Shown here: in pieces, positions 1 to 54,294 of the stretch | How positions within the stretch are numbered: the first letter of the stretch is position 1 | Layout of the letters: every line of letters begins with the position of its first letter | Assembly (NCBI GenBank): GCA_016841425.1 | Contig: JAENZE010000011.1 | Location: 1-54,294, forward strand | DNA: 54,294 nucleotides | Reading direction: 5' to 3' | Source: Syntrophomonas sp. | GTDB lineage: Bacteria > Bacillota > Syntrophomonadia > Syntrophomonadales > Syntrophomonadaceae | Notes under the pieces: generated by a model | Seen by the model: only the letters and a program-made list of their open reading frames with translations | Database searches by the model: none | What the model was told of the DNA's origin: nothing | Translations under genes and position numbers: made by a program

Positions 1-134
1 ACATACGGACTTCCTCCTGTCTCTTTTTGAGTCCAAGATTTTGTCCGCATCCCCTTCGCTGTATTTCTATTTTGCCATAGACATGCTGGCAAGTATTAAA
101 AAAACAAAGGTAAAAAAGGATGGAGGTGGTAATC

Positions 135-782
135 ATGCCTCAAATACTGGAGAACAATCTTACATTTAATGGCTCTTTTACAACTAGATCTTCAACTACA
201 CGGATTGTAGTTCATCATTCAGCAAGTGATATAGATACAACTATTGAGGATATACATAACTGGCATTTAAATAATGGTTGGAGTGGTATTGGATATCACT
301 ACATTATTTATGCTGATGGGACTATATATAGAGGTAGACCTGAGAAAGTTAAAGGTGCTCATGCTTATCAAGATAGTACACATGAAGCTAATACTAATGG
401 TATAGGGATTTGTTTGATAGGTGATTTTACCAGTTCTAAACCTACCAATACTCAAATGACAAGTTTAATATGGTTGATAAAAAATATATGGACTCGATAT
501 CCTAATATATCAGTAATCAGACATAGTGATGTAATGAGTACGGCATGCCCTGGTTCTTCATTCCCTTGGAGTGAATTGAAATTAAAATTAGCAGAAGAGG
601 TGATAGATATAGTGTTAGAAAAATGGATGGTTGAGGGTGGACAAAAAGCTCTGAAAGAGTTAGAAAATAAAGGGTTGGTTAATAACCCTGAAAACTGGAG
701 TAGTGAGAGCGAATTAGCTGAATATGTACCTGCTTATCTATTTTGGATGATGATGAATAGATTGGCTGAGTATAAGGCTTAG
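135..782 (+). CDS. N-acetylmuramoyl-L-alanine amidase (phage endolysin, Amidase_2/PGRP fold)
   Basis: Predicted zinc amidase that cuts the bond between muramic acid and L-alanine in peptidoglycan, here most likely a phage lysin. The N-terminal ~150 residues carry the family signature: VVHHSA (first zinc histidine), the GYHYII tyrosine stretch, and the late RHSDV...ACPG segment with the second histidine and the cysteine ligand. The ~60-residue C-terminal part has no domain I recognise and may bind the cell wall. An upstream ATG exists at 120, but GGAGGTGG at 122-129 sits 5 nt before the ATG at 135, so 135 is chosen. The next gene is a holin-like membrane protein 15 bp downstream, the usual lysis-cassette pairing. 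Base composition is AT-rich compared with the chromosome after 4000. Confidence 0.88.
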   Translation: MPQILENNLTFNGSFTTRSSTTRIVVHHSASDIDTTIEDIHNWHLNNGWSGIGYHYIIYADGTIYRGRPEKVKGAHAYQDSTHEANTNGIGICLIGDFTSSKPTNTQMTSLIWLIKNIWTRYPNISVIRHSDVMSTACPGSSFPWSELKLKLAEEVIDIVLEKWMVEGGQKALKELENKGLVNNPENWSSESELAEYVPAYLFWMMMNRLAEYKA

Positions 783-797
783 AAAGGATAAGGTGTT

Positions 798-1061
798 ATG
801 GACGTAACTAATATAGCACTATGCGGTGTGTCTTTAGCTGTATTTATTCAAGTTGCGGTGGGAATGGCAAAAGCATTAGGAATGCCAGTAAAGTATGCAA
901 AATATATGTCTGCTGGATTAGGTATATTGGGAGGTATAGCGGTTGCTGTAACCGAAGGGCAATCTATATTATATGGTTTAATAGCTGGTGTATTTGTTGG
1001 AGCTGCTGCATGTGGGGTTTATGATCAGGGGAAGACTGAAGTGAGTACGGGGGCTGAATAA
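798..1061 (+). CDS. Holin-like small membrane protein
   Basis: An 87-residue protein with two strongly hydrophobic segments (about residues 5-25 and 38-75, the latter Gly/Ala rich) and a charged C-terminus. Size, topology and position directly after the endolysin (15 bp gap, AGAAAGGA ribosome site) fit a phage holin, which would form the membrane lesion that releases or activates the lysin. I cannot assign a named holin family from the sequence alone. It could also be another phage membrane protein. No signal peptide cleavage site is apparent. Confidence 0.6.
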   Translation: MDVTNIALCGVSLAVFIQVAVGMAKALGMPVKYAKYMSAGLGILGGIAVAVTEGQSILYGLIAGVFVGAAACGVYDQGKTEVSTGAE

Positions 1062-1150
1062 ATTAAGTATTTTATTAAGGCGATTTGCGAAACGGATGCC
1101 TATATATTAGGTATATTATAATATAGAAATGCCTTTCGATATCTTCTGAT

Positions 1151-1215
1151 GTCATTCAATGACTTCTTGTGTCATTCTGTAACTTACGATATAATTAAGT
1201 TGACTTATATGTCAA
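1151..1215 (+). promoter_or_regulatory. Palindrome cluster upstream of the toxin-antitoxin pair
   Basis: GTCATTCAATGAC at 1151-1163 is a 13-bp palindrome (6+1+6). GTCATTC recurs at 1171-1177. TTGACTTATATGTCAA at 1200-1215 is a third GAC/GTC inverted repeat, whose first six bases (TTGACT) could be a -35 element. Repeated palindromes just before an antitoxin-toxin pair are what autoregulated TA operons usually show. The -10 element is not convincing. Confidence 0.4.
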
Positions 1216-1288
1216 TTATTACTAAATGGTTATAAACATCACTACTTACACATAATGATTAATAATATTATGTTAAGGAGTGATATTT

Positions 1289-1483
1289 GTGGAGGATAAT
1301 AAAACCAGTCCTCAAGAGGAGGGGAAGGACATGCCAGCACTTGAAAAAAAAGAAGAATATAAAGGGCTATCTTTATCATCAAAGAAATTAAATGAAATAA
1401 GTGTTAGGCCAAAAGTTAAAAATGGGAAATTAATATTTGATAAGAAAAATAAAGATCATCGTTATATTGTAGATGAGGAATAA
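1289..1483 (+). CDS. Small hydrophilic protein, candidate antitoxin
   Basis: A 64-residue, highly charged (Lys/Glu rich) protein with no recognisable domain. GTG at 1289 is chosen because AAGGAG (1275-1280) lies 8 nt upstream; a GTG at 1280 overlaps that site, and an internal ATG at 1331 is another possibility. Its stop is 10 nt before the start of a PemK/MazF-type toxin, so the pair is probably co-translated and this is the natural antitoxin candidate. The C-terminal half, rich in Lys, Asp and Asn, could be the disordered toxin-wrapping segment of such antitoxins. That role is inferred only from position and size. Confidence 0.5.
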   Translation: MEDNKTSPQEEGKDMPALEKKEEYKGLSLSSKKLNEISVRPKVKNGKLIFDKKNKDHRYIVDEE

Positions 1484-1493
1484 TAATTTTTAA

Positions 1494-1850
1494 ATGCTTG
1501 ACATTGGAGAAATATTTTGGCTTGAAGTTGAATACGAAGACATACCCGAAGAATCTAAAACAAGACCAGCAATAATTATTGATAAACGAGAAGATAGTAT
1601 ATTTATTTTAGTTTCAACTACAACACAATCTCCTAGTGATCCTCCATCTTATTTTGATCAGTTTAAGATACCCATTTTTAATTGGCGAAGAATTGGTTTA
1701 TCAAGACCTTCATGGGGATTGGGTTATAGACTAATTCAATTAACAGAAGACGAATTAAAAGATGTAGTTAAAATAAGTGATTATATAGGTTGTATGAGTG
1801 AAAAAGACTTACAATATTTAATTGAACAGATTGAATTGATACATAGATAG
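1494..1850 (+). CDS. PemK/MazF-like toxin of a type II toxin-antitoxin system
   Basis: A 118-residue protein that begins GEIFWLEVEYED and continues with a KTRPAIIIDKRED stretch, the N-terminal beta-strand and R-P turn typical of PemK/MazF endoribonucleases (family knowledge). The middle and C-terminal part (LTEDELKDVVK, LIEQIELI) are helical, as in the family. Length is normal (110-130 residues). It follows a small charged protein by 10 nt and is closed by a terminator at once after its stop. No strong ribosome site precedes the ATG, which fits translational coupling to the upstream gene. It lies in the phage-like segment, so it is probably a cargo or addiction module. Confidence 0.7.
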   Translation: MLDIGEIFWLEVEYEDIPEESKTRPAIIIDKREDSIFILVSTTTQSPSDPPSYFDQFKIPIFNWRRIGLSRPSWGLGYRLIQLTEDELKDVVKISDYIGCMSEKDLQYLIEQIELIHR

Positions 1851-1871
1851 ACCTCGTCACAGAGGTCTTTT
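1850..1871 (+). terminator. Intrinsic terminator after the toxin gene
   Basis: GACCTC, loop GTCACA, GAGGTC, followed by TTTTCTTATTT. The stem starts at the last base of the toxin stop codon. Confidence 0.75.
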
Positions 1872-1876
1872 CTTAT

Positions 1877-2664
1877 TTAATTGAATAAATTATCTAATAA
1901 AATATCTAAATCACTAAAATTAAATTTAATATCATCAAATGTTTTATTAAGATACAAAAATCTATATAGATTTAAAATTCTTTCCCCAAAAACATGAACT
2001 AATTCTTTAGGTATTTGTTTTTCACTTATAGCATCTGGAAACAAATCTTGCCATATAGAAAACCTGCCAAGAAATTGCATTATAGTATAAACAAATAACA
2101 TTGGGTTATCTTGATATTTAGCTAGTTGTTCTTTTAAGTAATTTAATTGAAAAAGACATTCATAATTTATAATATGATCAATTTGTTCTTGAACCGAAGT
2201 ATTTTCCTGACTTAAGTATATTTTTCTATAAAAGTAATACCCGTCCGCCGTGCGTGATATTCAGTCCATTGATAAAATAAAGGAAAGTCTTTATGTTTTT
2301 CTATGTCTTTAAAATAAGCATAATTAATATATTTAATAAAATCATAAAAATCATAAATATGAGTTAATTCATGAATAATTGTTCCTATATACAAATCATT
2401 ATTTATAGTAGTAGTTGAAATTAAAATATAAGGTATATCGCCTGTCTTAGATGGTAAAATCATGGTGCCATTTAAGCCTTGAATAAAAGATTTACCAGCT
2501 TTGATTTCGTTTATTTCTTTCGGATTTGTTGATAATTCTAATTTGCGTTGATATAAATCATTAACAAATTCGATTTCTATTTCTATTGGTTTTATTTTTG
2601 TTTCTTCATAGAATATATTGATTACTAAAAGAATTATTTCCTCTAATTCTTTATCTTTGTACAT
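1877..2664 (-). pseudogene. HELTH-motif metalloprotease-like gene split by a -1 frameshift
   Basis: The 5' part (2664 down to 2212, 150 residues) carries IIHELTHIYD, a zinc-metallopeptidase HExxH-type motif, and ends soon after YQWTEYHARR. A second frame stays open from this point to a stop at 1877 and reads GYYFYRKIYLSQE onward, then continues for about 120 residues without a convincing ribosome site of its own. The two parts join if one base is restored near 2240-2250 (minus-strand CGGCGGACGGGT). The simplest reading is one ~260-residue zinc protein broken by a single-base deletion, or a sequencing error, or a programmed -1 shift. Its start has a GGGGGATT-type ribosome site upstream. The function is not recognised; such proteins occur in phage and defence cargo. 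Confidence 0.6.
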
Positions 2665-2847
2665 AAACTAATCCCCCTTATCAAAAGCTACTACAACTCT
2701 ATATTAATAAATTTTTGTAATATTAAAAAGCATAATAACCAAAAAGTGCTAGTCCAGGAGTATATTGGGGAAAAAGAATGAATTGAAGATGGTTGCTCTG
2801 AAAATAATTTAAGGGCACAACATCAACACAACGACCACTTGATTTTA

Positions 2848-3801
2848 TTACCTAAACAACTTGTTAACCCTAGTTGTCCTTTTGATAAACTCATTAACAG
2901 GTGAAGCTAATTCATGTTGCTGCTGGATATCATTTTCTGCTAACTTTACATATCTCTTAGTCATTTCTAAATCAACATGTCCTAGAATATGTTGTAAGGC
3001 AAAGACGTTGCCGCCATTTTTGATAAAATTAATTGCAAAAGTGTGCCTGAGATCATAAGGTGCAACCTGCCTAATCCCAGCTTTTCCACTGTATTCTCTT
3101 AATCTTTTACCCCAACTATGTCTATTCATTTGATTACCATCCAGACTAATGAATAAGTAATTAGGAAAATCGGGTGGCTTAACAGATATAAGCTTTTCTA
3201 ACACCTGTACAACTTGAAAAGATAGGGGTAACTCTCTTGATACTCTTGATTTGGCATATTCCTTTTTGATTAGAAGTTTATTGTGCTGTAAGTCAATATC
3301 GGAAAATTTTAAGTGAAAGGCTTCTCCTGGTCTAATGCCAGTATCTAATGTGAGTAGTATTATGGCATAATCACGTAATCCTGTATAATCGGTTAAATTG
3401 ATTACACTAAGCAAGGATTTAATATCTTTAGTTTCATGATGTCTAATTTGTCCTTCATCTTTCTTTTTCTTTAAACCTATTGCAGTTATGGGATTCAATT
3501 CTATGTAATCATGCGAAACTGCCCAATTAAAGAAGCAGTTTAGATTTTTATATCGGAGATTGTAGGTTGTAGGAGAATATTCACTTAAGTTACAAAAAAA
3601 ATCAATGACAGAAGGTTGAAGGCTTGTTAAATCATTTGGGTTCGTTATATGCTTTTGAAATTTAGAAAAAGTGTATTGATAGTCTTCTAAAGTTCTAGGG
3701 GACATACCTTGAGCACGTTTAAAAGAAATGAATTGATCTATTAGCTCTGAAAGTGATTTTGTTGGGTTGCTATTGACCTTTAAATTCCTGTGTTTTGCCA
3801 T
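2848..3801 (-). CDS. Tyrosine recombinase / phage integrase
   Basis: A 317-residue site-specific recombinase. The N-terminal SAM-like core-binding domain (about residues 15-100) is followed by a catalytic domain with the first arginine in DTGIRPGEA, the DLRHTFA box (H/R pair), LGHVDLEMT with its histidine, and the nucleophile tyrosine in KRYVKLAE. AAGGAGGG lies 9 nt before the ATG. The gene is about 100 bp from the 3' end of a tRNA-Arg gene, the classic place for an integrase whose attachment site is that tRNA. With the lysis genes to its left, it marks the right boundary of an integrated element that extends left beyond the window. Confidence 0.93.
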   Translation of the reverse strand: MAKHRNLKVNSNPTKSLSELIDQFISFKRAQGMSPRTLEDYQYTFSKFQKHITNPNDLTSLQPSVIDFFCNLSEYSPTTYNLRYKNLNCFFNWAVSHDYIELNPITAIGLKKKKDEGQIRHHETKDIKSLLSVINLTDYTGLRDYAIILLTLDTGIRPGEAFHLKFSDIDLQHNKLLIKKEYAKSRVSRELPLSFQVVQVLEKLISVKPPDFPNYLFISLDGNQMNRHSWGKRLREYSGKAGIRQVAPYDLRHTFAINFIKNGGNVFALQHILGHVDLEMTKRYVKLAENDIQQQHELASPVNEFIKRTTRVNKLFR

Positions 3802-3904
3802 AAAAAATACCCTCCTTAATGTAAATGTTAAGAAAGGTAGTACGGTGTCCCGGATTTAAACTTTTATAATCATAAGGCTTTATAAACCCCTATATTTAGG
3901 TATA

Positions 3905-3950
3905 TGGTACGCCCGAGAGGAATCGAACCTCCGCACCCGGCTCCGGAGGC
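3905..3950. other. Probable attachment site (3' half of the tRNA-Arg gene)
   Basis: The integrase gene lies beside the 3' end of the tRNA, and AT-rich phage-like DNA stops here. Many integrases recombine within the T-arm and 3' end of a tRNA, which restores the gene. The exact core cannot be set because the other end of the element is not in the window; I see no second copy of the tRNA 3' end in 1-3900. Confidence 0.4.
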
Positions 3951-3979
3951 CGGTGCTCTATCCACTGAGCTACGGGCGC
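3905..3979 (-). tRNA. tRNA-Arg (anticodon CCG)
   Basis: The cloverleaf can be drawn by eye: acceptor GCGCCCG with CGGGCGT (last pair G-U), D-arm GCTC...GAGC, anticodon stem CCGGC/GCCGG with loop CTCCGGA (anticodon CCG), T-arm containing GGTTCGATTCC, discriminator A, and an encoded CCA at 3907-3905. It reads the rare arginine codon CGG. A consensus promoter precedes it at 4021-3993. Confidence 0.95.
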
Positions 3980-3992
3980 ATATTGCCTGACT

Positions 3993-4021
3993 ATTATACC
4001 AAAATATGAGGCGAGGGTCAA
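3993..4021 (-). promoter_or_regulatory. Sigma-A type promoter of tRNA-Arg
   Basis: On the minus strand TTGACC (4021-4016) and TATAAT (3998-3993) are 17 bp apart, and the tRNA 5' end is 14 nt further on. This is near-consensus. Confidence 0.8.
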
Positions 4022-4160
4022 AAGCAATTTCATTGGTACAGGGAATACATGAAAGGCTCCCATTTCTGGACTCAAAATGCTGCTCTGTCCTTATGGAAGA
4101 AAACCCCGGCGAAGAACCATTGCCCAATAGATATTTGTTTCTGATGCTTTAATCAAATTT

Positions 4161-5555
4161 TTAATCTGAGCTAATCTTCTGGTTCGGGTCTGCAGTCCTG
4201 CTTTTTGCAGTGAGAATGGAGAGCAGGAAGCCGCACAGGGTTATGAAGGCGGAGATTTTGAATACGATACCGACCGCCGACATATAAGCGATATCCGGGT
4301 TGAAAAGCTGCTGTTGGGAATTTATCAGCAGAGTAAAGATACTGGCCGAGGCGGCGATACCCATGGAAATCGAGAAATTACGTGTGGTTGCGGTGAATCC
4401 TCCGGTATATCCGGCCTTATCACCGGGGACAGAACGGAAAATGCTGCTGCTGTTGGGAGAAGCGAAAAATCCCATTCCGATGCCTATAAGCATAAGGCCA
4501 GCAATAATTCTAGGTATACTGCTGCCTGATGACAGAGTCGAAAAGATAATATGGGACAGGGTCATCAAAAACAATCCTACCGATGTTAAGTGACCTGATC
4601 CGATTCGGTCTGAGAGGCTTCCGGTCAGGGGAGCAGTAATAGCGAGACAAACCGGCGGGATGGTCATATAAAGACCCATTATCTGCGGAGGCAGCTGCAA
4701 TAAATCTTCCATATAAAAGGGGATCAAAAACATTATCCAGATCTGGGAGATATAAGCTAAGAAAATCATGATATTGCCAAAAAGAAAAGTCTTGTTCTTA
4801 AACAGGGTAAAATCCAGCAAGGGCTGAACCTGTTTTTTCTCATAGAAGAAGAAAGAGAGCAGCAGTATTACAGCCGTAATAGCTGCGTAAGGAGTTGCTG
4901 CTGAGTTATATGATAATGCCAGCAGGAGCATTACTGAACCCAGAGCAAATAGAATCATGCCGGTTATATCGTAGCGGCCTCTTGACGGGTTCAAGGGCTG
5001 CGCCGGCAGGTATTTCAGAGCCAGATAAAAGCCTAGCAACCCTATTGGTACGTTGACCAGGAATATAAAGGACCAGCCAAGACTTGCCAGGATTACACCA
5101 CCAATAACCGGGCCGGCCATGTTGCCGATACCTACCATGCTGCTTGTAAGTCCCAAGGCCTTACCTTTTTCAGCAACGGGAAAAGAATTTGATATAATCC
5201 CGGCCCCGGTGGCCATCATCATACTGGCACCAAAAGCTTGGAAAATACGGCTGGTGATCAAATAATATAACGCAGGAGAGATACTGCATAAAAAAGACCC
5301 CCCGGTAAAGATCAGGAATCCATAAGCATATACTTTTTGACCGCCAACCTGGTCTCCAAATTTTCCAAAGAATAAAAGAGTAGCAGTAATAACTAGCATA
5401 TAGGCGGTAGTGACCCACTGCACTTGATTCATTGTGACTGAGAAACTTTCCGCTATTATGGGGTTAGCTATGTTCAAAATACTCCCATCCAGAGTGGAGA
5501 TAAATATTCCCGCACATATTATGCTAAGTACCTGCCATTTTAATTCCAGCTTCAT
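4161..5555 (-). CDS. MFS drug exporter, DHA2 (14-TM, EmrB/QacA-like) family
   Basis: A 464-residue membrane protein with about 14 hydrophobic segments. The first segment carries LDGSILNIANP, the motif typical of DHA2 transporters (acidic residue in helix 1), followed by the loop-2/3 motif GKFGDQVGGQK and the motif-C-like GxxxGPxxGG (NMAGPVIGG) plus FLVNVPIG. The family exports drugs or metabolites in exchange for protons. GGAGAG stands 6 nt before the ATG. It has no obvious operon partner: SpoIIP lies upstream in the same direction but 158 bp away. The substrate cannot be predicted. Confidence 0.88.
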   Translation of the reverse strand: MKLELKWQVLSIICAGIFISTLDGSILNIANPIIAESFSVTMNQVQWVTTAYMLVITATLLFFGKFGDQVGGQKVYAYGFLIFTGGSFLCSISPALYYLITSRIFQAFGASMMMATGAGIISNSFPVAEKGKALGLTSSMVGIGNMAGPVIGGVILASLGWSFIFLVNVPIGLLGFYLALKYLPAQPLNPSRGRYDITGMILFALGSVMLLLALSYNSAATPYAAITAVILLLSFFFYEKKQVQPLLDFTLFKNKTFLFGNIMIFLAYISQIWIMFLIPFYMEDLLQLPPQIMGLYMTIPPVCLAITAPLTGSLSDRIGSGHLTSVGLFLMTLSHIIFSTLSSGSSIPRIIAGLMLIGIGMGFFASPNSSSIFRSVPGDKAGYTGGFTATTRNFSISMGIAASASIFTLLINSQQQLFNPDIAYMSAVGIVFKISAFITLCGFLLSILTAKSRTADPNQKISSD

Positions 5556-5713
5556 AGATTACTCTCCGTTCGTGCTTGCCAGACTATTATTGTGTATTCA
5601 GATACATTGCGTATTAGAATGAAATTTCCGGCATCGCTTCATCAATTATAGAACAGAGTGTATAAAAGATGAATAGTCCTGAAGAAAGAAAGGTGAAAAT
5701 AGAAAGGTGCTTA

Positions 5714-6667
5714 TTATTGCTGAAGAACCCTGATGATCGCATCCGTAAGACTGTGTACAGCAATTACGGCATCATCTTCACTGAGCTTGGCGGTTCCGCA
5801 TTCAAATAATATTGAGGTAGGATATAAATCCTGGTTATAATCTCCCTTGCCTATGAATATCCCTCGCATGAGACCTGGATGCACCTCATCTGCTGCGGCC
5901 TTAATCCTTTTGGCATATTCCAGGTTAGTCTGCATATTGGGATTGCTCCGGCCTATAACTACCATTATTTTTGCTGAATCGACTCCGTTAATGGAGGTCT
6001 GGTAGGCCTGGACCGGGGCAGAGTCACGGTGCAGATCGAAAACTGCATCGGGTTGTTTCTTGATCAGCTGTACCGCAGTACGCCGGGAGCGAATATAGGC
6101 ATTTATGTCATGTGGATCATGCAGGTTATCGCTATGGGTAACTCTTACCCCCTCCTTCTGCAGTGCGGTTTGCAGGACTTTGCCTATATCCAGGATATCG
6201 CCATTACCAGGTTCGCTGGTCTGGCCCGAAGTTGGTACATAAGACTCATCAGTATGAGTATGATATATGACCACATGAGTATCTTCCAGCGGCGCTGCAA
6301 CGGGGATGCTGTAATTGGGATACATATTAATGGATGAAATAGTGTTTAGTGCATTATCAATATCCTGTGGGGGGAGCTGTGTTTTTATCTCGGCTACTCC
6401 TTCCGATCCTGAGATTTTAGTAACTATATAGTGCTGGTTTTTTTCATTAATATATTCGTCTTCTACATGAACAGGTTCACCAGTCTGAAAAATGATATTC
6501 CCTTCCGTATCTTTGACTGTTATACATTTTATGGCAGCATCAGAATCACTGCTGTAGTATTTAGGAGCAGATTTAGTCGCATATGTGTTAAAAAGATATG
6601 CCACCACCATGATCAGCAGCAAGACCAGAAAGAAAGTCCAAATATATCTTTTGTTTAAGGTATTCAT
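5714..6667 (-). CDS. spoIIP: Stage II sporulation protein P (SpoIIP-family amidase/endopeptidase)
   Basis: A 317-residue protein with one N-terminal membrane anchor (residues 9-28) and an extracytoplasmic catalytic domain. The SpoIIP signature is plain: VVIYHTHTDESYVP (zinc histidines), DIGKVLQ...LQKEGVRVTH, a YIRSRR segment, FDLHRDS and VVIGRSNPN, ending with ILFECGT (metal-binding glutamate). SpoIIP strips stem peptides from peptidoglycan during engulfment of the forespore, working with SpoIID and SpoIIM; neither partner is nearby. The protein is near the usual family length. The start lies directly after an 8-nt T run of a terminator-like hairpin, and AGGCGG inside the 3' arm of that hairpin is the likely ribosome site. 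Confidence 0.85.
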   Translation of the reverse strand: MNTLNKRYIWTFFLVLLLIMVVAYLFNTYATKSAPKYYSSDSDAAIKCITVKDTEGNIIFQTGEPVHVEDEYINEKNQHYIVTKISGSEGVAEIKTQLPPQDIDNALNTISSINMYPNYSIPVAAPLEDTHVVIYHTHTDESYVPTSGQTSEPGNGDILDIGKVLQTALQKEGVRVTHSDNLHDPHDINAYIRSRRTAVQLIKKQPDAVFDLHRDSAPVQAYQTSINGVDSAKIMVVIGRSNPNMQTNLEYAKRIKAAADEVHPGLMRGIFIGKGDYNQDLYPTSILFECGTAKLSEDDAVIAVHSLTDAIIRVLQQ

Positions 6668-6720
6668 AAAAAAAACCGCCTTTACATATGCCTGCTAGTA
6701 TTATGTGAAAAGAGCGGTTT
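6668..6720 (-). terminator. Terminator-like hairpin between ahcY and spoIIP that covers the spoIIP ribosome site
   Basis: On the minus strand AAACCGC (6720-6714) pairs with GCGGTTT (6679-6673) across a 34-nt loop and is followed by eight T. The T run touches the spoIIP ATG, and the AGGCGG ribosome site forms part of the 3' arm. The long loop makes terminator strength uncertain. Confidence 0.4.
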
Positions 6721-6777
6721 GATTATTAGTAATCCCATTTGGTAATCCTTGATTGTATAACAATCTGCTGGAAAGAA

Positions 6778-8055
6778 TTATAGATTGGTATCCCAGCTGG
6801 CCAGATATTTTATTTGCTCACCCGTAAGCTGATCGATCTTAACTTCAGCTGCCTGGAGTTTTAAATTGGCAACTCGACAGTCTATCTCCTCAGGTACGTC
6901 ATAAACATGAGGACCTAATTTATCATGGTTCTCAATCACATAAAGCAGGGACAATACCTGCAATGAAAAGCTGAGGTCCATTACTTCCGCCGGATGCCCG
7001 TCACCGGCCGCCAGATTAACCAGCCTTCCTTCAGCCAGCAGATATAATCGGCGTCCATCTGCCAGCAGATACTCGTCTATATTGGTTCTGGCTTGGCGTC
7101 TGCTCACGGCCAGCGAATCTAAATCGGGCTTGCTTATTTCTACATCGAAATGACCCGCATTAGCCAGAATAACATTATCCTTCATAAGCTCCATGTGTTC
7201 TTTGCGTATCACATTAATATTTCCGGTAACAGTTATGAAAACATCACCTATCCTGGATGCTTCCAACATGGTCATAACCTCGAAACCGTCCATTATAGCT
7301 TCATTAGCTTTGATAGGATCGATTTCAGTGATGATAACCCGGGCGCCCATGCCCAGAGCCCGCATAGATACTCCCTTACCACACCATCCATAGCCTGCCA
7401 CTACTACATTCTTTCCCGCTACTACCAGATTGGTGGTCCGATTGATACCATCCCAGACCGATTGGCCGGTTCCATAACGGTTATCAAAAAGGTATTTCAT
7501 ATAGGCGTCATTAACGGCAATTACCGGAAAAGTCAGGGCGCCATCCCTATCCATGGAACGCAGCCGGAAGATCCCGGTAGTAGTTTCTTCGCATCCTCCA
7601 ATAATTTGTCTGGCTTGCTCAGGGCGTTCCTTAACCAGTATAGAAATCATATCTGCCCCGTCATCTATAACGGCATCGGGATTATTATCCAGTGTCAGAT
7701 GCAAAAAACGATGATAATCCTGAGCGTTCTCACCGTGGATAGCATATATGGTTACGCCGCTGTCAACCAGAGCTGCTGCCACATCATCCTGAGTAGAAAG
7801 AGGGTTGCTGGCACAGGCCGTTACCCGAGCTCCAGCTGCCTGCAAGGTTTGTAAGAGATAGCCGGTTTTTGCCTCCAGGTGCAAACAGCAGGCAATGGTC
7901 TTACCTTGTAAAGGTTTAGTTTTCAATAGTTCCTGATTTAAAGCTTTCAAAACCGGCATATTGCTTTTTACCCAGGCCAGCCGGGTATAACCATAAGGGG
8001 CCAGATCAGGATCTTTTATTATTGAGGGAATGGATTTATTGTCAATGCTTTCCAT
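6778..8055 (-). CDS. ahcY: Adenosylhomocysteinase (S-adenosyl-L-homocysteine hydrolase)
   Basis: A 425-residue cytosolic NAD-dependent enzyme that reversibly splits S-adenosylhomocysteine into adenosine and homocysteine, clearing the by-product of SAM methylation. Visible motifs are CLHLEAKTG near residue 60, the substrate-domain [10 protein letters not shown], the [16 protein letters not shown] lysine/asparagine segment, the Rossmann GYGWCGKG, and the NAGHFDVEI hinge. Length matches the shorter type lacking the ~40-residue insertion of eukaryotic and many proteobacterial forms. GGAGG lies about 12 nt before the ATG, a little far. No methionine-cycle genes adjoin it. Confidence 0.95.
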
Positions 8056-8177
8056 ATTATATTTTAACCTCCATTAGTCATATCTTATTTTTTGCAGGCT
8101 CTAGAATATTATAAATTAATTATGCTTTTAAGGGAATCTTAGTACCTGGCTGTCTCAATAATAATATCCAGCTGTGG

Positions 8178-8228
8178 TTGACAGAACACATGTTCGCAGT
8201 TAAAATATAGTTACAAGAACATGTGTTC
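8178..8228 (+). promoter_or_regulatory. SOS promoter with two LexA boxes
   Basis: TTGACA (8178-8183), a 17-bp spacer and TAAAAT (8201-8206) form a near-consensus promoter. The spacer contains GAACACATGTTC (8184-8195), and GAACATGTGTTC (8217-8228) lies just after the expected start of transcription. Both fit the Gram-positive LexA/DinR box GAACRNRYGTTC and are 33 bp apart centre to centre, about three helical turns. LexA bound to either site would block the promoter. Confidence 0.85.
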
Positions 8229-8274
8229 GGATGATGTTAGTTAAATAGCAGATAAATTAAAGGAAGGTGCGGCT

Positions 8275-8382
8275 ATGTTTGAAGGAATAAGTAAAAAAGA
8301 ATTTATGGAAGCAGCTGTAGGGGCAGTATGTACTGCAGTAATCGGATATCTGCTGGCGGTAGGTTTCCTGGTGGTTTTTTGA
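8275..8382 (+). CDS. SOS-controlled 35-residue single-span membrane micropeptide
   Basis: ATG at 8275 is preceded by AGGAAGGTG at a proper distance and encodes 35 residues. A short charged head (residues 1-12, containing KKEF) is followed by one long hydrophobic helix (residues 13-35) that runs to the C-terminus. It is the only gene I can see behind the double LexA-box promoter, about 60 nt after the predicted transcription start. The role is unknown. Known SOS-induced small membrane proteins act as division inhibitors (YneA, SosA) or depolarising toxins (TisB), but this peptide has no LysM domain and no similarity to these that I recognise. Confidence 0.75.
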   Translation: MFEGISKKEFMEAAVGAVCTAVIGYLLAVGFLVVF

Positions 8383-8566
8383 TTACATAATGCCCTGTAG
8401 ATCACTTGTTGCAGCCTTTGATATAAGCGTTCGGCCTGTACCGAGCGGTCTCTGATATACAGATTTCCTATGAAGCAAGAAGTTCTTTGAATTATCCGCA
8501 GGGAATGCGGTCACTCCTACCTGCATAGACTTATTAATAGAACAGGATTTGCGTGTTCGAGCTAAA

Positions 8567-8595
8567 TTGAAATATGAATACCGGTGTTTTATACT
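8567..8595 (+). promoter_or_regulatory. Sigma-A type promoter for the DUF4870 gene
   Basis: TTGAAA (8567-8572), a 17-bp spacer and TATACT (8590-8595), 44 bp before the start codon. Confidence 0.65.
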
Positions 8596-8638
8596 GAATA
8601 CATGGGTTCATATAAGCAGGCATCAAGGAGGAAGTAGA

Positions 8639-9022
8639 ATGGACCAGAATGAGCAAGTAAGCCGAAATTGGGCTATGGGATGCCATCTATCAGCTCTGAT
8701 ATTATATCTTGGGATACCTTTTGGCAATATCCTGGGGCCCTTGATAATATGGCTGCTGAAAAAAGATGAAATTCCCCTGGTAGACGAAAATGGCAAGGAA
8801 TCATTGAATTTTCAGATTTCACTGCTCTTATATGGTGCAGTTGCAGTTATCTTAATAGTTATTTTTTCATTGACTATAATATTAATACCACTGGCCGCAC
8901 TACTAGGGATGCTGCTCCTGGTATTCGGTCTGGTTAATCTGGTTATGATAATAATTGCCGCCATAAAGGTCAGCAATGGGGAACAGTTCAGATATCCACT
9001 GACCATGAGATTATTAAAATAA
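8639..9022 (+). CDS. DUF4870-type small membrane protein
   Basis: A 127-residue protein with the DUF4870 pattern: an N-terminal NWAMGCHLSAL helix, a GNILGPLIIWLLKKDE turn, DENGKESLNFQIS, then two more membrane helices and a cytoplasmic tail. The ATG at 8639 is chosen because AAGGAGG is 8 nt upstream and the similarity begins here; the open frame reaches back to 8549 without a ribosome site. The function of the family is not established. The gene is monocistronic, with its own promoter and a hairpin just after the stop. Confidence 0.8.
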   Translation: MDQNEQVSRNWAMGCHLSALILYLGIPFGNILGPLIIWLLKKDEIPLVDENGKESLNFQISLLLYGAVAVILIVIFSLTIILIPLAALLGMLLLVFGLVNLVMIIIAAIKVSNGEQFRYPLTMRLLK

Positions 9023-9033
9023 AAGAAAAATAA

Positions 9034-9063
9034 GAATGGGCTGGCTGATTTATCAGCCCATTC
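9034..9063. terminator. Bidirectional terminator between convergent genes
   Basis: GAATGGGCTG and CAGCCCATTC form a 10-bp stem with a 10-nt loop. On the minus strand the stem is followed by TTATTTTTCTTTT, so it fits best as the terminator of the alcohol dehydrogenase gene; on the plus strand the tail is weak. Confidence 0.65.
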
Positions 9064-9125
9064 TCAAAACATTCCCCTCCATAAATATAATCATTTTATA
9101 TGGAATCAAATTCACCGGAATACAG

Positions 9126-10181
9126 TTATTTTTGATAGGGGGTTACTACCCACTTTAAACAATTTTCTTTCTTCCCGCCAAAAACGTCATAACCTTTTAT
9201 AATACCGTTTAAGGGAGCACGATGGGTGATCAAGTAATTCATGTTGATCTTCCCGGTCCGAATAAGGTTAATTAATTCCGGTATTCTATTTGCATTTACC
9301 AGACCCATTCTAATTGTAATATTCTTAATCCACAACTTGTTCATAGCTAGTGTTTGCGGTTGCTCAAATACGCCCAGTAATGATACATTGCCTCCTGCTC
9401 TAACCGACTCCAACGCCAGTTCATAAGTTCCCTTGGCTCCGACGGCTTCAATAGTACGATCAGCGCCGCGACCACCGGTAAGTTCTTTGATGGCTTCCGG
9501 AACATTTACATTAGCCGGGTTAAGTCCGATATCTGCCACTCCGTTTTTTATTGCTGCATCTAGGCGTGACTGAACCATATCGACGGCGATAATTTGAGAT
9601 GGTCCCCATAACCTTGCGGTAGCCATAGCGCACATGCCAACCGGTCCGGAACCCATAACTGCAACCGTGTCGCCGGGCTCTATGTTAGCATTTTCCGAAC
9701 CCATATAGCCGGTAGACAGTATATCGCCCACAAACAAAACATCTTCCTCGGTCAGGCCTTCGGGAATTTTGAATAAACCCAGATTAGCGTGTGGAACCCT
9801 TACGTATTCGGCCTGGCACCCATCGATCATATAACCGAAAATCCAACTCCCGGTTTCACAATGAGAGTAAATTCCCCGAACGCAGTAGAAACATTCTCCG
9901 CACTGGGTGACGCAAGACACTGCTACTTTGTCACCAACCTTGGAGTTTCTTACTGCCGGGCCTACTTCTACAACTTCCCCAACAAATTCATGGCCAATTA
10001 TCCTGGGGTCCTGCACCTCCGGCATACCACCGTGCCAGATGTGAATATCAGTACCACAGATAGTGGAGGTTGTAACGCGAATAATAGCATCATCGGGTTC
10101 GATGATTTTGGGCATGGGAACATCCTCAAGAGCGATTTTTTCAGGGCCATGATAGACTAAAGCTTTCATTGTATCAGCCAC
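9126..10181 (-). CDS. Zinc-dependent alcohol dehydrogenase (MDR family)
   Basis: A 351-residue cytosolic medium-chain dehydrogenase/reductase. The catalytic zinc site is seen in TICGTDIHIW (Cys and following Asp/His) and IIGHEFVGEV (His-Glu). The structural zinc cysteines are in CGECFYCVRGIYSHC. The Rossmann motif is VMGSGPVGM. The order resembles isopropanol/secondary alcohol dehydrogenases and threonine-dehydrogenase-like enzymes, which oxidise alcohols with NAD(P). The substrate cannot be fixed from sequence. The GTG start at 10181 has GAGGAGG 7-8 nt upstream; an ATG four codons later is an alternative. No operon partner. Confidence 0.9.
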   Translation of the reverse strand: MADTMKALVYHGPEKIALEDVPMPKIIEPDDAIIRVTTSTICGTDIHIWHGGMPEVQDPRIIGHEFVGEVVEVGPAVRNSKVGDKVAVSCVTQCGECFYCVRGIYSHCETGSWIFGYMIDGCQAEYVRVPHANLGLFKIPEGLTEEDVLFVGDILSTGYMGSENANIEPGDTVAVMGSGPVGMCAMATARLWGPSQIIAVDMVQSRLDAAIKNGVADIGLNPANVNVPEAIKELTGGRGADRTIEAVGAKGTYELALESVRAGGNVSLLGVFEQPQTLAMNKLWIKNITIRMGLVNANRIPELINLIRTGKINMNYLITHRAPLNGIIKGYDVFGGKKENCLKWVVTPYQK

Positions 10182-10662
10182 GATAATTACCTCCTCATTA
10201 TTTGATCCATTTCAGATAGCGCAAGTGTATTTATAAATATATTGTTGGTAGTGTTCTTCCTGGTTTATTTAAATTAACTCCGGAATCAGACGGTTATTGG
10301 TTTTATAGCAGGGGACATATTGCCTCCCCCGTTCACCTGTTGAAGTTGGTAAAGAACATTACCTATTTATATAAAGACCTTATGCCACATAATAGAAGTA
10401 CAGCGCTGCAATCTACTACCATGATTCAACATTATACGAGCAATTTCGACAAATGACAATACATTGCGCTAAAGGTCTCTTTCACAAAGAGAAATGGGTA
10501 CAGAAAGATATATTTGTTACATTTGTCACAGGCAGGGGGACAATTAAGTCTTATTTATTTTGCTGTATTATAAGGCAGGTATGCAGAATATATTTATTGA
10601 ATACTATAGTGAGGTTATTTTTGGTAAAGCAGGAATTGATTGATTCATAAAAGGGAGGCAGA
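10182..10662. other. Intergenic region between divergent adh and tdk
   Basis: 481 bp without a convincing gene. It must carry the promoters of both divergent genes, but I could not find a consensus -35/-10 pair. A 65-codon open frame at 10453-10650 has no ribosome site and no recognisable product. Confidence 0.5.
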
Positions 10663-11214
10663 ATGATGGCCAGGATTGAAGTGATATCTGGTCCCATGTT
10701 TTCCGGTAAGACTACAGAACTGGTGAGGAGGCTGGAGAGGTATACTCTGGCTAACAAAAAAGTAGTATTTTTCAAACCGGCTTTGGATTTAAGAACTAAT
10801 AATAAAGTAATGATTGCTTCAGCCCGGCAGGCATTTGGTATAGAAGTATTGACTCTTTATCAGCCAGTAGGTATCGAAGCGGATGTGGTGGCTATAGATG
10901 AGGCCCAGTTTTTCCCGGAATGGATTGTGAATTATTGCCAATCTCTGAAAGATCAAGGGAAAATAGTCATTGTATGCGGCCTGGACATGGATGCCAGACG
11001 ATTACCTTTTGGCAGTCTGGGAAACCTTATGGCTATTGCTGATTCAGTGACCAAGTTAACTGCGGTCTGTGCCTGCGGCCAGGATGCAATATTTACCTGG
11101 TTGAAAGAAGAAATTCCTGAACAGGATGGTAATGTAATCTTGCTGGGCAATCAAGAGAAATATGAACCATGTTGCCGGGAATGCTATAATCAAAAGATAT
11201 CTGTTAAAAGTTGA
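10663..11214 (+). CDS. tdk: Thymidine kinase
   Basis: A 183-residue cytosolic enzyme that phosphorylates thymidine with ATP (pyrimidine salvage). The P-loop GPMFSGKT sits at residues 10-17, the Walker-B-like DEAQFF follows mid-protein (catalytic Glu), then CGLDMDARRLPFGS (lasso) and the zinc cysteines C-x-C (VCACG) and CCREC at the end. Type II (TK1-like) family, normal length. GGGAGG stands 7 nt before the ATG at 10663; a second ATG follows directly. The next gene is 37 bp downstream. Confidence 0.95.
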   Translation: MMARIEVISGPMFSGKTTELVRRLERYTLANKKVVFFKPALDLRTNNKVMIASARQAFGIEVLTLYQPVGIEADVVAIDEAQFFPEWIVNYCQSLKDQGKIVIVCGLDMDARRLPFGSLGNLMAIADSVTKLTAVCACGQDAIFTWLKEEIPEQDGNVILLGNQEKYEPCCRECYNQKISVKS

Positions 11215-11251
11215 TCACCAGGGCTTCAAGTACCAGACAGGAGGTATTCGT

Positions 11252-11932
11252 ATGAAAAAGAAGACAGTAGAAATCGTGCCCGGGGTATACATGATTGGTG
11301 GCCCAGGAGTTAGCAGTGCAGATGATTGTTGCGTATATCTTATGGAGAGCGATGACGAACTGTGTATAATAGATGCCGGTGCGGGTAAGAGTGCCGGGCT
11401 TATATTAGATTTGATAAAAAAATCGGGTTTTGATTTAGATAGAGTTCGCTTTATTGTGATAACTCATGGTCATATTGATCATATCGGAGGGCTAAAGAAA
11501 TTTCGTGAATCATTAAAAGCAGAAGTAATTGCTCATACCCTGGATCTGCCGGCTATCGAAGAGGCCAGACCGGAATTAACTGCCGAGGCCTGGTATGGAG
11601 TCAAATATGAGGGTGTAAAGGTAGACCGAATATTAACTGGAGATGAAAGTTTTAAGCTGGGAAATATTGAGTTTCATTGCTTACATACCCCGGGGCATAC
11701 TCCTGGCAGCATATCTATATATGCAGAAATTGGAGGCAAGAGAGTGTTGTTTGCACAGGATGTGCATGGTCCATTTTTTAAGGAATGGGGTTCTGATAAA
11801 CAACAGTGGCGAGAATCCATGCAGCTGCTGCTCGGTTTAAATGCCGATGTGCTGTGTGAAGGTCATTATGGCATATATTCACCGGCAGACAAGGTGCAGT
11901 CTTATATACAAAGTTATTTGCAGAGGTTCTAG
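11252..11932 (+). CDS. MBL-fold metallo-hydrolase
   Basis: A 226-residue metallo-beta-lactamase-fold protein with the metal-binding THGHIDHIGG motif, an earlier IIDAGAG, HTPGHTPGS with the third histidine, and AQDVHGPF. The fold includes glyoxalase II-like and other hydrolases; the substrate is unknown. The ATG at 11252 is chosen because ACAGGAGG is 8 nt upstream and it starts the conserved MKKKTVEIVPGVY segment. The frame extends back into tdk, but that part has no support. Likely co-transcribed with tdk. It converges with the next gene, leaving 2 bp between stops. Confidence 0.82.
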   Translation: MKKKTVEIVPGVYMIGGPGVSSADDCCVYLMESDDELCIIDAGAGKSAGLILDLIKKSGFDLDRVRFIVITHGHIDHIGGLKKFRESLKAEVIAHTLDLPAIEEARPELTAEAWYGVKYEGVKVDRILTGDESFKLGNIEFHCLHTPGHTPGSISIYAEIGGKRVLFAQDVHGPFFKEWGSDKQQWRESMQLLLGLNADVLCEGHYGIYSPADKVQSYIQSYLQRF

Positions 11933-11934
11933 AT

Positions 11935-12489
11935 TTATCTCCATTCCTCAATCCAAGAATAACTGACCTTCTCCGTACCAAAATCTTTAGCATCAAGCCG
12001 ACTATAATAATTGGCAGTACCAAAATATATGTCCACCCAGTATGGATATTCTGGCCATAAGCCATAGTATACATCTCCGGTGTCCATCACCTGAAAGGAT
12101 GTATATTCTTTTCCCTGTACTTCTACCGGTTTATCCAGATAAAGAGTGGTGCCAAAGGGAATGGATGGTATTAATGGGTTCCCCCCGGCATTAATTGGAT
12201 AAACTGGATGCATTGCCACACCACCGATAAAACATACCTCACCACTGGCAGTTATAGGAGAATAGGCTTCTGCCACATAAGCGGTCGCTTGCTGGTCTTC
12301 AACCGAGAATTTTATATACCACTTGAGATATTCCTCGCCCTGTGGTCGGGTTTCGGATTCGTCAGGTACAGAAGGTTTCTGGCTTATGTTGCTGCGGTAA
12401 TTGGCTATTATTAACGTAGCTGATATAATCAGCAGTATAGCAATAAAGGTAGCTAGTATTACTATTCGCAGATGTTTGGTTTCCAACAT
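11935..12489 (-). CDS. Membrane-anchored 3D-domain protein
   Basis: 184 residues: an N-terminal membrane helix (about residues 9-30), a spacer of ~35 residues, then a 3D (three-aspartate) double-psi barrel domain with GVAMHPVYPI, the IPFGTTLYL strand, and FQVMDTGD...VDIYFGT near the C-terminus. Such domains occur in lytic transglycosylases and in germination or resuscitation proteins such as YocH and YuiC, so an extracytoplasmic role in peptidoglycan turnover is plausible. The ATG at 12489 has GGAGGTG 8 nt upstream; an upstream in-frame start at 12561 lacks one. Confidence 0.75.
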   Translation of the reverse strand: MLETKHLRIVILATFIAILLIISATLIIANYRSNISQKPSVPDESETRPQGEEYLKWYIKFSVEDQQATAYVAEAYSPITASGEVCFIGGVAMHPVYPINAGGNPLIPSIPFGTTLYLDKPVEVQGKEYTSFQVMDTGDVYYGLWPEYPYWVDIYFGTANYYSRLDAKDFGTEKVSYSWIEEWR

Positions 12490-12647
12490 ATACTGCACCT
12501 CCGTTTCCTTACTTTGTGCAGGCGGATGGATATTTATTAAGGGCAAATATTTACTTGTCAACCTCAGCTTGAATAAAAGGCAAACAATTGAAAGATTAAG
12601 ATATAATAGACTATGGAGAAAACCATATGGAAGGGAGTTATCATTAA

Positions 12648-13085
12648 TTGGAAAGCAAAAACCTGGGTATTGAAGATAAATTATTTAATTATATAATTGG
12701 AACTGGTGAAGAGATGCCGTTTTATAATCTGCTGGGGGTAAGGATTAGCGCGGTGGGACCGGGGTATGCGGAATTGAGCGTTACTACTCGCAGAGAACAT
12801 GCCAACCCACTGGGAACTGTGCATGGAGGACTGCTTTTAACTATGGCCGATGGGTCTATGGGCAACGCCATACGCAGCCTGGGGATGATAGGCATTACGG
12901 TAGATTTCAGCACTGCTATGATAGCGCCTGCGCCTTTTGGTGAAGAAATTGTGGCTCAGGGCAGGGTATTAAAAGCGGGCAGAAACATGATATTTGCTGA
13001 ATCCAAAGTATATGCTGGAGATAAACTGCTCGCTGATACCCGGGGTACTTTTTACAGAACCACTGATATAAATATCAAGGAGTAA
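12648..13085 (+). CDS. PaaI-type hotdog-fold acyl-CoA thioesterase
   Basis: 145 residues. The hotdog signature is seen in HANPLGTVHGGLLLTMADGSMG (residues about 48-69), with the conserved His-Gly-Gly and catalytic Asp of PaaI-like thioesterases, followed by ITVDFST and the FAESKVYAGD strands. The enzyme would hydrolyse an acyl- or aryl-CoA in the cytosol; the substrate is unknown. It starts with TTG at 12648, 10 nt after AAGGGAG. It leads a short run of closely spaced genes with the DUF3343 protein (6 bp) and the DinG-type helicase (25 bp). Confidence 0.88.
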   Translation: MESKNLGIEDKLFNYIIGTGEEMPFYNLLGVRISAVGPGYAELSVTTRREHANPLGTVHGGLLLTMADGSMGNAIRSLGMIGITVDFSTAMIAPAPFGEEIVAQGRVLKAGRNMIFAESKVYAGDKLLADTRGTFYRTTDINIKE

Positions 13086-13091
13086 ACTAGC

Positions 13092-13382
13092 GTGAATAGT
13101 AATCTAATGGAAATAAGCAATTATGGTATTATCACCTTTGGCTCCACATCTTATGCTCTTAAAGCAGAAAAAGTCATGAAAAAATTCGAAAAGCCCTTTA
13201 TGATTATCCCTACTCCCCGTGAAATATCTGCCAGCTGTGGATTGGCTATAAAATTAGATCCCGGTTTTTTAGATGAATATTTGCAGATTCTAGCTCGTGA
13301 AAAGGTACCGGTTGAAGAAGTCTATATGATAGAAGAAGAGGGCAGGAAAAAAATACTGCACAAGATATCTTTGGATCAGTAA
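13092..13382 (+). CDS. DUF3343 protein (putative Se/S carrier-like)
   Basis: 96 residues, GTG start at 13092 just after the thioesterase stop, with AAGGAG overlapping the end of that gene. The pattern GIITFGSTSYALKAEK...IIPTPREISASCGLAIK fits the DUF3343 family, which has a conserved cysteine (here in SASCGLA) and has been proposed to carry sulfur or selenium. The biochemical role is not proven. Probably co-transcribed with its neighbours. Confidence 0.78.
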   Translation: MNSNLMEISNYGIITFGSTSYALKAEKVMKKFEKPFMIIPTPREISASCGLAIKLDPGFLDEYLQILAREKVPVEEVYMIEEEGRKKILHKISLDQ

Positions 13383-13407
13383 ACGACAATAAGGGGATTA
13401 AAACAGT

Positions 13408-15489
13408 ATGCCGGTATATAATATGGACAAAACAGCAGATTATTTTCAACCGGGAGGACCCTTGGAGAGGTCTATTCCCGGCTTTGTTTACCGGCAGGAA
13501 CAGGTGTGCCTGGCTGAGGGTATAGCCGATGCCTTTTCCAACAGTGAATTTCTGGTGGCAGAGGCAGGGACCGGAGTTGGTAAAACTTATGCTTATCTGC
13601 TTCCCGCCTTTCTCTGGTCATTAATCGAGAAAGAACGAGTAGTAATATCTACTCGTACTAAAGCTCTGCAGCAGCAGATTATTGGGCGAGATATCCCGGA
13701 CCTGTTGGACGCGGCCTCGCTGGACCTGAAATTTATGGAAGCCAAAGGCCGGGAGAATTACCTGTGCTGGAATAAGTATACCAGTATACTGGCGGGCAAA
13801 CAGAACTTAAATGAGTCCCAGCAGCTGTTTATGACCAGGATTTTAAGCTGGGCCGAAAAGACCCTTACCGGAGATAGAAAAGAGCTGAACATCGGCGCGG
13901 ATCTTATGAAGCACTGGCCTATACTGGCCGCAGACCGCAGGGGATGCCGCAGAGATATGTGTTCTCACCATGAAAAATGTTTTCGTTTAAAAATGATGAA
14001 GAACCTCCATAGAGCCGATATAATAGTGGTGAATCATGCCCTGCTGCTTTCTGATCTCCAGGTCAATAACAGCATCCTGCCGGAGTACAAATACCTGATA
14101 ATAGATGAGGCGCACCATTTTGATCGGGAGTCTTTTGATAAACTATCCTGCAGTTTTTCCTATCTGGAAACCAGCGACCTTTTCAAAGCCTTGTATTTCA
14201 AGGATAAAAAATACGCCCGGGGATATATACCTCATTTAAAGAGTCGATATCCCAATTTGACCGAGCCGTTGAATGGGGCGGGTGAGCTTGTGAGCAGGTC
14301 TATGCAGCTCCTGGATAGTATGTTTTCCATTCTGACCAGCAGCAGAATGGCGAAAGACAGTAATTATTCCATGGTGATAGAAAATCAGCACCTGGAACAA
14401 ACCTGGTTTGTAGAACTGATGGACGATTACCAGGAATGGCAGGTAAACACCCGGATCTTATTAGATAAATTAAGGTCAATTCAAACAGAATTGGGAGGAC
14501 AGGAAGAAGAAGGGGAAATAAGCGGTTTCATTAATGCCCTGCAGGAGTTAGCCGAATATGCCTATTTAATAATGGAAGAAAACATAGACTGTCCGGACAG
14601 CATCAACTGGATAGAATACCGAGATGGTTGGGCTTCTTCATTGGTTTCATCATATATAATGATAGGAGATATTCTTAGAGAACGTTTATACAGCCGCCTG
14701 AATACTGTGATAATGGTTTCGGCAACCCTGGCGATTGAAGAGCGTTTTGATTATTTCCTGGATAAAGTTGGGCTGAACGAATACCTTCAGGATGAACGAG
14801 TGAGAACCTTACTGCAAAGATCACCCTTTGATTATAAGAAACAAGCTGTTCTTTATACGGTGTATAATATGCCGCCGCCTAGCAGTCAGGAACACAGCCG
14901 GTCAGCAGCCAGGGTACTGCCTGATATTATCGAGGCAGCCGGAGGAGGTATACTGGTTTTATTCACAGCCCGCAAGCAGTTGCAGGAGGTATCCGCGAAA
15001 ATCAAACCGTGGTGTCAGGCTAAGGGTATAAACCTTCTGATACAGGACGAAAGCGGAGCATCGGGATTGCTCCTGGAAGAATTTATCGCTAGTAAAGACT
15101 CGGTACTTTTAGGCCTGGAAACATTTTGGGAAGGAATTGATGTTAAAGGAGAAGCTCTGCGATGTGTAGTTATAGTCAAACTGCCTTTCAGATCACCATC
15201 CGATCCATTCTGTATAGCCTCCGATAAACACTGTCGATTACATCGAAGAAACAGCTTCCAGCATTTTATGCTGCCAGATGGTGCTATGCGCTTCAAGCAG
15301 GGAACCGGAAGACTAATCAGGAGTGAGTCTGATCGGGGTGTAGTTGTGGTCTTAGATAATCGACTGGAGAAATGTAATTACGGAAGAATCTTCAAGAACA
15401 GCATACCTATCGTTCAGACGGTATCTCTGCAGGAAAAAGATTTGGGGGCCGAGATACGACGATTTATTGCCGCCGGGGCTGACGATTAA
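13408..15489 (+). CDS. DinG/XPD-family ATP-dependent DNA helicase
   Basis: A 693-residue superfamily 2 helicase. Walker A is in EAGTGVGKTYAYLLP (about residue 50), motif II is IIDEAHHF, and motif VI is FKQGTGRLIRS near the C-terminus. Between motifs I and II lie four cysteines (YLCW, GCRRDMC, EKCF) in the position of the XPD/DinG iron-sulfur cluster. The protein should unwind 5'-3' and help at damaged forks or R-loops. It lacks the exonuclease domain that the Firmicute DinG of Bacillus carries at its N-terminus, so it resembles the shorter YoaA/DinG type. No LexA box is seen upstream. Confidence 0.9.
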   Translation: MPVYNMDKTADYFQPGGPLERSIPGFVYRQEQVCLAEGIADAFSNSEFLVAEAGTGVGKTYAYLLPAFLWSLIEKERVVISTRTKALQQQIIGRDIPDLLDAASLDLKFMEAKGRENYLCWNKYTSILAGKQNLNESQQLFMTRILSWAEKTLTGDRKELNIGADLMKHWPILAADRRGCRRDMCSHHEKCFRLKMMKNLHRADIIVVNHALLLSDLQVNNSILPEYKYLIIDEAHHFDRESFDKLSCSFSYLETSDLFKALYFKDKKYARGYIPHLKSRYPNLTEPLNGAGELVSRSMQLLDSMFSILTSSRMAKDSNYSMVIENQHLEQTWFVELMDDYQEWQVNTRILLDKLRSIQTELGGQEEEGEISGFINALQELAEYAYLIMEENIDCPDSINWIEYRDGWASSLVSSYIMIGDILRERLYSRLNTVIMVSATLAIEERFDYFLDKVGLNEYLQDERVRTLLQRSPFDYKKQAVLYTVYNMPPPSSQEHSRSAARVLPDIIEAAGGGILVLFTARKQLQEVSAKIKPWCQAKGINLLIQDESGASGLLLEEFIASKDSVLLGLETFWEGIDVKGEALRCVVIVKLPFRSPSDPFCIASDKHCRLHRRNSFQHFMLPDGAMRFKQGTGRLIRSESDRGVVVVLDNRLEKCNYGRIFKNSIPIVQTVSLQEKDLGAEIRRFIAAGADD

Positions 15490-15558
15490 AGTGTAACTTT
15501 TTTTAAGGTATTCTCATAGAATGCATAAAGGGGAAGTCAGCTTGAAGGAGGATCCATA

Positions 15559-15624
15559 ATGAGAGTATATTATTTTAAACTACCAGGATTTCTGCGTAAT
15601 TTACTAATGAAGATCTGGGGATGA
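15559..15624 (+). CDS. spoVM: SpoVM-like sporulation micropeptide
   Basis: A 21-residue open frame with a strong ribosome site (GAAGGAGG, 8 nt before the ATG). The product runs MRVYYFKLPGFLRNLL and ends IWG. It matches the layout of Bacillus SpoVM (26 residues): M-[KR]-x-Y-x-x-K-L-P-x-F-L followed by an amphipathic helix. SpoVM lies flat on the positively curved outer forespore membrane and anchors the SpoIVA coat base. The proline that governs its shallow insertion is at position 9 in both. It is five residues shorter than the Bacillus form because the charged tail is absent. It would be missed by most gene finders. Confidence 0.72.
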   Translation: MRVYYFKLPGFLRNLLMKIWG

Positions 15625-15681
15625 TTTAAACATTGAGCATGCACATCAGTATGATAATAACACCTGCAGGGGGCCGGTTAG

Positions 15682-15771
15682 ATGCGAGAAATGAGATTGA
15701 GGGCTGGATTGATACTCATTATAGCCGGGGCCTTTCTGCTTTTAGCTTCTATCCTGGGGAAATTCAATTAG
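15682..15771 (+). CDS. 29-residue single-span membrane peptide
   Basis: ATG at 15682, 9 nt after AGGGGG, with a second ATG at 15691. The product has a basic start (MREMRLR) and one hydrophobic helix (about residues 8-25). It lies between the SpoVM-like gene and a terminator in the same direction. I do not recognise it, and the reading rests on ribosome site, position and hydrophobicity only. Confidence 0.45.
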   Translation: MREMRLRAGLILIIAGAFLLLASILGKFN

Positions 15772-15808
15772 ATTGATTTGCTATAAGACCTGACTATATC
15801 CATTATAC

Positions 15809-15839
15809 AAAAAACGGACCAACATGGAGTCCGTTTTTT
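15809..15839. terminator. Bidirectional intrinsic terminator
   Basis: AAAAAACGGAC, a 9-nt loop, GTCCGTTTTTT. The run of A before and of T after lets it end transcription from both sides (DinG/SpoVM unit and the convergent TIGR04086 gene). Confidence 0.88.
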
Positions 15840-15901
15840 GGTATATGGACAAAAAGTTTGCCGACAGCTATAGAAATATAGACTCTTCCAGTTACCGGGC
15901 A

Positions 15902-16276
15902 TCATATATTCTTGCTCAAACCGACCCCCAGTATCCCGCCTAAACCTCCTGAAACTACACACATAGTTAAGGTCAAAAGAAAAGTTCTCATGCTGATCAA
16001 AGAGGGATTGAACACCAGAGTCGCTATGAACATAAGGATAAAGAACGCTACTCCGATATTGATCCCGCGAAGCAGCCCCTTGGAACCATGGGCTTTACTA
16101 ACATGACAACCCCCTAAAAAGATACTGATTACCATAATCACATTACCCAGGGGGGCGAAAAGAGTCTCTGCCAGTCCGGTATAATAGATGAGCACTGTAG
16201 CCAGAAGGGAAAGCACCACAGAAGCAGCCAGGGCCTTGCCTAACCCCACAAGTTCTATGGACAGGTTCTTAAGCAC
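15902..16276 (-). CDS. TIGR04086-family membrane protein (YrzE-like)
   Basis: 124 residues, almost entirely four hydrophobic helices: an N-terminal GLGKALAASVV helix, a YYTGLAE turn, GGCHVSKAHGSKGLLRGINIG in the middle loop, and a C-terminal GGLGGILGVG helix. This layout and the central Ser/Gly/Lys loop are those of the TIGR04086/YrzE family, of unknown function. GTG at 16276 is chosen, with GAGGAGGTG 8 nt upstream; an in-frame ATG at 16300 lies upstream of that site. Confidence 0.75.
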   Translation of the reverse strand: MLKNLSIELVGLGKALAASVVLSLLATVLIYYTGLAETLFAPLGNVIMVISIFLGGCHVSKAHGSKGLLRGINIGVAFFILMFIATLVFNPSLISMRTFLLTLTMCVVSGGLGGILGVGLSKNI

Positions 16277-16509
16277 AAAAAACACCTCCTCTGTATGCAA
16301 AATATGCTTGTCAACTCCAATTTATTACTGCCTGGCATAAGAAAAGGTGAAAAATGGATATAAAAATGTGACTTTAGATAAAGGAAACCAAATTGCTCTG
16401 AAGATTTATATTAAACACTTCCTGATCCCCCCAGAAAAAATTTCATTTAGAAGAATTATAACCTAATATTGACTCTCCTATCATAAAAATAGAGTATATC
16501 ATTGAAGGG

Positions 16510-16585
16510 GGTGAACCATGGGGACGGTTCTTGCGGTTTGGTAAACCAAGCAAGGAAACCGCAAGAACCGTCCCCATGGTTCACC
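16510..16585. repeat. 30-bp perfect inverted repeat with GGGGACGGTTCT core
   Basis: Arms 16510-16539 and 16556-16585 are perfectly complementary over 30 bp, with a 16-nt loop. The core GGGGACGGTTCT is shared with the REP elements at 32206, 38537, 39496 and 43396, but the ends differ (GGTGAACCAT...). It lies 20 bp before the ZIP transporter start, inside its likely leader, so it may affect its expression. Confidence 0.9.
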
Positions 16586-16605
16586 TGACAGGAGAGGGAT
16601 AAAAT

Positions 16606-17310
16606 GTGCAGCAGGTATTGATTATGGGTCTGGCCGCAGGTTTATGTACAGTTCTGGGGGCTGTATTCCTTTTCATCAAGAAAAACTGGAATGATCATTC
16701 CCTGGCTGTATTCCTCGGATTGGCAGCGGGGGTAATGGCAGCGGTGGTATTAATCGATATGCTTCCATCCGCCCTGCTGTATGACTGCAAAGCGGCTATG
16801 AGCGGAGTTTTCATCGGTTTCATTGGCTTGTTGTTGTTAAACAGGGTATTGTTTTCAAGGATTAAAGGCAGGGATACACTGCTGGGCCTGGGATATCTTA
16901 TTATGTTAGGAATAGCTATGCACGATCTGCCCGAAGGAATGGCAATAGCTCTGGGAAGCGAGCTTAAAGCCAGGACGGGGATGGTAATTGCTCTGGCTAT
17001 CGGTATACATAACATACCTGAGGGTATGGCTATAGCCGCACCCCTGCTGATGGGCGGGCTGAGAAAACCACTTCTTTTCATTCAGGTTTTACTCCTGGGG
17101 ATCATTACACCTGTGGGTACCATATGTGGCTTCATGCTGATGGAAGCATTGCCGGGTATTTTACCCTGGTTAATGGGTGTGGCATCCGGTATTATGGGGT
17201 TTCTGGTGCTCTGCCAACTCTGGCCGGAAGCAGGTAGAAAGGGGAAGAGGTATAGGTGGATAGGTCTGATATTCGGGGTGTTAATAATAACCCTGGCCAC
17301 CTTCATATGA
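16606..17310 (+). CDS. ZIP-family divalent metal transporter
   Basis: A 234-residue membrane protein with about eight helices. Helices IV and V carry the ZIP signatures MHDLPEGMAIA and GIHNIPEGMAIA (His-x-x-Pro-Glu-Gly twice), the intramembrane metal site. ZIP proteins bring zinc, iron or manganese into the cytoplasm. The short loop between helices III and IV lacks the His-rich stretch of eukaryotic members. The GTG start at 16606 has GGAGAGGG 7-8 nt upstream. The gene stands alone, preceded by a long perfect inverted repeat. Confidence 0.9.
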   Translation: MQQVLIMGLAAGLCTVLGAVFLFIKKNWNDHSLAVFLGLAAGVMAAVVLIDMLPSALLYDCKAAMSGVFIGFIGLLLLNRVLFSRIKGRDTLLGLGYLIMLGIAMHDLPEGMAIALGSELKARTGMVIALAIGIHNIPEGMAIAAPLLMGGLRKPLLFIQVLLLGIITPVGTICGFMLMEALPGILPWLMGVASGIMGFLVLCQLWPEAGRKGKRYRWIGLIFGVLIITLATFI

Positions 17311-17344
17311 CTACGAAAAGAGACTTACCTCCGTTTCCCAGCCA

Positions 17345-17785
17345 TTAATTAAGGAGGATACGGGTACCTATTGCCAGAAGAAGGATACCAACTATATCAG
17401 TATAGTGGAATACGTATTTTCTCATACCAAAGAGACCAAGATTATCTATCATCAGGGCGGTGATTATCTGGGCTGCGATGATTGCTGTTGTCGCGTTGCC
17501 TACCCCTATCTGTGGAATAACCCTGACTACAGCATATATTATGACCACATTGAGAAGTCCACCCACGTAAGCATACCAGGGAGCTTGAGTAAGTTTAGCC
17601 AAATTACCAAAACCTATTCCTCCTGCAATGATAATTATTAAGACGGTCACCGTGCCTATCAGGTGTACGATTAGAGTAGACTCCCAGATACCAACAACTT
17701 TACCCAGGGCAGCGTTTAAGGTGCCTTGCACTGCCATAGCTGCACCTGCCAGAGCAGCCAGTGAGAGAGAAAACCAATTAAGCAT
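17345..17785 (-). CDS. DMT-family transporter (YdcZ/DUF606-like)
   Basis: A 146-residue protein with five hydrophobic helices. The N-terminal AALAGAAMAVQGTLNAALGK segment, the PWYAYVGGLLNV loop and TAIIAAQIITALMID are typical of the YdcZ/DUF606 half-size members of the drug/metabolite transporter superfamily, which probably work as dimers. The substrate is unknown. ATG at 17785 follows AGGAGAGG by 8 nt; the frame is open back to 17860, but this extra part runs toward a repeat. Confidence 0.78.
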   Translation of the reverse strand: MLNWFSLSLAALAGAAMAVQGTLNAALGKVVGIWESTLIVHLIGTVTVLIIIIAGGIGFGNLAKLTQAPWYAYVGGLLNVVIIYAVVRVIPQIGVGNATTAIIAAQIITALMIDNLGLFGMRKYVFHYTDIVGILLLAIGTRILLN

Positions 17786-17862
17786 CAAAACCTCTCCTCT
17801 TTTTCCTGTTATTCTTCTCATAAAAGCATTTTTTATTCTTGACCGTTTGGCCAGTGTCATCT

Positions 17863-17914
17863 TGAACCTGTCCCATGGCTCTATAGCTCCAATGAACCTG
17901 TCCCCATGGCTCTA
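17863..17914. repeat. Degenerate tandem copy related to the GGGGACGG repeats
   Basis: TGAACCTGTCCCATGGCTCTA (17863-17883) and the same sequence with one more C (17893-17914). Reverse complemented, GAGCCATGGGGACAGGTTC resembles the arm of the inverted repeat at 16510. It occupies the space upstream of the DMT transporter. Confidence 0.6.
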
Positions 17915-18009
17915 AGATTAGAAATATATAGCAGGAGATGGGCTGCTTGAAGTAGAATTAATAACAGAACATATGTTTCTTATTTTGATTTTAAGGGAGT
18001 GAGCCGGGG

Positions 18010-21000
18010 GTGGCAGTGAGGTTTATCCTGGGAAGAGCAGGTGTGGGGAAGAGCTACTATATATTTAAAGAAATAAAAGACAAACTGGCCCGGAACAATG
18101 GCAAGCATCTGATATTGCTAGTACCGGAACAATATACCCTGCAGGCGGAGAGGGATTTGCTTAGGAGCATTGATGCTCCGGGAATTATGGGAGTTCAGGT
18201 ATTAAGTATCAGCCGGTTGGGGCACAGGATACTGAGTGAGACTGGTGGCAGAAAAAAGACTTTTATCAACCAGCAGGGCAAGCATATGTTGCTGAAACGG
18301 ATTACTAATGAACAGGCAGGAGAGTTGACAATATACTCCCGGGCCTGCCGGCAGCAGGGATTTATAAGCAACCTGGCTGATTTGATTACGGAATTAAAAC
18401 AGCAGGATATTACTCCTGACCTGCTGCTGGAAAAACGTGAAGCAGTTGAAATCACCAGTACCCTGGAGCAGAAACTGCATGATATAGGACTGCTTTACCA
18501 GCATTTTAACAATTACCTGCAGGACCATTACATAGACATGGAAGATTATATCAATCTGGTAATAAGAAAAATGAAGGAATCCAGCCTCTTGGCCAATGCA
18601 CTGGTCTGGGTTGACAGTTTTACTACTTTTTCCTCCCAGAGCTTAAGGGTTATCGAAGAAATCATGGCCCTGGCTGATGAAACCACTTTATCGCTCACCA
18701 TAGATCCCAACTTGGATGCTAGAGATGCTCAGGTATTTGACTTGTCCTGGTATATTTACAGCAAAATAAGAGAGATAGCCAGGAACCGGGGTTTAACACA
18801 GGAGTATATTAAACTCCCTGGTACTGCCGCCCAGGAAAAACAGCCGGCCTTGATCTACCTGGAAAAGGAACTTTACAGCTATCCTTTTCATTGCTATGAA
18901 AATGAATGCCCGGAAGTCAAGCTATTTGCTGCTCGAAGTATTAACACCGAGGTGGAGCACCTGGCTGCCGAAGTAGTCGAACTGGTGCGGGACAGGGGAT
19001 ATCGTTATCGAGATATCGCAGTAGTGTGCAATAGTTTGGAAACTTACGGACGGCTTATTAAAAGAGTTTTTGATAAATACGGTATACCTGTCTTTATGGA
19101 TGAAAAGCGGGAGATAATGAGCAATCCCATAATAGAATTAATACTATCGGCACTGGAACTAGCCCGGGGAAGGTACCGCTACGAGGAGATGTTCCGCTAT
19201 CTAAAGACCGGTTTTGCCGGATTAAATTGGGACCAATGCGATATCCTGGAGAATTATGTGTTGGCTTACGGGATTAAAGCTAAGGAGTGGAAGACAGGGT
19301 TCAGCCGAGGAGAAAGCCAGGATTTAATCATGCTCAATAACCTTAGAGTGCTGGTTATGGGTCCTCTGCAGCTATTGGAGGAACAGCTGCGGGGGCACAA
19401 GGACGCTCGGGAAACAAGCCAGGCTCTGTTGACTTTTTTTGCATCCATTAGCCTGCCAGCTAAAATAGAGCGGTGGGCAGAGCAGCTGGGTGACAGTTCT
19501 TATTATGAGATGCAGAGCGAATGCCGGCAGGTGTGGAATGTAGTGATACTCATGCTCGAGCAGATTACTGAACTGCTTGGGGATCAGGTCATTGGACTGT
19601 GGGATTACCAGCAGATACTGGAAGCAGGCCTGCAATCATTGGAGATGGGTATAATTCCAACCACCGTAGACCAGGTGCTGGTTGGAAGTATTCAAAGATC
19701 CAAGAGTCATGAGATCAAGGCCCTGTTTGTGATAGGAGTAAATGACGGGATACTGCCGGCGGGAAATTGGCCGGAGGGAATTTTTACTGAAGAGGAAAAA
19801 GGTTGTATGCGGAACCACGGATTGGAGATAGGTATGAGCCGTGATCTCAAGGCCGCGGAAGAAAATTACTTAATTTACAGTACCCTGACCAAACCATCCC
19901 AGCTGCTGCGTCTTTCTTATGCCTGGTCTGATCTGGAATCCCGGGCGCTTAGACCTTCATTGCTGATAGCCCGTTTTAAACAGCTTCTGCCCGGGCTGGT
20001 GTCATCCCATGATTTGCTGGAAAACCAGGATATTGATCGTAAGCTGATATCGACTCCCAGCAGCACTTATAAATATCTGGTAGACAACCTGCGTGTTTAC
20101 CTGGATGGCAGACCTATTAACGGGATATGGTGGGATGTTCACAGCTGGTACCGGGACCATCCCCAATGGCAGAGCAAACACAGTACTATAGCCGAGGGGT
20201 TTTTTCATAACAACCAGCCGGGTTGGCTGGGTGAAAAAAAAGCCCGGCAGATATATGATTGGCCGTTAAAAACCAGTGTCTCTCGCTTGGAACAGTATAT
20301 TAACTGTCCCTTCGCTCATTTTATGAAGTATGGACTTAAGCCCGAGAAACGAGCCTTATTTGAACTTGATGTCCCTGATGTTGGAGAAATTTTGCATAGG
20401 ACTCTGCAGGGGCTGAGCCGTCAGTTATCCAGTGAAAAGCTATCCTGGATGGAAATAGATCGCAGCACCTGCGATGAAATTACCGATAGAGTAAGCGAAG
20501 AACTGTTGGCAGGATACCACCAGGGGATTTTCGAAAGCAGCAGTCGCTACCGGTACATGTGCCAACGGCTGAAGCGGATAAGCCGTCGTGCTGCCTGGAC
20601 CCTTACCACTCAGCTGCAGAAAGGTGAATTCAGTTTCGGAGGACATGAACTGCGATTTGGCAGCCAGGAATACTGTGATCTGCCAGCGCTGGAAGTTGAG
20701 CTCCCGGGCGGAGAGAGAGTTTACCTGGAGGGACGTATTGATAGAGTAGACCTGCTTGATGAAGGGGATCAAATATATATAAAAATTATAGATTATAAAA
20801 GCGGTGACCGAGCCTTGAAGCTGGACGACCTGTATTACGGACTGAACCTGCAGTTGATAATATACCTGGCCGCGGTAATGCGGGGTCTGCAGGAAAAAGA
20901 AGGTAAGCTGACCCGACCGGCTGGAGTATTCTATTTTAAACTGGATGACCCGTTGATTGAGGGAAGTGAGAAAATGGATCTAGCTGCAATCGAAACTGCT

Positions 21001-21399
21001 ATCAATAAGAAGTTGAAGATGTCTGGCCTGGTGGTGGCTGATACCAGGATAGTACGCAAGATGGATAGTGGATTTCAAACTTCTTCTGATATCCTGCCAG
21101 TGAGGGTTAAACAAAATGACGAGTTTTATAGAGGGTCCTCAGTATTGGATGAAGAGTGGTTTGAGCGACTGGTGGATCATGCGCTTAACCGGGTAGGGGT
21201 GGCTGCCTCCGGCATGTTGGGGGGATGTATCAATATAGAACCAGTAAAAACTGGAGTACATACAGCCTGCCTTTACTGTGAGTATAAATCTATATGCCAG
21301 TTTGATCAAATGCTGGAAAATAACCACTATAAAAACCTGGCGGCCTGCCCGGATGAACAGGTATTAAACCGGATAAAGGGGGGTGAGCCAGTTGCCTAG
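18010..21399 (+). CDS. addB: ATP-dependent helicase/deoxyribonuclease subunit B
   Basis: A 1129-residue subunit of AddAB, which resects DNA double-strand ends for RecA loading and stops at Chi. The N-terminal P-loop GRAGVGKS is at residues 8-15; the rest of the helicase part is degenerate, as usual in AddB. The C-terminal nuclease has IKIIDYKSGDRALKL. The iron-sulfur cysteines are visible: one in YINCPF (about residue 765) and three in CLYCEYKSIC near the end. The GTG start lies 10 nt after AAGGGAG. The gene overlaps addA by 8 nt and opens a four-gene repair operon. Confidence 0.95.
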   Translation: MAVRFILGRAGVGKSYYIFKEIKDKLARNNGKHLILLVPEQYTLQAERDLLRSIDAPGIMGVQVLSISRLGHRILSETGGRKKTFINQQGKHMLLKRITNEQAGELTIYSRACRQQGFISNLADLITELKQQDITPDLLLEKREAVEITSTLEQKLHDIGLLYQHFNNYLQDHYIDMEDYINLVIRKMKESSLLANALVWVDSFTTFSSQSLRVIEEIMALADETTLSLTIDPNLDARDAQVFDLSWYIYSKIREIARNRGLTQEYIKLPGTAAQEKQPALIYLEKELYSYPFHCYENECPEVKLFAARSINTEVEHLAAEVVELVRDRGYRYRDIAVVCNSLETYGRLIKRVFDKYGIPVFMDEKREIMSNPIIELILSALELARGRYRYEEMFRYLKTGFAGLNWDQCDILENYVLAYGIKAKEWKTGFSRGESQDLIMLNNLRVLVMGPLQLLEEQLRGHKDARETSQALLTFFASISLPAKIERWAEQLGDSSYYEMQSECRQVWNVVILMLEQITELLGDQVIGLWDYQQILEAGLQSLEMGIIPTTVDQVLVGSIQRSKSHEIKALFVIGVNDGILPAGNWPEGIFTEEEKGCMRNHGLEIGMSRDLKAAEENYLIYSTLTKPSQLLRLSYAWSDLESRALRPSLLIARFKQLLPGLVSSHDLLENQDIDRKLISTPSSTYKYLVDNLRVYLDGRPINGIWWDVHSWYRDHPQWQSKHSTIAEGFFHNNQPGWLGEKKARQIYDWPLKTSVSRLEQYINCPFAHFMKYGLKPEKRALFELDVPDVGEILHRTLQGLSRQLSSEKLSWMEIDRSTCDEITDRVSEELLAGYHQGIFESSSRYRYMCQRLKRISRRAAWTLTTQLQKGEFSFGGHELRFGSQEYCDLPALEVELPGGERVYLEGRIDRVDLLDEGDQIYIKIIDYKSGDRALKLDDLYYGLNLQLIIYLAAVMRGLQEKEGKLTRPAGVFYFKLDDPLIEGSEKMDLAAIETAINKKLKMSGLVVADTRIVRKMDSGFQTSSDILPVRVKQNDEFYRGSSVLDEEWFERLVDHALNRVGVAASGMLGGCINIEPVKTGVHTACLYCEYKSICQFDQMLENNHYKNLAACPDEQVLNRIKGGEPVA

Positions 21400-24300
21400 A
21401 TGGACGGCGGAACAGGCCCGGGCTATAGACAGCCGGGGCAGCAACCTGCTGGTGGCAGCAGCAGCAGGATCAGGAAAAACTGCGGTGCTGGTGGAGCGGG
21501 TGATAAACCTGATTATTAAAGATGGGATAGATATAGACCGCCTGTTAATAGTAACCTTTACCCAGGCCGCAGCAGCAGAGATGAGAGAAAGGATCAACAG
21601 GGCCATATTCCAAGAACTGCAGGAGGGAGTTTCAGAGCAGCAGGCCCATCTGCGCCGCCAGCTAAGCCTGCTCATCCAGGCCTCCATAAGCACCATTCAT
21701 TCTTTTTGCCGGGAAGTGGTAAAGAAATATTTCTTCCTGCTAGATATCGACCCTAATTTCAGAGTAGCGGATGAGAGTGAAAGTGCAATAATTAAGATGG
21801 ATGTAATGGAGGAGCTTATCGAATCCGAATATGAACTGGGAAAGCCTGAGTTTATCGAACTGGTGGAGATGTTTGGGGGCAGCAAGAGTGATACGGGACT
21901 GCTGGATTTAATCGGGAAAAGCTACTCATTTGTGCAGAGTCAGCCTGAGCCGGAAGTATGGCTGCGAGAGAGCGCGGCGCGTTTTGCTATGAACCCGGAA
22001 GAATTTGCCCATTCCCCCTGGGTCCAGGAGGTCGCCCGGCAGTCCGCTCTGCAGCTGGAAGCCGCTCGGGATATGCTGTGTAAGGCCCTGACAATGAGTG
22101 GAAAGCCAGGTGGACCGGCAATATATACAGATACTCTCTGCCATGATATTGATCTGCTGGAGGACTTGATACAGGCGGCGGCTGCAGATCCGGCTCTCTT
22201 CCATGAAAGATTGCATTCCATCAGTTTTAAATCTTTGAAACGAGCTGGTAAGGATACGGATCAGTATTTAAAGGAAAAGGTGCAAAAATGGCGGGGGGAT
22301 GGGAAGAAACTGGTAGAAAAACTGCAAAAGAGCCTGCTGGCCAAACATCCTGACCTATATCTGGAGGACCTTAATGCCATATACCCCTATATGCAGTACC
22401 TGTCTGAGCTGGTCCTAAAATTCTCTGCTTTATTTAAGCAAAAGAAAAAGGAAAAAAATATTTTGGACTTCAATGATCTGGAGCATTACGCCCTGGAGAT
22501 ACTGAAAGACAGAGCGATAGCAGAAGAATACCGAAAAAGATATGAACATATCTTTGTGGACGAATACCAGGACAGCAACCTGCTGCAGGAAACCCTTCTG
22601 GCTTCTATCTGCCGGGAAAACAACCGCTTTCTGGTTGGAGACATCAAGCAGAGTATATATAGATTCCGCAATGCTGACCCCACGCTTTTTCTTGGCAAAT
22701 ATTTGACTTTTGCTGCCGGGGCAGGGGAACTTGACCAGCGTATTGATCTGGGGAAAAACTTTCGCAGCCGGGCCGGAATCCTGGAGGGTATCAACTACAT
22801 ATTTAAATACATCATGAGTCGAGAATTGGGCGAGATTGACTATGACCAGAACGCCATGCTGTATACCGGGCTGGGAACGGATGTAGCTGAGGATTCCGAG
22901 GTTGAGCTCATTTTAGTGGAAAAAGGCATGAGCGATGGCGAGGCTGATGAAGAGCTAATAGCCGAGTTGGAAGAGTTATCAGACATAGAGATTGAAGCCA
23001 GGATAGCCGCCTCCCGGGTAAAAGAACTGGTAGGGAGTATGGTTTTTGATGTCAGGAAAGGTGAGTATCACCAGGTAGACTATCGTGATATAGTGATTTT
23101 AATGCGGGCCACCCGCAGATGGGCGGTGGAGTTCATAGAAATATTTCGGGCCCAGGGAATACCGGTATACTCAGACAGCAGCGGCGGTTATTTTGAGGCG
23201 GCTGAGGTGGATTTAATACTCAACCTGTTGAAAATAATAGACAACCGCCGCCAGGACATTCCGCTTTTAAGTGTCATGCGCTCGCCTATCGGTGGTTTTG
23301 ATATAGAGGAGCTCACCGATATCAGGTTGAGTCTGCCTCAAGGCAGCTATTTAGAAGCCCTGGAGAATTATATAAACACCGTTGACAGCAGTCTATCACA
23401 TAAAATCCACTCATTTCTGCAACAGCTGGAGCAGTGGAGGGAAAGATCCAGGCTGATGCCAGTCGATGAATTTATTCATCAACTTCTATTAGAAACCGGC
23501 TACTATTATTATGTCGGCTCTATGCCCGGGGGAAAACAAAGACAGGCCAACCTGGAAGTTCTGGTAAACCGTGCCCGACAGTTCCAGGATAGTTCCATCA
23601 AAGGTTTATTTAATTTTACTCGTTTCATTGAAAACATTAAGTCCAGCAGCAGTGATATGGATGCGGCCAGGGTGCTGGGGGAAAACGATAATGTAGTGCG
23701 AATAATGAGTATCCACAAGAGTAAAGGTCTGGAATTCCCGGTGGTGATTGTGGCGGGATTGGGTAAACGTTTCAATGAAGCAGATACCCGGGGCAGGGTA
23801 TTGTTTCATTCCCGTTTAGGCATGGGGCCGGTTCTTATAAGAAGCGATCTAAGGACTAAAACTGACACCATAGCCCGAAGCGCTATGCAGTACCGGATCA
23901 GAGCAGAAAACCTTTCCGAGGAGATGAGAATACTATATGTAGCAGTGACCAGGGCTCAGAGTAAATTGATCCTCCTGGGTTCACTGAAAAACATGGAAAA
24001 AGAGGCTCAAAAGTGGTGTACTGCGAGCAATTTGTATGAACTATTAAGAGCCCGAACCTTTCTAGATTGGATTGGGCCAGCCCTGGCCCACCATGGCGGA
24101 GTTGATACCCTGCGTAAACTGGCGGGAGAAGCTGCCGATGGAATTATGCTTCAAAATGATAATTCTCGCTGGCAAATTAATCTTATCAGCCGTTATGATC
24201 TGCAGGTGGAAGAAAGCCGGAAAATAGAGATAAAACAGGAATTTAAGGATAGACTGGAAAAGCACCAGCCAGACAGCGGCAATGAGACAGCCCGGGTTAT

Positions 24301-24994
24301 TATCGAGCGTCTGGATTGGAAGTATCCCTACCAGTTTGCAGTCAACCTGCCCTCCAAGTTGTCAGTTTCCCAACTCAAGAAAATGGGGATAGATGAAGCC
24401 AAGCCGGTTACTGTATCTATTATTGGCCCGGCGGAACAGGAACCCGAAGTCATAAAAACTGCCCAGCATTCAAAGTTGAGCTCATTGGAAAAGGGTACTC
24501 TTATGCACCTGGTTATGGAGCATATAGAATTCAAACCGTATCAGGATATGAAAGAACTGAAGGAACAAATCGATCTGCTAGTGCAAAAGGAACTGCTGAC
24601 CGCCGAAGATGCCGAGCTGTTGGATAAAACAGCTGTGATGGCGTTTTTCAATTCATCCCTGGGAAATCGGGCTGTGAAGTCCAGCTGCATATACCGGGAA
24701 ACCGCCTTTAACCGGGTATGTCCAGCCGGAGAAATAATACCGGGGGCAGATGAAATTGATGAAAAACTCTTGATACAGGGGGTTATTGATTTATATTTTA
24801 TAGAAGGTTCGGAAGCGGTACTGGTAGATTATAAAACCGATCGGCTTAGCGAATCCAATCGGCAGGAAAGGATTGCTTCATATAGACTGCAGCTGCAACA
24901 GTACCAAAAGGCGATTGAGCAGATACAGGGTATAAAAGTAAAGGAAAGCTACCTTTATTTCCTGACCGAAGGGGAAGCGGTTCAATTACTGTAA
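21392..24994 (+). CDS. addA: ATP-dependent helicase/nuclease subunit A
   Basis: A 1200-residue UvrD/RecB-type 3'-5' helicase with a C-terminal RecB-family nuclease. Motif I is AAAAGSGKTAVLVERV, motif II is FVDEYQDSN, and motif III is GDIKQSIYRFRNAD. Motifs V/VI are in IMSIHKSKGLEFPVVI and ILYVAVTRAQ. The nuclease has GVIDLYF and VDYKTDRL. TTG at 21392 is preferred: AAGGGGGG (21376-21383) sits 8 nt before it, whereas the GTG at 21383 lies inside that ribosome site. The start overlaps the end of addB, which suggests translational coupling. Confidence 0.95.
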   Translation: MPRWTAEQARAIDSRGSNLLVAAAAGSGKTAVLVERVINLIIKDGIDIDRLLIVTFTQAAAAEMRERINRAIFQELQEGVSEQQAHLRRQLSLLIQASISTIHSFCREVVKKYFFLLDIDPNFRVADESESAIIKMDVMEELIESEYELGKPEFIELVEMFGGSKSDTGLLDLIGKSYSFVQSQPEPEVWLRESAARFAMNPEEFAHSPWVQEVARQSALQLEAARDMLCKALTMSGKPGGPAIYTDTLCHDIDLLEDLIQAAAADPALFHERLHSISFKSLKRAGKDTDQYLKEKVQKWRGDGKKLVEKLQKSLLAKHPDLYLEDLNAIYPYMQYLSELVLKFSALFKQKKKEKNILDFNDLEHYALEILKDRAIAEEYRKRYEHIFVDEYQDSNLLQETLLASICRENNRFLVGDIKQSIYRFRNADPTLFLGKYLTFAAGAGELDQRIDLGKNFRSRAGILEGINYIFKYIMSRELGEIDYDQNAMLYTGLGTDVAEDSEVELILVEKGMSDGEADEELIAELEELSDIEIEARIAASRVKELVGSMVFDVRKGEYHQVDYRDIVILMRATRRWAVEFIEIFRAQGIPVYSDSSGGYFEAAEVDLILNLLKIIDNRRQDIPLLSVMRSPIGGFDIEELTDIRLSLPQGSYLEALENYINTVDSSLSHKIHSFLQQLEQWRERSRLMPVDEFIHQLLLETGYYYYVGSMPGGKQRQANLEVLVNRARQFQDSSIKGLFNFTRFIENIKSSSSDMDAARVLGENDNVVRIMSIHKSKGLEFPVVIVAGLGKRFNEADTRGRVLFHSRLGMGPVLIRSDLRTKTDTIARSAMQYRIRAENLSEEMRILYVAVTRAQSKLILLGSLKNMEKEAQKWCTASNLYELLRARTFLDWIGPALAHHGGVDTLRKLAGEAADGIMLQNDNSRWQINLISRYDLQVEESRKIEIKQEFKDRLEKHQPDSGNETARVIIERLDWKYPYQFAVNLPSKLSVSQLKKMGIDEAKPVTVSIIGPAEQEPEVIKTAQHSKLSSLEKGTLMHLVMEHIEFKPYQDMKELKEQIDLLVQKELLTAEDAELLDKTAVMAFFNSSLGNRAVKSSCIYRETAFNRVCPAGEIIPGADEIDEKLLIQGVIDLYFIEGSEAVLVDYKTDRLSESNRQERIASYRLQLQQYQKAIEQIQGIKVKESYLYFLTEGEAVQLL

Positions 24995-25083
24995 GCGGTC
25001 TTAAGCATTCATCAGTACTTATATCATGCAGACATGTTAGGTTGATTTAAGTAATAATAGAATGGTACCAAGGGGGGAGATAA

Positions 25084-26331
25084 ATGAAATTCATTCATGC
25101 GGCTGATATTCACCTGGACAGCCCCTTGACAGGGTTGGAAAACTATGAGGGAGCTCCGACGGAACTGATTCGAGGGGCCAGCCGAAAGGCCTTGAGCAAT
25201 CTGGTACAGCTGGCCCTGGAGGAAGAGGTGGATTTCGTGTTAATCGCCGGTGATTTATATGATGGTGATTGGCGGGATGTCAGCACAGGCATGTATTTTA
25301 ACCGTCAGATGCTGAGGTTAAAAGAACGTAATATAAAGGTTTTTATTATAAAAGGGAACCATGATGCAGCCTCCAATATCTCTTCCCGTATCCCCCTTCC
25401 GGATAACGTGATAGAGTTTTCCAGCCGCGGTACCCAGACTTATCACTTGGATAATGTGAATGTGGCTATTCATGGCCAAAGCTTTAAAACTCGTGCAGTT
25501 ACCGATAATTTGGCCCAGGCATATCCTTTAGCTGAGCCAGGTTGTTTTAATATAGGCTTGCTGCACAGCAGCTTAAGTGGCAGGGAAGGTCATGAAGTAT
25601 ATGCTCCCTGTTCTGAGGGCGATTTATACTCCAGGGGCTATGACTACTGGGCCCTGGGGCATGTTCATAAAAGAGAAATTGTGTGTGCCGGTGATCCCTG
25701 CTGGATAGTATTTCCTGGTAACATTCAGGGCAGATTCATTCGTGAAACCGGTGATAAAGGCTGCACTTTAGTAGAGGTGATAGATAAGCAGGTAATATCT
25801 GTGAATCACTGCAGCCTGGATGTTATGCGCTGGCTGGAATGCCAGGCAGACATATCGGGGCTGGACACCCCGGCAGAGGTTTTAACCCGGGTTAAGGATG
25901 AGGTAGCTGACCAGACCATGGGGATAGACATGCCAGCAGCGGTGCGAATTGTATTGAAGGGTGAGAGTAATGCCAGCTATGAATTACTGGCTTATGCCTC
26001 TAAATGGTCAGATAATATCCGAGCCACGGTAATGAATTTCCGGTCCGACATATGGGTGGAAAAAATTAAATATAATGTTTATCCTCCTGTTCATAGGGCT
26101 TATGATAGTCTGGTGTTTCTGACTATTACAGAATTAGTGGATCATTACCTTTCCAACCCGCAGGCGGTGGAGGATTTATTTGAGGATGTCCTGCAGGATA
26201 TAGCTAACCTGCCTGGTAACGAATTATGGGAAGAATTAAAATTTAATTCCCCTAAACGTATGGATATACTGCAGAACACAGAAGCCCTGCTGATTGGTAT
26301 ATTGTCAGGAGGTGCAGCCGATGAGGATTAA
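25084..26331 (+). CDS. yhaO: DNA repair exonuclease, SbcD/YhaO-type metallophosphoesterase
   Basis: A 415-residue calcineurin-like phosphoesterase. The metal motifs run in order: HAADIHLDS (D-x-H), IAGDLYDGD (GD), IKGNHDAAS (GNHD), LLHSSL and ALGHVHKRE (GHxH). Length and context fit Bacillus YhaO, the SbcD-like partner of YhaN, rather than classical SbcD. It should nick or trim DNA ends in a complex with the coiled-coil ATPase encoded next. AAGGGGGGAG is 6 nt upstream of the ATG. Its last 11 nt overlap yhaN. Confidence 0.88.
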   Translation: MKFIHAADIHLDSPLTGLENYEGAPTELIRGASRKALSNLVQLALEEEVDFVLIAGDLYDGDWRDVSTGMYFNRQMLRLKERNIKVFIIKGNHDAASNISSRIPLPDNVIEFSSRGTQTYHLDNVNVAIHGQSFKTRAVTDNLAQAYPLAEPGCFNIGLLHSSLSGREGHEVYAPCSEGDLYSRGYDYWALGHVHKREIVCAGDPCWIVFPGNIQGRFIRETGDKGCTLVEVIDKQVISVNHCSLDVMRWLECQADISGLDTPAEVLTRVKDEVADQTMGIDMPAAVRIVLKGESNASYELLAYASKWSDNIRATVMNFRSDIWVEKIKYNVYPPVHRAYDSLVFLTITELVDHYLSNPQAVEDLFEDVLQDIANLPGNELWEELKFNSPKRMDILQNTEALLIGILSGGAADED

Positions 26332-29300
26332 TAAGCTGGATTTGATAAGATATGGTCATTTTACTGACTATGTAGTTCAATTTGACCGGGATAAGCCCTT
26401 TAATATAATCTATGGACCCAATGAATCAGGTAAAACAACTATTTTAAACGCTGTATCCGACCTATTTTATGGGATAGCTAAAAATACCGTATATGCCTAT
26501 AAACATGGCAGTCCGGTTATTGGTGCTGAGATTGAGTATGATGACGGCCAGGTTATATCCTATCAGAGGAAAAAGGGAGCTCGTACGGCCAGCTTCTATG
26601 ATGAGGTTAAAGACAAAGACAAAAAGATGGCTGAAAAGGCTGATGGAGTTAAAAACGAGATAGAAGAGGAAACTTTTCGCAACATGTTTGCTCTGGATCA
26701 CCGGCTGCTGCGCCGGGGAGGCAGGGCTTTGCTGGAGGTGGGCGGTGAGCTTAATAAAAGCCTGTTTATCGCCTCATCAGGTATCAACAACCTGCAGGCA
26801 GTACAGAAAAATATACAGGACAGCCTGGACCATATCTACAAACCTACTGCCCGGAAAACTTCCGAAATAAACCAGCTGCTGATTAAGTTCAAAGAACTGG
26901 AAAAGCTGAAAAAAGACAAGAGTTTAAGGATTGATGAATTTAAGCAAAGCGAGCAGGAGTATGATGAAAGCAGGGCGTCTTTGGAAGCATCTCAGGAAGA
27001 ATTAAAAAACCTTCAAGCGCAGGAGAACAAACTGATTAGAAAGAGTATCCTGCTGCAGCCGGCTAACCAGTACCGGGAGGCCTTAAAGCGAAGGACGGAG
27101 CTGGGGATATTTGAGTATTTGCCGGAGAATACTGCGCCGGTTAGGGAAAAGATACAAAAAGACCTGGATGCATCCGGGAATCGGTGCCAGATTCTGCAGC
27201 AGGAGATAAATGACCTTGGGCAAAGCATACAACAGATTCATATTCCGGTTGAGCTTATCCTGCACCAGGAAGAGATTAAAGAATTGAAGGAAGAATTGGG
27301 GCGTTACCGGGAGGCCTTGAAGACAGCCCCGGAAAAGAAAAGGGATGCGGAAAACTATACGGAACAGGCCAAATCCTGGTTGAAAGAACTACGACCCGAG
27401 CTTGCTTCATTATCCGAGGCGGAGAAAATGCGGCTATCGCTGCAGGAAGTAGAGACTATTAAGAGTATGGCTCAGCAGTGGTTGGAATTGGAAAATGAAC
27501 AGAAATATCTCGACCAGGAAGTCTCTAAAAATGAGCTGGATATCAGGGTTAACCAGCAAAGAATTTTAAACTTTCCTGAGCTCAAGGATGCCCGTCCGAT
27601 CAAAAACCTGCTTGATGAAATACAGAGTCAGGGTGACATCGAATACATATTAACTGAATATAGGATGGAACTGGCGAAAAAGGAAGCAGATTTTGATGAT
27701 GCCTACCAGGTTTTCCCCCTGTGGAGGGGAGAACAAGACGATTTGCTTACCTGCCAGCTTCCGCTGGAAGATACTATTAGAAAATATGAAGGATTGTTTA
27801 AGGAAATTAATGATAAATTACAGGCTCTGGATATTATCTGCAAAGGGAACCGCGCTGAACTGGAAAAGAACCAGGCACAACTGGCAGAACTGCAGGAAAA
27901 GAGTAATATTCCCGAAGAAAGCCATCTGATCGCTGCCCGGGACCAGCGGGAACTGGGATGGTCGATAATAAAAAAGAACCTGGCCGGTGAAAGGGACAGC
28001 AAAGCTGAGTTAGTTTATACTGGCGGTCTGAAGCTAGAAAGGGTTTATGAAGGAGATGTTGAAAAGGCAGATGCAATCGCTGACCTAATGAGAAAAGAAG
28101 CGGAGTTGACTGCCAAAAGAAGCCGGCTGCTGTCTTCCATGCAGGATATTGAGACCAGTCTAGCGGCAAATTTGGCCGAGCAGGAGCTTATAAAGTCGGA
28201 GAAGGTACAACTGGAACAGATGTGGCAGGCTGAATGGCCCCATATGTCAGTTAGCAGGGTACTCAGTCCCATGGAGATGCGAGCCTGGATCTCGGTTTTC
28301 ATAGAACTGCGCAAGCAGTACCAGGAAATGATACACCTGATCCGAAAGCAGGAAGAGCTTCAGAGAAATTGGGAACAGGCTAAATTAATCCTGGGAGAAG
28401 TACTGGGTATAGGATCAGAAGCTAGCCGAGAAAGCCTTAGAAGCCTGGTCAACACCTGTCAAAATACTATCAGCCAGATTGATCAAAACAACCATGATTA
28501 CAAGGTGCTGACCCAGCAGCTGCAAAGAGACCGGGAACATTCGGAAAGACTGGCCCAGGAAACTAAAAAGATAATGGTCCGAATTGAATCCTGGAAATGC
28601 AAATGGGCTGCAGTAATGGATAAAGCTGGGTTGGACAGGAATATTTCACCATCTGCAGCTTTAACCTATATAGACGCTCTTCGGCAGATGTTTGTGTTTA
28701 TTGATAAAAGAAATAGTTCTGACGGAGAATGCCAGTCTTTAAGTTCATTCATAGAAGCATTCGAAAAAAGGGTTAAAAGACTAGCCCAGGAGACCGGAAT
28801 GAATTATTTGTCAGCCTCCCCGGAACGACTGGCAGCACTAATGGATGAAGGCAGGGAGAGAGCGGAACAGGACCAGGTTCTATTGGAAGAAAAGAAGCAA
28901 AACCTGCTCAAAAAGGAAAGAGAGCTTACGGAAGCTTCCTATAAAAATAAAGAGCATGAAGAACAGTTGAAAAAGCTGCTGGCCCAGGTCAAGTGTGCTG
29001 GTCTGGAACAGATGCAGGAATTGGAAGAAAAGAGTCGGCGGGCTAGAGAATTAGATCATAAGATTCAAAGCGCCCGGGACCAACTGGTAGCCAATCTTCC
29101 GGACACATCCATATCGGTAGAAGAGCTGCTTAAAGAACTGGAAAACATTGATGCCGACCAGCTAAAAGCAGAAATTAGTACCTTGAGGGCAAGTATACAC
29201 TTGCAGGAAACAAAGAAAGAAGCCGCAGTATCAAGATACCTGCAGGCGGACCTCAAATACTCGGAGCTTAATCGTAATCTGTCTGAGGAAGCGGCCCTGG

Positions 29301-29836
29301 CTGCCCAGGCAGCTGAGGAAACCGTAGCCCGTATTAGAAATCGGGCTGAAGAATATGTGCGCCTAAAAATAGCCCAAAAAATACTGTCCCAGAGCATCAT
29401 GGAATACAGCCGTAAAAACCAGAATTACTTGATAGAACGGTCAGGAGAATTTTTTGCCCGCTTGACTATGAAGTCATTCTGCGGCTTAAAGGTAGGACAT
29501 AGTCAATCCTACCAGGAAGTACTATTAGGAGTAAGGCCTGGGGGAGAGGAGCTGGGAATTCAAGAAATGAGTGACGGGTCTCAAGACCAATTGTATCTGG
29601 CTATCCGGTTAGCCAATATTGAGCAGTATGCCGCTAACCATCCTCCGGTGCCGCTGATCATGGATGACCTTTTAATTAATTTTGATGATGAGCGAGCCCT
29701 GGCTGCCCTCGGCATTATGGAAGAATTGTCTTCCCGGGTTCAGATTATATATTTTACTCATCATGGTCACATTAGAGGCATAGCTGAAAAGCGCATATCA
29801 CCGGGTCTGTTGAAGATACAAGATATATTTTTGTGA
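26321..29836 (+). CDS. yhaN: SbcC/Rad50-like coiled-coil ATPase (YhaN type)
   Basis: 1171 residues. The N-terminal Walker A is YGPNESGKTTI (about residues 33-43). Long Glu/Lys/Gln-rich coiled coils follow from ~180 to ~1000. The C-terminal ABC signature is MSDGSQDQLYLAIRLA, with Walker B PLIMDDLLINFDD. An AAA_27-type N-terminus and the absence of a clear CxxC zinc hook place it with YhaN. With YhaO it should form an Mre11/Rad50-like DNA-end processing complex. ATG at 26321 has AGGAGGTG 6 nt upstream; the frame is open further back inside yhaO, but this part is not conserved. Confidence 0.9.
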   Translation: MRINKLDLIRYGHFTDYVVQFDRDKPFNIIYGPNESGKTTILNAVSDLFYGIAKNTVYAYKHGSPVIGAEIEYDDGQVISYQRKKGARTASFYDEVKDKDKKMAEKADGVKNEIEEETFRNMFALDHRLLRRGGRALLEVGGELNKSLFIASSGINNLQAVQKNIQDSLDHIYKPTARKTSEINQLLIKFKELEKLKKDKSLRIDEFKQSEQEYDESRASLEASQEELKNLQAQENKLIRKSILLQPANQYREALKRRTELGIFEYLPENTAPVREKIQKDLDASGNRCQILQQEINDLGQSIQQIHIPVELILHQEEIKELKEELGRYREALKTAPEKKRDAENYTEQAKSWLKELRPELASLSEAEKMRLSLQEVETIKSMAQQWLELENEQKYLDQEVSKNELDIRVNQQRILNFPELKDARPIKNLLDEIQSQGDIEYILTEYRMELAKKEADFDDAYQVFPLWRGEQDDLLTCQLPLEDTIRKYEGLFKEINDKLQALDIICKGNRAELEKNQAQLAELQEKSNIPEESHLIAARDQRELGWSIIKKNLAGERDSKAELVYTGGLKLERVYEGDVEKADAIADLMRKEAELTAKRSRLLSSMQDIETSLAANLAEQELIKSEKVQLEQMWQAEWPHMSVSRVLSPMEMRAWISVFIELRKQYQEMIHLIRKQEELQRNWEQAKLILGEVLGIGSEASRESLRSLVNTCQNTISQIDQNNHDYKVLTQQLQRDREHSERLAQETKKIMVRIESWKCKWAAVMDKAGLDRNISPSAALTYIDALRQMFVFIDKRNSSDGECQSLSSFIEAFEKRVKRLAQETGMNYLSASPERLAALMDEGRERAEQDQVLLEEKKQNLLKKERELTEASYKNKEHEEQLKKLLAQVKCAGLEQMQELEEKSRRARELDHKIQSARDQLVANLPDTSISVEELLKELENIDADQLKAEISTLRASIHLQETKKEAAVSRYLQADLKYSELNRNLSEEAALAAQAAEETVARIRNRAEEYVRLKIAQKILSQSIMEYSRKNQNYLIERSGEFFARLTMKSFCGLKVGHSQSYQEVLLGVRPGGEELGIQEMSDGSQDQLYLAIRLANIEQYAANHPPVPLIMDDLLINFDDERALAALGIMEELSSRVQIIYFTHHGHIRGIAEKRISPGLLKIQDIFL

Positions 29837-30111
29837 TTCAAAAAAAGCTAGTGTAGCAGGCGGCAGCCTACCTGAGTATACTTCTGCTTTTTACCATATT
29901 TATGGGAATGGTTATTGTTTCTATGGTCTAATAGGGTAGTATAGCGGGTATGGAAGAAAAACTGCTCGGTGAAACCTGTTGAGGGGACTTTTCTGACCAG
30001 GCACGAAAGTAATTGCCATGAGGTAGAATATTTGACATACTTTTAATAATGGGGGATATATTAAACCGACGATCTGCGCCAGCAGGTCGATTTCCAATGG
30101 GGGGTTAGGGA

Positions 30112-32205
30112 ATGATAGTCGGTAATTTCATGAACAAGGAAGTCATAGTCCTTGATTTAAACACCACTCTATATGAAGCTGCAGGCATTTTTCTACAAAA
30201 TGAAATCGATGGTGCTCCGGTAGTAGATGGCAAAATTATGATTGGTCTGTTTACTAAAACTCATCTGATCAGAGCCATGCACGCCCGAGACGACCTTCAC
30301 CGACCGGTCAAAGATTATATGACCAGGAAAATTAGAACCGTCAAACCCGAGGAAGAGATACTTGATATTGATATATCCAGTACGGGCCGCTATCCTGTGG
30401 TAGATGAAAGCGGTCAGCTGGTGGGTATTATTACTAAATCTGATATTATGATTGCCCTGAGCGAAATAGTTACTGAAATTTCGGGTCAAATGGAAACGGT
30501 TATCAATTCCGCTTATAATCCCATAGTAGCCATAGATAAAGAAGGATACATCAATATCTGGAACCGGGCTATGGAAAAGATGAGCAATCAAAAGGCCGGT
30601 GAAGTATTAGGTAGATTTATAAGCAACATCGTGCCGGAGAGCAATCTTCTGAGTGTAATAAAAAGCGGTCGCAGAGAATTTGGAGTTAAGCTAAAGGTAG
30701 GAGATAAGCCTACCATAACCAACCGGGCGCCGATTATAACTAACGGAGAAATTACGGGGGCAGTTGCAGTTCTACACGATCTCAGCGAAGTGGAGGCCAT
30801 ATCTCGGGAACTGGAATATGTAAAAGCACTGAATGCGGAAATGGATGCTCTGATTGATTCTTCTTACGACGGACTCTATATAACTGACGAGAATGCGGTC
30901 ACCATACGTACCAATAAGGCAATAAAACGGGTAACAGGAATGGAAGAAGAAGCTTTTCTTAATAAGAGCATGCAGCAGCTGGTTGATGATGGAATATTGT
31001 CCCGTTCGGCCACCCTGATTTCCATGGAAACCAGAGCCCCGGCTACAACTACCCTGACCACGATAACAGGTCGTACCCTACTGGTAAGCGCTACTCCCAT
31101 ATTTGATGAAAAAGGTAAAATATATCGAGTAATTACTAATGTACGGGACATAAGCGAACTCAATATGCTTAAACAGAAACTGGAACAAATGGAGGGTCTG
31201 AAACAGCATTTTGAGTTTCAGGTCAAACAAATCAAGGTTAAGGAATCCGGAGAGCTGGTCTTTAAAAACAAGGAAATGGAGAATATTGTATACCAGGCTG
31301 TGAAGGTAGCGGAGGTGGATTCTACCGTGTTGCTTTCCGGTGAATCAGGAGTAGGCAAAGAAGTTATCGCCGAAATTATAAAGAAAAACAGCGCACGTAA
31401 AGAAGGGCCATTTGTTAAAGTTAACTGTGCGGCTATACCCGAAAATCTAATTGAGTCAGAATTATTTGGGTATGATTCGGGGGCTTTTACCGGTGCACGT
31501 AAAGAAGGTAAACCAGGATTATTTGAAGTGGCCAACACAGGAACACTGCTGCTGGATGAAGTTGGTGATATACCCATTTACCTGCAGGTCAAGCTCCTGC
31601 GCGCTTTACAGGAACGGGAAATTATCCGGGTTGGGGGTACTGAACCTATTAAAATAGACGTGCGTATAATAGCCATTACCAACAAGGATTTGGCTTCCAT
31701 GGTGGAGAATGGCGAGTTCAGGGAAGACCTTTACTATCGTTTGAATGTGGTTCCCATCATGGTGCCGCCACTGCGGGAAAGAAGAGATGAAATACCCCTG
31801 CTGATAAAACACTTTATAGATAACTTCAACCGTCGTTATAACTTGACCAAGAGAGTTGATTCGGCATTAATAGACATATTGATGAAATATGAATGGCCTG
31901 GCAATATCCGGCAGCTTGAAAACTTCATGGAGAGATTAGTGGTAACCAGCAGCTGCGAAGTATTAACTCCCCAGCACCTGCCAGAATTTTTCTTAAAAGT
32001 TGGATATGGGGGAGGACGCGGTCTGGACCAGGCAGTCAGTGTAAATAAAATTATTCCCTTGAGAGATGCTGTAGAATATGTGGAAAAACAGCTGCTGGAG
32101 AAAACCTTTGCGATAGCCAATTCTTGTGGCAAAGCAGCCAGTATACTAGAAGTAGACGCATCTACCATTTCCCGTAAAGCCAGCAAATACGGGATAAAGC
32201 ATTAG
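30112..32205 (+). CDS. Sigma-54-dependent transcriptional activator with CBS pair and two PAS domains
   Basis: A 697-residue regulator. Residues 1-120 form two CBS domains ([18 protein letters not shown]..., [14 protein letters not shown]) that may bind adenine nucleotides. Two PAS domains follow (about 125-225 and 235-350). The AAA+ domain has GESGVGKE (Walker A), the sigma-54 contact loop GAFTGA, and [10 protein letters not shown]. The C-terminus has a Fis-type helix-turn-helix ([21 protein letters not shown]). It should activate sigma-54 promoters in response to a metabolic cue sensed by CBS/PAS. It is convergent with the CoA-transferase gene. A ribosome site GGGGGGTTAGG precedes the ATG. 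Confidence 0.9.
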
Positions 32206-32293
32206 TGCGACAGGGGACGGTTCTCAATTTGTCGCATTATTAGTATTAAATATTAAATAAAATGCGACAAATTGAGAACCGTCCCCTGTCGCA
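32206..32293. repeat. REPIN: two REP units in inverted orientation
   Basis: Unit TGCGACAGGGGACGGTTCTC... (32206-32236) and its inverted copy (32263-32293), 31 nt each, form a perfect inverted repeat with a 26-nt AT-rich loop. Each unit itself begins TGCGACA and ends TGTCGCA. The left end follows the stop codon of the sigma-54 activator without a gap. An extra CTGTCGCA follows at 32294-32301. Confidence 0.92.
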
Positions 32294-32309
32294 CTGTCGC
32301 ATGAATAAT

Positions 32310-32338
32310 AAAAGACCGCTTTGGAGCGGTCTTTTATT
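32310..32338. terminator. Bidirectional terminator
   Basis: AAAAGACCGCT, loop TTGG, AGCGGTCTTTTATTATT. An 11-bp stem between the convergent activator and CoA-transferase genes. Confidence 0.88.
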
Positions 32339-32360
32339 ATTTCTATTATTGATGACAAAA

Positions 32361-33713
32361 TTATGATATCTTATTTGAGTTTCTCCAGATTTTATACTTC
32401 TGTGCTTCCTTAATGAGCTCATCTCTGAATTGTGGATGGGCCAGATTAATAATACCTTCTGCACGTTCCCAGGTGCTAGCGCCTTTGGTATTAAAGATAC
32501 CGTATTCAGTACATATGTAGTAGGCAAGGGACCTTGGCACGGTAACGATTGTGCCCGGCAGCAGTCCAGGTACTATACGGGATTGCAGTTGTCCATCTTT
32601 GCCCTTGACAGTAGAGGTCAATGCTACATAGCCACGGCCGCCTTTGGATTTATAAGAACCGAAGATGAAATCCAACTGTCCGCCGGTACCGGAAATATGG
32701 CGTCCAGCCGAGGCCTCTGAAGCTACCTGGCCAAAGAGGTCCACTTCAATGGCATTATTAATGCAGACCATATTGTCATTTTGACCAATAACGAATGGGT
32801 TGTTGGTATAATTTACTGGATAACTGGCACCTACAGGATTATGGTCCAGGAAGTCGTAAAGCTTCTTGGTGCCCATAGCAAAAGTATATGCCATTTTGCC
32901 TTTATCTATCTGTTTTTTCTTACCGGAAAGTTTACCGGCCTCATACATATCTACAAAAGAATCGACCAGCATTTCAGTATGAACTCCCAGGTCTTTCAGG
33001 TCTGACTGGGCAATCATTGCTCCTACAGCATTGGGCATACCGCCGATACCTAGCTGAATGCAGTCACCATCATGCATTTGTTCCATTATTAATTCCGCAA
33101 TTTTTTTATCAACATCACTGGGCGGAACACCGGGGACCTGGGCCAGAGCAGGATTAGCCTGGCTTTCAACTACATAGTCCACGTCAGAGATGTGAATAAT
33201 TTCGCCGTTCCCACCACAGCACCAGGGAGCGGAGGTGTTTACATAGAGAACCTTGATTTTTGCAACATCCATAACGGCAGTGGATATTGAATTGGATGTA
33301 CTGATATTAAAATAACCATTTTTATCCATGGCGGTAACCGGTTGGAAGCATATATCTACCGGATCGTATCCCCTAAAATAATGTTCAGGTCCTTCATGGT
33401 ATGTTAAAGAAATATAATTGCACAGATCTGCTTCATGTAACTTTCTGGATACCCCGGAAAAATGCCAGTCATTCATACAGAACGTTTCTCTCTTGGGATC
33501 GACCTGACAGATCTGAGGCATAAAGGTCATGGTAACCATACGGATTTTTACATCTTTTAATTCATCTTTACGCGCGGCCAGCGCAGCGTCAATTTCCAGC
33601 GGCTGCTGAACAAATTCCCCATACTGTACCCAGTCACCTGACTTAACCAGCTTGGCAGCCGCCTCAGCGGTAATCAGCTTACTCTTATATTGTTCCAACA
33701 CACTATTACTCAT
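32361..33713 (-). CDS. Butyryl-CoA:acetate / 4-hydroxybutyrate-type CoA-transferase
   Basis: A 450-residue family I CoA-transferase (AcCoA hydrolase/transferase type). Visible landmarks are IQLGIGGMPNAVGAMI (glycine loop), the segment INNAIEVDLFGQV with the glutamate that forms the CoA thioester, and SGTGGQLDFIFG (acyl-CoA site). The family swaps CoA between butyryl- or related acyl-CoA and acetate, the activation step for butyrate in syntrophic oxidisers or the last step in butyrate formers. The exact substrate is inferred. AGGGGGAA is upstream of the ATG. It is monocistronic, ends in a strong terminator, and faces a sigma-54 activator. Confidence 0.88.
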   Translation of the reverse strand: MSNSVLEQYKSKLITAEAAAKLVKSGDWVQYGEFVQQPLEIDAALAARKDELKDVKIRMVTMTFMPQICQVDPKRETFCMNDWHFSGVSRKLHEADLCNYISLTYHEGPEHYFRGYDPVDICFQPVTAMDKNGYFNISTSNSISTAVMDVAKIKVLYVNTSAPWCCGGNGEIIHISDVDYVVESQANPALAQVPGVPPSDVDKKIAELIMEQMHDGDCIQLGIGGMPNAVGAMIAQSDLKDLGVHTEMLVDSFVDMYEAGKLSGKKKQIDKGKMAYTFAMGTKKLYDFLDHNPVGASYPVNYTNNPFVIGQNDNMVCINNAIEVDLFGQVASEASAGRHISGTGGQLDFIFGSYKSKGGRGYVALTSTVKGKDGQLQSRIVPGLLPGTIVTVPRSLAYYICTEYGIFNTKGASTWERAEGIINLAHPQFRDELIKEAQKYKIWRNSNKIS

Positions 33714-34486
33714 TAAACGTTTCCCCCTCTAAAATAAACTTAAGAACATCACCGATACTTTTCGAAATTGGCAGTTTAAAATTACCAATTGACCAGTGAT
33801 GCTGACCAACCCTGGCCCCCAAAAACTTCGATAAATGTTTCTTATCACCTCCAATGATAAATATAAGTTAGACATCTCTACATTTGCTCCCGAAATTAGC
33901 TGTCATAATACTGAAAAAGATACGCTTCATTATGTAAATATGCATATGACACAGCGGAAACAAATTTTAATAATCAAGCTTCAAGTGTGGTGGTTAAGCA
34001 GTAACTTTCTTATTTATTTATAATCGTGATTTATGAGTAATAATCGTAGTATAAAAAACTTATGTTATTAATAGCGTTTGACAGGTTATATACAGTTCTG
34101 CAGCAAGATCCCAGAATCAAGGGCTAATAAGCGTAAAAAGCAGTAAATAGACAGAAAAACCAAGAAAAGACTTCCTAATAGCCATTTAACCTATTTTAAC
34201 ATTGATTTACAGCATATTCAATAAAGAAGCAAGGGCGAGGGAAGGAAGCAAGGGGACGTTCTTTTTGCTTCCTCCCTACTATAAAATGGTTGAGGAAGCA
34301 AAAAGAACGTCCCCTTGCTTCTTGTTTCCGATATTTGCCGGGCAGGGGAGGTGCAAAACTAAAAAATTTAATGTAGTATGTATGTTGGGTGTTTTTTATA
34401 TTCTCCCTTCTATATATAATTGCTAATTAGATCGGCTTGTAAACAAAATGTTCATAAATTACAATAATACAGGGGAAGGAGAAGAA
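33714..34486. other. Long intergenic region upstream of the CoA-transferase and ypmA
   Basis: 773 bp without a convincing gene. It contains an inverted pair AATTGG...CCAATT around 33767-33793 (possible operator before the CoA-transferase) and the long inverted repeat at 34245-34321. Short open frames here lack ribosome sites. I found no good -24/-12 (sigma-54) element with correct GG-N10-GC spacing. Confidence 0.5.
34245..34321. repeat. 30-bp perfect inverted repeat, GAAGCAAGGGGACGTTCT type
   Basis: Arms 34245-34274 and 34292-34321 are perfectly complementary, with a 17-nt loop. Each arm starts GAAGCAA and carries TTGCTTC near its end, so it copies the REP-unit architecture (7-nt terminal inverted repeat around a GGGGACGTTCT core) with different terminal bases. 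Confidence 0.9.
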
Positions 34487-34687
34487 ATGGATTTTATGGA
34501 TAATGAGACTGAAGAAGGTAAAACGGGGAAACTTGACCTTATAGCCACCAAAAGTTTTACTGCCAACCCGGAACTGGTCTATGTAATCGATTTCTTGAAT
34601 CGCAGCCTCAAAGATAAAAAGGTTATGTTCGGGCTCAGGAAAAATAAAGAAACTAACGAAATGATTATTAATATTTATGAGTTTTAG
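34487..34687 (+). CDS. YpmA-like (DUF4264) small protein
   Basis: 66 residues from ATG 34487, with AAGGAG 5-6 nt upstream. The C-terminal part VIDFLNRSLKDKKVMFGL followed by an INIYEF end resembles Bacillus YpmA/DUF4264, a small cytosolic protein of unknown function. An open frame extends back to 34448 without a ribosome site. Signal peptidase I starts 13 bp downstream, suggesting co-transcription. Confidence 0.65.
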   Translation: MDFMDNETEEGKTGKLDLIATKSFTANPELVYVIDFLNRSLKDKKVMFGLRKNKETNEMIINIYEF

Positions 34688-34700
34688 GGAGTGGCGATAA

Positions 34701-35246
34701 ATGAGTGAAGATATTAAAAGTTTTCTAAAGGAAGTAATCAGTATCATAGTCATAGCTTTTATCCTGGCTATGATATTAAGGACTTATGTAGTAGAAGGCA
34801 GGATTATACCAACCGGCTCTATGTTACCTACCATACAACTTCAAGATCGGGTTATGGTTAATAAGTTCATATATTTTATTAAGGAACCTGAACGCGGTGA
34901 TGTAGTAGTATTTGATCCACCGGATATACTTAATAGTAAGGAAGACTATATAAAAAGGGTAATTGGCCTGCCCGGAGATACAGTGGAAGTAAAAAACGCC
35001 CGGGTATATGTTAATGGAAAAGCCCTGCTTGAACCTTATATATATGAACCATTAGATTATGAATATGGTCCGGTTACAGTTCCCGAAGACGCCCTGTTTG
35101 TAATGGGGGATAACCGTAATGCCAGTTTTGACAGCCACAGGTGGAATGCATGGTTAACCAAGGACCATCTAAAAGGGAAAGCGTTTCTCATCTATTGGCC
35201 TATAAATCATATCACACTCATGGAGCGCGGGCTCACTTTTGAGTAG
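34701..35246 (+). CDS. lepB: Signal peptidase I (bacterial Ser/Lys type)
   Basis: 181 residues with one N-terminal membrane anchor (about residues 12-30). The nucleophile serine is in IPTGSMLPT, the lysine base in DYIKRVIGLPGDT, and the conserved GDNRNASFDSHRW segment follows. It cleaves signal peptides of Sec/Tat-exported proteins at the outer membrane face. It is the general Ser/Lys enzyme, distinct from the Ser/His SipW-type peptidase at 49984. GGGAGTGG ribosome site 8 nt before the ATG. Confidence 0.95.
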   Translation: MSEDIKSFLKEVISIIVIAFILAMILRTYVVEGRIIPTGSMLPTIQLQDRVMVNKFIYFIKEPERGDVVVFDPPDILNSKEDYIKRVIGLPGDTVEVKNARVYVNGKALLEPYIYEPLDYEYGPVTVPEDALFVMGDNRNASFDSHRWNAWLTKDHLKGKAFLIYWPINHITLMERGLTFE

Positions 35247-35350
35247 AACCAGGTAACCACTGGATGGGCAGCTATTATAGTCGCCAGGCTTAAACTTTTG
35301 TTCAACTATTAGCCTTCCCAAGAGGTGACTATTATCGTACGGGAGGTTGC

Positions 35351-36145
35351 ATGGAAATGAAAATTTTATTAACCAATGATGATGGGATTAATGCAGGAGG
35401 CATAAGGGCTCTGGTTAAAGAACTCAGCGCCCTCGGTGAACTGTATGTAGTAGCGCCTGATCAGGAAAGAAGCGGCACCGGACATTCCATAACTGTATTT
35501 GAACCTATAATAACGCAGAGAAAAGAAATGGATGGAGTCAAAGCCGCCTGGACCGTTAGGGGTACTCCGGTAGATTGTGTGAAACTTGCGGTAGGCAAAC
35601 TCCTGCCTGAAAAGGTGGACCTGGTAGTTTCCGGGATAAACCATGGGCCAAATCTAGGTACAGATGTACTGTATTCAGGTACAGTATCTGCTGCAGCCGA
35701 GGGGGTAATTATGGGGGTTCCTTCCATAGCAGTATCTTTAAACTCATATAAATATGACATGGAATTTGATTTCCCGGCGCGGTTTACCCGCAATTTCATT
35801 AAAACCGTAATGCGGCACGGTATAGACCGGAAGACCATAGTGAATATTAATATTCCTCCCCTTCCTCCTAAAGAGATTAAAGGTATTAGAATAACCAGGT
35901 TGGGAGTTAGAAATTACGATAATCTTTTTGAAGAGCGGCAGGACCCCCGCGGTAATACTTATTACTGGCTGGGAGGGGGAGTGAGAAAAGAAGAGCAGGA
36001 AAAAGATAGTGATGTATTGGCGCTGGAGGAAAAGTACATAAGCATTACACCCCTTCATTTGGATCTTACTGATTATGTATTGATTCAAGAGTATAAGGAT
36101 GTCTTCCGTCGTTACCTGGATTTTTTTAATGGGGAGAAGGCATGA
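35351..36145 (+). CDS. surE: 5'/3'-nucleotidase SurE
   Basis: 264 residues. The N-terminal LLTNDDGINAGG (metal aspartates), VVAPDQERSGTGHSIT, VDLVVSGINHGPNLG (Asn metal ligand) and YSGTVSAAAEG are all typical SurE. The enzyme removes phosphate from nucleoside monophosphates in the cytosol. Two ATG codons are possible: 35351 (4 nt after GGGAGG) and 35357 (10 nt), the latter giving the classic MKILLTNDDG start. Overlaps the next gene by 4 nt (ATGA). Confidence 0.95.
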   Translation: MEMKILLTNDDGINAGGIRALVKELSALGELYVVAPDQERSGTGHSITVFEPIITQRKEMDGVKAAWTVRGTPVDCVKLAVGKLLPEKVDLVVSGINHGPNLGTDVLYSGTVSAAAEGVIMGVPSIAVSLNSYKYDMEFDFPARFTRNFIKTVMRHGIDRKTIVNINIPPLPPKEIKGIRITRLGVRNYDNLFEERQDPRGNTYYWLGGGVRKEEQEKDSDVLALEEKYISITPLHLDLTDYVLIQEYKDVFRRYLDFFNGEKA

Positions 36146-36405
36146 TATTAATAAGCCTGATAATAAATACGGTAATATTCTTCCTTATAACTAACTGGTC
36201 CTATTTGCAGAAAAAGAAGGCTGATCCAAATTACCCGAACCGTCCTTTGACCATATTCATACTATTCCCCCTGGCCCTGGGTATAGTTTTTACATTGATA
36301 GTAGACGCATTTAAAGGAGTTATGATATATCAGTTGATATTGTTCCTGGTAGCAGCTGTACTTCTATACTGGATATTTTTTGTAATGAATAATCGAAACA
36401 AATGA
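36142..36405 (+). CDS. Small membrane protein coupled to surE
   Basis: 87 residues with three hydrophobic stretches (about 2-18, 34-53, 58-81) and a basic loop between the first two. The start ATG overlaps the surE stop, and GGGGAGAAGG precedes it, so it is translationally coupled. I do not recognise the family. Confidence 0.65.
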   Translation: MILISLIINTVIFFLITNWSYLQKKKADPNYPNRPLTIFILFPLALGIVFTLIVDAFKGVMIYQLILFLVAAVLLYWIFFVMNNRNK

Positions 36406-36484
36406 AATTGAAAAAAATTTTGCTACTTAGGTAAATATATAGTACCATTTTTACAGTTATAGTATATTGTGAGGAGGTCGTTTG

Positions 36485-38527
36485 ATGAAGGTTTACCCTA
36501 CAAGTAAAATTCGCAACATAGCTCTTGTTGGTCATGGAGGAACAGGTAAGACTTCACTGGCAGAAGCTATGCTCTATAATACCGGGGCTACCACGAGATT
36601 GGGGAAGGTAGATGATGGAAATACAGTAGCAGATTTTTTGCCAGAGGAAGTAAAGAAAAAGATTACTATCAGCACATCACTGGTACCCTGCGAATACAGG
36701 GACCATAAAATAAATGTATTGGACACGCCTGGTTTTGCAGATTTCTATTTTGAAGTTATCGGAGCGGCCAGAGTAGCAGATACTCTAGTAATGATGCTAT
36801 CGGCCAGTGCCGGGGTGGAAGTTCAGACCGAGGTTATTTGGGAAGACTTCCCCGATATGCCTAAACTGGTATTTGTGAATAAAATGGACCGAGAAAATGC
36901 GGATTACTACAGGGTGCTGGATCAGCTGAAAAACACCTTCTCAGATGTGGTGGTTCCAGTTCAACTTCCTATAGGTTCTGAAAGCAGCTTTAAAGGGGTA
37001 GTAGACCTGGTAAAGATGAAAGCCTACACCTTTGAAGAAGGCAGCGGAAAAATGACCGAGGGTGAAATACCCGCTGATATGATGGATGATGTGGAAATAT
37101 ACAAAGAACAGCTTATTGAAGCCGCAGCAGAAGCAGATGATGATCTATTGGCCAAATACCTGGAAGGTGAAGAATTATCCGATGCAGAAATATTGGCAGG
37201 AGTGAAGAAAGCTGCCGCTTCTGGATCTGCAGTATTTGTATTCTGTGGTTCAGCATTGAAAAATGTTGGTATTCAGCCATTCATGGATTTTGTAGTTGAT
37301 TGTGCTGCTACCCCGGAAGACAACTCCTTATATCAGGATATGGATCAGTCCAAGCTGGCCATACAGGTCTTCAAAACTATTGCCGACCCATATATCGGTC
37401 GTCTTAATATGTTCCGGGTGTTTACTGGTACCATGAAAGCTGATAATTCATATTTTAACGCCAGCAAAGAAAAAGAAGAGAGAATTGCTCAGCTGCTGGT
37501 AATGACCGGCAAGGAACAATCCGCTGTACCCGAGCTTAGTACCGGAGACATTGCCGCTGTAGCCAAGCTGAACCTTACGGCCACTGGGGATACTCTTTGC
37601 CAGAAGGCAAACCCGGTGTCCATGAGCCCTATTGAATTCCCGCAGCCTACCCTCAACATGGCGATAGAACCTAAGAGCAAAGGCGACGAAGATAAACTGA
37701 GTGGTGCTTTGCAAAGAATAAAAGAAGAGGACCCCACCATAATTATTGAAAAGAATACCGAGACCAAGCAGACCTTGTTAAAATCCATGGGAGATACTCA
37801 TGTAGATATTTTAATAGAAAAACTAAAAAGCAAATTCGGGGTAGACGTAATCAGCAAAGATATGAAAATACCATATCGCGAAACTATAAGGGCTACCGTC
37901 GAAGCAGAAGGTAAACATAAGAAACAGAGTGGCGGGCATGGACAGTATGGGCATGTTAAGATTCGTTTTGAACCCCTGGCAGAAGGTGAATTTGAATTCG
38001 GGGAGCAAGTTTTTGGCGGAGCAGTACCGCGTCAATATTTCCCGGCTGTAGAAAAAGGCCTGCAGGAAGCCCTGGACGAAGGAGTACTGGCCGGCTATCC
38101 GGTTACCAGTATAAAAGCAACCTTATTTGATGGGTCCTACCATTCTGTAGACTCCTCCGAAATGGCTTTCAAGATGGCAGCCAGACTGGCTTTCCGGAAG
38201 GGCCTGGAAGGAGCCAAACCGGTCCTCCTGGAACCAATAATGAATGTAGAGATCCTTATTCCTGAATCATTTATGGGTGACATTATTGGTGACTTGAACA
38301 GTAAGAGAGGTCGGGTCCAGGGTATGGAACCAGTTGGGAAAAAACAGCTTATCAAAGCTCAGGTTCCGCTGGCCGAGATGGCAAGATATACTATTGATCT
38401 TAAATCCATGACCCAGGGTCGGGGCAAATTTACCATGGAATATTCACATTACGAGGAAGTACCAGCTCAGAATGCTGATAAGATTATCGAGAGAGCCCGC
38501 CAGGAAAAAGAAGAAAAAGAAAAATAA
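36485..38527 (+). CDS. Elongation factor G-like GTPase (second EF-G, FusA2 type)
   Basis: 680 residues with the five-domain EF-G layout. G1 is GHGGTGKTS instead of GHIDAGKTT, G3 is DTPGFADF, and G4 is NKMD. G5 lies in CGSALKN, and domain IV has QSGGHGQYGHVKI. The histidine that follows DTPG in canonical EF-G and EF-Tu is phenylalanine here, and the switch I signature is altered, as in the 'EF-G-like' paralogues found in many Firmicutes. It is therefore probably not the main translocase. ATG at 36485 is chosen, 7 nt after GAGGAGG. Confidence 0.88.
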   Translation: MKVYPTSKIRNIALVGHGGTGKTSLAEAMLYNTGATTRLGKVDDGNTVADFLPEEVKKKITISTSLVPCEYRDHKINVLDTPGFADFYFEVIGAARVADTLVMMLSASAGVEVQTEVIWEDFPDMPKLVFVNKMDRENADYYRVLDQLKNTFSDVVVPVQLPIGSESSFKGVVDLVKMKAYTFEEGSGKMTEGEIPADMMDDVEIYKEQLIEAAAEADDDLLAKYLEGEELSDAEILAGVKKAAASGSAVFVFCGSALKNVGIQPFMDFVVDCAATPEDNSLYQDMDQSKLAIQVFKTIADPYIGRLNMFRVFTGTMKADNSYFNASKEKEERIAQLLVMTGKEQSAVPELSTGDIAAVAKLNLTATGDTLCQKANPVSMSPIEFPQPTLNMAIEPKSKGDEDKLSGALQRIKEEDPTIIIEKNTETKQTLLKSMGDTHVDILIEKLKSKFGVDVISKDMKIPYRETIRATVEAEGKHKKQSGGHGQYGHVKIRFEPLAEGEFEFGEQVFGGAVPRQYFPAVEKGLQEALDEGVLAGYPVTSIKATLFDGSYHSVDSSEMAFKMAARLAFRKGLEGAKPVLLEPIMNVEILIPESFMGDIIGDLNSKRGRVQGMEPVGKKQLIKAQVPLAEMARYTIDLKSMTQGRGKFTMEYSHYEEVPAQNADKIIERARQEKEEKEK

Positions 38528-38529
38528 AC

Positions 38530-38567
38530 GCGACAGCGCGACAGGGGACGGTTCTCTGGATGTCGCA
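38530..38567. repeat. Single REP unit upstream of the RAYT transposase
   Basis: A unit at 38537-38567 (GCGACAGGGGACGGTTCTC...TGTCGCA) preceded by the tail GCGACAG. It begins 2 nt after the stop of the EF-G-like gene and 140 bp before the transposase. No inverted partner is present. Confidence 0.88.
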
Positions 38568-38595
38568 CTCTCCTTTAATCTATGATTTTAACAAA

Positions 38596-38623
38596 AAGCC
38601 GCACATCTCGTTGCGGTTTTTTT
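38596..38623 (+). terminator. Intrinsic terminator of the EF-G-like gene
   Basis: AAGCCGCA...TGCGG followed by TTTTTTT (38617-38623). Confidence 0.75.
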
Positions 38624-38706
38624 GTGCGGTGGAAACAGGTTTTTCTTTTATCTAATCAACAAATTTGGTATAATTCTAGTCACATAACAAACAAAAGGTG
38701 GAAAAA

Positions 38707-39495
38707 ATGGCAAGATATGCAAGAAGGAAAAGCAGTAGCAAAATATACCACATTATGTTAAGAGGAATAAATCGTATGCTGGTTTTTCTTGATGACCATG
38801 ACAGGTATAGGTTTCTGGATACAATAGACAGGATGAAAAAAGAAGGGGAATATGAAATACTTGCCTACTGTCTTATGGGCAACCATGTTCATCTAATAAT
38901 GAAAGAGGGAAAAGACACCATTGAAATATCATTGAAGAGAATCGGTGTAAGTTATGCTTATTTCTTTAACAAAAAATATCACCGGGTAGGGCATGTGTTT
39001 CAGGATCGTTTTAGAAGTGAAGCCATTGAAGATGATAGCTACCTGATAGCAGCAGCCAGGTATATTCATAACAATCCGGTGAAGGCAGGCATGGTGGAAA
39101 GAGTTTGGGATTATCCATGGAGCAGCTACCATGATTACGTGAAGACCGGGCAGGCATCAGAAAAGGTAAACACTGAAATACTGTTGAGCATATTCTCGGA
39201 AGATGAAACCGTTGCTATAAGACTTTTTAAGGAGTACACAAATCAAACCTCAGAAGATAAATTTATTGATATCGATAATAATATTGAAAAGCCGGAAAAA
39301 CAGGTACTAAATCCAGTATTGATAGTAGAGGAATTATTGAAAAGCCATGGATACAAACTGGATGAAATTAGATACTTGGAGGATAAGAAAAAAAGGGACC
39401 AAACCTTAAGGGAGATTAAGGAGAAGTCCCCGCTGTCAGTCAGAGAATTGTCAAGGCTTCTTGGCATCAGCAAAGATATTATATACAGGGCATAA
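38707..39495 (+). CDS. REP-associated tyrosine transposase (RAYT, Y1/HUH family)
   Basis: 262 residues. The N-terminal domain has the Y1-transposase order: YHIMLRGINR, the HUH motif in GNHVHLIM (His60 and His62), then tyrosines in SYAYFFNKKYHRVGHVFQ, one of which is the nucleophile, and YIHNNPVKAG. The C-terminal ~100 residues include a helix-turn-helix-like segment (SVRELSRLLGISKDII) that may bind REP DNA. RAYTs are thought to mobilise REP/REPIN palindromes. Such units flank this gene: one upstream at 38537, and a full REPIN starting at the base after its stop. ATG at 38707 is 5 nt after AAAGGTGG; the in-frame GTG at 38698 overlaps that site. Confidence 0.92.
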   Translation: MARYARRKSSSKIYHIMLRGINRMLVFLDDHDRYRFLDTIDRMKKEGEYEILAYCLMGNHVHLIMKEGKDTIEISLKRIGVSYAYFFNKKYHRVGHVFQDRFRSEAIEDDSYLIAAARYIHNNPVKAGMVERVWDYPWSSYHDYVKTGQASEKVNTEILLSIFSEDETVAIRLFKEYTNQTSEDKFIDIDNNIEKPEKQVLNPVLIVEELLKSHGYKLDEIRYLEDKKKRDQTLREIKEKSPLSVRELSRLLGISKDIIYRA

Positions 39496-39574
39496 TGCGA
39501 CAGGGGACGGTTCTCGATCTGTCGCATATTTTAATAACATAAATGCGACAGATCGAGAACCGTCCCCTGTCGCA
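39496..39574. repeat. REPIN directly after the RAYT gene
   Basis: Units 39496-39526 and 39544-39574 in inverted orientation, extended by one complementary base pair, with a 15-nt loop. The unit differs from the 32206 copy mainly in the four bases after TTCTC (GATC against AATT). In both REPINs the change is present in both arms, so pairing is kept. It fills the space between two convergent stop codons. Confidence 0.93.
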
Positions 39575-39575
39575 C

Positions 39576-41834
39576 TTACCTTTTGGCTTCCCAGGTTCCG
39601 TGTATTACCTCGGTAGTATTGTTTCCAAATTTAAAGTTACCATTAAGGTAGTTATCGTTCTGCATTAGCCCATCCAGCGTGTAAGCTAATCCCTCTACCG
39701 AATCAGTCTTGATAGCCAGTATATTATCGGTAAGGGTACATTCTACATAGGTCGGCATGCCTGATGTATCAATAGCGGTTGGATTAGTTGAACCAGTGAA
39801 GTTGAGCGAACCTGTAAAAACATCGGCCTTATCAGAAGGATTTAAGATCACCTGGGCATAGATGGACTCTCCCTTCAGGCTGGTGTATTCCACTGCCTGA
39901 TCTGCCCCTTCTCCAAATATCTTGACCAGCATTTTCTCTGCCATTCCGCCGATCAGCTCCTGAGCTTTGGAACCTTCGATATTAAAGATTAAATTCCAGG
40001 TGCCGGCTAAATTGAGAATTTTTATTTCTGCCGTTCCTTCAGCCTCGGCCAGTTCCTTATCCGTTTTCCCATCCAGCAGGGTCACACTGATATCATAATC
40101 ACCTTCATCCTCATAGACATGTTCTACCACCGGTTTAGTAGTCTCAACTTCGTCAGTTCCATCACCAAAATCCCAGAGGAAAACTGGTTTTTTAGGGCTG
40201 TTCTTAACTTCGGCGGTGATTTTTACTTTTTCGTCAGGCAGGGCCTTATATTCATCAGGTACCAGGGTTATTTCAGCCGGGTCCTTCTGGAAAGTGAACT
40301 GGTTGCTTTGCAGTATCCTGCCCCCGGCTTTAACCCTCAGGAATATGGTATCTTCGTATTCTACATTATAGGTGGCTTTTGTTTCTAATTCCACCCTGGG
40401 AGCATCTTCATCCTTAGATAAGAAGAGCAGCAGCGGTCCCGGAACCATCTCTTCTGAAAATGGATCCTGTACCTGGTCAAGGTACCCCCCTTTAAAAGTA
40501 ATATTGGCCATTTTTTCTTCCTTACCTTCTCTTATCCTGAGTAGTTCCGCCGGTCCGGAATAGTAGATCTGCAAACCGGCTTCTTTCCATTCTGGATCAT
40601 CTTCCACGTAATGGGCCAGTTGAGAGTTGAGTTCGAACTGCCGATAGGTTTCGTTAGGGTCAAAGTCTTCATCTTCCTCTACCAGGATAGAGAGTTTCAA
40701 GGTCGGGAAAAAGTTGTTAATCATCTTAACATTGGCCTTAACCGCAATAGGAATTAAGACCTCACCGATATCATTGGCATAATCTACCGGCACCTCATAG
40801 GAAGTATACAGACCAGTTTTATAACTCATGTAGGTCTGGCGAACCAGGGACACGTCCTTGCCATTAAATGAGCCTGCATATGCATTACGCCCAGTCGACT
40901 TATCAACTATGGCTTTTAAGGTTGAAAATTGAGGGCTGGGGTTAGGCTTTTCTCCATTGTTAGGATTAATACCTGATGTAGAATCATAGATGGTGTCATG
41001 AGAATAAAAGTTAGCGTTGGTAAAGGTGGCCAGATTAACAAAAGTGTCTCTCAAGCTGCCGGCATAACTTACCCGGCTATCTGCCGCAGAAGCAGCATAG
41101 CTAGTTACATGGGCCGCGGATATGGATTGTTCAATAGATTCCCAGACGGGATGGGAATCGTTTCTAACATGAGCAGGCTGGGTCATATCGGATATCATAT
41201 GCATGCATTCCCCCAGGGAGCGAAAAGCTTTACCGGTATAAGCATTCCTGGCCTCGGCAGTAGTGCTGCAGGGAATGTCAATATCCCGAAAACTGACTTT
41301 CGCTATGGTAGTTGGGTTCCAGGAACCGTCTTCCGGGATCTCCATGGACTTCTTGTAATACTCCAGCGCTCTATGCCAGTTATAAGGATTCTCCTGATGG
41401 CTGAAAGCCCAGATTATAGCATCAACCGCCGTATAAAGAATACCATGGGAAGTTTCCTGATCAGTAAGCTTATGGGAGCCGGATAGGGCCAGGGGATCAT
41501 AAAAATGCTTCACACCAGAATACCCATGGGGTTCATCAGCAGAAAAGCCTCCGCTGCTCACCCATTCACTAAAGGTTCTGCCGGGATTAATTACTTCCTT
41601 GTGATTATATTCAGTCCCTGAAGATCCAGATACCGCAGGGCCCTTATAGGTAGCAGTTTCGTCAATAGGCGCGTCTTTATACTTGGGACTGCTTCCGTAC
41701 TGGAATTTGAATTGATTGATAGCTTCCTGGTTCATAGCTTCATGTGCCGGTTGTCCCCAGGCCAGGGCATATCCGGGTATTATAGTCAGTATAAAAATCC
41801 CAGTTAATATAATTGAGATTATCCGCTTCTTCAA
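39576..41834 (-). CDS. Secreted zinc-dependent phospholipase C / S1-P1-like protein with PKD domain
   Basis: About 752 residues. A signal peptide ends YALA, and the mature protein starts WGQPAHEAM. A tryptophan at the very N-terminus followed by an early His is how clostridial phospholipase C supplies zinc ligands. The catalytic region includes LGECMHMISDMTQPAHV (His, Asp and further His ligands). After ~residue 370 come beta-rich linkers, and near residues 540-605 a PKD domain (FLWDFGDGTDEV, VYEDEGDYDISVTL). The end has a strand-rich domain of unknown type. TTG at 41834 is chosen because GGGAGG lies 8 nt upstream; GTG and ATG before it overlap that site. Probably an envelope or extracellular enzyme; activity is unproven. 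Confidence 0.75.
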   Translation of the reverse strand: MKKRIISIILTGIFILTIIPGYALAWGQPAHEAMNQEAINQFKFQYGSSPKYKDAPIDETATYKGPAVSGSSGTEYNHKEVINPGRTFSEWVSSGGFSADEPHGYSGVKHFYDPLALSGSHKLTDQETSHGILYTAVDAIIWAFSHQENPYNWHRALEYYKKSMEIPEDGSWNPTTIAKVSFRDIDIPCSTTAEARNAYTGKAFRSLGECMHMISDMTQPAHVRNDSHPVWESIEQSISAAHVTSYAASAADSRVSYAGSLRDTFVNLATFTNANFYSHDTIYDSTSGINPNNGEKPNPSPQFSTLKAIVDKSTGRNAYAGSFNGKDVSLVRQTYMSYKTGLYTSYEVPVDYANDIGEVLIPIAVKANVKMINNFFPTLKLSILVEEDEDFDPNETYRQFELNSQLAHYVEDDPEWKEAGLQIYYSGPAELLRIREGKEEKMANITFKGGYLDQVQDPFSEEMVPGPLLLFLSKDEDAPRVELETKATYNVEYEDTIFLRVKAGGRILQSNQFTFQKDPAEITLVPDEYKALPDEKVKITAEVKNSPKKPVFLWDFGDGTDEVETTKPVVEHVYEDEGDYDISVTLLDGKTDKELAEAEGTAEIKILNLAGTWNLIFNIEGSKAQELIGGMAEKMLVKIFGEGADQAVEYTSLKGESIYAQVILNPSDKADVFTGSLNFTGSTNPTAIDTSGMPTYVECTLTDNILAIKTDSVEGLAYTLDGLMQNDNYLNGNFKFGNNTTEVIHGTWEAKR

Positions 41835-41849
41835 TATCATCACCTCCCG

Positions 41850-42575
41850 CTACATCTGGACAATGACCCAGCGGTCTTGTTCTTTCATAAATAATATAGA
41901 AAAAGTGTAGTCGTCACACTGTATTTCATATTCAGCAATCCGGTTAAACTCTGGTTCTTCCAGGCCTTCGTCGATGGATAAAAACGTCATCTGCGCTGTT
42001 TTTAAATCATCGGCCATTTCCGGCATTAGTTCCGTACTCTGGGCAAGTATGGAACGGTAGAATTCCTGCTGGTCAGCGGCAAAGAAACTGACCGCTTCAT
42101 CCACGTTCTGGTTTTCCAGGGCTAGAGAATAATCCTTGATTACACCGTCAATTACCTTTTTCTGCTCCTTGTAGTCCGCTTGTTTTTTCCAGGCCTGGTC
42201 CGGAGAACTTCCCACCGGCATACCTTTGCTCATCAGAACATAAGCCGAGGCAGATAATATTATTACTATAATGGCAGTTAATATAATTGGCAGTGGACGA
42301 AGTTTTGCTCCAGGCTTACTTTCTGACTCATGTATGTTTTCCTCAGCCTTGTAATCATGTTTAACAGTGTGGGGAGTTGATGAATTTGGAACTATGCTGC
42401 TGTTCTCTCCAAAGAGTTCCGGAATTTTAGATGCTAATACCCATTCACTTAAGCCTTCATTCCATACCAGATCCTGCGGTAAAAGCCTTCCCTTCCTGGC
42501 GAATTCTTTCATCTGTTCCAGGGAATAGGGGCCGAATTGCTGATCATCTCTTGCCAAATACCATTGCTCTGCCAC
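41850..42575 (-). CDS. GYF_2-domain membrane protein
   Basis: 241 residues. The N-terminal ~50 residues match the GYF_2 (DUF4339) fold (WYLARDDQQFGPYSLEQM...LVWNEGLSEWV), which in bacteria sits on the cytoplasmic side and binds peptide partners. A Pro/Ser-rich linker leads to one membrane helix (about residues 95-115) and an outer domain with helical and beta segments, DUF4878/NTF2-like in appearance. The next gene downstream, the phospholipase-like protein, begins 15 bp after its stop, so they form an operon. The function is unknown. Confidence 0.7.
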   Translation of the reverse strand: MAEQWYLARDDQQFGPYSLEQMKEFARKGRLLPQDLVWNEGLSEWVLASKIPELFGENSSIVPNSSTPHTVKHDYKAEENIHESESKPGAKLRPLPIILTAIIVIILSASAYVLMSKGMPVGSSPDQAWKKQADYKEQKKVIDGVIKDYSLALENQNVDEAVSFFAADQQEFYRSILAQSTELMPEMADDLKTAQMTFLSIDEGLEEPEFNRIAEYEIQCDDYTFSILFMKEQDRWVIVQM

Positions 42576-42760
42576 TATCCAATCCTCCTGCTATTATTTC
42601 TGATTCAGAAATTCTTAACGATTACATTCTAGCATATTAACCTATGGAATATTGAAACAAGATATGCAAAAAAAGAAACAATTTATACCCATGTTGATGT
42701 TTTGGATTTTGGTAGAAGTCAGGTATGGCAAGGACATATCCAGGGGAGTCAATGGATAGA

Positions 42761-42925
42761 GGAGAATTCATTCTCCGCTAAAGGGCAGCATATGTCATAC
42801 ATCCGTAGAGGAGAATTCATTCTCCTGTAAAGGGCAGCATATATCGTACATCCGTCATTCTCCCCGTGTCAACCGCGAATAAATTCGCAGCTACTCTCCC
42901 AGGTAGGGGAGAATTCATTCTCCCC
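42761..42925. repeat. Hairpin-repeat cluster A
   Basis: GGAGAATTCATTCTCC at 42761-42776 and 42810-42825 (49-bp period, sharing the linker AAAGGGCAGCATAT...TACATCCGT). A half copy CATTCTCC lies at 42856-42863, and GGGGAGAATTCATTCTCCCC at 42906-42925. A related hairpin CGGAGAAT/ATTCTCTG lies at 43303-43320. The stem flanks differ between copies but stay complementary in the last full copy (GGGG/CCCC). Confidence 0.85.
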
Positions 42926-42957
42926 GGGAAGATAAAGAACATTCTTAAATTAACATA

Positions 42958-43245
42958 TTACCAGCGATGGTTGCGTGGAATCTCAGATTCAAAAGGAGTT
43001 AGTATTGGTTCCGAGATATATACAAAATGATAATGGGTGGATTGATCACATGAAATAACGGGAGGGCATGCGATCAAACTGCAGGCAGCATAAACAGCAC
43101 CGGCAGCAGAGATTACAAATGCCAGCAGATAGGCGGGATTCTCAGTATAAAACAAGGCTAATAAAGATAATTCGCTTATCAACCATTCTGTCATTAACAA
43201 GATCAAGATAAAGAAATTCTTATTCATAACCAAATTATTAACCAT
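42958..43245 (-). CDS. Possible small membrane protein
   Basis: About 95 residues with two hydrophobic helices (FFILILLMTEWLISELSLLAL and AYLLAFVISAAGAVYAACS) and a polar C-terminus. No clear ribosome site precedes any of the candidate starts (43260 TTG, 43245 ATG, 43227 ATG), and the frame lies among repeats. The hydrophobic pattern supports a real protein; the poor start argues against it. Confidence 0.35.
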   Translation of the reverse strand: MVNNLVMNKNFFILILLMTEWLISELSLLALFYTENPAYLLAFVISAAGAVYAACSLIACPPVISCDQSTHYHFVYISEPILTPFESEIPRNHRW

Positions 43246-43395
43246 TACCGGCCGATTCAAACAGGGTCAGAGGGTAACTTGCTAGAACGGCTTAAAAAAG
43301 ATCGGAGAATGTATTCTCTGCCCCTAACACCGATAAATCGTTTTTAATTGCGAAAAAACATAAATAAATTCTCCATTAAGGCCCGATAAGGCGGA

Positions 43396-43434
43396 TGCGA
43401 CAAAACGAGAACCGTCCCCTGTCGCACTGTCGCA
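43396..43434. repeat. Single REP unit (inverted orientation) with tail
   Basis: TGCGACAAAACGAGAACCGT...CCCTGTCGCA at 43396-43426 followed by CTGTCGCA. This is the minus-strand form of the unit seen at 32206, 38537 and 39496. It lies about 110 bp before the orphan regulator. Confidence 0.88.
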
Positions 43435-43545
43435 TTGTTGTTTTCACCCATATGTAATATAATTTTAACCAGTCATAGTAATAATTGCCTATCTATTTAA
43501 GCAAGTGCTGTAAAATATCAAAACAAAGTTGAACGGGGATATTGA

Positions 43546-44202
43546 ATGAATCAGATTAAAATATTGTTGTGCAGTGATTCACCATTATATACACAGAGCT
43601 TGTCTATTGCATTTAAGGAACATTATGCCTTTAAAGTAGTAGACAATATCAAATCAGCGGAGTTAATCAATGCTGCCCTTCGAATTCAGCCGGATGTAGT
43701 GCTATGGAAGCTGGATGATGCAGGACTCTTGTATTCCATAAGCGAACTTAGAAGTAGATGCCCCCTGGTGCTGCTGGTATTAGTGGTAGAAGATCCCAAT
43801 AAGTTTGATATGATTCAAATGCTTAAGAGTGACATTCGTGGGTGTCTGCCTTCTAGACTGCTGCCTGCTCAAATTGTTAATTCCGTAGAAATGATTGTTC
43901 ACGCCGGGATCGTCTGCCTGGCTCGCTTAAGCCCGGAACACTTTAATACTGCGTTGGAAGCAAAAGAATCCCTGGACTTAGACTCCTTAACCGTCCGGGA
44001 ACGTGAAGTGCTGTCCCTGTTGAGTGAAAATTGTTCCAACCAGGAAATAGCTGCTACCTTGCAGCTGTCAGAATCAACAGTAAAAACTCATCTCAGCAAT
44101 GGTTTTAAGAAATTAAAAGTCCGCAACCGTACCGAGGCAATGAGGATATTGTTTAATAATGATCTTAACCAGCAGAAACCTCAGCAAGAGGGGACCCGGT
44201 AA
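43546..44202 (+). CDS. Orphan LuxR/NarL-family regulator with pseudo-receiver domain
   Basis: 218 residues. A response-regulator-like N-terminus (residues 1-120) is followed by a LuxR helix-turn-helix (LTVREREVLSLLSEN...IAATLQLSESTVKTHLS). The phospho-acceptor is absent: the segment QPDVVLWK has lysine at residue 55 where Asp is expected. One acidic residue of the N-terminal pair is serine, and the conserved Lys of the last strand is replaced (DIRGCLPS). It should therefore work without phosphorylation, by ligand, partner or abundance. It precedes a complete two-component pair and the surface-protein cluster, and is a plausible regulator of both. The ribosome site is weak (ACGGGG). Confidence 0.85.
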   Translation: MNQIKILLCSDSPLYTQSLSIAFKEHYAFKVVDNIKSAELINAALRIQPDVVLWKLDDAGLLYSISELRSRCPLVLLVLVVEDPNKFDMIQMLKSDIRGCLPSRLLPAQIVNSVEMIVHAGIVCLARLSPEHFNTALEAKESLDLDSLTVREREVLSLLSENCSNQEIAATLQLSESTVKTHLSNGFKKLKVRNRTEAMRILFNNDLNQQKPQQEGTR

Positions 44203-44383
44203 TCGCTTAAACAATTACCAGGAAGAAAAAGCAAGAATAACGATTATAATAAGCAATCGTTGACCAAATAGGTATTCGATTGTTTTATTGTTTTCTGACT
44301 GTTGCACTATTGTGAATGTCGAATAAACCAGAATCTGAGCCGTTATTTATTTATAATAATGAACTGGATAATGGGACATAAGC

Positions 44384-44490
44384 TTTAGTACTGTAGGAGA
44401 AAAGTACTAAACATCACTAGAACTCCTGGAGTACAAGATAAAGGCATAAAAACGGGAACATTGCCTTATTCCCCTGACGAAAAGTACTAA
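44384..44490 (+). promoter_or_regulatory. Inverted and direct TTTAGTACT/AGTACTAAA sites before the kinase gene
   Basis: TTTAGTACT (44384-44392) and AGTACTAAA (44403-44411) form a perfect 9-bp inverted repeat with a 10-bp spacer. GAAAAGTACTAA (44399-44410) recurs at 44479-44490, exactly 80 bp on. In a 519-bp region without genes this looks like an operator for a dimeric regulator, possibly the LuxR-type proteins on either side. Confidence 0.5.
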
Positions 44491-44721
44491 TACCGTGCTA
44501 ACATGACATAAAATGGTATATATTATCCGGTTAACGATAAAAGCGGGAATAGAGGGCTAATTACCAAATTCGAAGTACCAATTACAGATATAATCTACCT
44601 GGACTATTTTCCAACTTACGGTGAATAGAAAATTTAAGTCATAGCATAGTAAGCTAAGGTTACCATTCTGTATAGAGAGATAATTCCGGCAGTATGGAAT
44701 AGCTGTTAGCGAGGTTTACTC

Positions 44722-46605
44722 ATGACAGACGGTATAGACAAAAGAGGTACAAAGACTATGGTCCCTAATTTCATAAGATCGGTCCTTGCCGATAAGATTA
44801 AATGGGAAATGAATCAGCCTGGGATCAGCAATCCTACCGCTTGCATACGTCATTCGATGTTGATTGCCCGCCTGCTGCTCATATCGCTGACTTCGTTCTT
44901 TTATTTGATCGGCCCGCCCCAATCCCCGCTGAGCATCAAAATAATGGTGGTAATGGCCATGATGACCGCTGTCTTACTGACCCGAAATCTCTACGGCAGC
45001 AGTGAAATAGACGATATTTTGATCCGTATTTACGACCCGCAAAAATTAACCGGGCAGGCAAATCCGCCGGCAAGTGCGAGCCAGAAACCGTACTTGCTGC
45101 TCACTATAATCGGTATCGAGACCCTGGGTACAGCCATGTTGACCGTGCCTACCGGCGGGCTGGACAGTCCCTTTGTGTGGTATGCGTTGAGTCCCATTAT
45201 CGCCGCCGCTTTTTACCTGCCCTTTTATTACTCCTGGATTACTATGGGACTATTTCTCAGTTTTGCCCTGTTGTTCCGTTATACCCTGCTGGAGATAAGC
45301 AGCCCCTTGACCTGGGAATTATTACAGCACATGAGTTTGATTATGCTCTTCTGCCTGTGTACAGCTTTAGCCCAGCTAGCCGCCTCTTTGTACAGAAATT
45401 TATCCCTGGCATATTCCCAGTTGGATAAGGCCCATCAGGAAAGCGAAAAAGCGTTTGCGCATATATCTTCCCTTTACCAGGTTATGGAAGCCTGTTCGGC
45501 TGGAGAAGATTGCGTTCAGATGGCCGATTTGCTGGCTGGCTATGCTGCCCGGCTCTGTCAGCGGCCTTCTGCTTGTCTCATGATTCAGGAGAGAAATAGA
45601 GAAGAAGATATTGAAAGCATGGAAACACTGCTTAGAATGGGCGGAGACCAGAACCCGCTTGATCATACCGTATGGGAAAAGGAAATGAACCAGATCTGGA
45701 ACCGTATAGAACCGGATATGACTGATGTCTTGTCCTGGGATATTGGTCTTGATCATAGGCTGGTATACCACCCGATCACCTCTCATGGCGAGTGTTTTGG
45801 CATTCTGGCTTACCTGGAACATCGAAGACAGAAAGACCAAAATACGGACCAGGAGAAATCTCTGGCATTCCTGGCCGGTCTGGGAGGCATTACCCTGGAA
45901 CGGCTGAAAACTGATAAACTCTGGGGCCGTCTCCTGGTAAGTGAAGAACAGAACCGTATTGCCAATGAAATACATGATGGAGTAGCCCAGTACCTCTTCA
46001 GTTCAGTATGTGCCGTCCATACCCTTTCACAGCAAAAATCCAACCTGCAGGATGAAAACATACAACAGCAGTTAAAATTGCTGCAGGATACATTCAACCG
46101 GGCTTCCCGGGAATTGAAAGCATCTATTTACGGATTGAGCCCGCATAAACGCGGCGAAAGTATATTTGTAGAAACCATGGCTTCCTATCTGGATGGTTTG
46201 GGCAAACTGCATGGGATACAGGTGGATTTGCAGGCTGAGGGGAGTGAAGAGGTAATAAGTCCGGCCCTTCGCAAAGCTCTTTACCGTATGGTCAGAGAAG
46301 CCAGCAGCAATGCTTTGCGCCACGGGAAATGCAGCTCCATCAAAGTCAGCCTGGGTATGTACCCCGGCCAGACCTTACTGGAAGTACAGGATAATGGTAC
46401 CGGGTGGAAATTTAAAGGGTTGAGGGCTGATGAAAAAGCTGGGCTAGGTCTCCGCAATATGGTCCAGGCAGCTGAACTGTTTGGCGGAGAATTGGAAATA
46501 GAGAGCCGGTATGGGAAAGGAACTACCATCAGGTGTGTGATCCCCAAAGCGGCACCCAACGATGAAAAGGAGGTACTAAAATATGAAACTGGTACTTATC
46601 GATGA
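44722..46605 (+). CDS. Sensor histidine kinase, NarX/DegS type (HisKA_3)
   Basis: 627 residues. The N-terminal half has five or six membrane helices (about 48-65, 70-87, 123-142, 152-172, 175-192, 203-222). A GAF-like region spans ~250-400. The HisKA_3 box EEQNRIANEIHDGVAQ carries the phospho-accepting His418. The HATPase domain has LYRMVREASSNALRHG (N box), VQDNGTGW (G1) and GLGLRNM (G2). The compact kinase core and the downstream NarL-type regulator mark a DegS/DegU- or LiaS/LiaR-like system that senses the membrane or cytoplasm. The ribosome site GCGAGGT is modest. It overlaps the regulator gene by 23 nt. Confidence 0.92.
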   Translation: MTDGIDKRGTKTMVPNFIRSVLADKIKWEMNQPGISNPTACIRHSMLIARLLLISLTSFFYLIGPPQSPLSIKIMVVMAMMTAVLLTRNLYGSSEIDDILIRIYDPQKLTGQANPPASASQKPYLLLTIIGIETLGTAMLTVPTGGLDSPFVWYALSPIIAAAFYLPFYYSWITMGLFLSFALLFRYTLLEISSPLTWELLQHMSLIMLFCLCTALAQLAASLYRNLSLAYSQLDKAHQESEKAFAHISSLYQVMEACSAGEDCVQMADLLAGYAARLCQRPSACLMIQERNREEDIESMETLLRMGGDQNPLDHTVWEKEMNQIWNRIEPDMTDVLSWDIGLDHRLVYHPITSHGECFGILAYLEHRRQKDQNTDQEKSLAFLAGLGGITLERLKTDKLWGRLLVSEEQNRIANEIHDGVAQYLFSSVCAVHTLSQQKSNLQDENIQQQLKLLQDTFNRASRELKASIYGLSPHKRGESIFVETMASYLDGLGKLHGIQVDLQAEGSEEVISPALRKALYRMVREASSNALRHGKCSSIKVSLGMYPGQTLLEVQDNGTGWKFKGLRADEKAGLGLRNMVQAAELFGGELEIESRYGKGTTIRCVIPKAAPNDEKEVLKYETGTYR

Positions 46606-47215
46606 TCATCCCCTGGTACTGCAGGGCATCAGCACCATCATGCAGTATCAGGACGACTTGGAGGTTGTTGGTACAGCCTGCTGTTCCCGGGAGGGGCTGA
46701 AAATCCTGGCCGAGTCGAAGCCGGACATAGCCATAGTTGATCTGCGCCTGTCCGGGGAAAACGGACTTGATATAATCCTGCGAGGACGAAATGTAGCGCC
46801 TGAATGTCGTTTCATTATACTGAGTTCTGGCAGTGATCGTGCAGATGTAAGGAGAGCATTAAACGAAAAAGTAGAAGGATACATACTTAAAGAAGCCACC
46901 CCGGAGGAAATAATAAGTGCTGTTCGCCTGGTAGCCAGAGGGAGAACCTATATTGATCCTTTAATAATGCAATCCCTGGTATGTGAGGAGAAGGACCCCA
47001 TCGAAGAACTTACCCCCCGGGAACTTGAGGTACTGGCGGCTATAGCCAGCGGCATGTCCAACCGGGAGATAGCCAGCAGCCTGTTTGTTACCGAATATAC
47101 CGTCAAAAAACATGTAAGCCAGATCCTGGACAAATTGAATATGGCTGATCGGACCCAGGCTGCCTTATATGCATTCTCACGGGGGTTGGGGCAGGTTAGT
47201 GCTTTCTGCAGCTGA
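46583..47215 (+). CDS. NarL/DegU-type response regulator
   Basis: 210 residues. The receiver has the acidic pair in LVLIDDHPLV, the phospho-acceptor Asp53 in AIVDLRLSGENG, and the lysine in GYILKEATPEE. The C-terminus is a LuxR helix-turn-helix (LTPRELEVLAAIASGMSNREIAS...VKKHVSQILDKL). Cognate partner of the overlapping kinase; AAAAGGAGG is 8 nt upstream, inside the kinase gene. It has all catalytic residues, unlike the orphan regulator at 43546. Probable activator of the surface-protein genes that follow, by position. Confidence 0.93.
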   Translation: MKLVLIDDHPLVLQGISTIMQYQDDLEVVGTACCSREGLKILAESKPDIAIVDLRLSGENGLDIILRGRNVAPECRFIILSSGSDRADVRRALNEKVEGYILKEATPEEIISAVRLVARGRTYIDPLIMQSLVCEEKDPIEELTPRELEVLAAIASGMSNREIASSLFVTEYTVKKHVSQILDKLNMADRTQAALYAFSRGLGQVSAFCS

Positions 47216-47250
47216 TGATCTGCTAACTGAACCAAAATGGTAAAGCTGTA

Positions 47251-47770
47251 GAGGAGAATTCATTTTCCGAATATCAGAACCAGCAGGAGCAGGATACACA
47301 GCCGCCGTAGCAGAGAATTCATTCTCTGCTGAACCACACAACGGGAAAAAGAATTCATTCTCCGGTTCTATGACAGATGGAATTGATAAAAGATATCTAA
47401 AAAAATGGCTTAATTTTCCTATTTGTAATCGAGTTGTAACTCTGGCTTGCTATGATAGCTGCAGATACTAAACGGGGTAACGTAGATACTCCGGTAGATG
47501 AATCCATGGAAGACAGAGATAGGAATGGCAGCAAAGAATTCCTGGCACAGCTGCAGGCAGCAGAGGCATTATTCTCAGCGGAACTGCATAACAGGATACA
47601 ACATTCATAATAAGGCTGTAGAGGAGAATTTATTCTCCGGGTTGATCGGCTTATCGGGACCAGCAGCAGCAGGATATCGCAGCAGCCGTAGAGGAGAATT
47701 CATTCTCCGGCTTATCAGAACCAGCAGCAGGATATCGCAGCAGCCGTAGAGGAGAATTCATTCTCCGGCT
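47251..47770. repeat. Hairpin-repeat cluster B
   Basis: Copies of the GGAGAATTCATTCTCC hairpin begin at 47253 (one mismatch, TTTTCC), 47310 (GCAGAGAAT/ATTCTCTGC, changed on both arms), about 47348 (degenerate), 47623 (GAATTTATTC), 47693 and 47751. The last copies share a linker containing ACCAGCAGCAG, GGATATCGCAGCAGCCGTA and CTTATCAGA (58- and 70-bp spacing). This linker differs from those of clusters A and C. Confidence 0.85.
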
Positions 47771-47940
47771 TATCAGAACCAGCAGCAGAGATTCATTAAT
47801 TAATACGAAAAATGACACGGTGATAACGTCACCTGTGTCATGGAATCAAAAATGCCACCAGACCAGATGAAGTTACGATCAGCATTTAGTTGCCTGACAA
47901 TTCTGCATCTGATAGGAAATACATCCCAATGACTTATGGC

Positions 47941-48028
47941 ACTAAAGTATAACGACAGGATTATCTCATAGGCCACAGGAAGAATAGACCACAGAGTGTA
48001 GGGACTAAAGGCTTGCTGATAGTATACT
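47941..48028 (+). promoter_or_regulatory. Promoter module 1 of the surface locus
   Basis: ACTAAAGTATA (47941-47951), then AATAGACCANNNNGTGTAG (47983-48001), then ATAGTATACT (48019-48028) containing TATACT as a good -10. No -35 hexamer is present. The same three blocks with spacing equal to within 1 bp stand before the LPYTG gene (52473-52559). The distance to the start codon is 172 bp. Confidence 0.65.
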
Positions 48029-48112
48029 GATTAATATAAAAGTGGAATCTTCTTTAGAACTTTTTGTAGTTGCCAGGAAACTTATATTGCTCAAGAAAAG
48101 GAGCGTTAGCAT

Positions 48113-48616
48113 ATGAAAAAAATCGTAGTGAATAAGAAAGCCAGAGCCAGGGGCTGGAAAGTATTAGCTCTTTGGATAACCATAACCGTAGCTCTGGGCC
48201 TGGTTGGTCCGGGAATGGCTCTCTGGGATGTGCAGCTTCCCGCGATAGGGCTTAGCACTAATATAGGCAACATTGATCCGGTCCTGACCGGTTTCGAAAT
48301 CCAATCCGATGAGGAAGGAAGCGTGAACTATACCGCGGATTCTGCTTACTTCCTTCTGGAAGATGTAGAACCGGGCAGTGAAGTAACCTTCCGGTATACC
48401 CTGCAGAATGACGGCAGCATACCTGTTATCGCCCGGGTGGAAGCAGGACCAGATATGCCGGACGAAATAAGCCTGCTGGAATCTGATTCGATTACTGTGG
48501 ATGCTGAAGATAAAGCCACCGGGGAATTCACTCTGCAGGTAAATGGGGATTACGATGATACCTACGACCCTGATCTTAAGCTGGTTTATCAGCAATGGAA
48601 TGCTCCGTTAGATTGA
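48113..48616 (+). CDS. Exported SipW-type substrate / fibre-like protein
   Basis: 167 residues. A basic N-terminus (MKKIVVNKKARARG) and a hydrophobic helix form an export signal that ends near GMALWDVQLP, after which the mature part is beta-rich and acidic (LSTNIGNIDPVLTGFEI...). TLQNDGSIPVIARVE and the tail with YQQWNAPLD resemble TasA/camelysin-like proteins, which are cut by SipW-type peptidases and assemble outside the cell. The match is by layout, and the family call is tentative. AAGGAG is about 9 nt upstream of the ATG. It leads the surface-protein genes. Confidence 0.6.
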   Translation: MKKIVVNKKARARGWKVLALWITITVALGLVGPGMALWDVQLPAIGLSTNIGNIDPVLTGFEIQSDEEGSVNYTADSAYFLLEDVEPGSEVTFRYTLQNDGSIPVIARVEAGPDMPDEISLLESDSITVDAEDKATGEFTLQVNGDYDDTYDPDLKLVYQQWNAPLD

Positions 48617-48797
48617 TTGAATTGATGCCCGCAGCATTAAAATGGCAGAACCCGGCTGGTGCCGGTTCATGATAAAAATTATCAGCCAGGGGGAGGGTAG
48701 TGAGAGTTTTAAAATCAATAAGGCAGCTGCAGGGGAGGAATTTTAGCCGGCCCCTGTGCAAGATAAAAATCAAATTATAAGATAGGAGGAATTATAA

Positions 48798-49574
48798 ATG
48801 AAAAAGATTAAAGTCCTGGCACTGGTATTGGTATTTGCCTTTGCCGCCATGGGTGGAGCATACGCGGTATGGACCGACAATGTGACCGCCACCGACATAC
48901 TGAACACCGGTACCGTAGATATTGCCTGGGTGGACAACACATCTAGCAGCGACCCTCAGGAAGGGGAAGGCACGACTGGTAATCCTACACGAGGGAATTG
49001 GCATTATGTGGGCCATACCTATTTGGGATTTCAATTACCAGCTGATACCGAAACAAGAGATTATGAGTATTGCTACAATGGATATGGATATGGATACTAT
49101 GACCTCATTCCTGGCCAATACACACCTGGTGAAGGCATAACAGATGCTCAGGGCGGAAGTTTCGGCGATAATGACCAAGACTTTGTTAATCAAGACGACA
49201 AAGACGTAGCCTACAAAACGGTTGAACTGCTGGAAGACGGAGTTTTGGAAATGACCATCGAAAACGGCTATCCCGGATATAATGCCTATGTCATCGCTGA
49301 GTTGAAGAACATCGGAACCATCCCCGTGACCATCAATGATGTGAAGACCACCGGCGCCAGCAAGGTCGAAATCCTGGTAAGCAAGGTAGATAATTTAGCT
49401 GGCGACAATGATACCGATCTTATCGGAACAGTCATCGATCCTTATGCCAGCATCTTCGTCAAATTCGATGAAACCGTCCTGGATATGAATAATGGAGCCC
49501 AGAATGATACCTTTACCTCCAGCATCAAGATCAATGCCATCCAGTGGAATGCATACGATTACGGCACTGATTAA
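48798..49574 (+). CDS. TasA/camelysin-like exported protein
   Basis: 258 residues. Signal peptide MKKIKVLALVLVFAFAAMGG; cleavage probably near AYA, followed by VWTDNVTATDILNTGTVDIA. This is the SipW-type pattern, with an aromatic residue just after the site and a TGTVDIAW strand. The central part is rich in Tyr, Gly and Asp. The end has ENGYPGYNAYVIAELKNIGTIPV, a beta domain shared in style with the LPYTG protein (NAYPGYQVAV). Such proteins form biofilm fibres or cell-surface proteins in Bacillus. AGGAGG is 7 nt upstream. A terminator follows at 49609. Confidence 0.72.
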   Translation: MKKIKVLALVLVFAFAAMGGAYAVWTDNVTATDILNTGTVDIAWVDNTSSSDPQEGEGTTGNPTRGNWHYVGHTYLGFQLPADTETRDYEYCYNGYGYGYYDLIPGQYTPGEGITDAQGGSFGDNDQDFVNQDDKDVAYKTVELLEDGVLEMTIENGYPGYNAYVIAELKNIGTIPVTINDVKTTGASKVEILVSKVDNLAGDNDTDLIGTVIDPYASIFVKFDETVLDMNNGAQNDTFTSSIKINAIQWNAYDYGTD

Positions 49575-49608
49575 TAATTAATTAACAGCTAGATAGCTGG
49601 CTGAAAGA

Positions 49609-49635
49609 CCAGGGGGAAGCACTCCTTCCTCCTGG
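49609..49635 (+). terminator. Stem-loop after the TasA/camelysin-like gene
   Basis: CCAGGGGGAAG pairs with CTTCCTCCTGG (11 bp, one G-U), followed by TAAACTTTTCC. The T-tract is weak. Further GC-rich pairing (CCGGGTC/GACCCGG at about 49702-49721) lies in the leader of the small exported peptide. Confidence 0.5.
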
Positions 49636-49749
49636 TAAACTTTTCCAAGCGGCGGTGGTTTTCCAGCCGATCTCCTATTCGGGGATAAGCCGGAAAGCTC
49701 CTGATCCGGGTCATAGACCCGGGAACAAAAAAACGGAGGTGACCTGAGA

Positions 49750-49908
49750 TTGAAAAAGAAACTGATAGTTTTTTTGATATTCCTGATCTTAGCCCTGATC
49801 ATAATCCCTGAAAGCCTGGCTCTATTCAACGGTGAGATTCCCATCACCGGTCAGATTGAAATGGCCCCGCAGCCGGTATCTGACCCGCCGGCATCTGAAT
49901 CTGAATAG
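49750..49908 (+). CDS. 52-residue exported peptide of the SipW locus
   Basis: A TTG start with an excellent GGAGGTGA site 7-8 nt upstream. The product has a Lys-rich start and a long hydrophobic helix (MKKKLIVFLIFLILALIIIP), then SLALFNGEIPITGQIEMAP and an acidic Pro/Ser tail. The segment after the helix (ALFNGEIPITG) looks like the start of a SipW-type mature protein that stops after about 25 residues. It may be a short secreted peptide or a truncated relative of its neighbours. It lies in order between the fibre-like protein and the signal peptidase. No known family recognised. Confidence 0.6.
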   Translation: MKKKLIVFLIFLILALIIIPESLALFNGEIPITGQIEMAPQPVSDPPASESE

Positions 49909-49983
49909 GATAATCTTTCAAATTTATTGGTATCGGGTAGCCTCAGACGAATATGGCATAGCCCCTTGGAATAAATCTATATC

Positions 49984-51279
49984 ATGATAATTGCCTGTGC
50001 TTATATCAGTACAGGTAATATTTTGTTAAAAGCAGGACTGTGCATACATTATAGAGAATTAGTCGTTAATTATCACATTCATCATGAAAAGAGGGGTAGT
50101 GTTATAAAGGATAAGCTGCAGCTCGGCCTGGAAAAAAGGAATTCAAAATATTATACCTGGGGGCTGGCAGTCCTGGTTGTGATAGCCTGGGTGATGGATA
50201 ACTATGTCCTGGGCCGGATCATCGGTGGCATGGCCGGTAATTACCTGCTGCGGCCCTTGATGTGGCTGATCCTGATCGCGGCCGTGTGGAGGATGCCGCG
50301 CCTACGCACTTCTGGTAAGTTCAGGCTGATGAATTTTACTGCCGGACTGGCTGTGATGTGTGTGCTAATTGGGATTCTCCTGATGGCCTTACGCGGCTTG
50401 ATCGGAGGTATCGCCAGAAGTCCCTATGATCACAGCCTGGTGGGCATAGCTCTTAACCTGCTCTTGACCGGGACCATGGTGGCTGGAGTGGAAATGAGCC
50501 GGGCCTGGCTGCTGAACCGCCTTTTTCTGCGGAGAAGGGTATGGGGCATAGCTGTCCTGGGACTGCTATATACATTTTTTACAGTGTCTGTTAATAAACT
50601 GCTCTCATTGAAAACCGGAATAGCTGCGGTTAAATTTTTCGGGACAGAATTTCTGCCCTCATTGGGGCAAAGCCTCCTGGCATCTTACCTGGCAGCCCTG
50701 GGAGGTCCGGTACCGGCTATGATTTATCATGGAGCTCTGGCCATCTTTGAAAAGATGTCTCCTTACCTCCCCAATTCGGCGTGGGTAAGTGACACCTTGC
50801 TGGGAAATCTGGCTCCGGTACTGGGATTTCTGTTGGTATGCCAGCTGTACCAGGAAGAGTCCGGGCAGGTGAAAGCCAGGGAGACCGGGGAAAAACCGCT
50901 GGGCTGGGCAGTGACCAGCCTGGTCATGGTATTGATACTGTGGTTCGCCCTGGGAGTGTTCAGCGTCTACCCGCGGGTGATAGTCAGCGGGAGTATGGTG
51001 CCGGAGATCAATATCGGGGATGTGATCATCGTCAAAGAGGCCGAGGGTGAACAGATGGAGGTGGGGGATGTGATCCTTTATCAGCTGGCAGATGTGAAGG
51101 TGGCCCACCGCATTATAGAAAAAATGGAAAACAATGGACAAATAACTTTCGTAACCAAAGGAGACGCCAACGAGGCTGCCGATGCGGAAGCGGTATATCC
51201 TCAACAGGTGCTGGGAGAGATAGTATATGTCGTCCCCAAGGCGGGCTGGGTGAGCATAGCATTGAGGAAAACCGATTAG
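49984..51279 (+). CDS. SipW-type signal peptidase I with large N-terminal membrane domain
   Basis: Up to 431 residues. The first ~310 hold about eight membrane helices of no recognised family. The last ~110 are an S26B signal peptidase: nucleophile Ser in VSGSMVPEI (about residue 337) and the histidine base in VAHRIIE (about 375) in place of lysine, followed by TKGDANEAAD. The Ser/His type is that of ER and archaeal peptidases and Bacillus SipW. SipW itself is ~190 residues, so the extra domain is unusual. The start is uncertain: ATG 49984 has no ribosome site, and the good AGAGGGG at 50090-50096 has no in-frame ATG, GTG or TTG after it. It probably matures the neighbouring exported proteins. 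Confidence 0.85.
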   Translation: MIIACAYISTGNILLKAGLCIHYRELVVNYHIHHEKRGSVIKDKLQLGLEKRNSKYYTWGLAVLVVIAWVMDNYVLGRIIGGMAGNYLLRPLMWLILIAAVWRMPRLRTSGKFRLMNFTAGLAVMCVLIGILLMALRGLIGGIARSPYDHSLVGIALNLLLTGTMVAGVEMSRAWLLNRLFLRRRVWGIAVLGLLYTFFTVSVNKLLSLKTGIAAVKFFGTEFLPSLGQSLLASYLAALGGPVPAMIYHGALAIFEKMSPYLPNSAWVSDTLLGNLAPVLGFLLVCQLYQEESGQVKARETGEKPLGWAVTSLVMVLILWFALGVFSVYPRVIVSGSMVPEINIGDVIIVKEAEGEQMEVGDVILYQLADVKVAHRIIEKMENNGQITFVTKGDANEAADAEAVYPQQVLGEIVYVVPKAGWVSIALRKTD

Positions 51280-51326
51280 GCTCGGAGGAGATCCAGCAAT
51301 AGATTTACTGGAGGAGGTATGATTAT

Positions 51327-52460
51327 TTGACCAGCATAGAGATAAAGAAAAAGTTTCGTACAAGTATGATCATCGGTTTGGCTGTGATTTTCGCAGGGTT
51401 GAGTGCAGTTTCAGGATGGCTTTACCAGCGGCCCGGGCAGATGACAGTACAGGAGCCGGTATCATCTTGGCAGCAAAAAGCTAATGTAAATTATAATGTT
51501 TATTATAGATCCAATTCGCTTTTCCCTGATGAAGAGATTATCGGGCCGGGAAGAGCTTATCTAACCGCGCTGACTGATTATGTGGGCACCGAGCTGCATT
51601 ACCAATTCACAAGCGATGATGAGGCGCAGATAAGCGGGGAATACGAAGTGGTGGCTGACATCACCGGTTATATGCTGGTTGAGAAGCAGGGGCAGAATCA
51701 GCAGCTCATGCTGGAGAGAGAGAAAGTGCTGGTCTGGAATAAGAGCTATCAGCTGCTTGAACCTACTGCTTTTACCGGCAGCGGCAAAGAATTCGAGTTT
51801 AATGAATCAATTGATGTCCCCGCTATTGACTACATGGATTTCCTGGTCGACGTGATGGATGCTACCCGCTATTCTCCGGAACTGGTAGAGATCAAAGTGC
51901 GGTATCATATTAAATCGGAAGCAGTAACTTCACGGGGTACCATCACTCAGGAACTGGAGCCCTACTTGATCATCCCCGCCGAGGGAAGAGCTTACCGGAT
52001 CACCGGAACGATGGAGGATGGAAAGGAAGATGCCTTCAAGGAAGAACACCAGGTTCCCGTACCGGGTCTGAGGACTAAGAAAAATGCAGCCATGGCCGGC
52101 GCAGGTATACTGGCTATAATCCTGCTGGGAACCATCTTTATGACCCGGGTCAAAGAAGAGGATGTCTTCGAAGAGGAAGTACTGAAGATATTCAATAATT
52201 TTGGTGATAGAATAGTACCTGCCTCCGGTTCGGGTCTTAGCGGGAAAGATGACAGCTTATTGGAACTTAAGTCTTTTGAAGATTTGATAAAAATTGCTGA
52301 TGAAGCGAGCCAGATGATATTATACGAAGCTGATGGGGAATACTGCTACAGGTTCTATCTGCTGGCAGATCAGATTATCTATCGATATATCCTGGCGGCT
52401 GAAGATCTGCCGGACGAGAAGAGCCTGGATAATGATTCGACTGAAGAGGCGTATTTATAA
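51327..52460 (+). CDS. DUF5305-like membrane protein linked to the SipW-type peptidase
   Basis: 377 residues: a membrane helix at about 14-33, a long extracytoplasmic beta-rich domain (YNVYYRSNSLFPDEEIIGPG...), a second helix at ~250-270 and a cytoplasmic acidic tail. This topology, and the 'conserved strands then PGL + helix' arrangement, fits the DUF5305 family, which occurs beside SipW-type peptidases in archaea and some Gram-positives. The role is unknown; it could assist the peptidase or present substrates. TTG at 51327 is 8-9 nt after GGAGGAGG; the ATG just before it leads to a stop after two codons. Confidence 0.72.
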   Translation: MTSIEIKKKFRTSMIIGLAVIFAGLSAVSGWLYQRPGQMTVQEPVSSWQQKANVNYNVYYRSNSLFPDEEIIGPGRAYLTALTDYVGTELHYQFTSDDEAQISGEYEVVADITGYMLVEKQGQNQQLMLEREKVLVWNKSYQLLEPTAFTGSGKEFEFNESIDVPAIDYMDFLVDVMDATRYSPELVEIKVRYHIKSEAVTSRGTITQELEPYLIIPAEGRAYRITGTMEDGKEDAFKEEHQVPVPGLRTKKNAAMAGAGILAIILLGTIFMTRVKEEDVFEEEVLKIFNNFGDRIVPASGSGLSGKDDSLLELKSFEDLIKIADEASQMILYEADGEYCYRFYLLADQIIYRYILAAEDLPDEKSLDNDSTEEAYL

Positions 52461-52472
52461 AAATCTTATGGT

Positions 52473-52559
52473 ACTAAAGTATACCCGGGACTTCTATACT
52501 TAGATAAGAATGATAATAAACCATGGTGTGTAGCAGCTATAATAATATCATAGTATATT
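52473..52559 (+). promoter_or_regulatory. Promoter module 2 of the surface locus
   Basis: ACTAAAGTATA (52473-52483), AATAAACCANNNNGTGTAG (52515-52533), ATAGTATATT (52550-52559) with TATATT as -10. Offsets from the first block are 42, 55 and 77 against 42, 55 and 78 in module 1. 175 bp before the ATG of the LPYTG gene, against 172 in module 1. Confidence 0.65.
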
Positions 52560-52647
52560 TATATATGAGTTAATAATAGGAATAAAATATTATGTATATG
52601 AATCTGTAGATTTATTGTAGTAAATGGCTGAGAAAAGAGGGATGCCG

Positions 52648-53436
52648 ATGAATAACTTAAAAAAAATAATAAGTATATCCATATTTATAATATTTGCAGT
52701 TATGGTGATAGGCCTGGCCTATGCTGATGAACCCCAGGAAGCCAGCCTGCTGGAGTGGAACATACAGTGCAGTTCCAGTGATAGTGCCGGGCAATTGGAT
52801 TACATCGAAGATGATAACCCCAACCAGGCTAAAGATGTTGGAGAAACGACTTGTGAGATGACAGGTGGGGTTCTGCAGTGTACCATAAATAATGCCTACC
52901 CGGGCTACCAGGTGGCAGTAGACGCCAGCCTGGACAACACTACGTCTTCACCGGTTACTATAACCGGGGTTCAGTATTCGGGCAAGCCGGATTGTGTTGA
53001 TGTCAGTGTGGCTGATAAAGATGGCAACACCCTGGTCGGTCAATCCATAGGAGCCCGGGGCACACTGGGAATTGTAATGAACCAGGAAGTTAATGAAAAC
53101 GCAGAGCAGAATACAACCTATACCTATGATATTATCATAACCGCCAATCAGACCCAGAGCAGCAGCGAAGGCGGCGGCGACGGCGGCTATGATAACCCTG
53201 GAGATTCCGATGGTGGCAGTGAAGAAGTCATAAATCCGGATGAAGAGAAAGTAGCAGAACCTCAAATTAATCCCGATAAGCAGCCTGAACCAGAGTTGCA
53301 GATCGTACCGGAAGAAACTCCGTTTATCCAGCTGGTCAAGGGAGAACTGCCTTATACCGGCGGAACTGCGTTGCTGTTTGCTTGTGCTGGATTGAGCCTG
53401 GGCGGTATAGCAGTGATATATCGACGCAGGAAATAA
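52648..53436 (+). CDS. LPYTG-anchored surface protein
   Basis: 262 residues from ATG 52648. The signal peptide (KKIISISIFIIFAVMVIG...) probably ends near AYA. A beta domain follows, with INNAYPGYQVAVDASLDNTTSSPVTITGVQYSG, the same style as in the TasA/camelysin-like protein. A Gly/Ser/Asp-rich then Pro/Glu-rich wall-spanning stretch leads to the sorting signal LPYTG (about 234-238), a hydrophobic helix and RRRK. The sortase encoded 25 bp downstream would cleave LPYT-G and attach it to the wall or to a polymer. ATG 52648 is 6 nt after AAGAGGG, whereas ATG 52642 would be too close. Confidence 0.88.
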   Translation: MNNLKKIISISIFIIFAVMVIGLAYADEPQEASLLEWNIQCSSSDSAGQLDYIEDDNPNQAKDVGETTCEMTGGVLQCTINNAYPGYQVAVDASLDNTTSSPVTITGVQYSGKPDCVDVSVADKDGNTLVGQSIGARGTLGIVMNQEVNENAEQNTTYTYDIIITANQTQSSSEGGGDGGYDNPGDSDGGSEEVINPDEEKVAEPQINPDKQPEPELQIVPEETPFIQLVKGELPYTGGTALLFACAGLSLGGIAVIYRRRK

Positions 53437-53461
53437 TATAAATGGGATATACTGTATACTG

Positions 53462-54088
53462 ATGAGCAGGAGAAAGAAGAATTTAATAAACAGAAATCGA
53501 TTGAGTCTGTTGATATTGGCAGCAGCCGTATGCTTTTTATTGTACCCGTTGATGACCAACTTCTATGCCTGGTATGAACAGGAAAACCTTAAAGAGCAGA
53601 TAATGAATAGTAACCAACAGCCCGATGATGATCTGTCATCGGGCACTGCTGTCTCCGAATTTAATGGAGCCCTGCTGGAGATCCCGGTCCTGGGCTTATC
53701 AGTTCCGGTACAGGAAGGAACCGCGCAAGATCAGCTGGCGATAGCCCCGGGGCGATATACTGAATCAGCCTTGCCTGGTCAGGGCAATACCGCTATTGCC
53801 GGGCACCGGACCATGTATGGGGGACCTTTCCGACATCTGGCAGAGCTGGAGCCGGGTGATATGATTACCCTTACCTGTGACGATGTGATCTATAAATATG
53901 AAGTAGAAAAATTATATATCGTGGAGAATAACGACTGGAGTGTCATTGAACCTTGTGGATATCCGGCGCTCACCCTGACCACTTGCAGCCAGGAGGGCAG
54001 AGCCGTACGTCAGGTAGCCCGCGCCCGGCTGGTAAGTGATGATTCGTCAATCAATAATCACAATTCCAAATATACAGCCGGAGAATAA
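53462..54088 (+). CDS. Sortase, class D-like
   Basis: 208 residues. One N-terminal membrane helix (about 13-32), a ~30-residue linker, then the sortase barrel: IPVLGLSVPVQEGT, the catalytic His in NTAIAGHRTMYGGPF, the catalytic Cys in LTLTTCSQEG, and the Arg in RQVARARL. A transpeptidase that links LPxTG proteins to the wall; its partner is the LPYTG protein just upstream. Class D/E assignment is by the TLTTC and GHR context and is tentative. No clear ribosome site precedes the ATG. The last codons and the stop lie inside a copy of the hairpin repeat. Confidence 0.88.
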   Translation: MSRRKKNLINRNRLSLLILAAAVCFLLYPLMTNFYAWYEQENLKEQIMNSNQQPDDDLSSGTAVSEFNGALLEIPVLGLSVPVQEGTAQDQLAIAPGRYTESALPGQGNTAIAGHRTMYGGPFRHLAELEPGDMITLTCDDVIYKYEVEKLYIVENNDWSVIEPCGYPALTLTTCSQEGRAVRQVARARLVSDDSSINNHNSKYTAGE

Positions 54089-54294
54089 ATTCTGTCGACT
54101 GTAGCGGAGAATTCATTCTCCGCCGCTATACAGATTGATGGAAAAAGGTAGAGGAGAATTCATTCTCCGCCGTTGTACAGATTGATGGAAAAAGGTAGAG
54201 GAGAATTCATTCTCCGCCGCTATACAGATTGATGGAAAAAGGTAGAGGAGAATTCATTCTCCGCCGTTGTACAGATTGATGGAAAAAGGTAGAG
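54079..54294. repeat. Hairpin-repeat cluster C: tandem array with 47-bp period
   Basis: A degenerate copy GGAGAATAAATTC (54080-54092) is followed by full copies starting at 54106, 54153, 54200 and 54247 with an exact 47-bp period, and the next begins at 54294, where the window ends. The linker is ACAGATTGATGGAAAAAGG. Copies alternate between CGCTAT and CGTTGT after the hairpin, giving a 94-bp higher-order unit. The first full copy has GCGGAGAAT/ATTCTCCGC, a 9-bp stem. Confidence 0.92.

Follow-up and report, generated by a model that had tools for sequence, protein, structure and literature searches.

The IS200/IS605 and TnpAREP enzymes, which belong to the HUH family, act on one DNA strand exposed at the replication fork, where a folded unit is bound and then cut by a tyrosine. 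In the main text of Di Nocera et al. 2013 (PMC3733652), RAYT-like genes with terminal inverted repeats (TIRs) were named TIRYTs; GGGGWSAS is a motif common to many of the TIRs, certain TIR families are scattered as singles, dimers or groups, and self-complementary TIRs also occur. That main text makes no mention of Firmicutes, Pelotomaculum, Desulfotomaculum or Syntrophomonas. Quentin et al. 2018 (PMC6006769) placed most TIRYTs in subclass 2.1, with HTH tails, and recovered no REP-like sequences near subclass 2.1 genes by automatic or manual search. For the REPINs of Pseudomonas, compensatory changes in the two arms were found to be common by Bertels and Rainey 2011 (PMC3116915), and Corneloup et al. 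2021 (PMC8266576) reported that loop bases are critical in the Sm and Mb REPtrons and that protein and REP co-evolve.

The window analysed here is a stretch of 54,294 nucleotides from Syntrophomonas sp. (contig JAENZE010000011.1), part of a 3.58 Mb genome in 27 contigs (G000; G001 and so on are the genomes of relatives, which are Syntrophomonadaceae, and L numbers are loci). A preliminary description of the window had proposed a RAYT transposase flanked by its likely REP substrates. The features of the window are as follows.

16508..16587, no strand assigned: inverted pair of a third stem family, stem AACCA, core GGGGACGGTTCT
32206..32293, no strand assigned: REPIN-like inverted pair of TGCGACA units, beginning one base past the stop of a sigma-54 activator gene
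34236..34330, no strand assigned: inverted pair of another stem family, stem GAAGCAA, core GGGGACGTTCTTT
38537..38567, plus strand: 5' hairpin unit (TIR), stem CGCGACA/TGTCGCA, core GGGGACGGTTCT, bulge CTGGA
38707..39495, plus strand: Y1 (HUH) transposase of TIRYT/RAYT type, 262 aa, with a C-terminal HTH-like helical extension at about 203-261
39496..39526, plus strand: arm 1 of the 3' inverted pair of hairpin units, directly adjoining the stop codon
39544..39574, minus strand: 3' hairpin unit, arm 2, the sole 3' unit in G003
43396..43426, minus strand: lone TGCGACA unit
42756-42923, 47248-47766 and 54101-54267: clusters of GTAG palindromes

The transposase gene was identified as such by PF01797 Y1_Tnp (4e-12 in a profile search) and by the NCBIfam model NF047646 REP_Tyr_transpos, which it passed at 85.6 bits against a cut-off of 80; the IS200 model NF033573 gave no match to the protein. 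The clear active-site residues noted in the preliminary description were borne out, as the HUH pair H60/H62 (HVH) and Y119 are invariant across 54 aligned relatives. An alternative GTG start at 38698 would give an ORF of 265 aa (38698-39495), and relatives align from the ATG at 38707. The AlphaFold2 model of the protein has a pLDDT of 91, and its closest PDB entry is 4er8 (E 2e-9), the E. coli TnpAREP with bound REP hairpin. Four helices modelled with high pLDDT make up the C-terminal extension at 203-261; Pfam HTH matches were weak (best 0.029 for the window protein and 2.4e-4 for one paralog), with none above the curated cut-off for the window protein. Because a TIR precedes the start, a TIR touches the stop and the C-terminus is HTH-like, the gene fits, by its sequence features, the TIRYT/subclass 2.1 branch. 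The Firmicute host, put forward earlier as a Gram-positive example, is indeed a Firmicute but nothing special: one scan returned at least 80 similar genes, nearly all from Firmicutes.

Of 60 relatives only G003 has an ortholog, which is syntenic and 85% identical, with dN/dS of 0.14 at dS 0.51; its protein is the one encoded on Syntrophomonas sp. B5_bin.5 contig JAENYG010000015.1. A 68% ortholog with an identical stem occurs in another family, the Tepidanaerobacteraceae (L048). As judged by sequence comparison, the window gene is vertically kept, single-copy and under purifying selection. An IS200/IS605 insertion sequence, for which multiple near-identical copies would be expected, was considered and rejected: the window gene is single-copy in its genome, and the nearest paralogs there are 38-44% identical.

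Searching the window for TGCGACA-N17-TGTCGCA with at most two mismatches (31 nt) recovered six units, at 32206+, 32263-, 38537+ (1 mismatch), 39496+, 39544- and 43396-, against 0.09 expected, and none of 100 shuffles reached six. The repeat anatomy given in the preliminary description thus holds throughout, from the 31-nt unit with 7-nt inverted repeats to its recurrence at 32206 and 43396, and the 32206 site is moreover a full inverted pair. The upstream unit, placed earlier at about 140 bp, ends 139 bp before the ATG at 38707 and lies at an equivalent position in the G003 and L048 orthologs. Downstream, the inverted pair described as starting one base past the stop does so, and 39496-39574 forms a perfect 32-bp inverted repeat. 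Arm 1 of this pair is absent from G003, and arm 2 is probably the older of the two, since G003 has it as its only 3' unit. Likewise, the 32206 pair is represented by one unit in G003 and by none in G001 or G002. As a separate observation, extra TGCGACA/CGCGACA copies stand in tandem at the outer edges of units at L014, L032, L034, L037 and window positions 38529-38545, and look as if units had inserted beside existing stems.

To describe the unit beyond this genome, 113 loci were drawn from many Firmicutes, using core motif patterns chosen after inspection. The core lies on both sides of the gene at 62 of these loci, and the usual placement is a 5' unit about 65 nt before the start and a 3' unit abutting the stop. 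Across the 185 units of the 113 loci the arms pair with a score of 5.16, compared with 3.04 (sd 0.06) when arms are swapped between loci. With one unit, picked blind to its stem, from each of 49 independent clusters set at 60% protein identity, the scores are 5.49 and 2.88, and a score of 5 is reached by 69% versus 9%. On these scores, the flanking repeat in 49 independent clusters is a hairpin whose loop (GGGGACGGTTCT and variants) is nearly constant and whose stem varies but stays self-complementary. Among 16 doublets, both arms have a matching variable bulge in 15 (permutation mean 1.8, maximum 7), and pairs fold at -43 kcal/mol with z about -17. No strand asymmetry of unit folding was detected, the two strands being about equally stable, so that the choice of strand, if there is one, would have to rest on the loop. 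A literature search for the core sequence itself returned nothing relevant.

The window set is one of seven gene/hairpin sets in its genome, which have the loop in common and a stem mostly their own. The genome has nine Y1 genes, seven of them long paralogs, each with inverted flanking units; these paralogs share the core GGGGACGGTTCT or close variants, while the sequences flanking the core differ from paralog to paralog and are complementary to each other. The resident stems are TGCGACA, ATATCAAG, GCCAACA, GTGGACA, AACCA, CCA/GGGCCA and AACA, the last (L047) being close to GCCAACA (L043), so the seven are not all unrelated. Stems of four resident genes are borne by 66 of the 100 core copies listed. 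The same genome also holds an orphan family with stem GGTGACA/GGGACA and core GGGGACGGTCCT (GGTCCT), with 14 listed copies, for which no cognate transposase was found in the genome.

Copy number was then compared across genomes. The genome-wide count proposed in the preliminary description gave about 30 copies: GACAGGGGACGGTTCT occurs 30 times, and its reversed control does not occur. Equal abundance of the unit in relatives lacking the gene, which that description named as the outcome that would speak against it, was not what we found. The exact TGCGACA unit is present in 29 copies here and 19 in G003, the two genomes with the cognate gene, and in none in 56 of the 59 relatives without it. 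Units without a detected gene occur in G017 (5; this genome is 89% complete and one of its contigs ends within a unit), G033 (1) and G040 (1). The GTGGACA unit behaves similarly, with 13 copies here and 10 in G001, which carries a 70% ortholog of the cognate gene, and none in 57 of 59 other genomes; G003 (4) and G023 (11; 67% complete) have units without a detected ortholog. No TGCGACA unit is present in G001 despite its 97 cores and its five other genes of the branch, so the presence of the stem family goes with that of its gene, not with that of the core. Over 61 genomes, core number and gene number are correlated (Spearman 0.67, and 0.68 within the family, with kinship ignored).

The history of single sites varies. 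The GAAGCAA pair at 34236-34330, for which no cognate gene was found in the genome, has a clean empty site in G003, G001 and G002, and so it moved or was lost, loss being possible in principle. A search for empty sites of TGCGACA units gave none that was clean, and at L013 and L039 the differences between G000/G003 and G001 are more complex. Most TGCGACA loci are common to G003 by descent, and the family therefore looks old and persistent, not bursting now. In G001 the window gene is absent and a decayed unit is left behind the EF-G gene. In G004, 3' of an EF-G gene, GATGACAATGGATGTTTCCTATTGTCATCTTTTATTTTT (L178:4330-4380) is apparently a decayed unit of another stem type followed by a T-run, and has perhaps been reused as a terminator. 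At L039:5453-5534 (G000:C20:58452-58533), an intergenic site before the start of a PHP-domain-like gene, G000 and G003 have TGCGACA units and G001 has a GTGGACA unit (G001:C37:102200-102218), as would result from an exchange of the stem or from separate insertions at a common hot spot.

We consider it probable that the locus is a TIRtron, in which a TIRYT-branch Y1/HUH transposase (RAYT group 1/subclass 2.1) lies between inverted copies of its own candidate substrate. This substrate would be a single-strand hairpin unit, with a 6-9 bp stem (TGCGACA/TGTCGCA) round the near-constant loop GGGGACGGTTCT plus a handful of variable bases; a pair of units in opposite orientations would be REPIN-like and fold into one long hairpin. 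By analogy with other HUH enzymes, the HUH domain may recognize the folded unit on lagging-strand ssDNA, with Y119 cutting and rejoining ssDNA, and units and pairs would spread into extragenic DNA, often directly after stop codons. The loop would act as a family-wide mark and the stem as the private mark of each transposase. For the window protein, we infer that it binds and cleaves the unit and is specific for its stem; the distribution of stem sequences makes stem-specific recognition by each transposase likely. A more speculative reading, which we rate as less likely than not, is that subclass 2.1 uses a two-part address, in which the constant loop would mark the family and the private stem would keep each enzyme/hairpin pair nearly independent, with up to seven sets per genome and sites at which one stem may in time replace another.

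If the locus were a classical RAYT with GTAG-tagged REPs in a new host, this would explain the match to REP_Tyr_transpos and the E. coli TnpAREP as closest structure. Of the proposal of a RAYT with REP substrates, the RAYT-type Y1 enzyme stands and the flanking repeats are very probably substrates, but these are not classical REPs: GTAG is found in the 12 nt 5' of the core in only 5 of 185 units. The protein is also long, with its HTH-like C-terminal extension, and separate GTAG units occur in the genome beside a different, short TnpAREP. The GTAG-tagged palindrome GTAG(A/C)GGAGAATTCATTCTCC has 19 pattern matches in the window versus 0.02 expected. The short TnpAREP gene, beyond the window end (G000:C20:54426-54905, minus strand, 159 aa, NF047646 112.7 bits), is flanked on both sides by such palindromes. 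The GTAG-REP family GTAGMGGAGAATTCATTCTCC and this gene are a true GTAG-REP set adjoining the locus, which the preliminary description overlooked, and provide an internal contrast to it; a classical RAYT at the window locus is thus improbable. We give a similarly low probability to the hairpins being transcription terminators or mRNA-end hairpins under selection, with an incidental gene association. The hairpins are long and stable, and of 18 TGCGACA elements taken from L009-L038, L039 and the window, 10 begin no more than 12 nt beyond a stop codon, four of these immediately behind it, and 0 of 18 are inside a verified gene. Against this, the units recur at set distances beside such genes across dozens of genomes, and their stem families follow the cognate gene and not the genome; one pair is an insertion/deletion polymorphism, and the T-runs 3' of the units are weak.

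The alternative that the transposase recognizes the shared loop only, with a stem that need only pair and is inherited by descent, is unlikely but deserves more weight. At orthologous genes the stem arms are not significantly better conserved than the adjacent spacer (5.85 versus 5.35 of 10 matches, p 0.19 in a crude test), so the gene-linked copies give no demonstration of stem-specific recognition, and at one site G001 has a GTGGACA unit in the position of the TGCGACA units of G000 and G003. Protein and stem similarity are correlated (Mantel r 0.27, 0 of 5000 permutations, three pairs being duplicate records); stems tend to be alike for proteins more than 70% identical but not for distant ones. 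Two observations speak against recognition of the loop alone: dispersed, unlinked copies carry stems that match resident genes, and each of two stem families goes with its own gene in a set of genomes in which the core is universal. It is very improbable that the units are an ordinary IS or MITE family mobilized by some unrelated DDE enzyme, with the Y1 gene as a passenger. Terminal inverted repeats and non-autonomous pairs are MITE-like, but the arrangement round the Y1 family recurs in the 49 independent clusters, every unit is itself a hairpin, and the Y1 gene is single-copy and under purifying selection.

The TIRtron reading bears on subclass 2.1 as a whole. Few groups of domesticated Y1 transposases are larger, and its DNA substrate was left open by the 2018 survey, which saw TIRs only. 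The hairpin of constant loop and changing stem is a defined candidate substrate for this subclass. Seven related enzymes and several stem families in one genome make a natural panel for how enzymes discriminate hairpins, and the same genome lets one ask whether REPs outlive their transposase.

Compared with the REPIN-RAYT systems of Pseudomonas (PMC3116915), the units described here are alike in forming extragenic inverted doublets that fold into hairpins, with less conserved spacers and singlets as remnants, and in the matching changes of their arms (15 of 16 pairs share the bulge). They differ in that the REPs there are of the RAYT-linked gamma-proteobacterial kind, whereas here copy number is far lower and several stem families occur per genome. 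The REPtrons of E. coli, S. maltophilia and Marinomonas (PMC8266576) likewise combine an HUH protein with a cognate hairpin, but have a GTAG tag and loops that are 3-4 nt or variable, while here there is no tag and the near-constant loop is 12-18 nt. With subclass 2.1/RAYT group 1 (PMC6006769) the window protein shares its length and C-terminal HTH-like extension; no REP-like sequences were found there, and here hairpin units flank most genes. The TIRYTs and TIRtrons (PMC3733652) are similar in having a Y1 gene between inverted repeats unrelated to GTAG REPs. Relative to the GGGGWSAS motif given in the main text of that study, the usual core of these units, GGGGACGG, departs at a single base (7 of 8 positions agree), and that of paralog L046 (GGGGACAG) matches at all positions; the general rule of a constant loop and a private, paired stem is not stated in that text. 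Relative to the studies considered here, the hairpin rule as a general one, its reach across Firmicutes and the dispersal of one stem per gene appear to be new.
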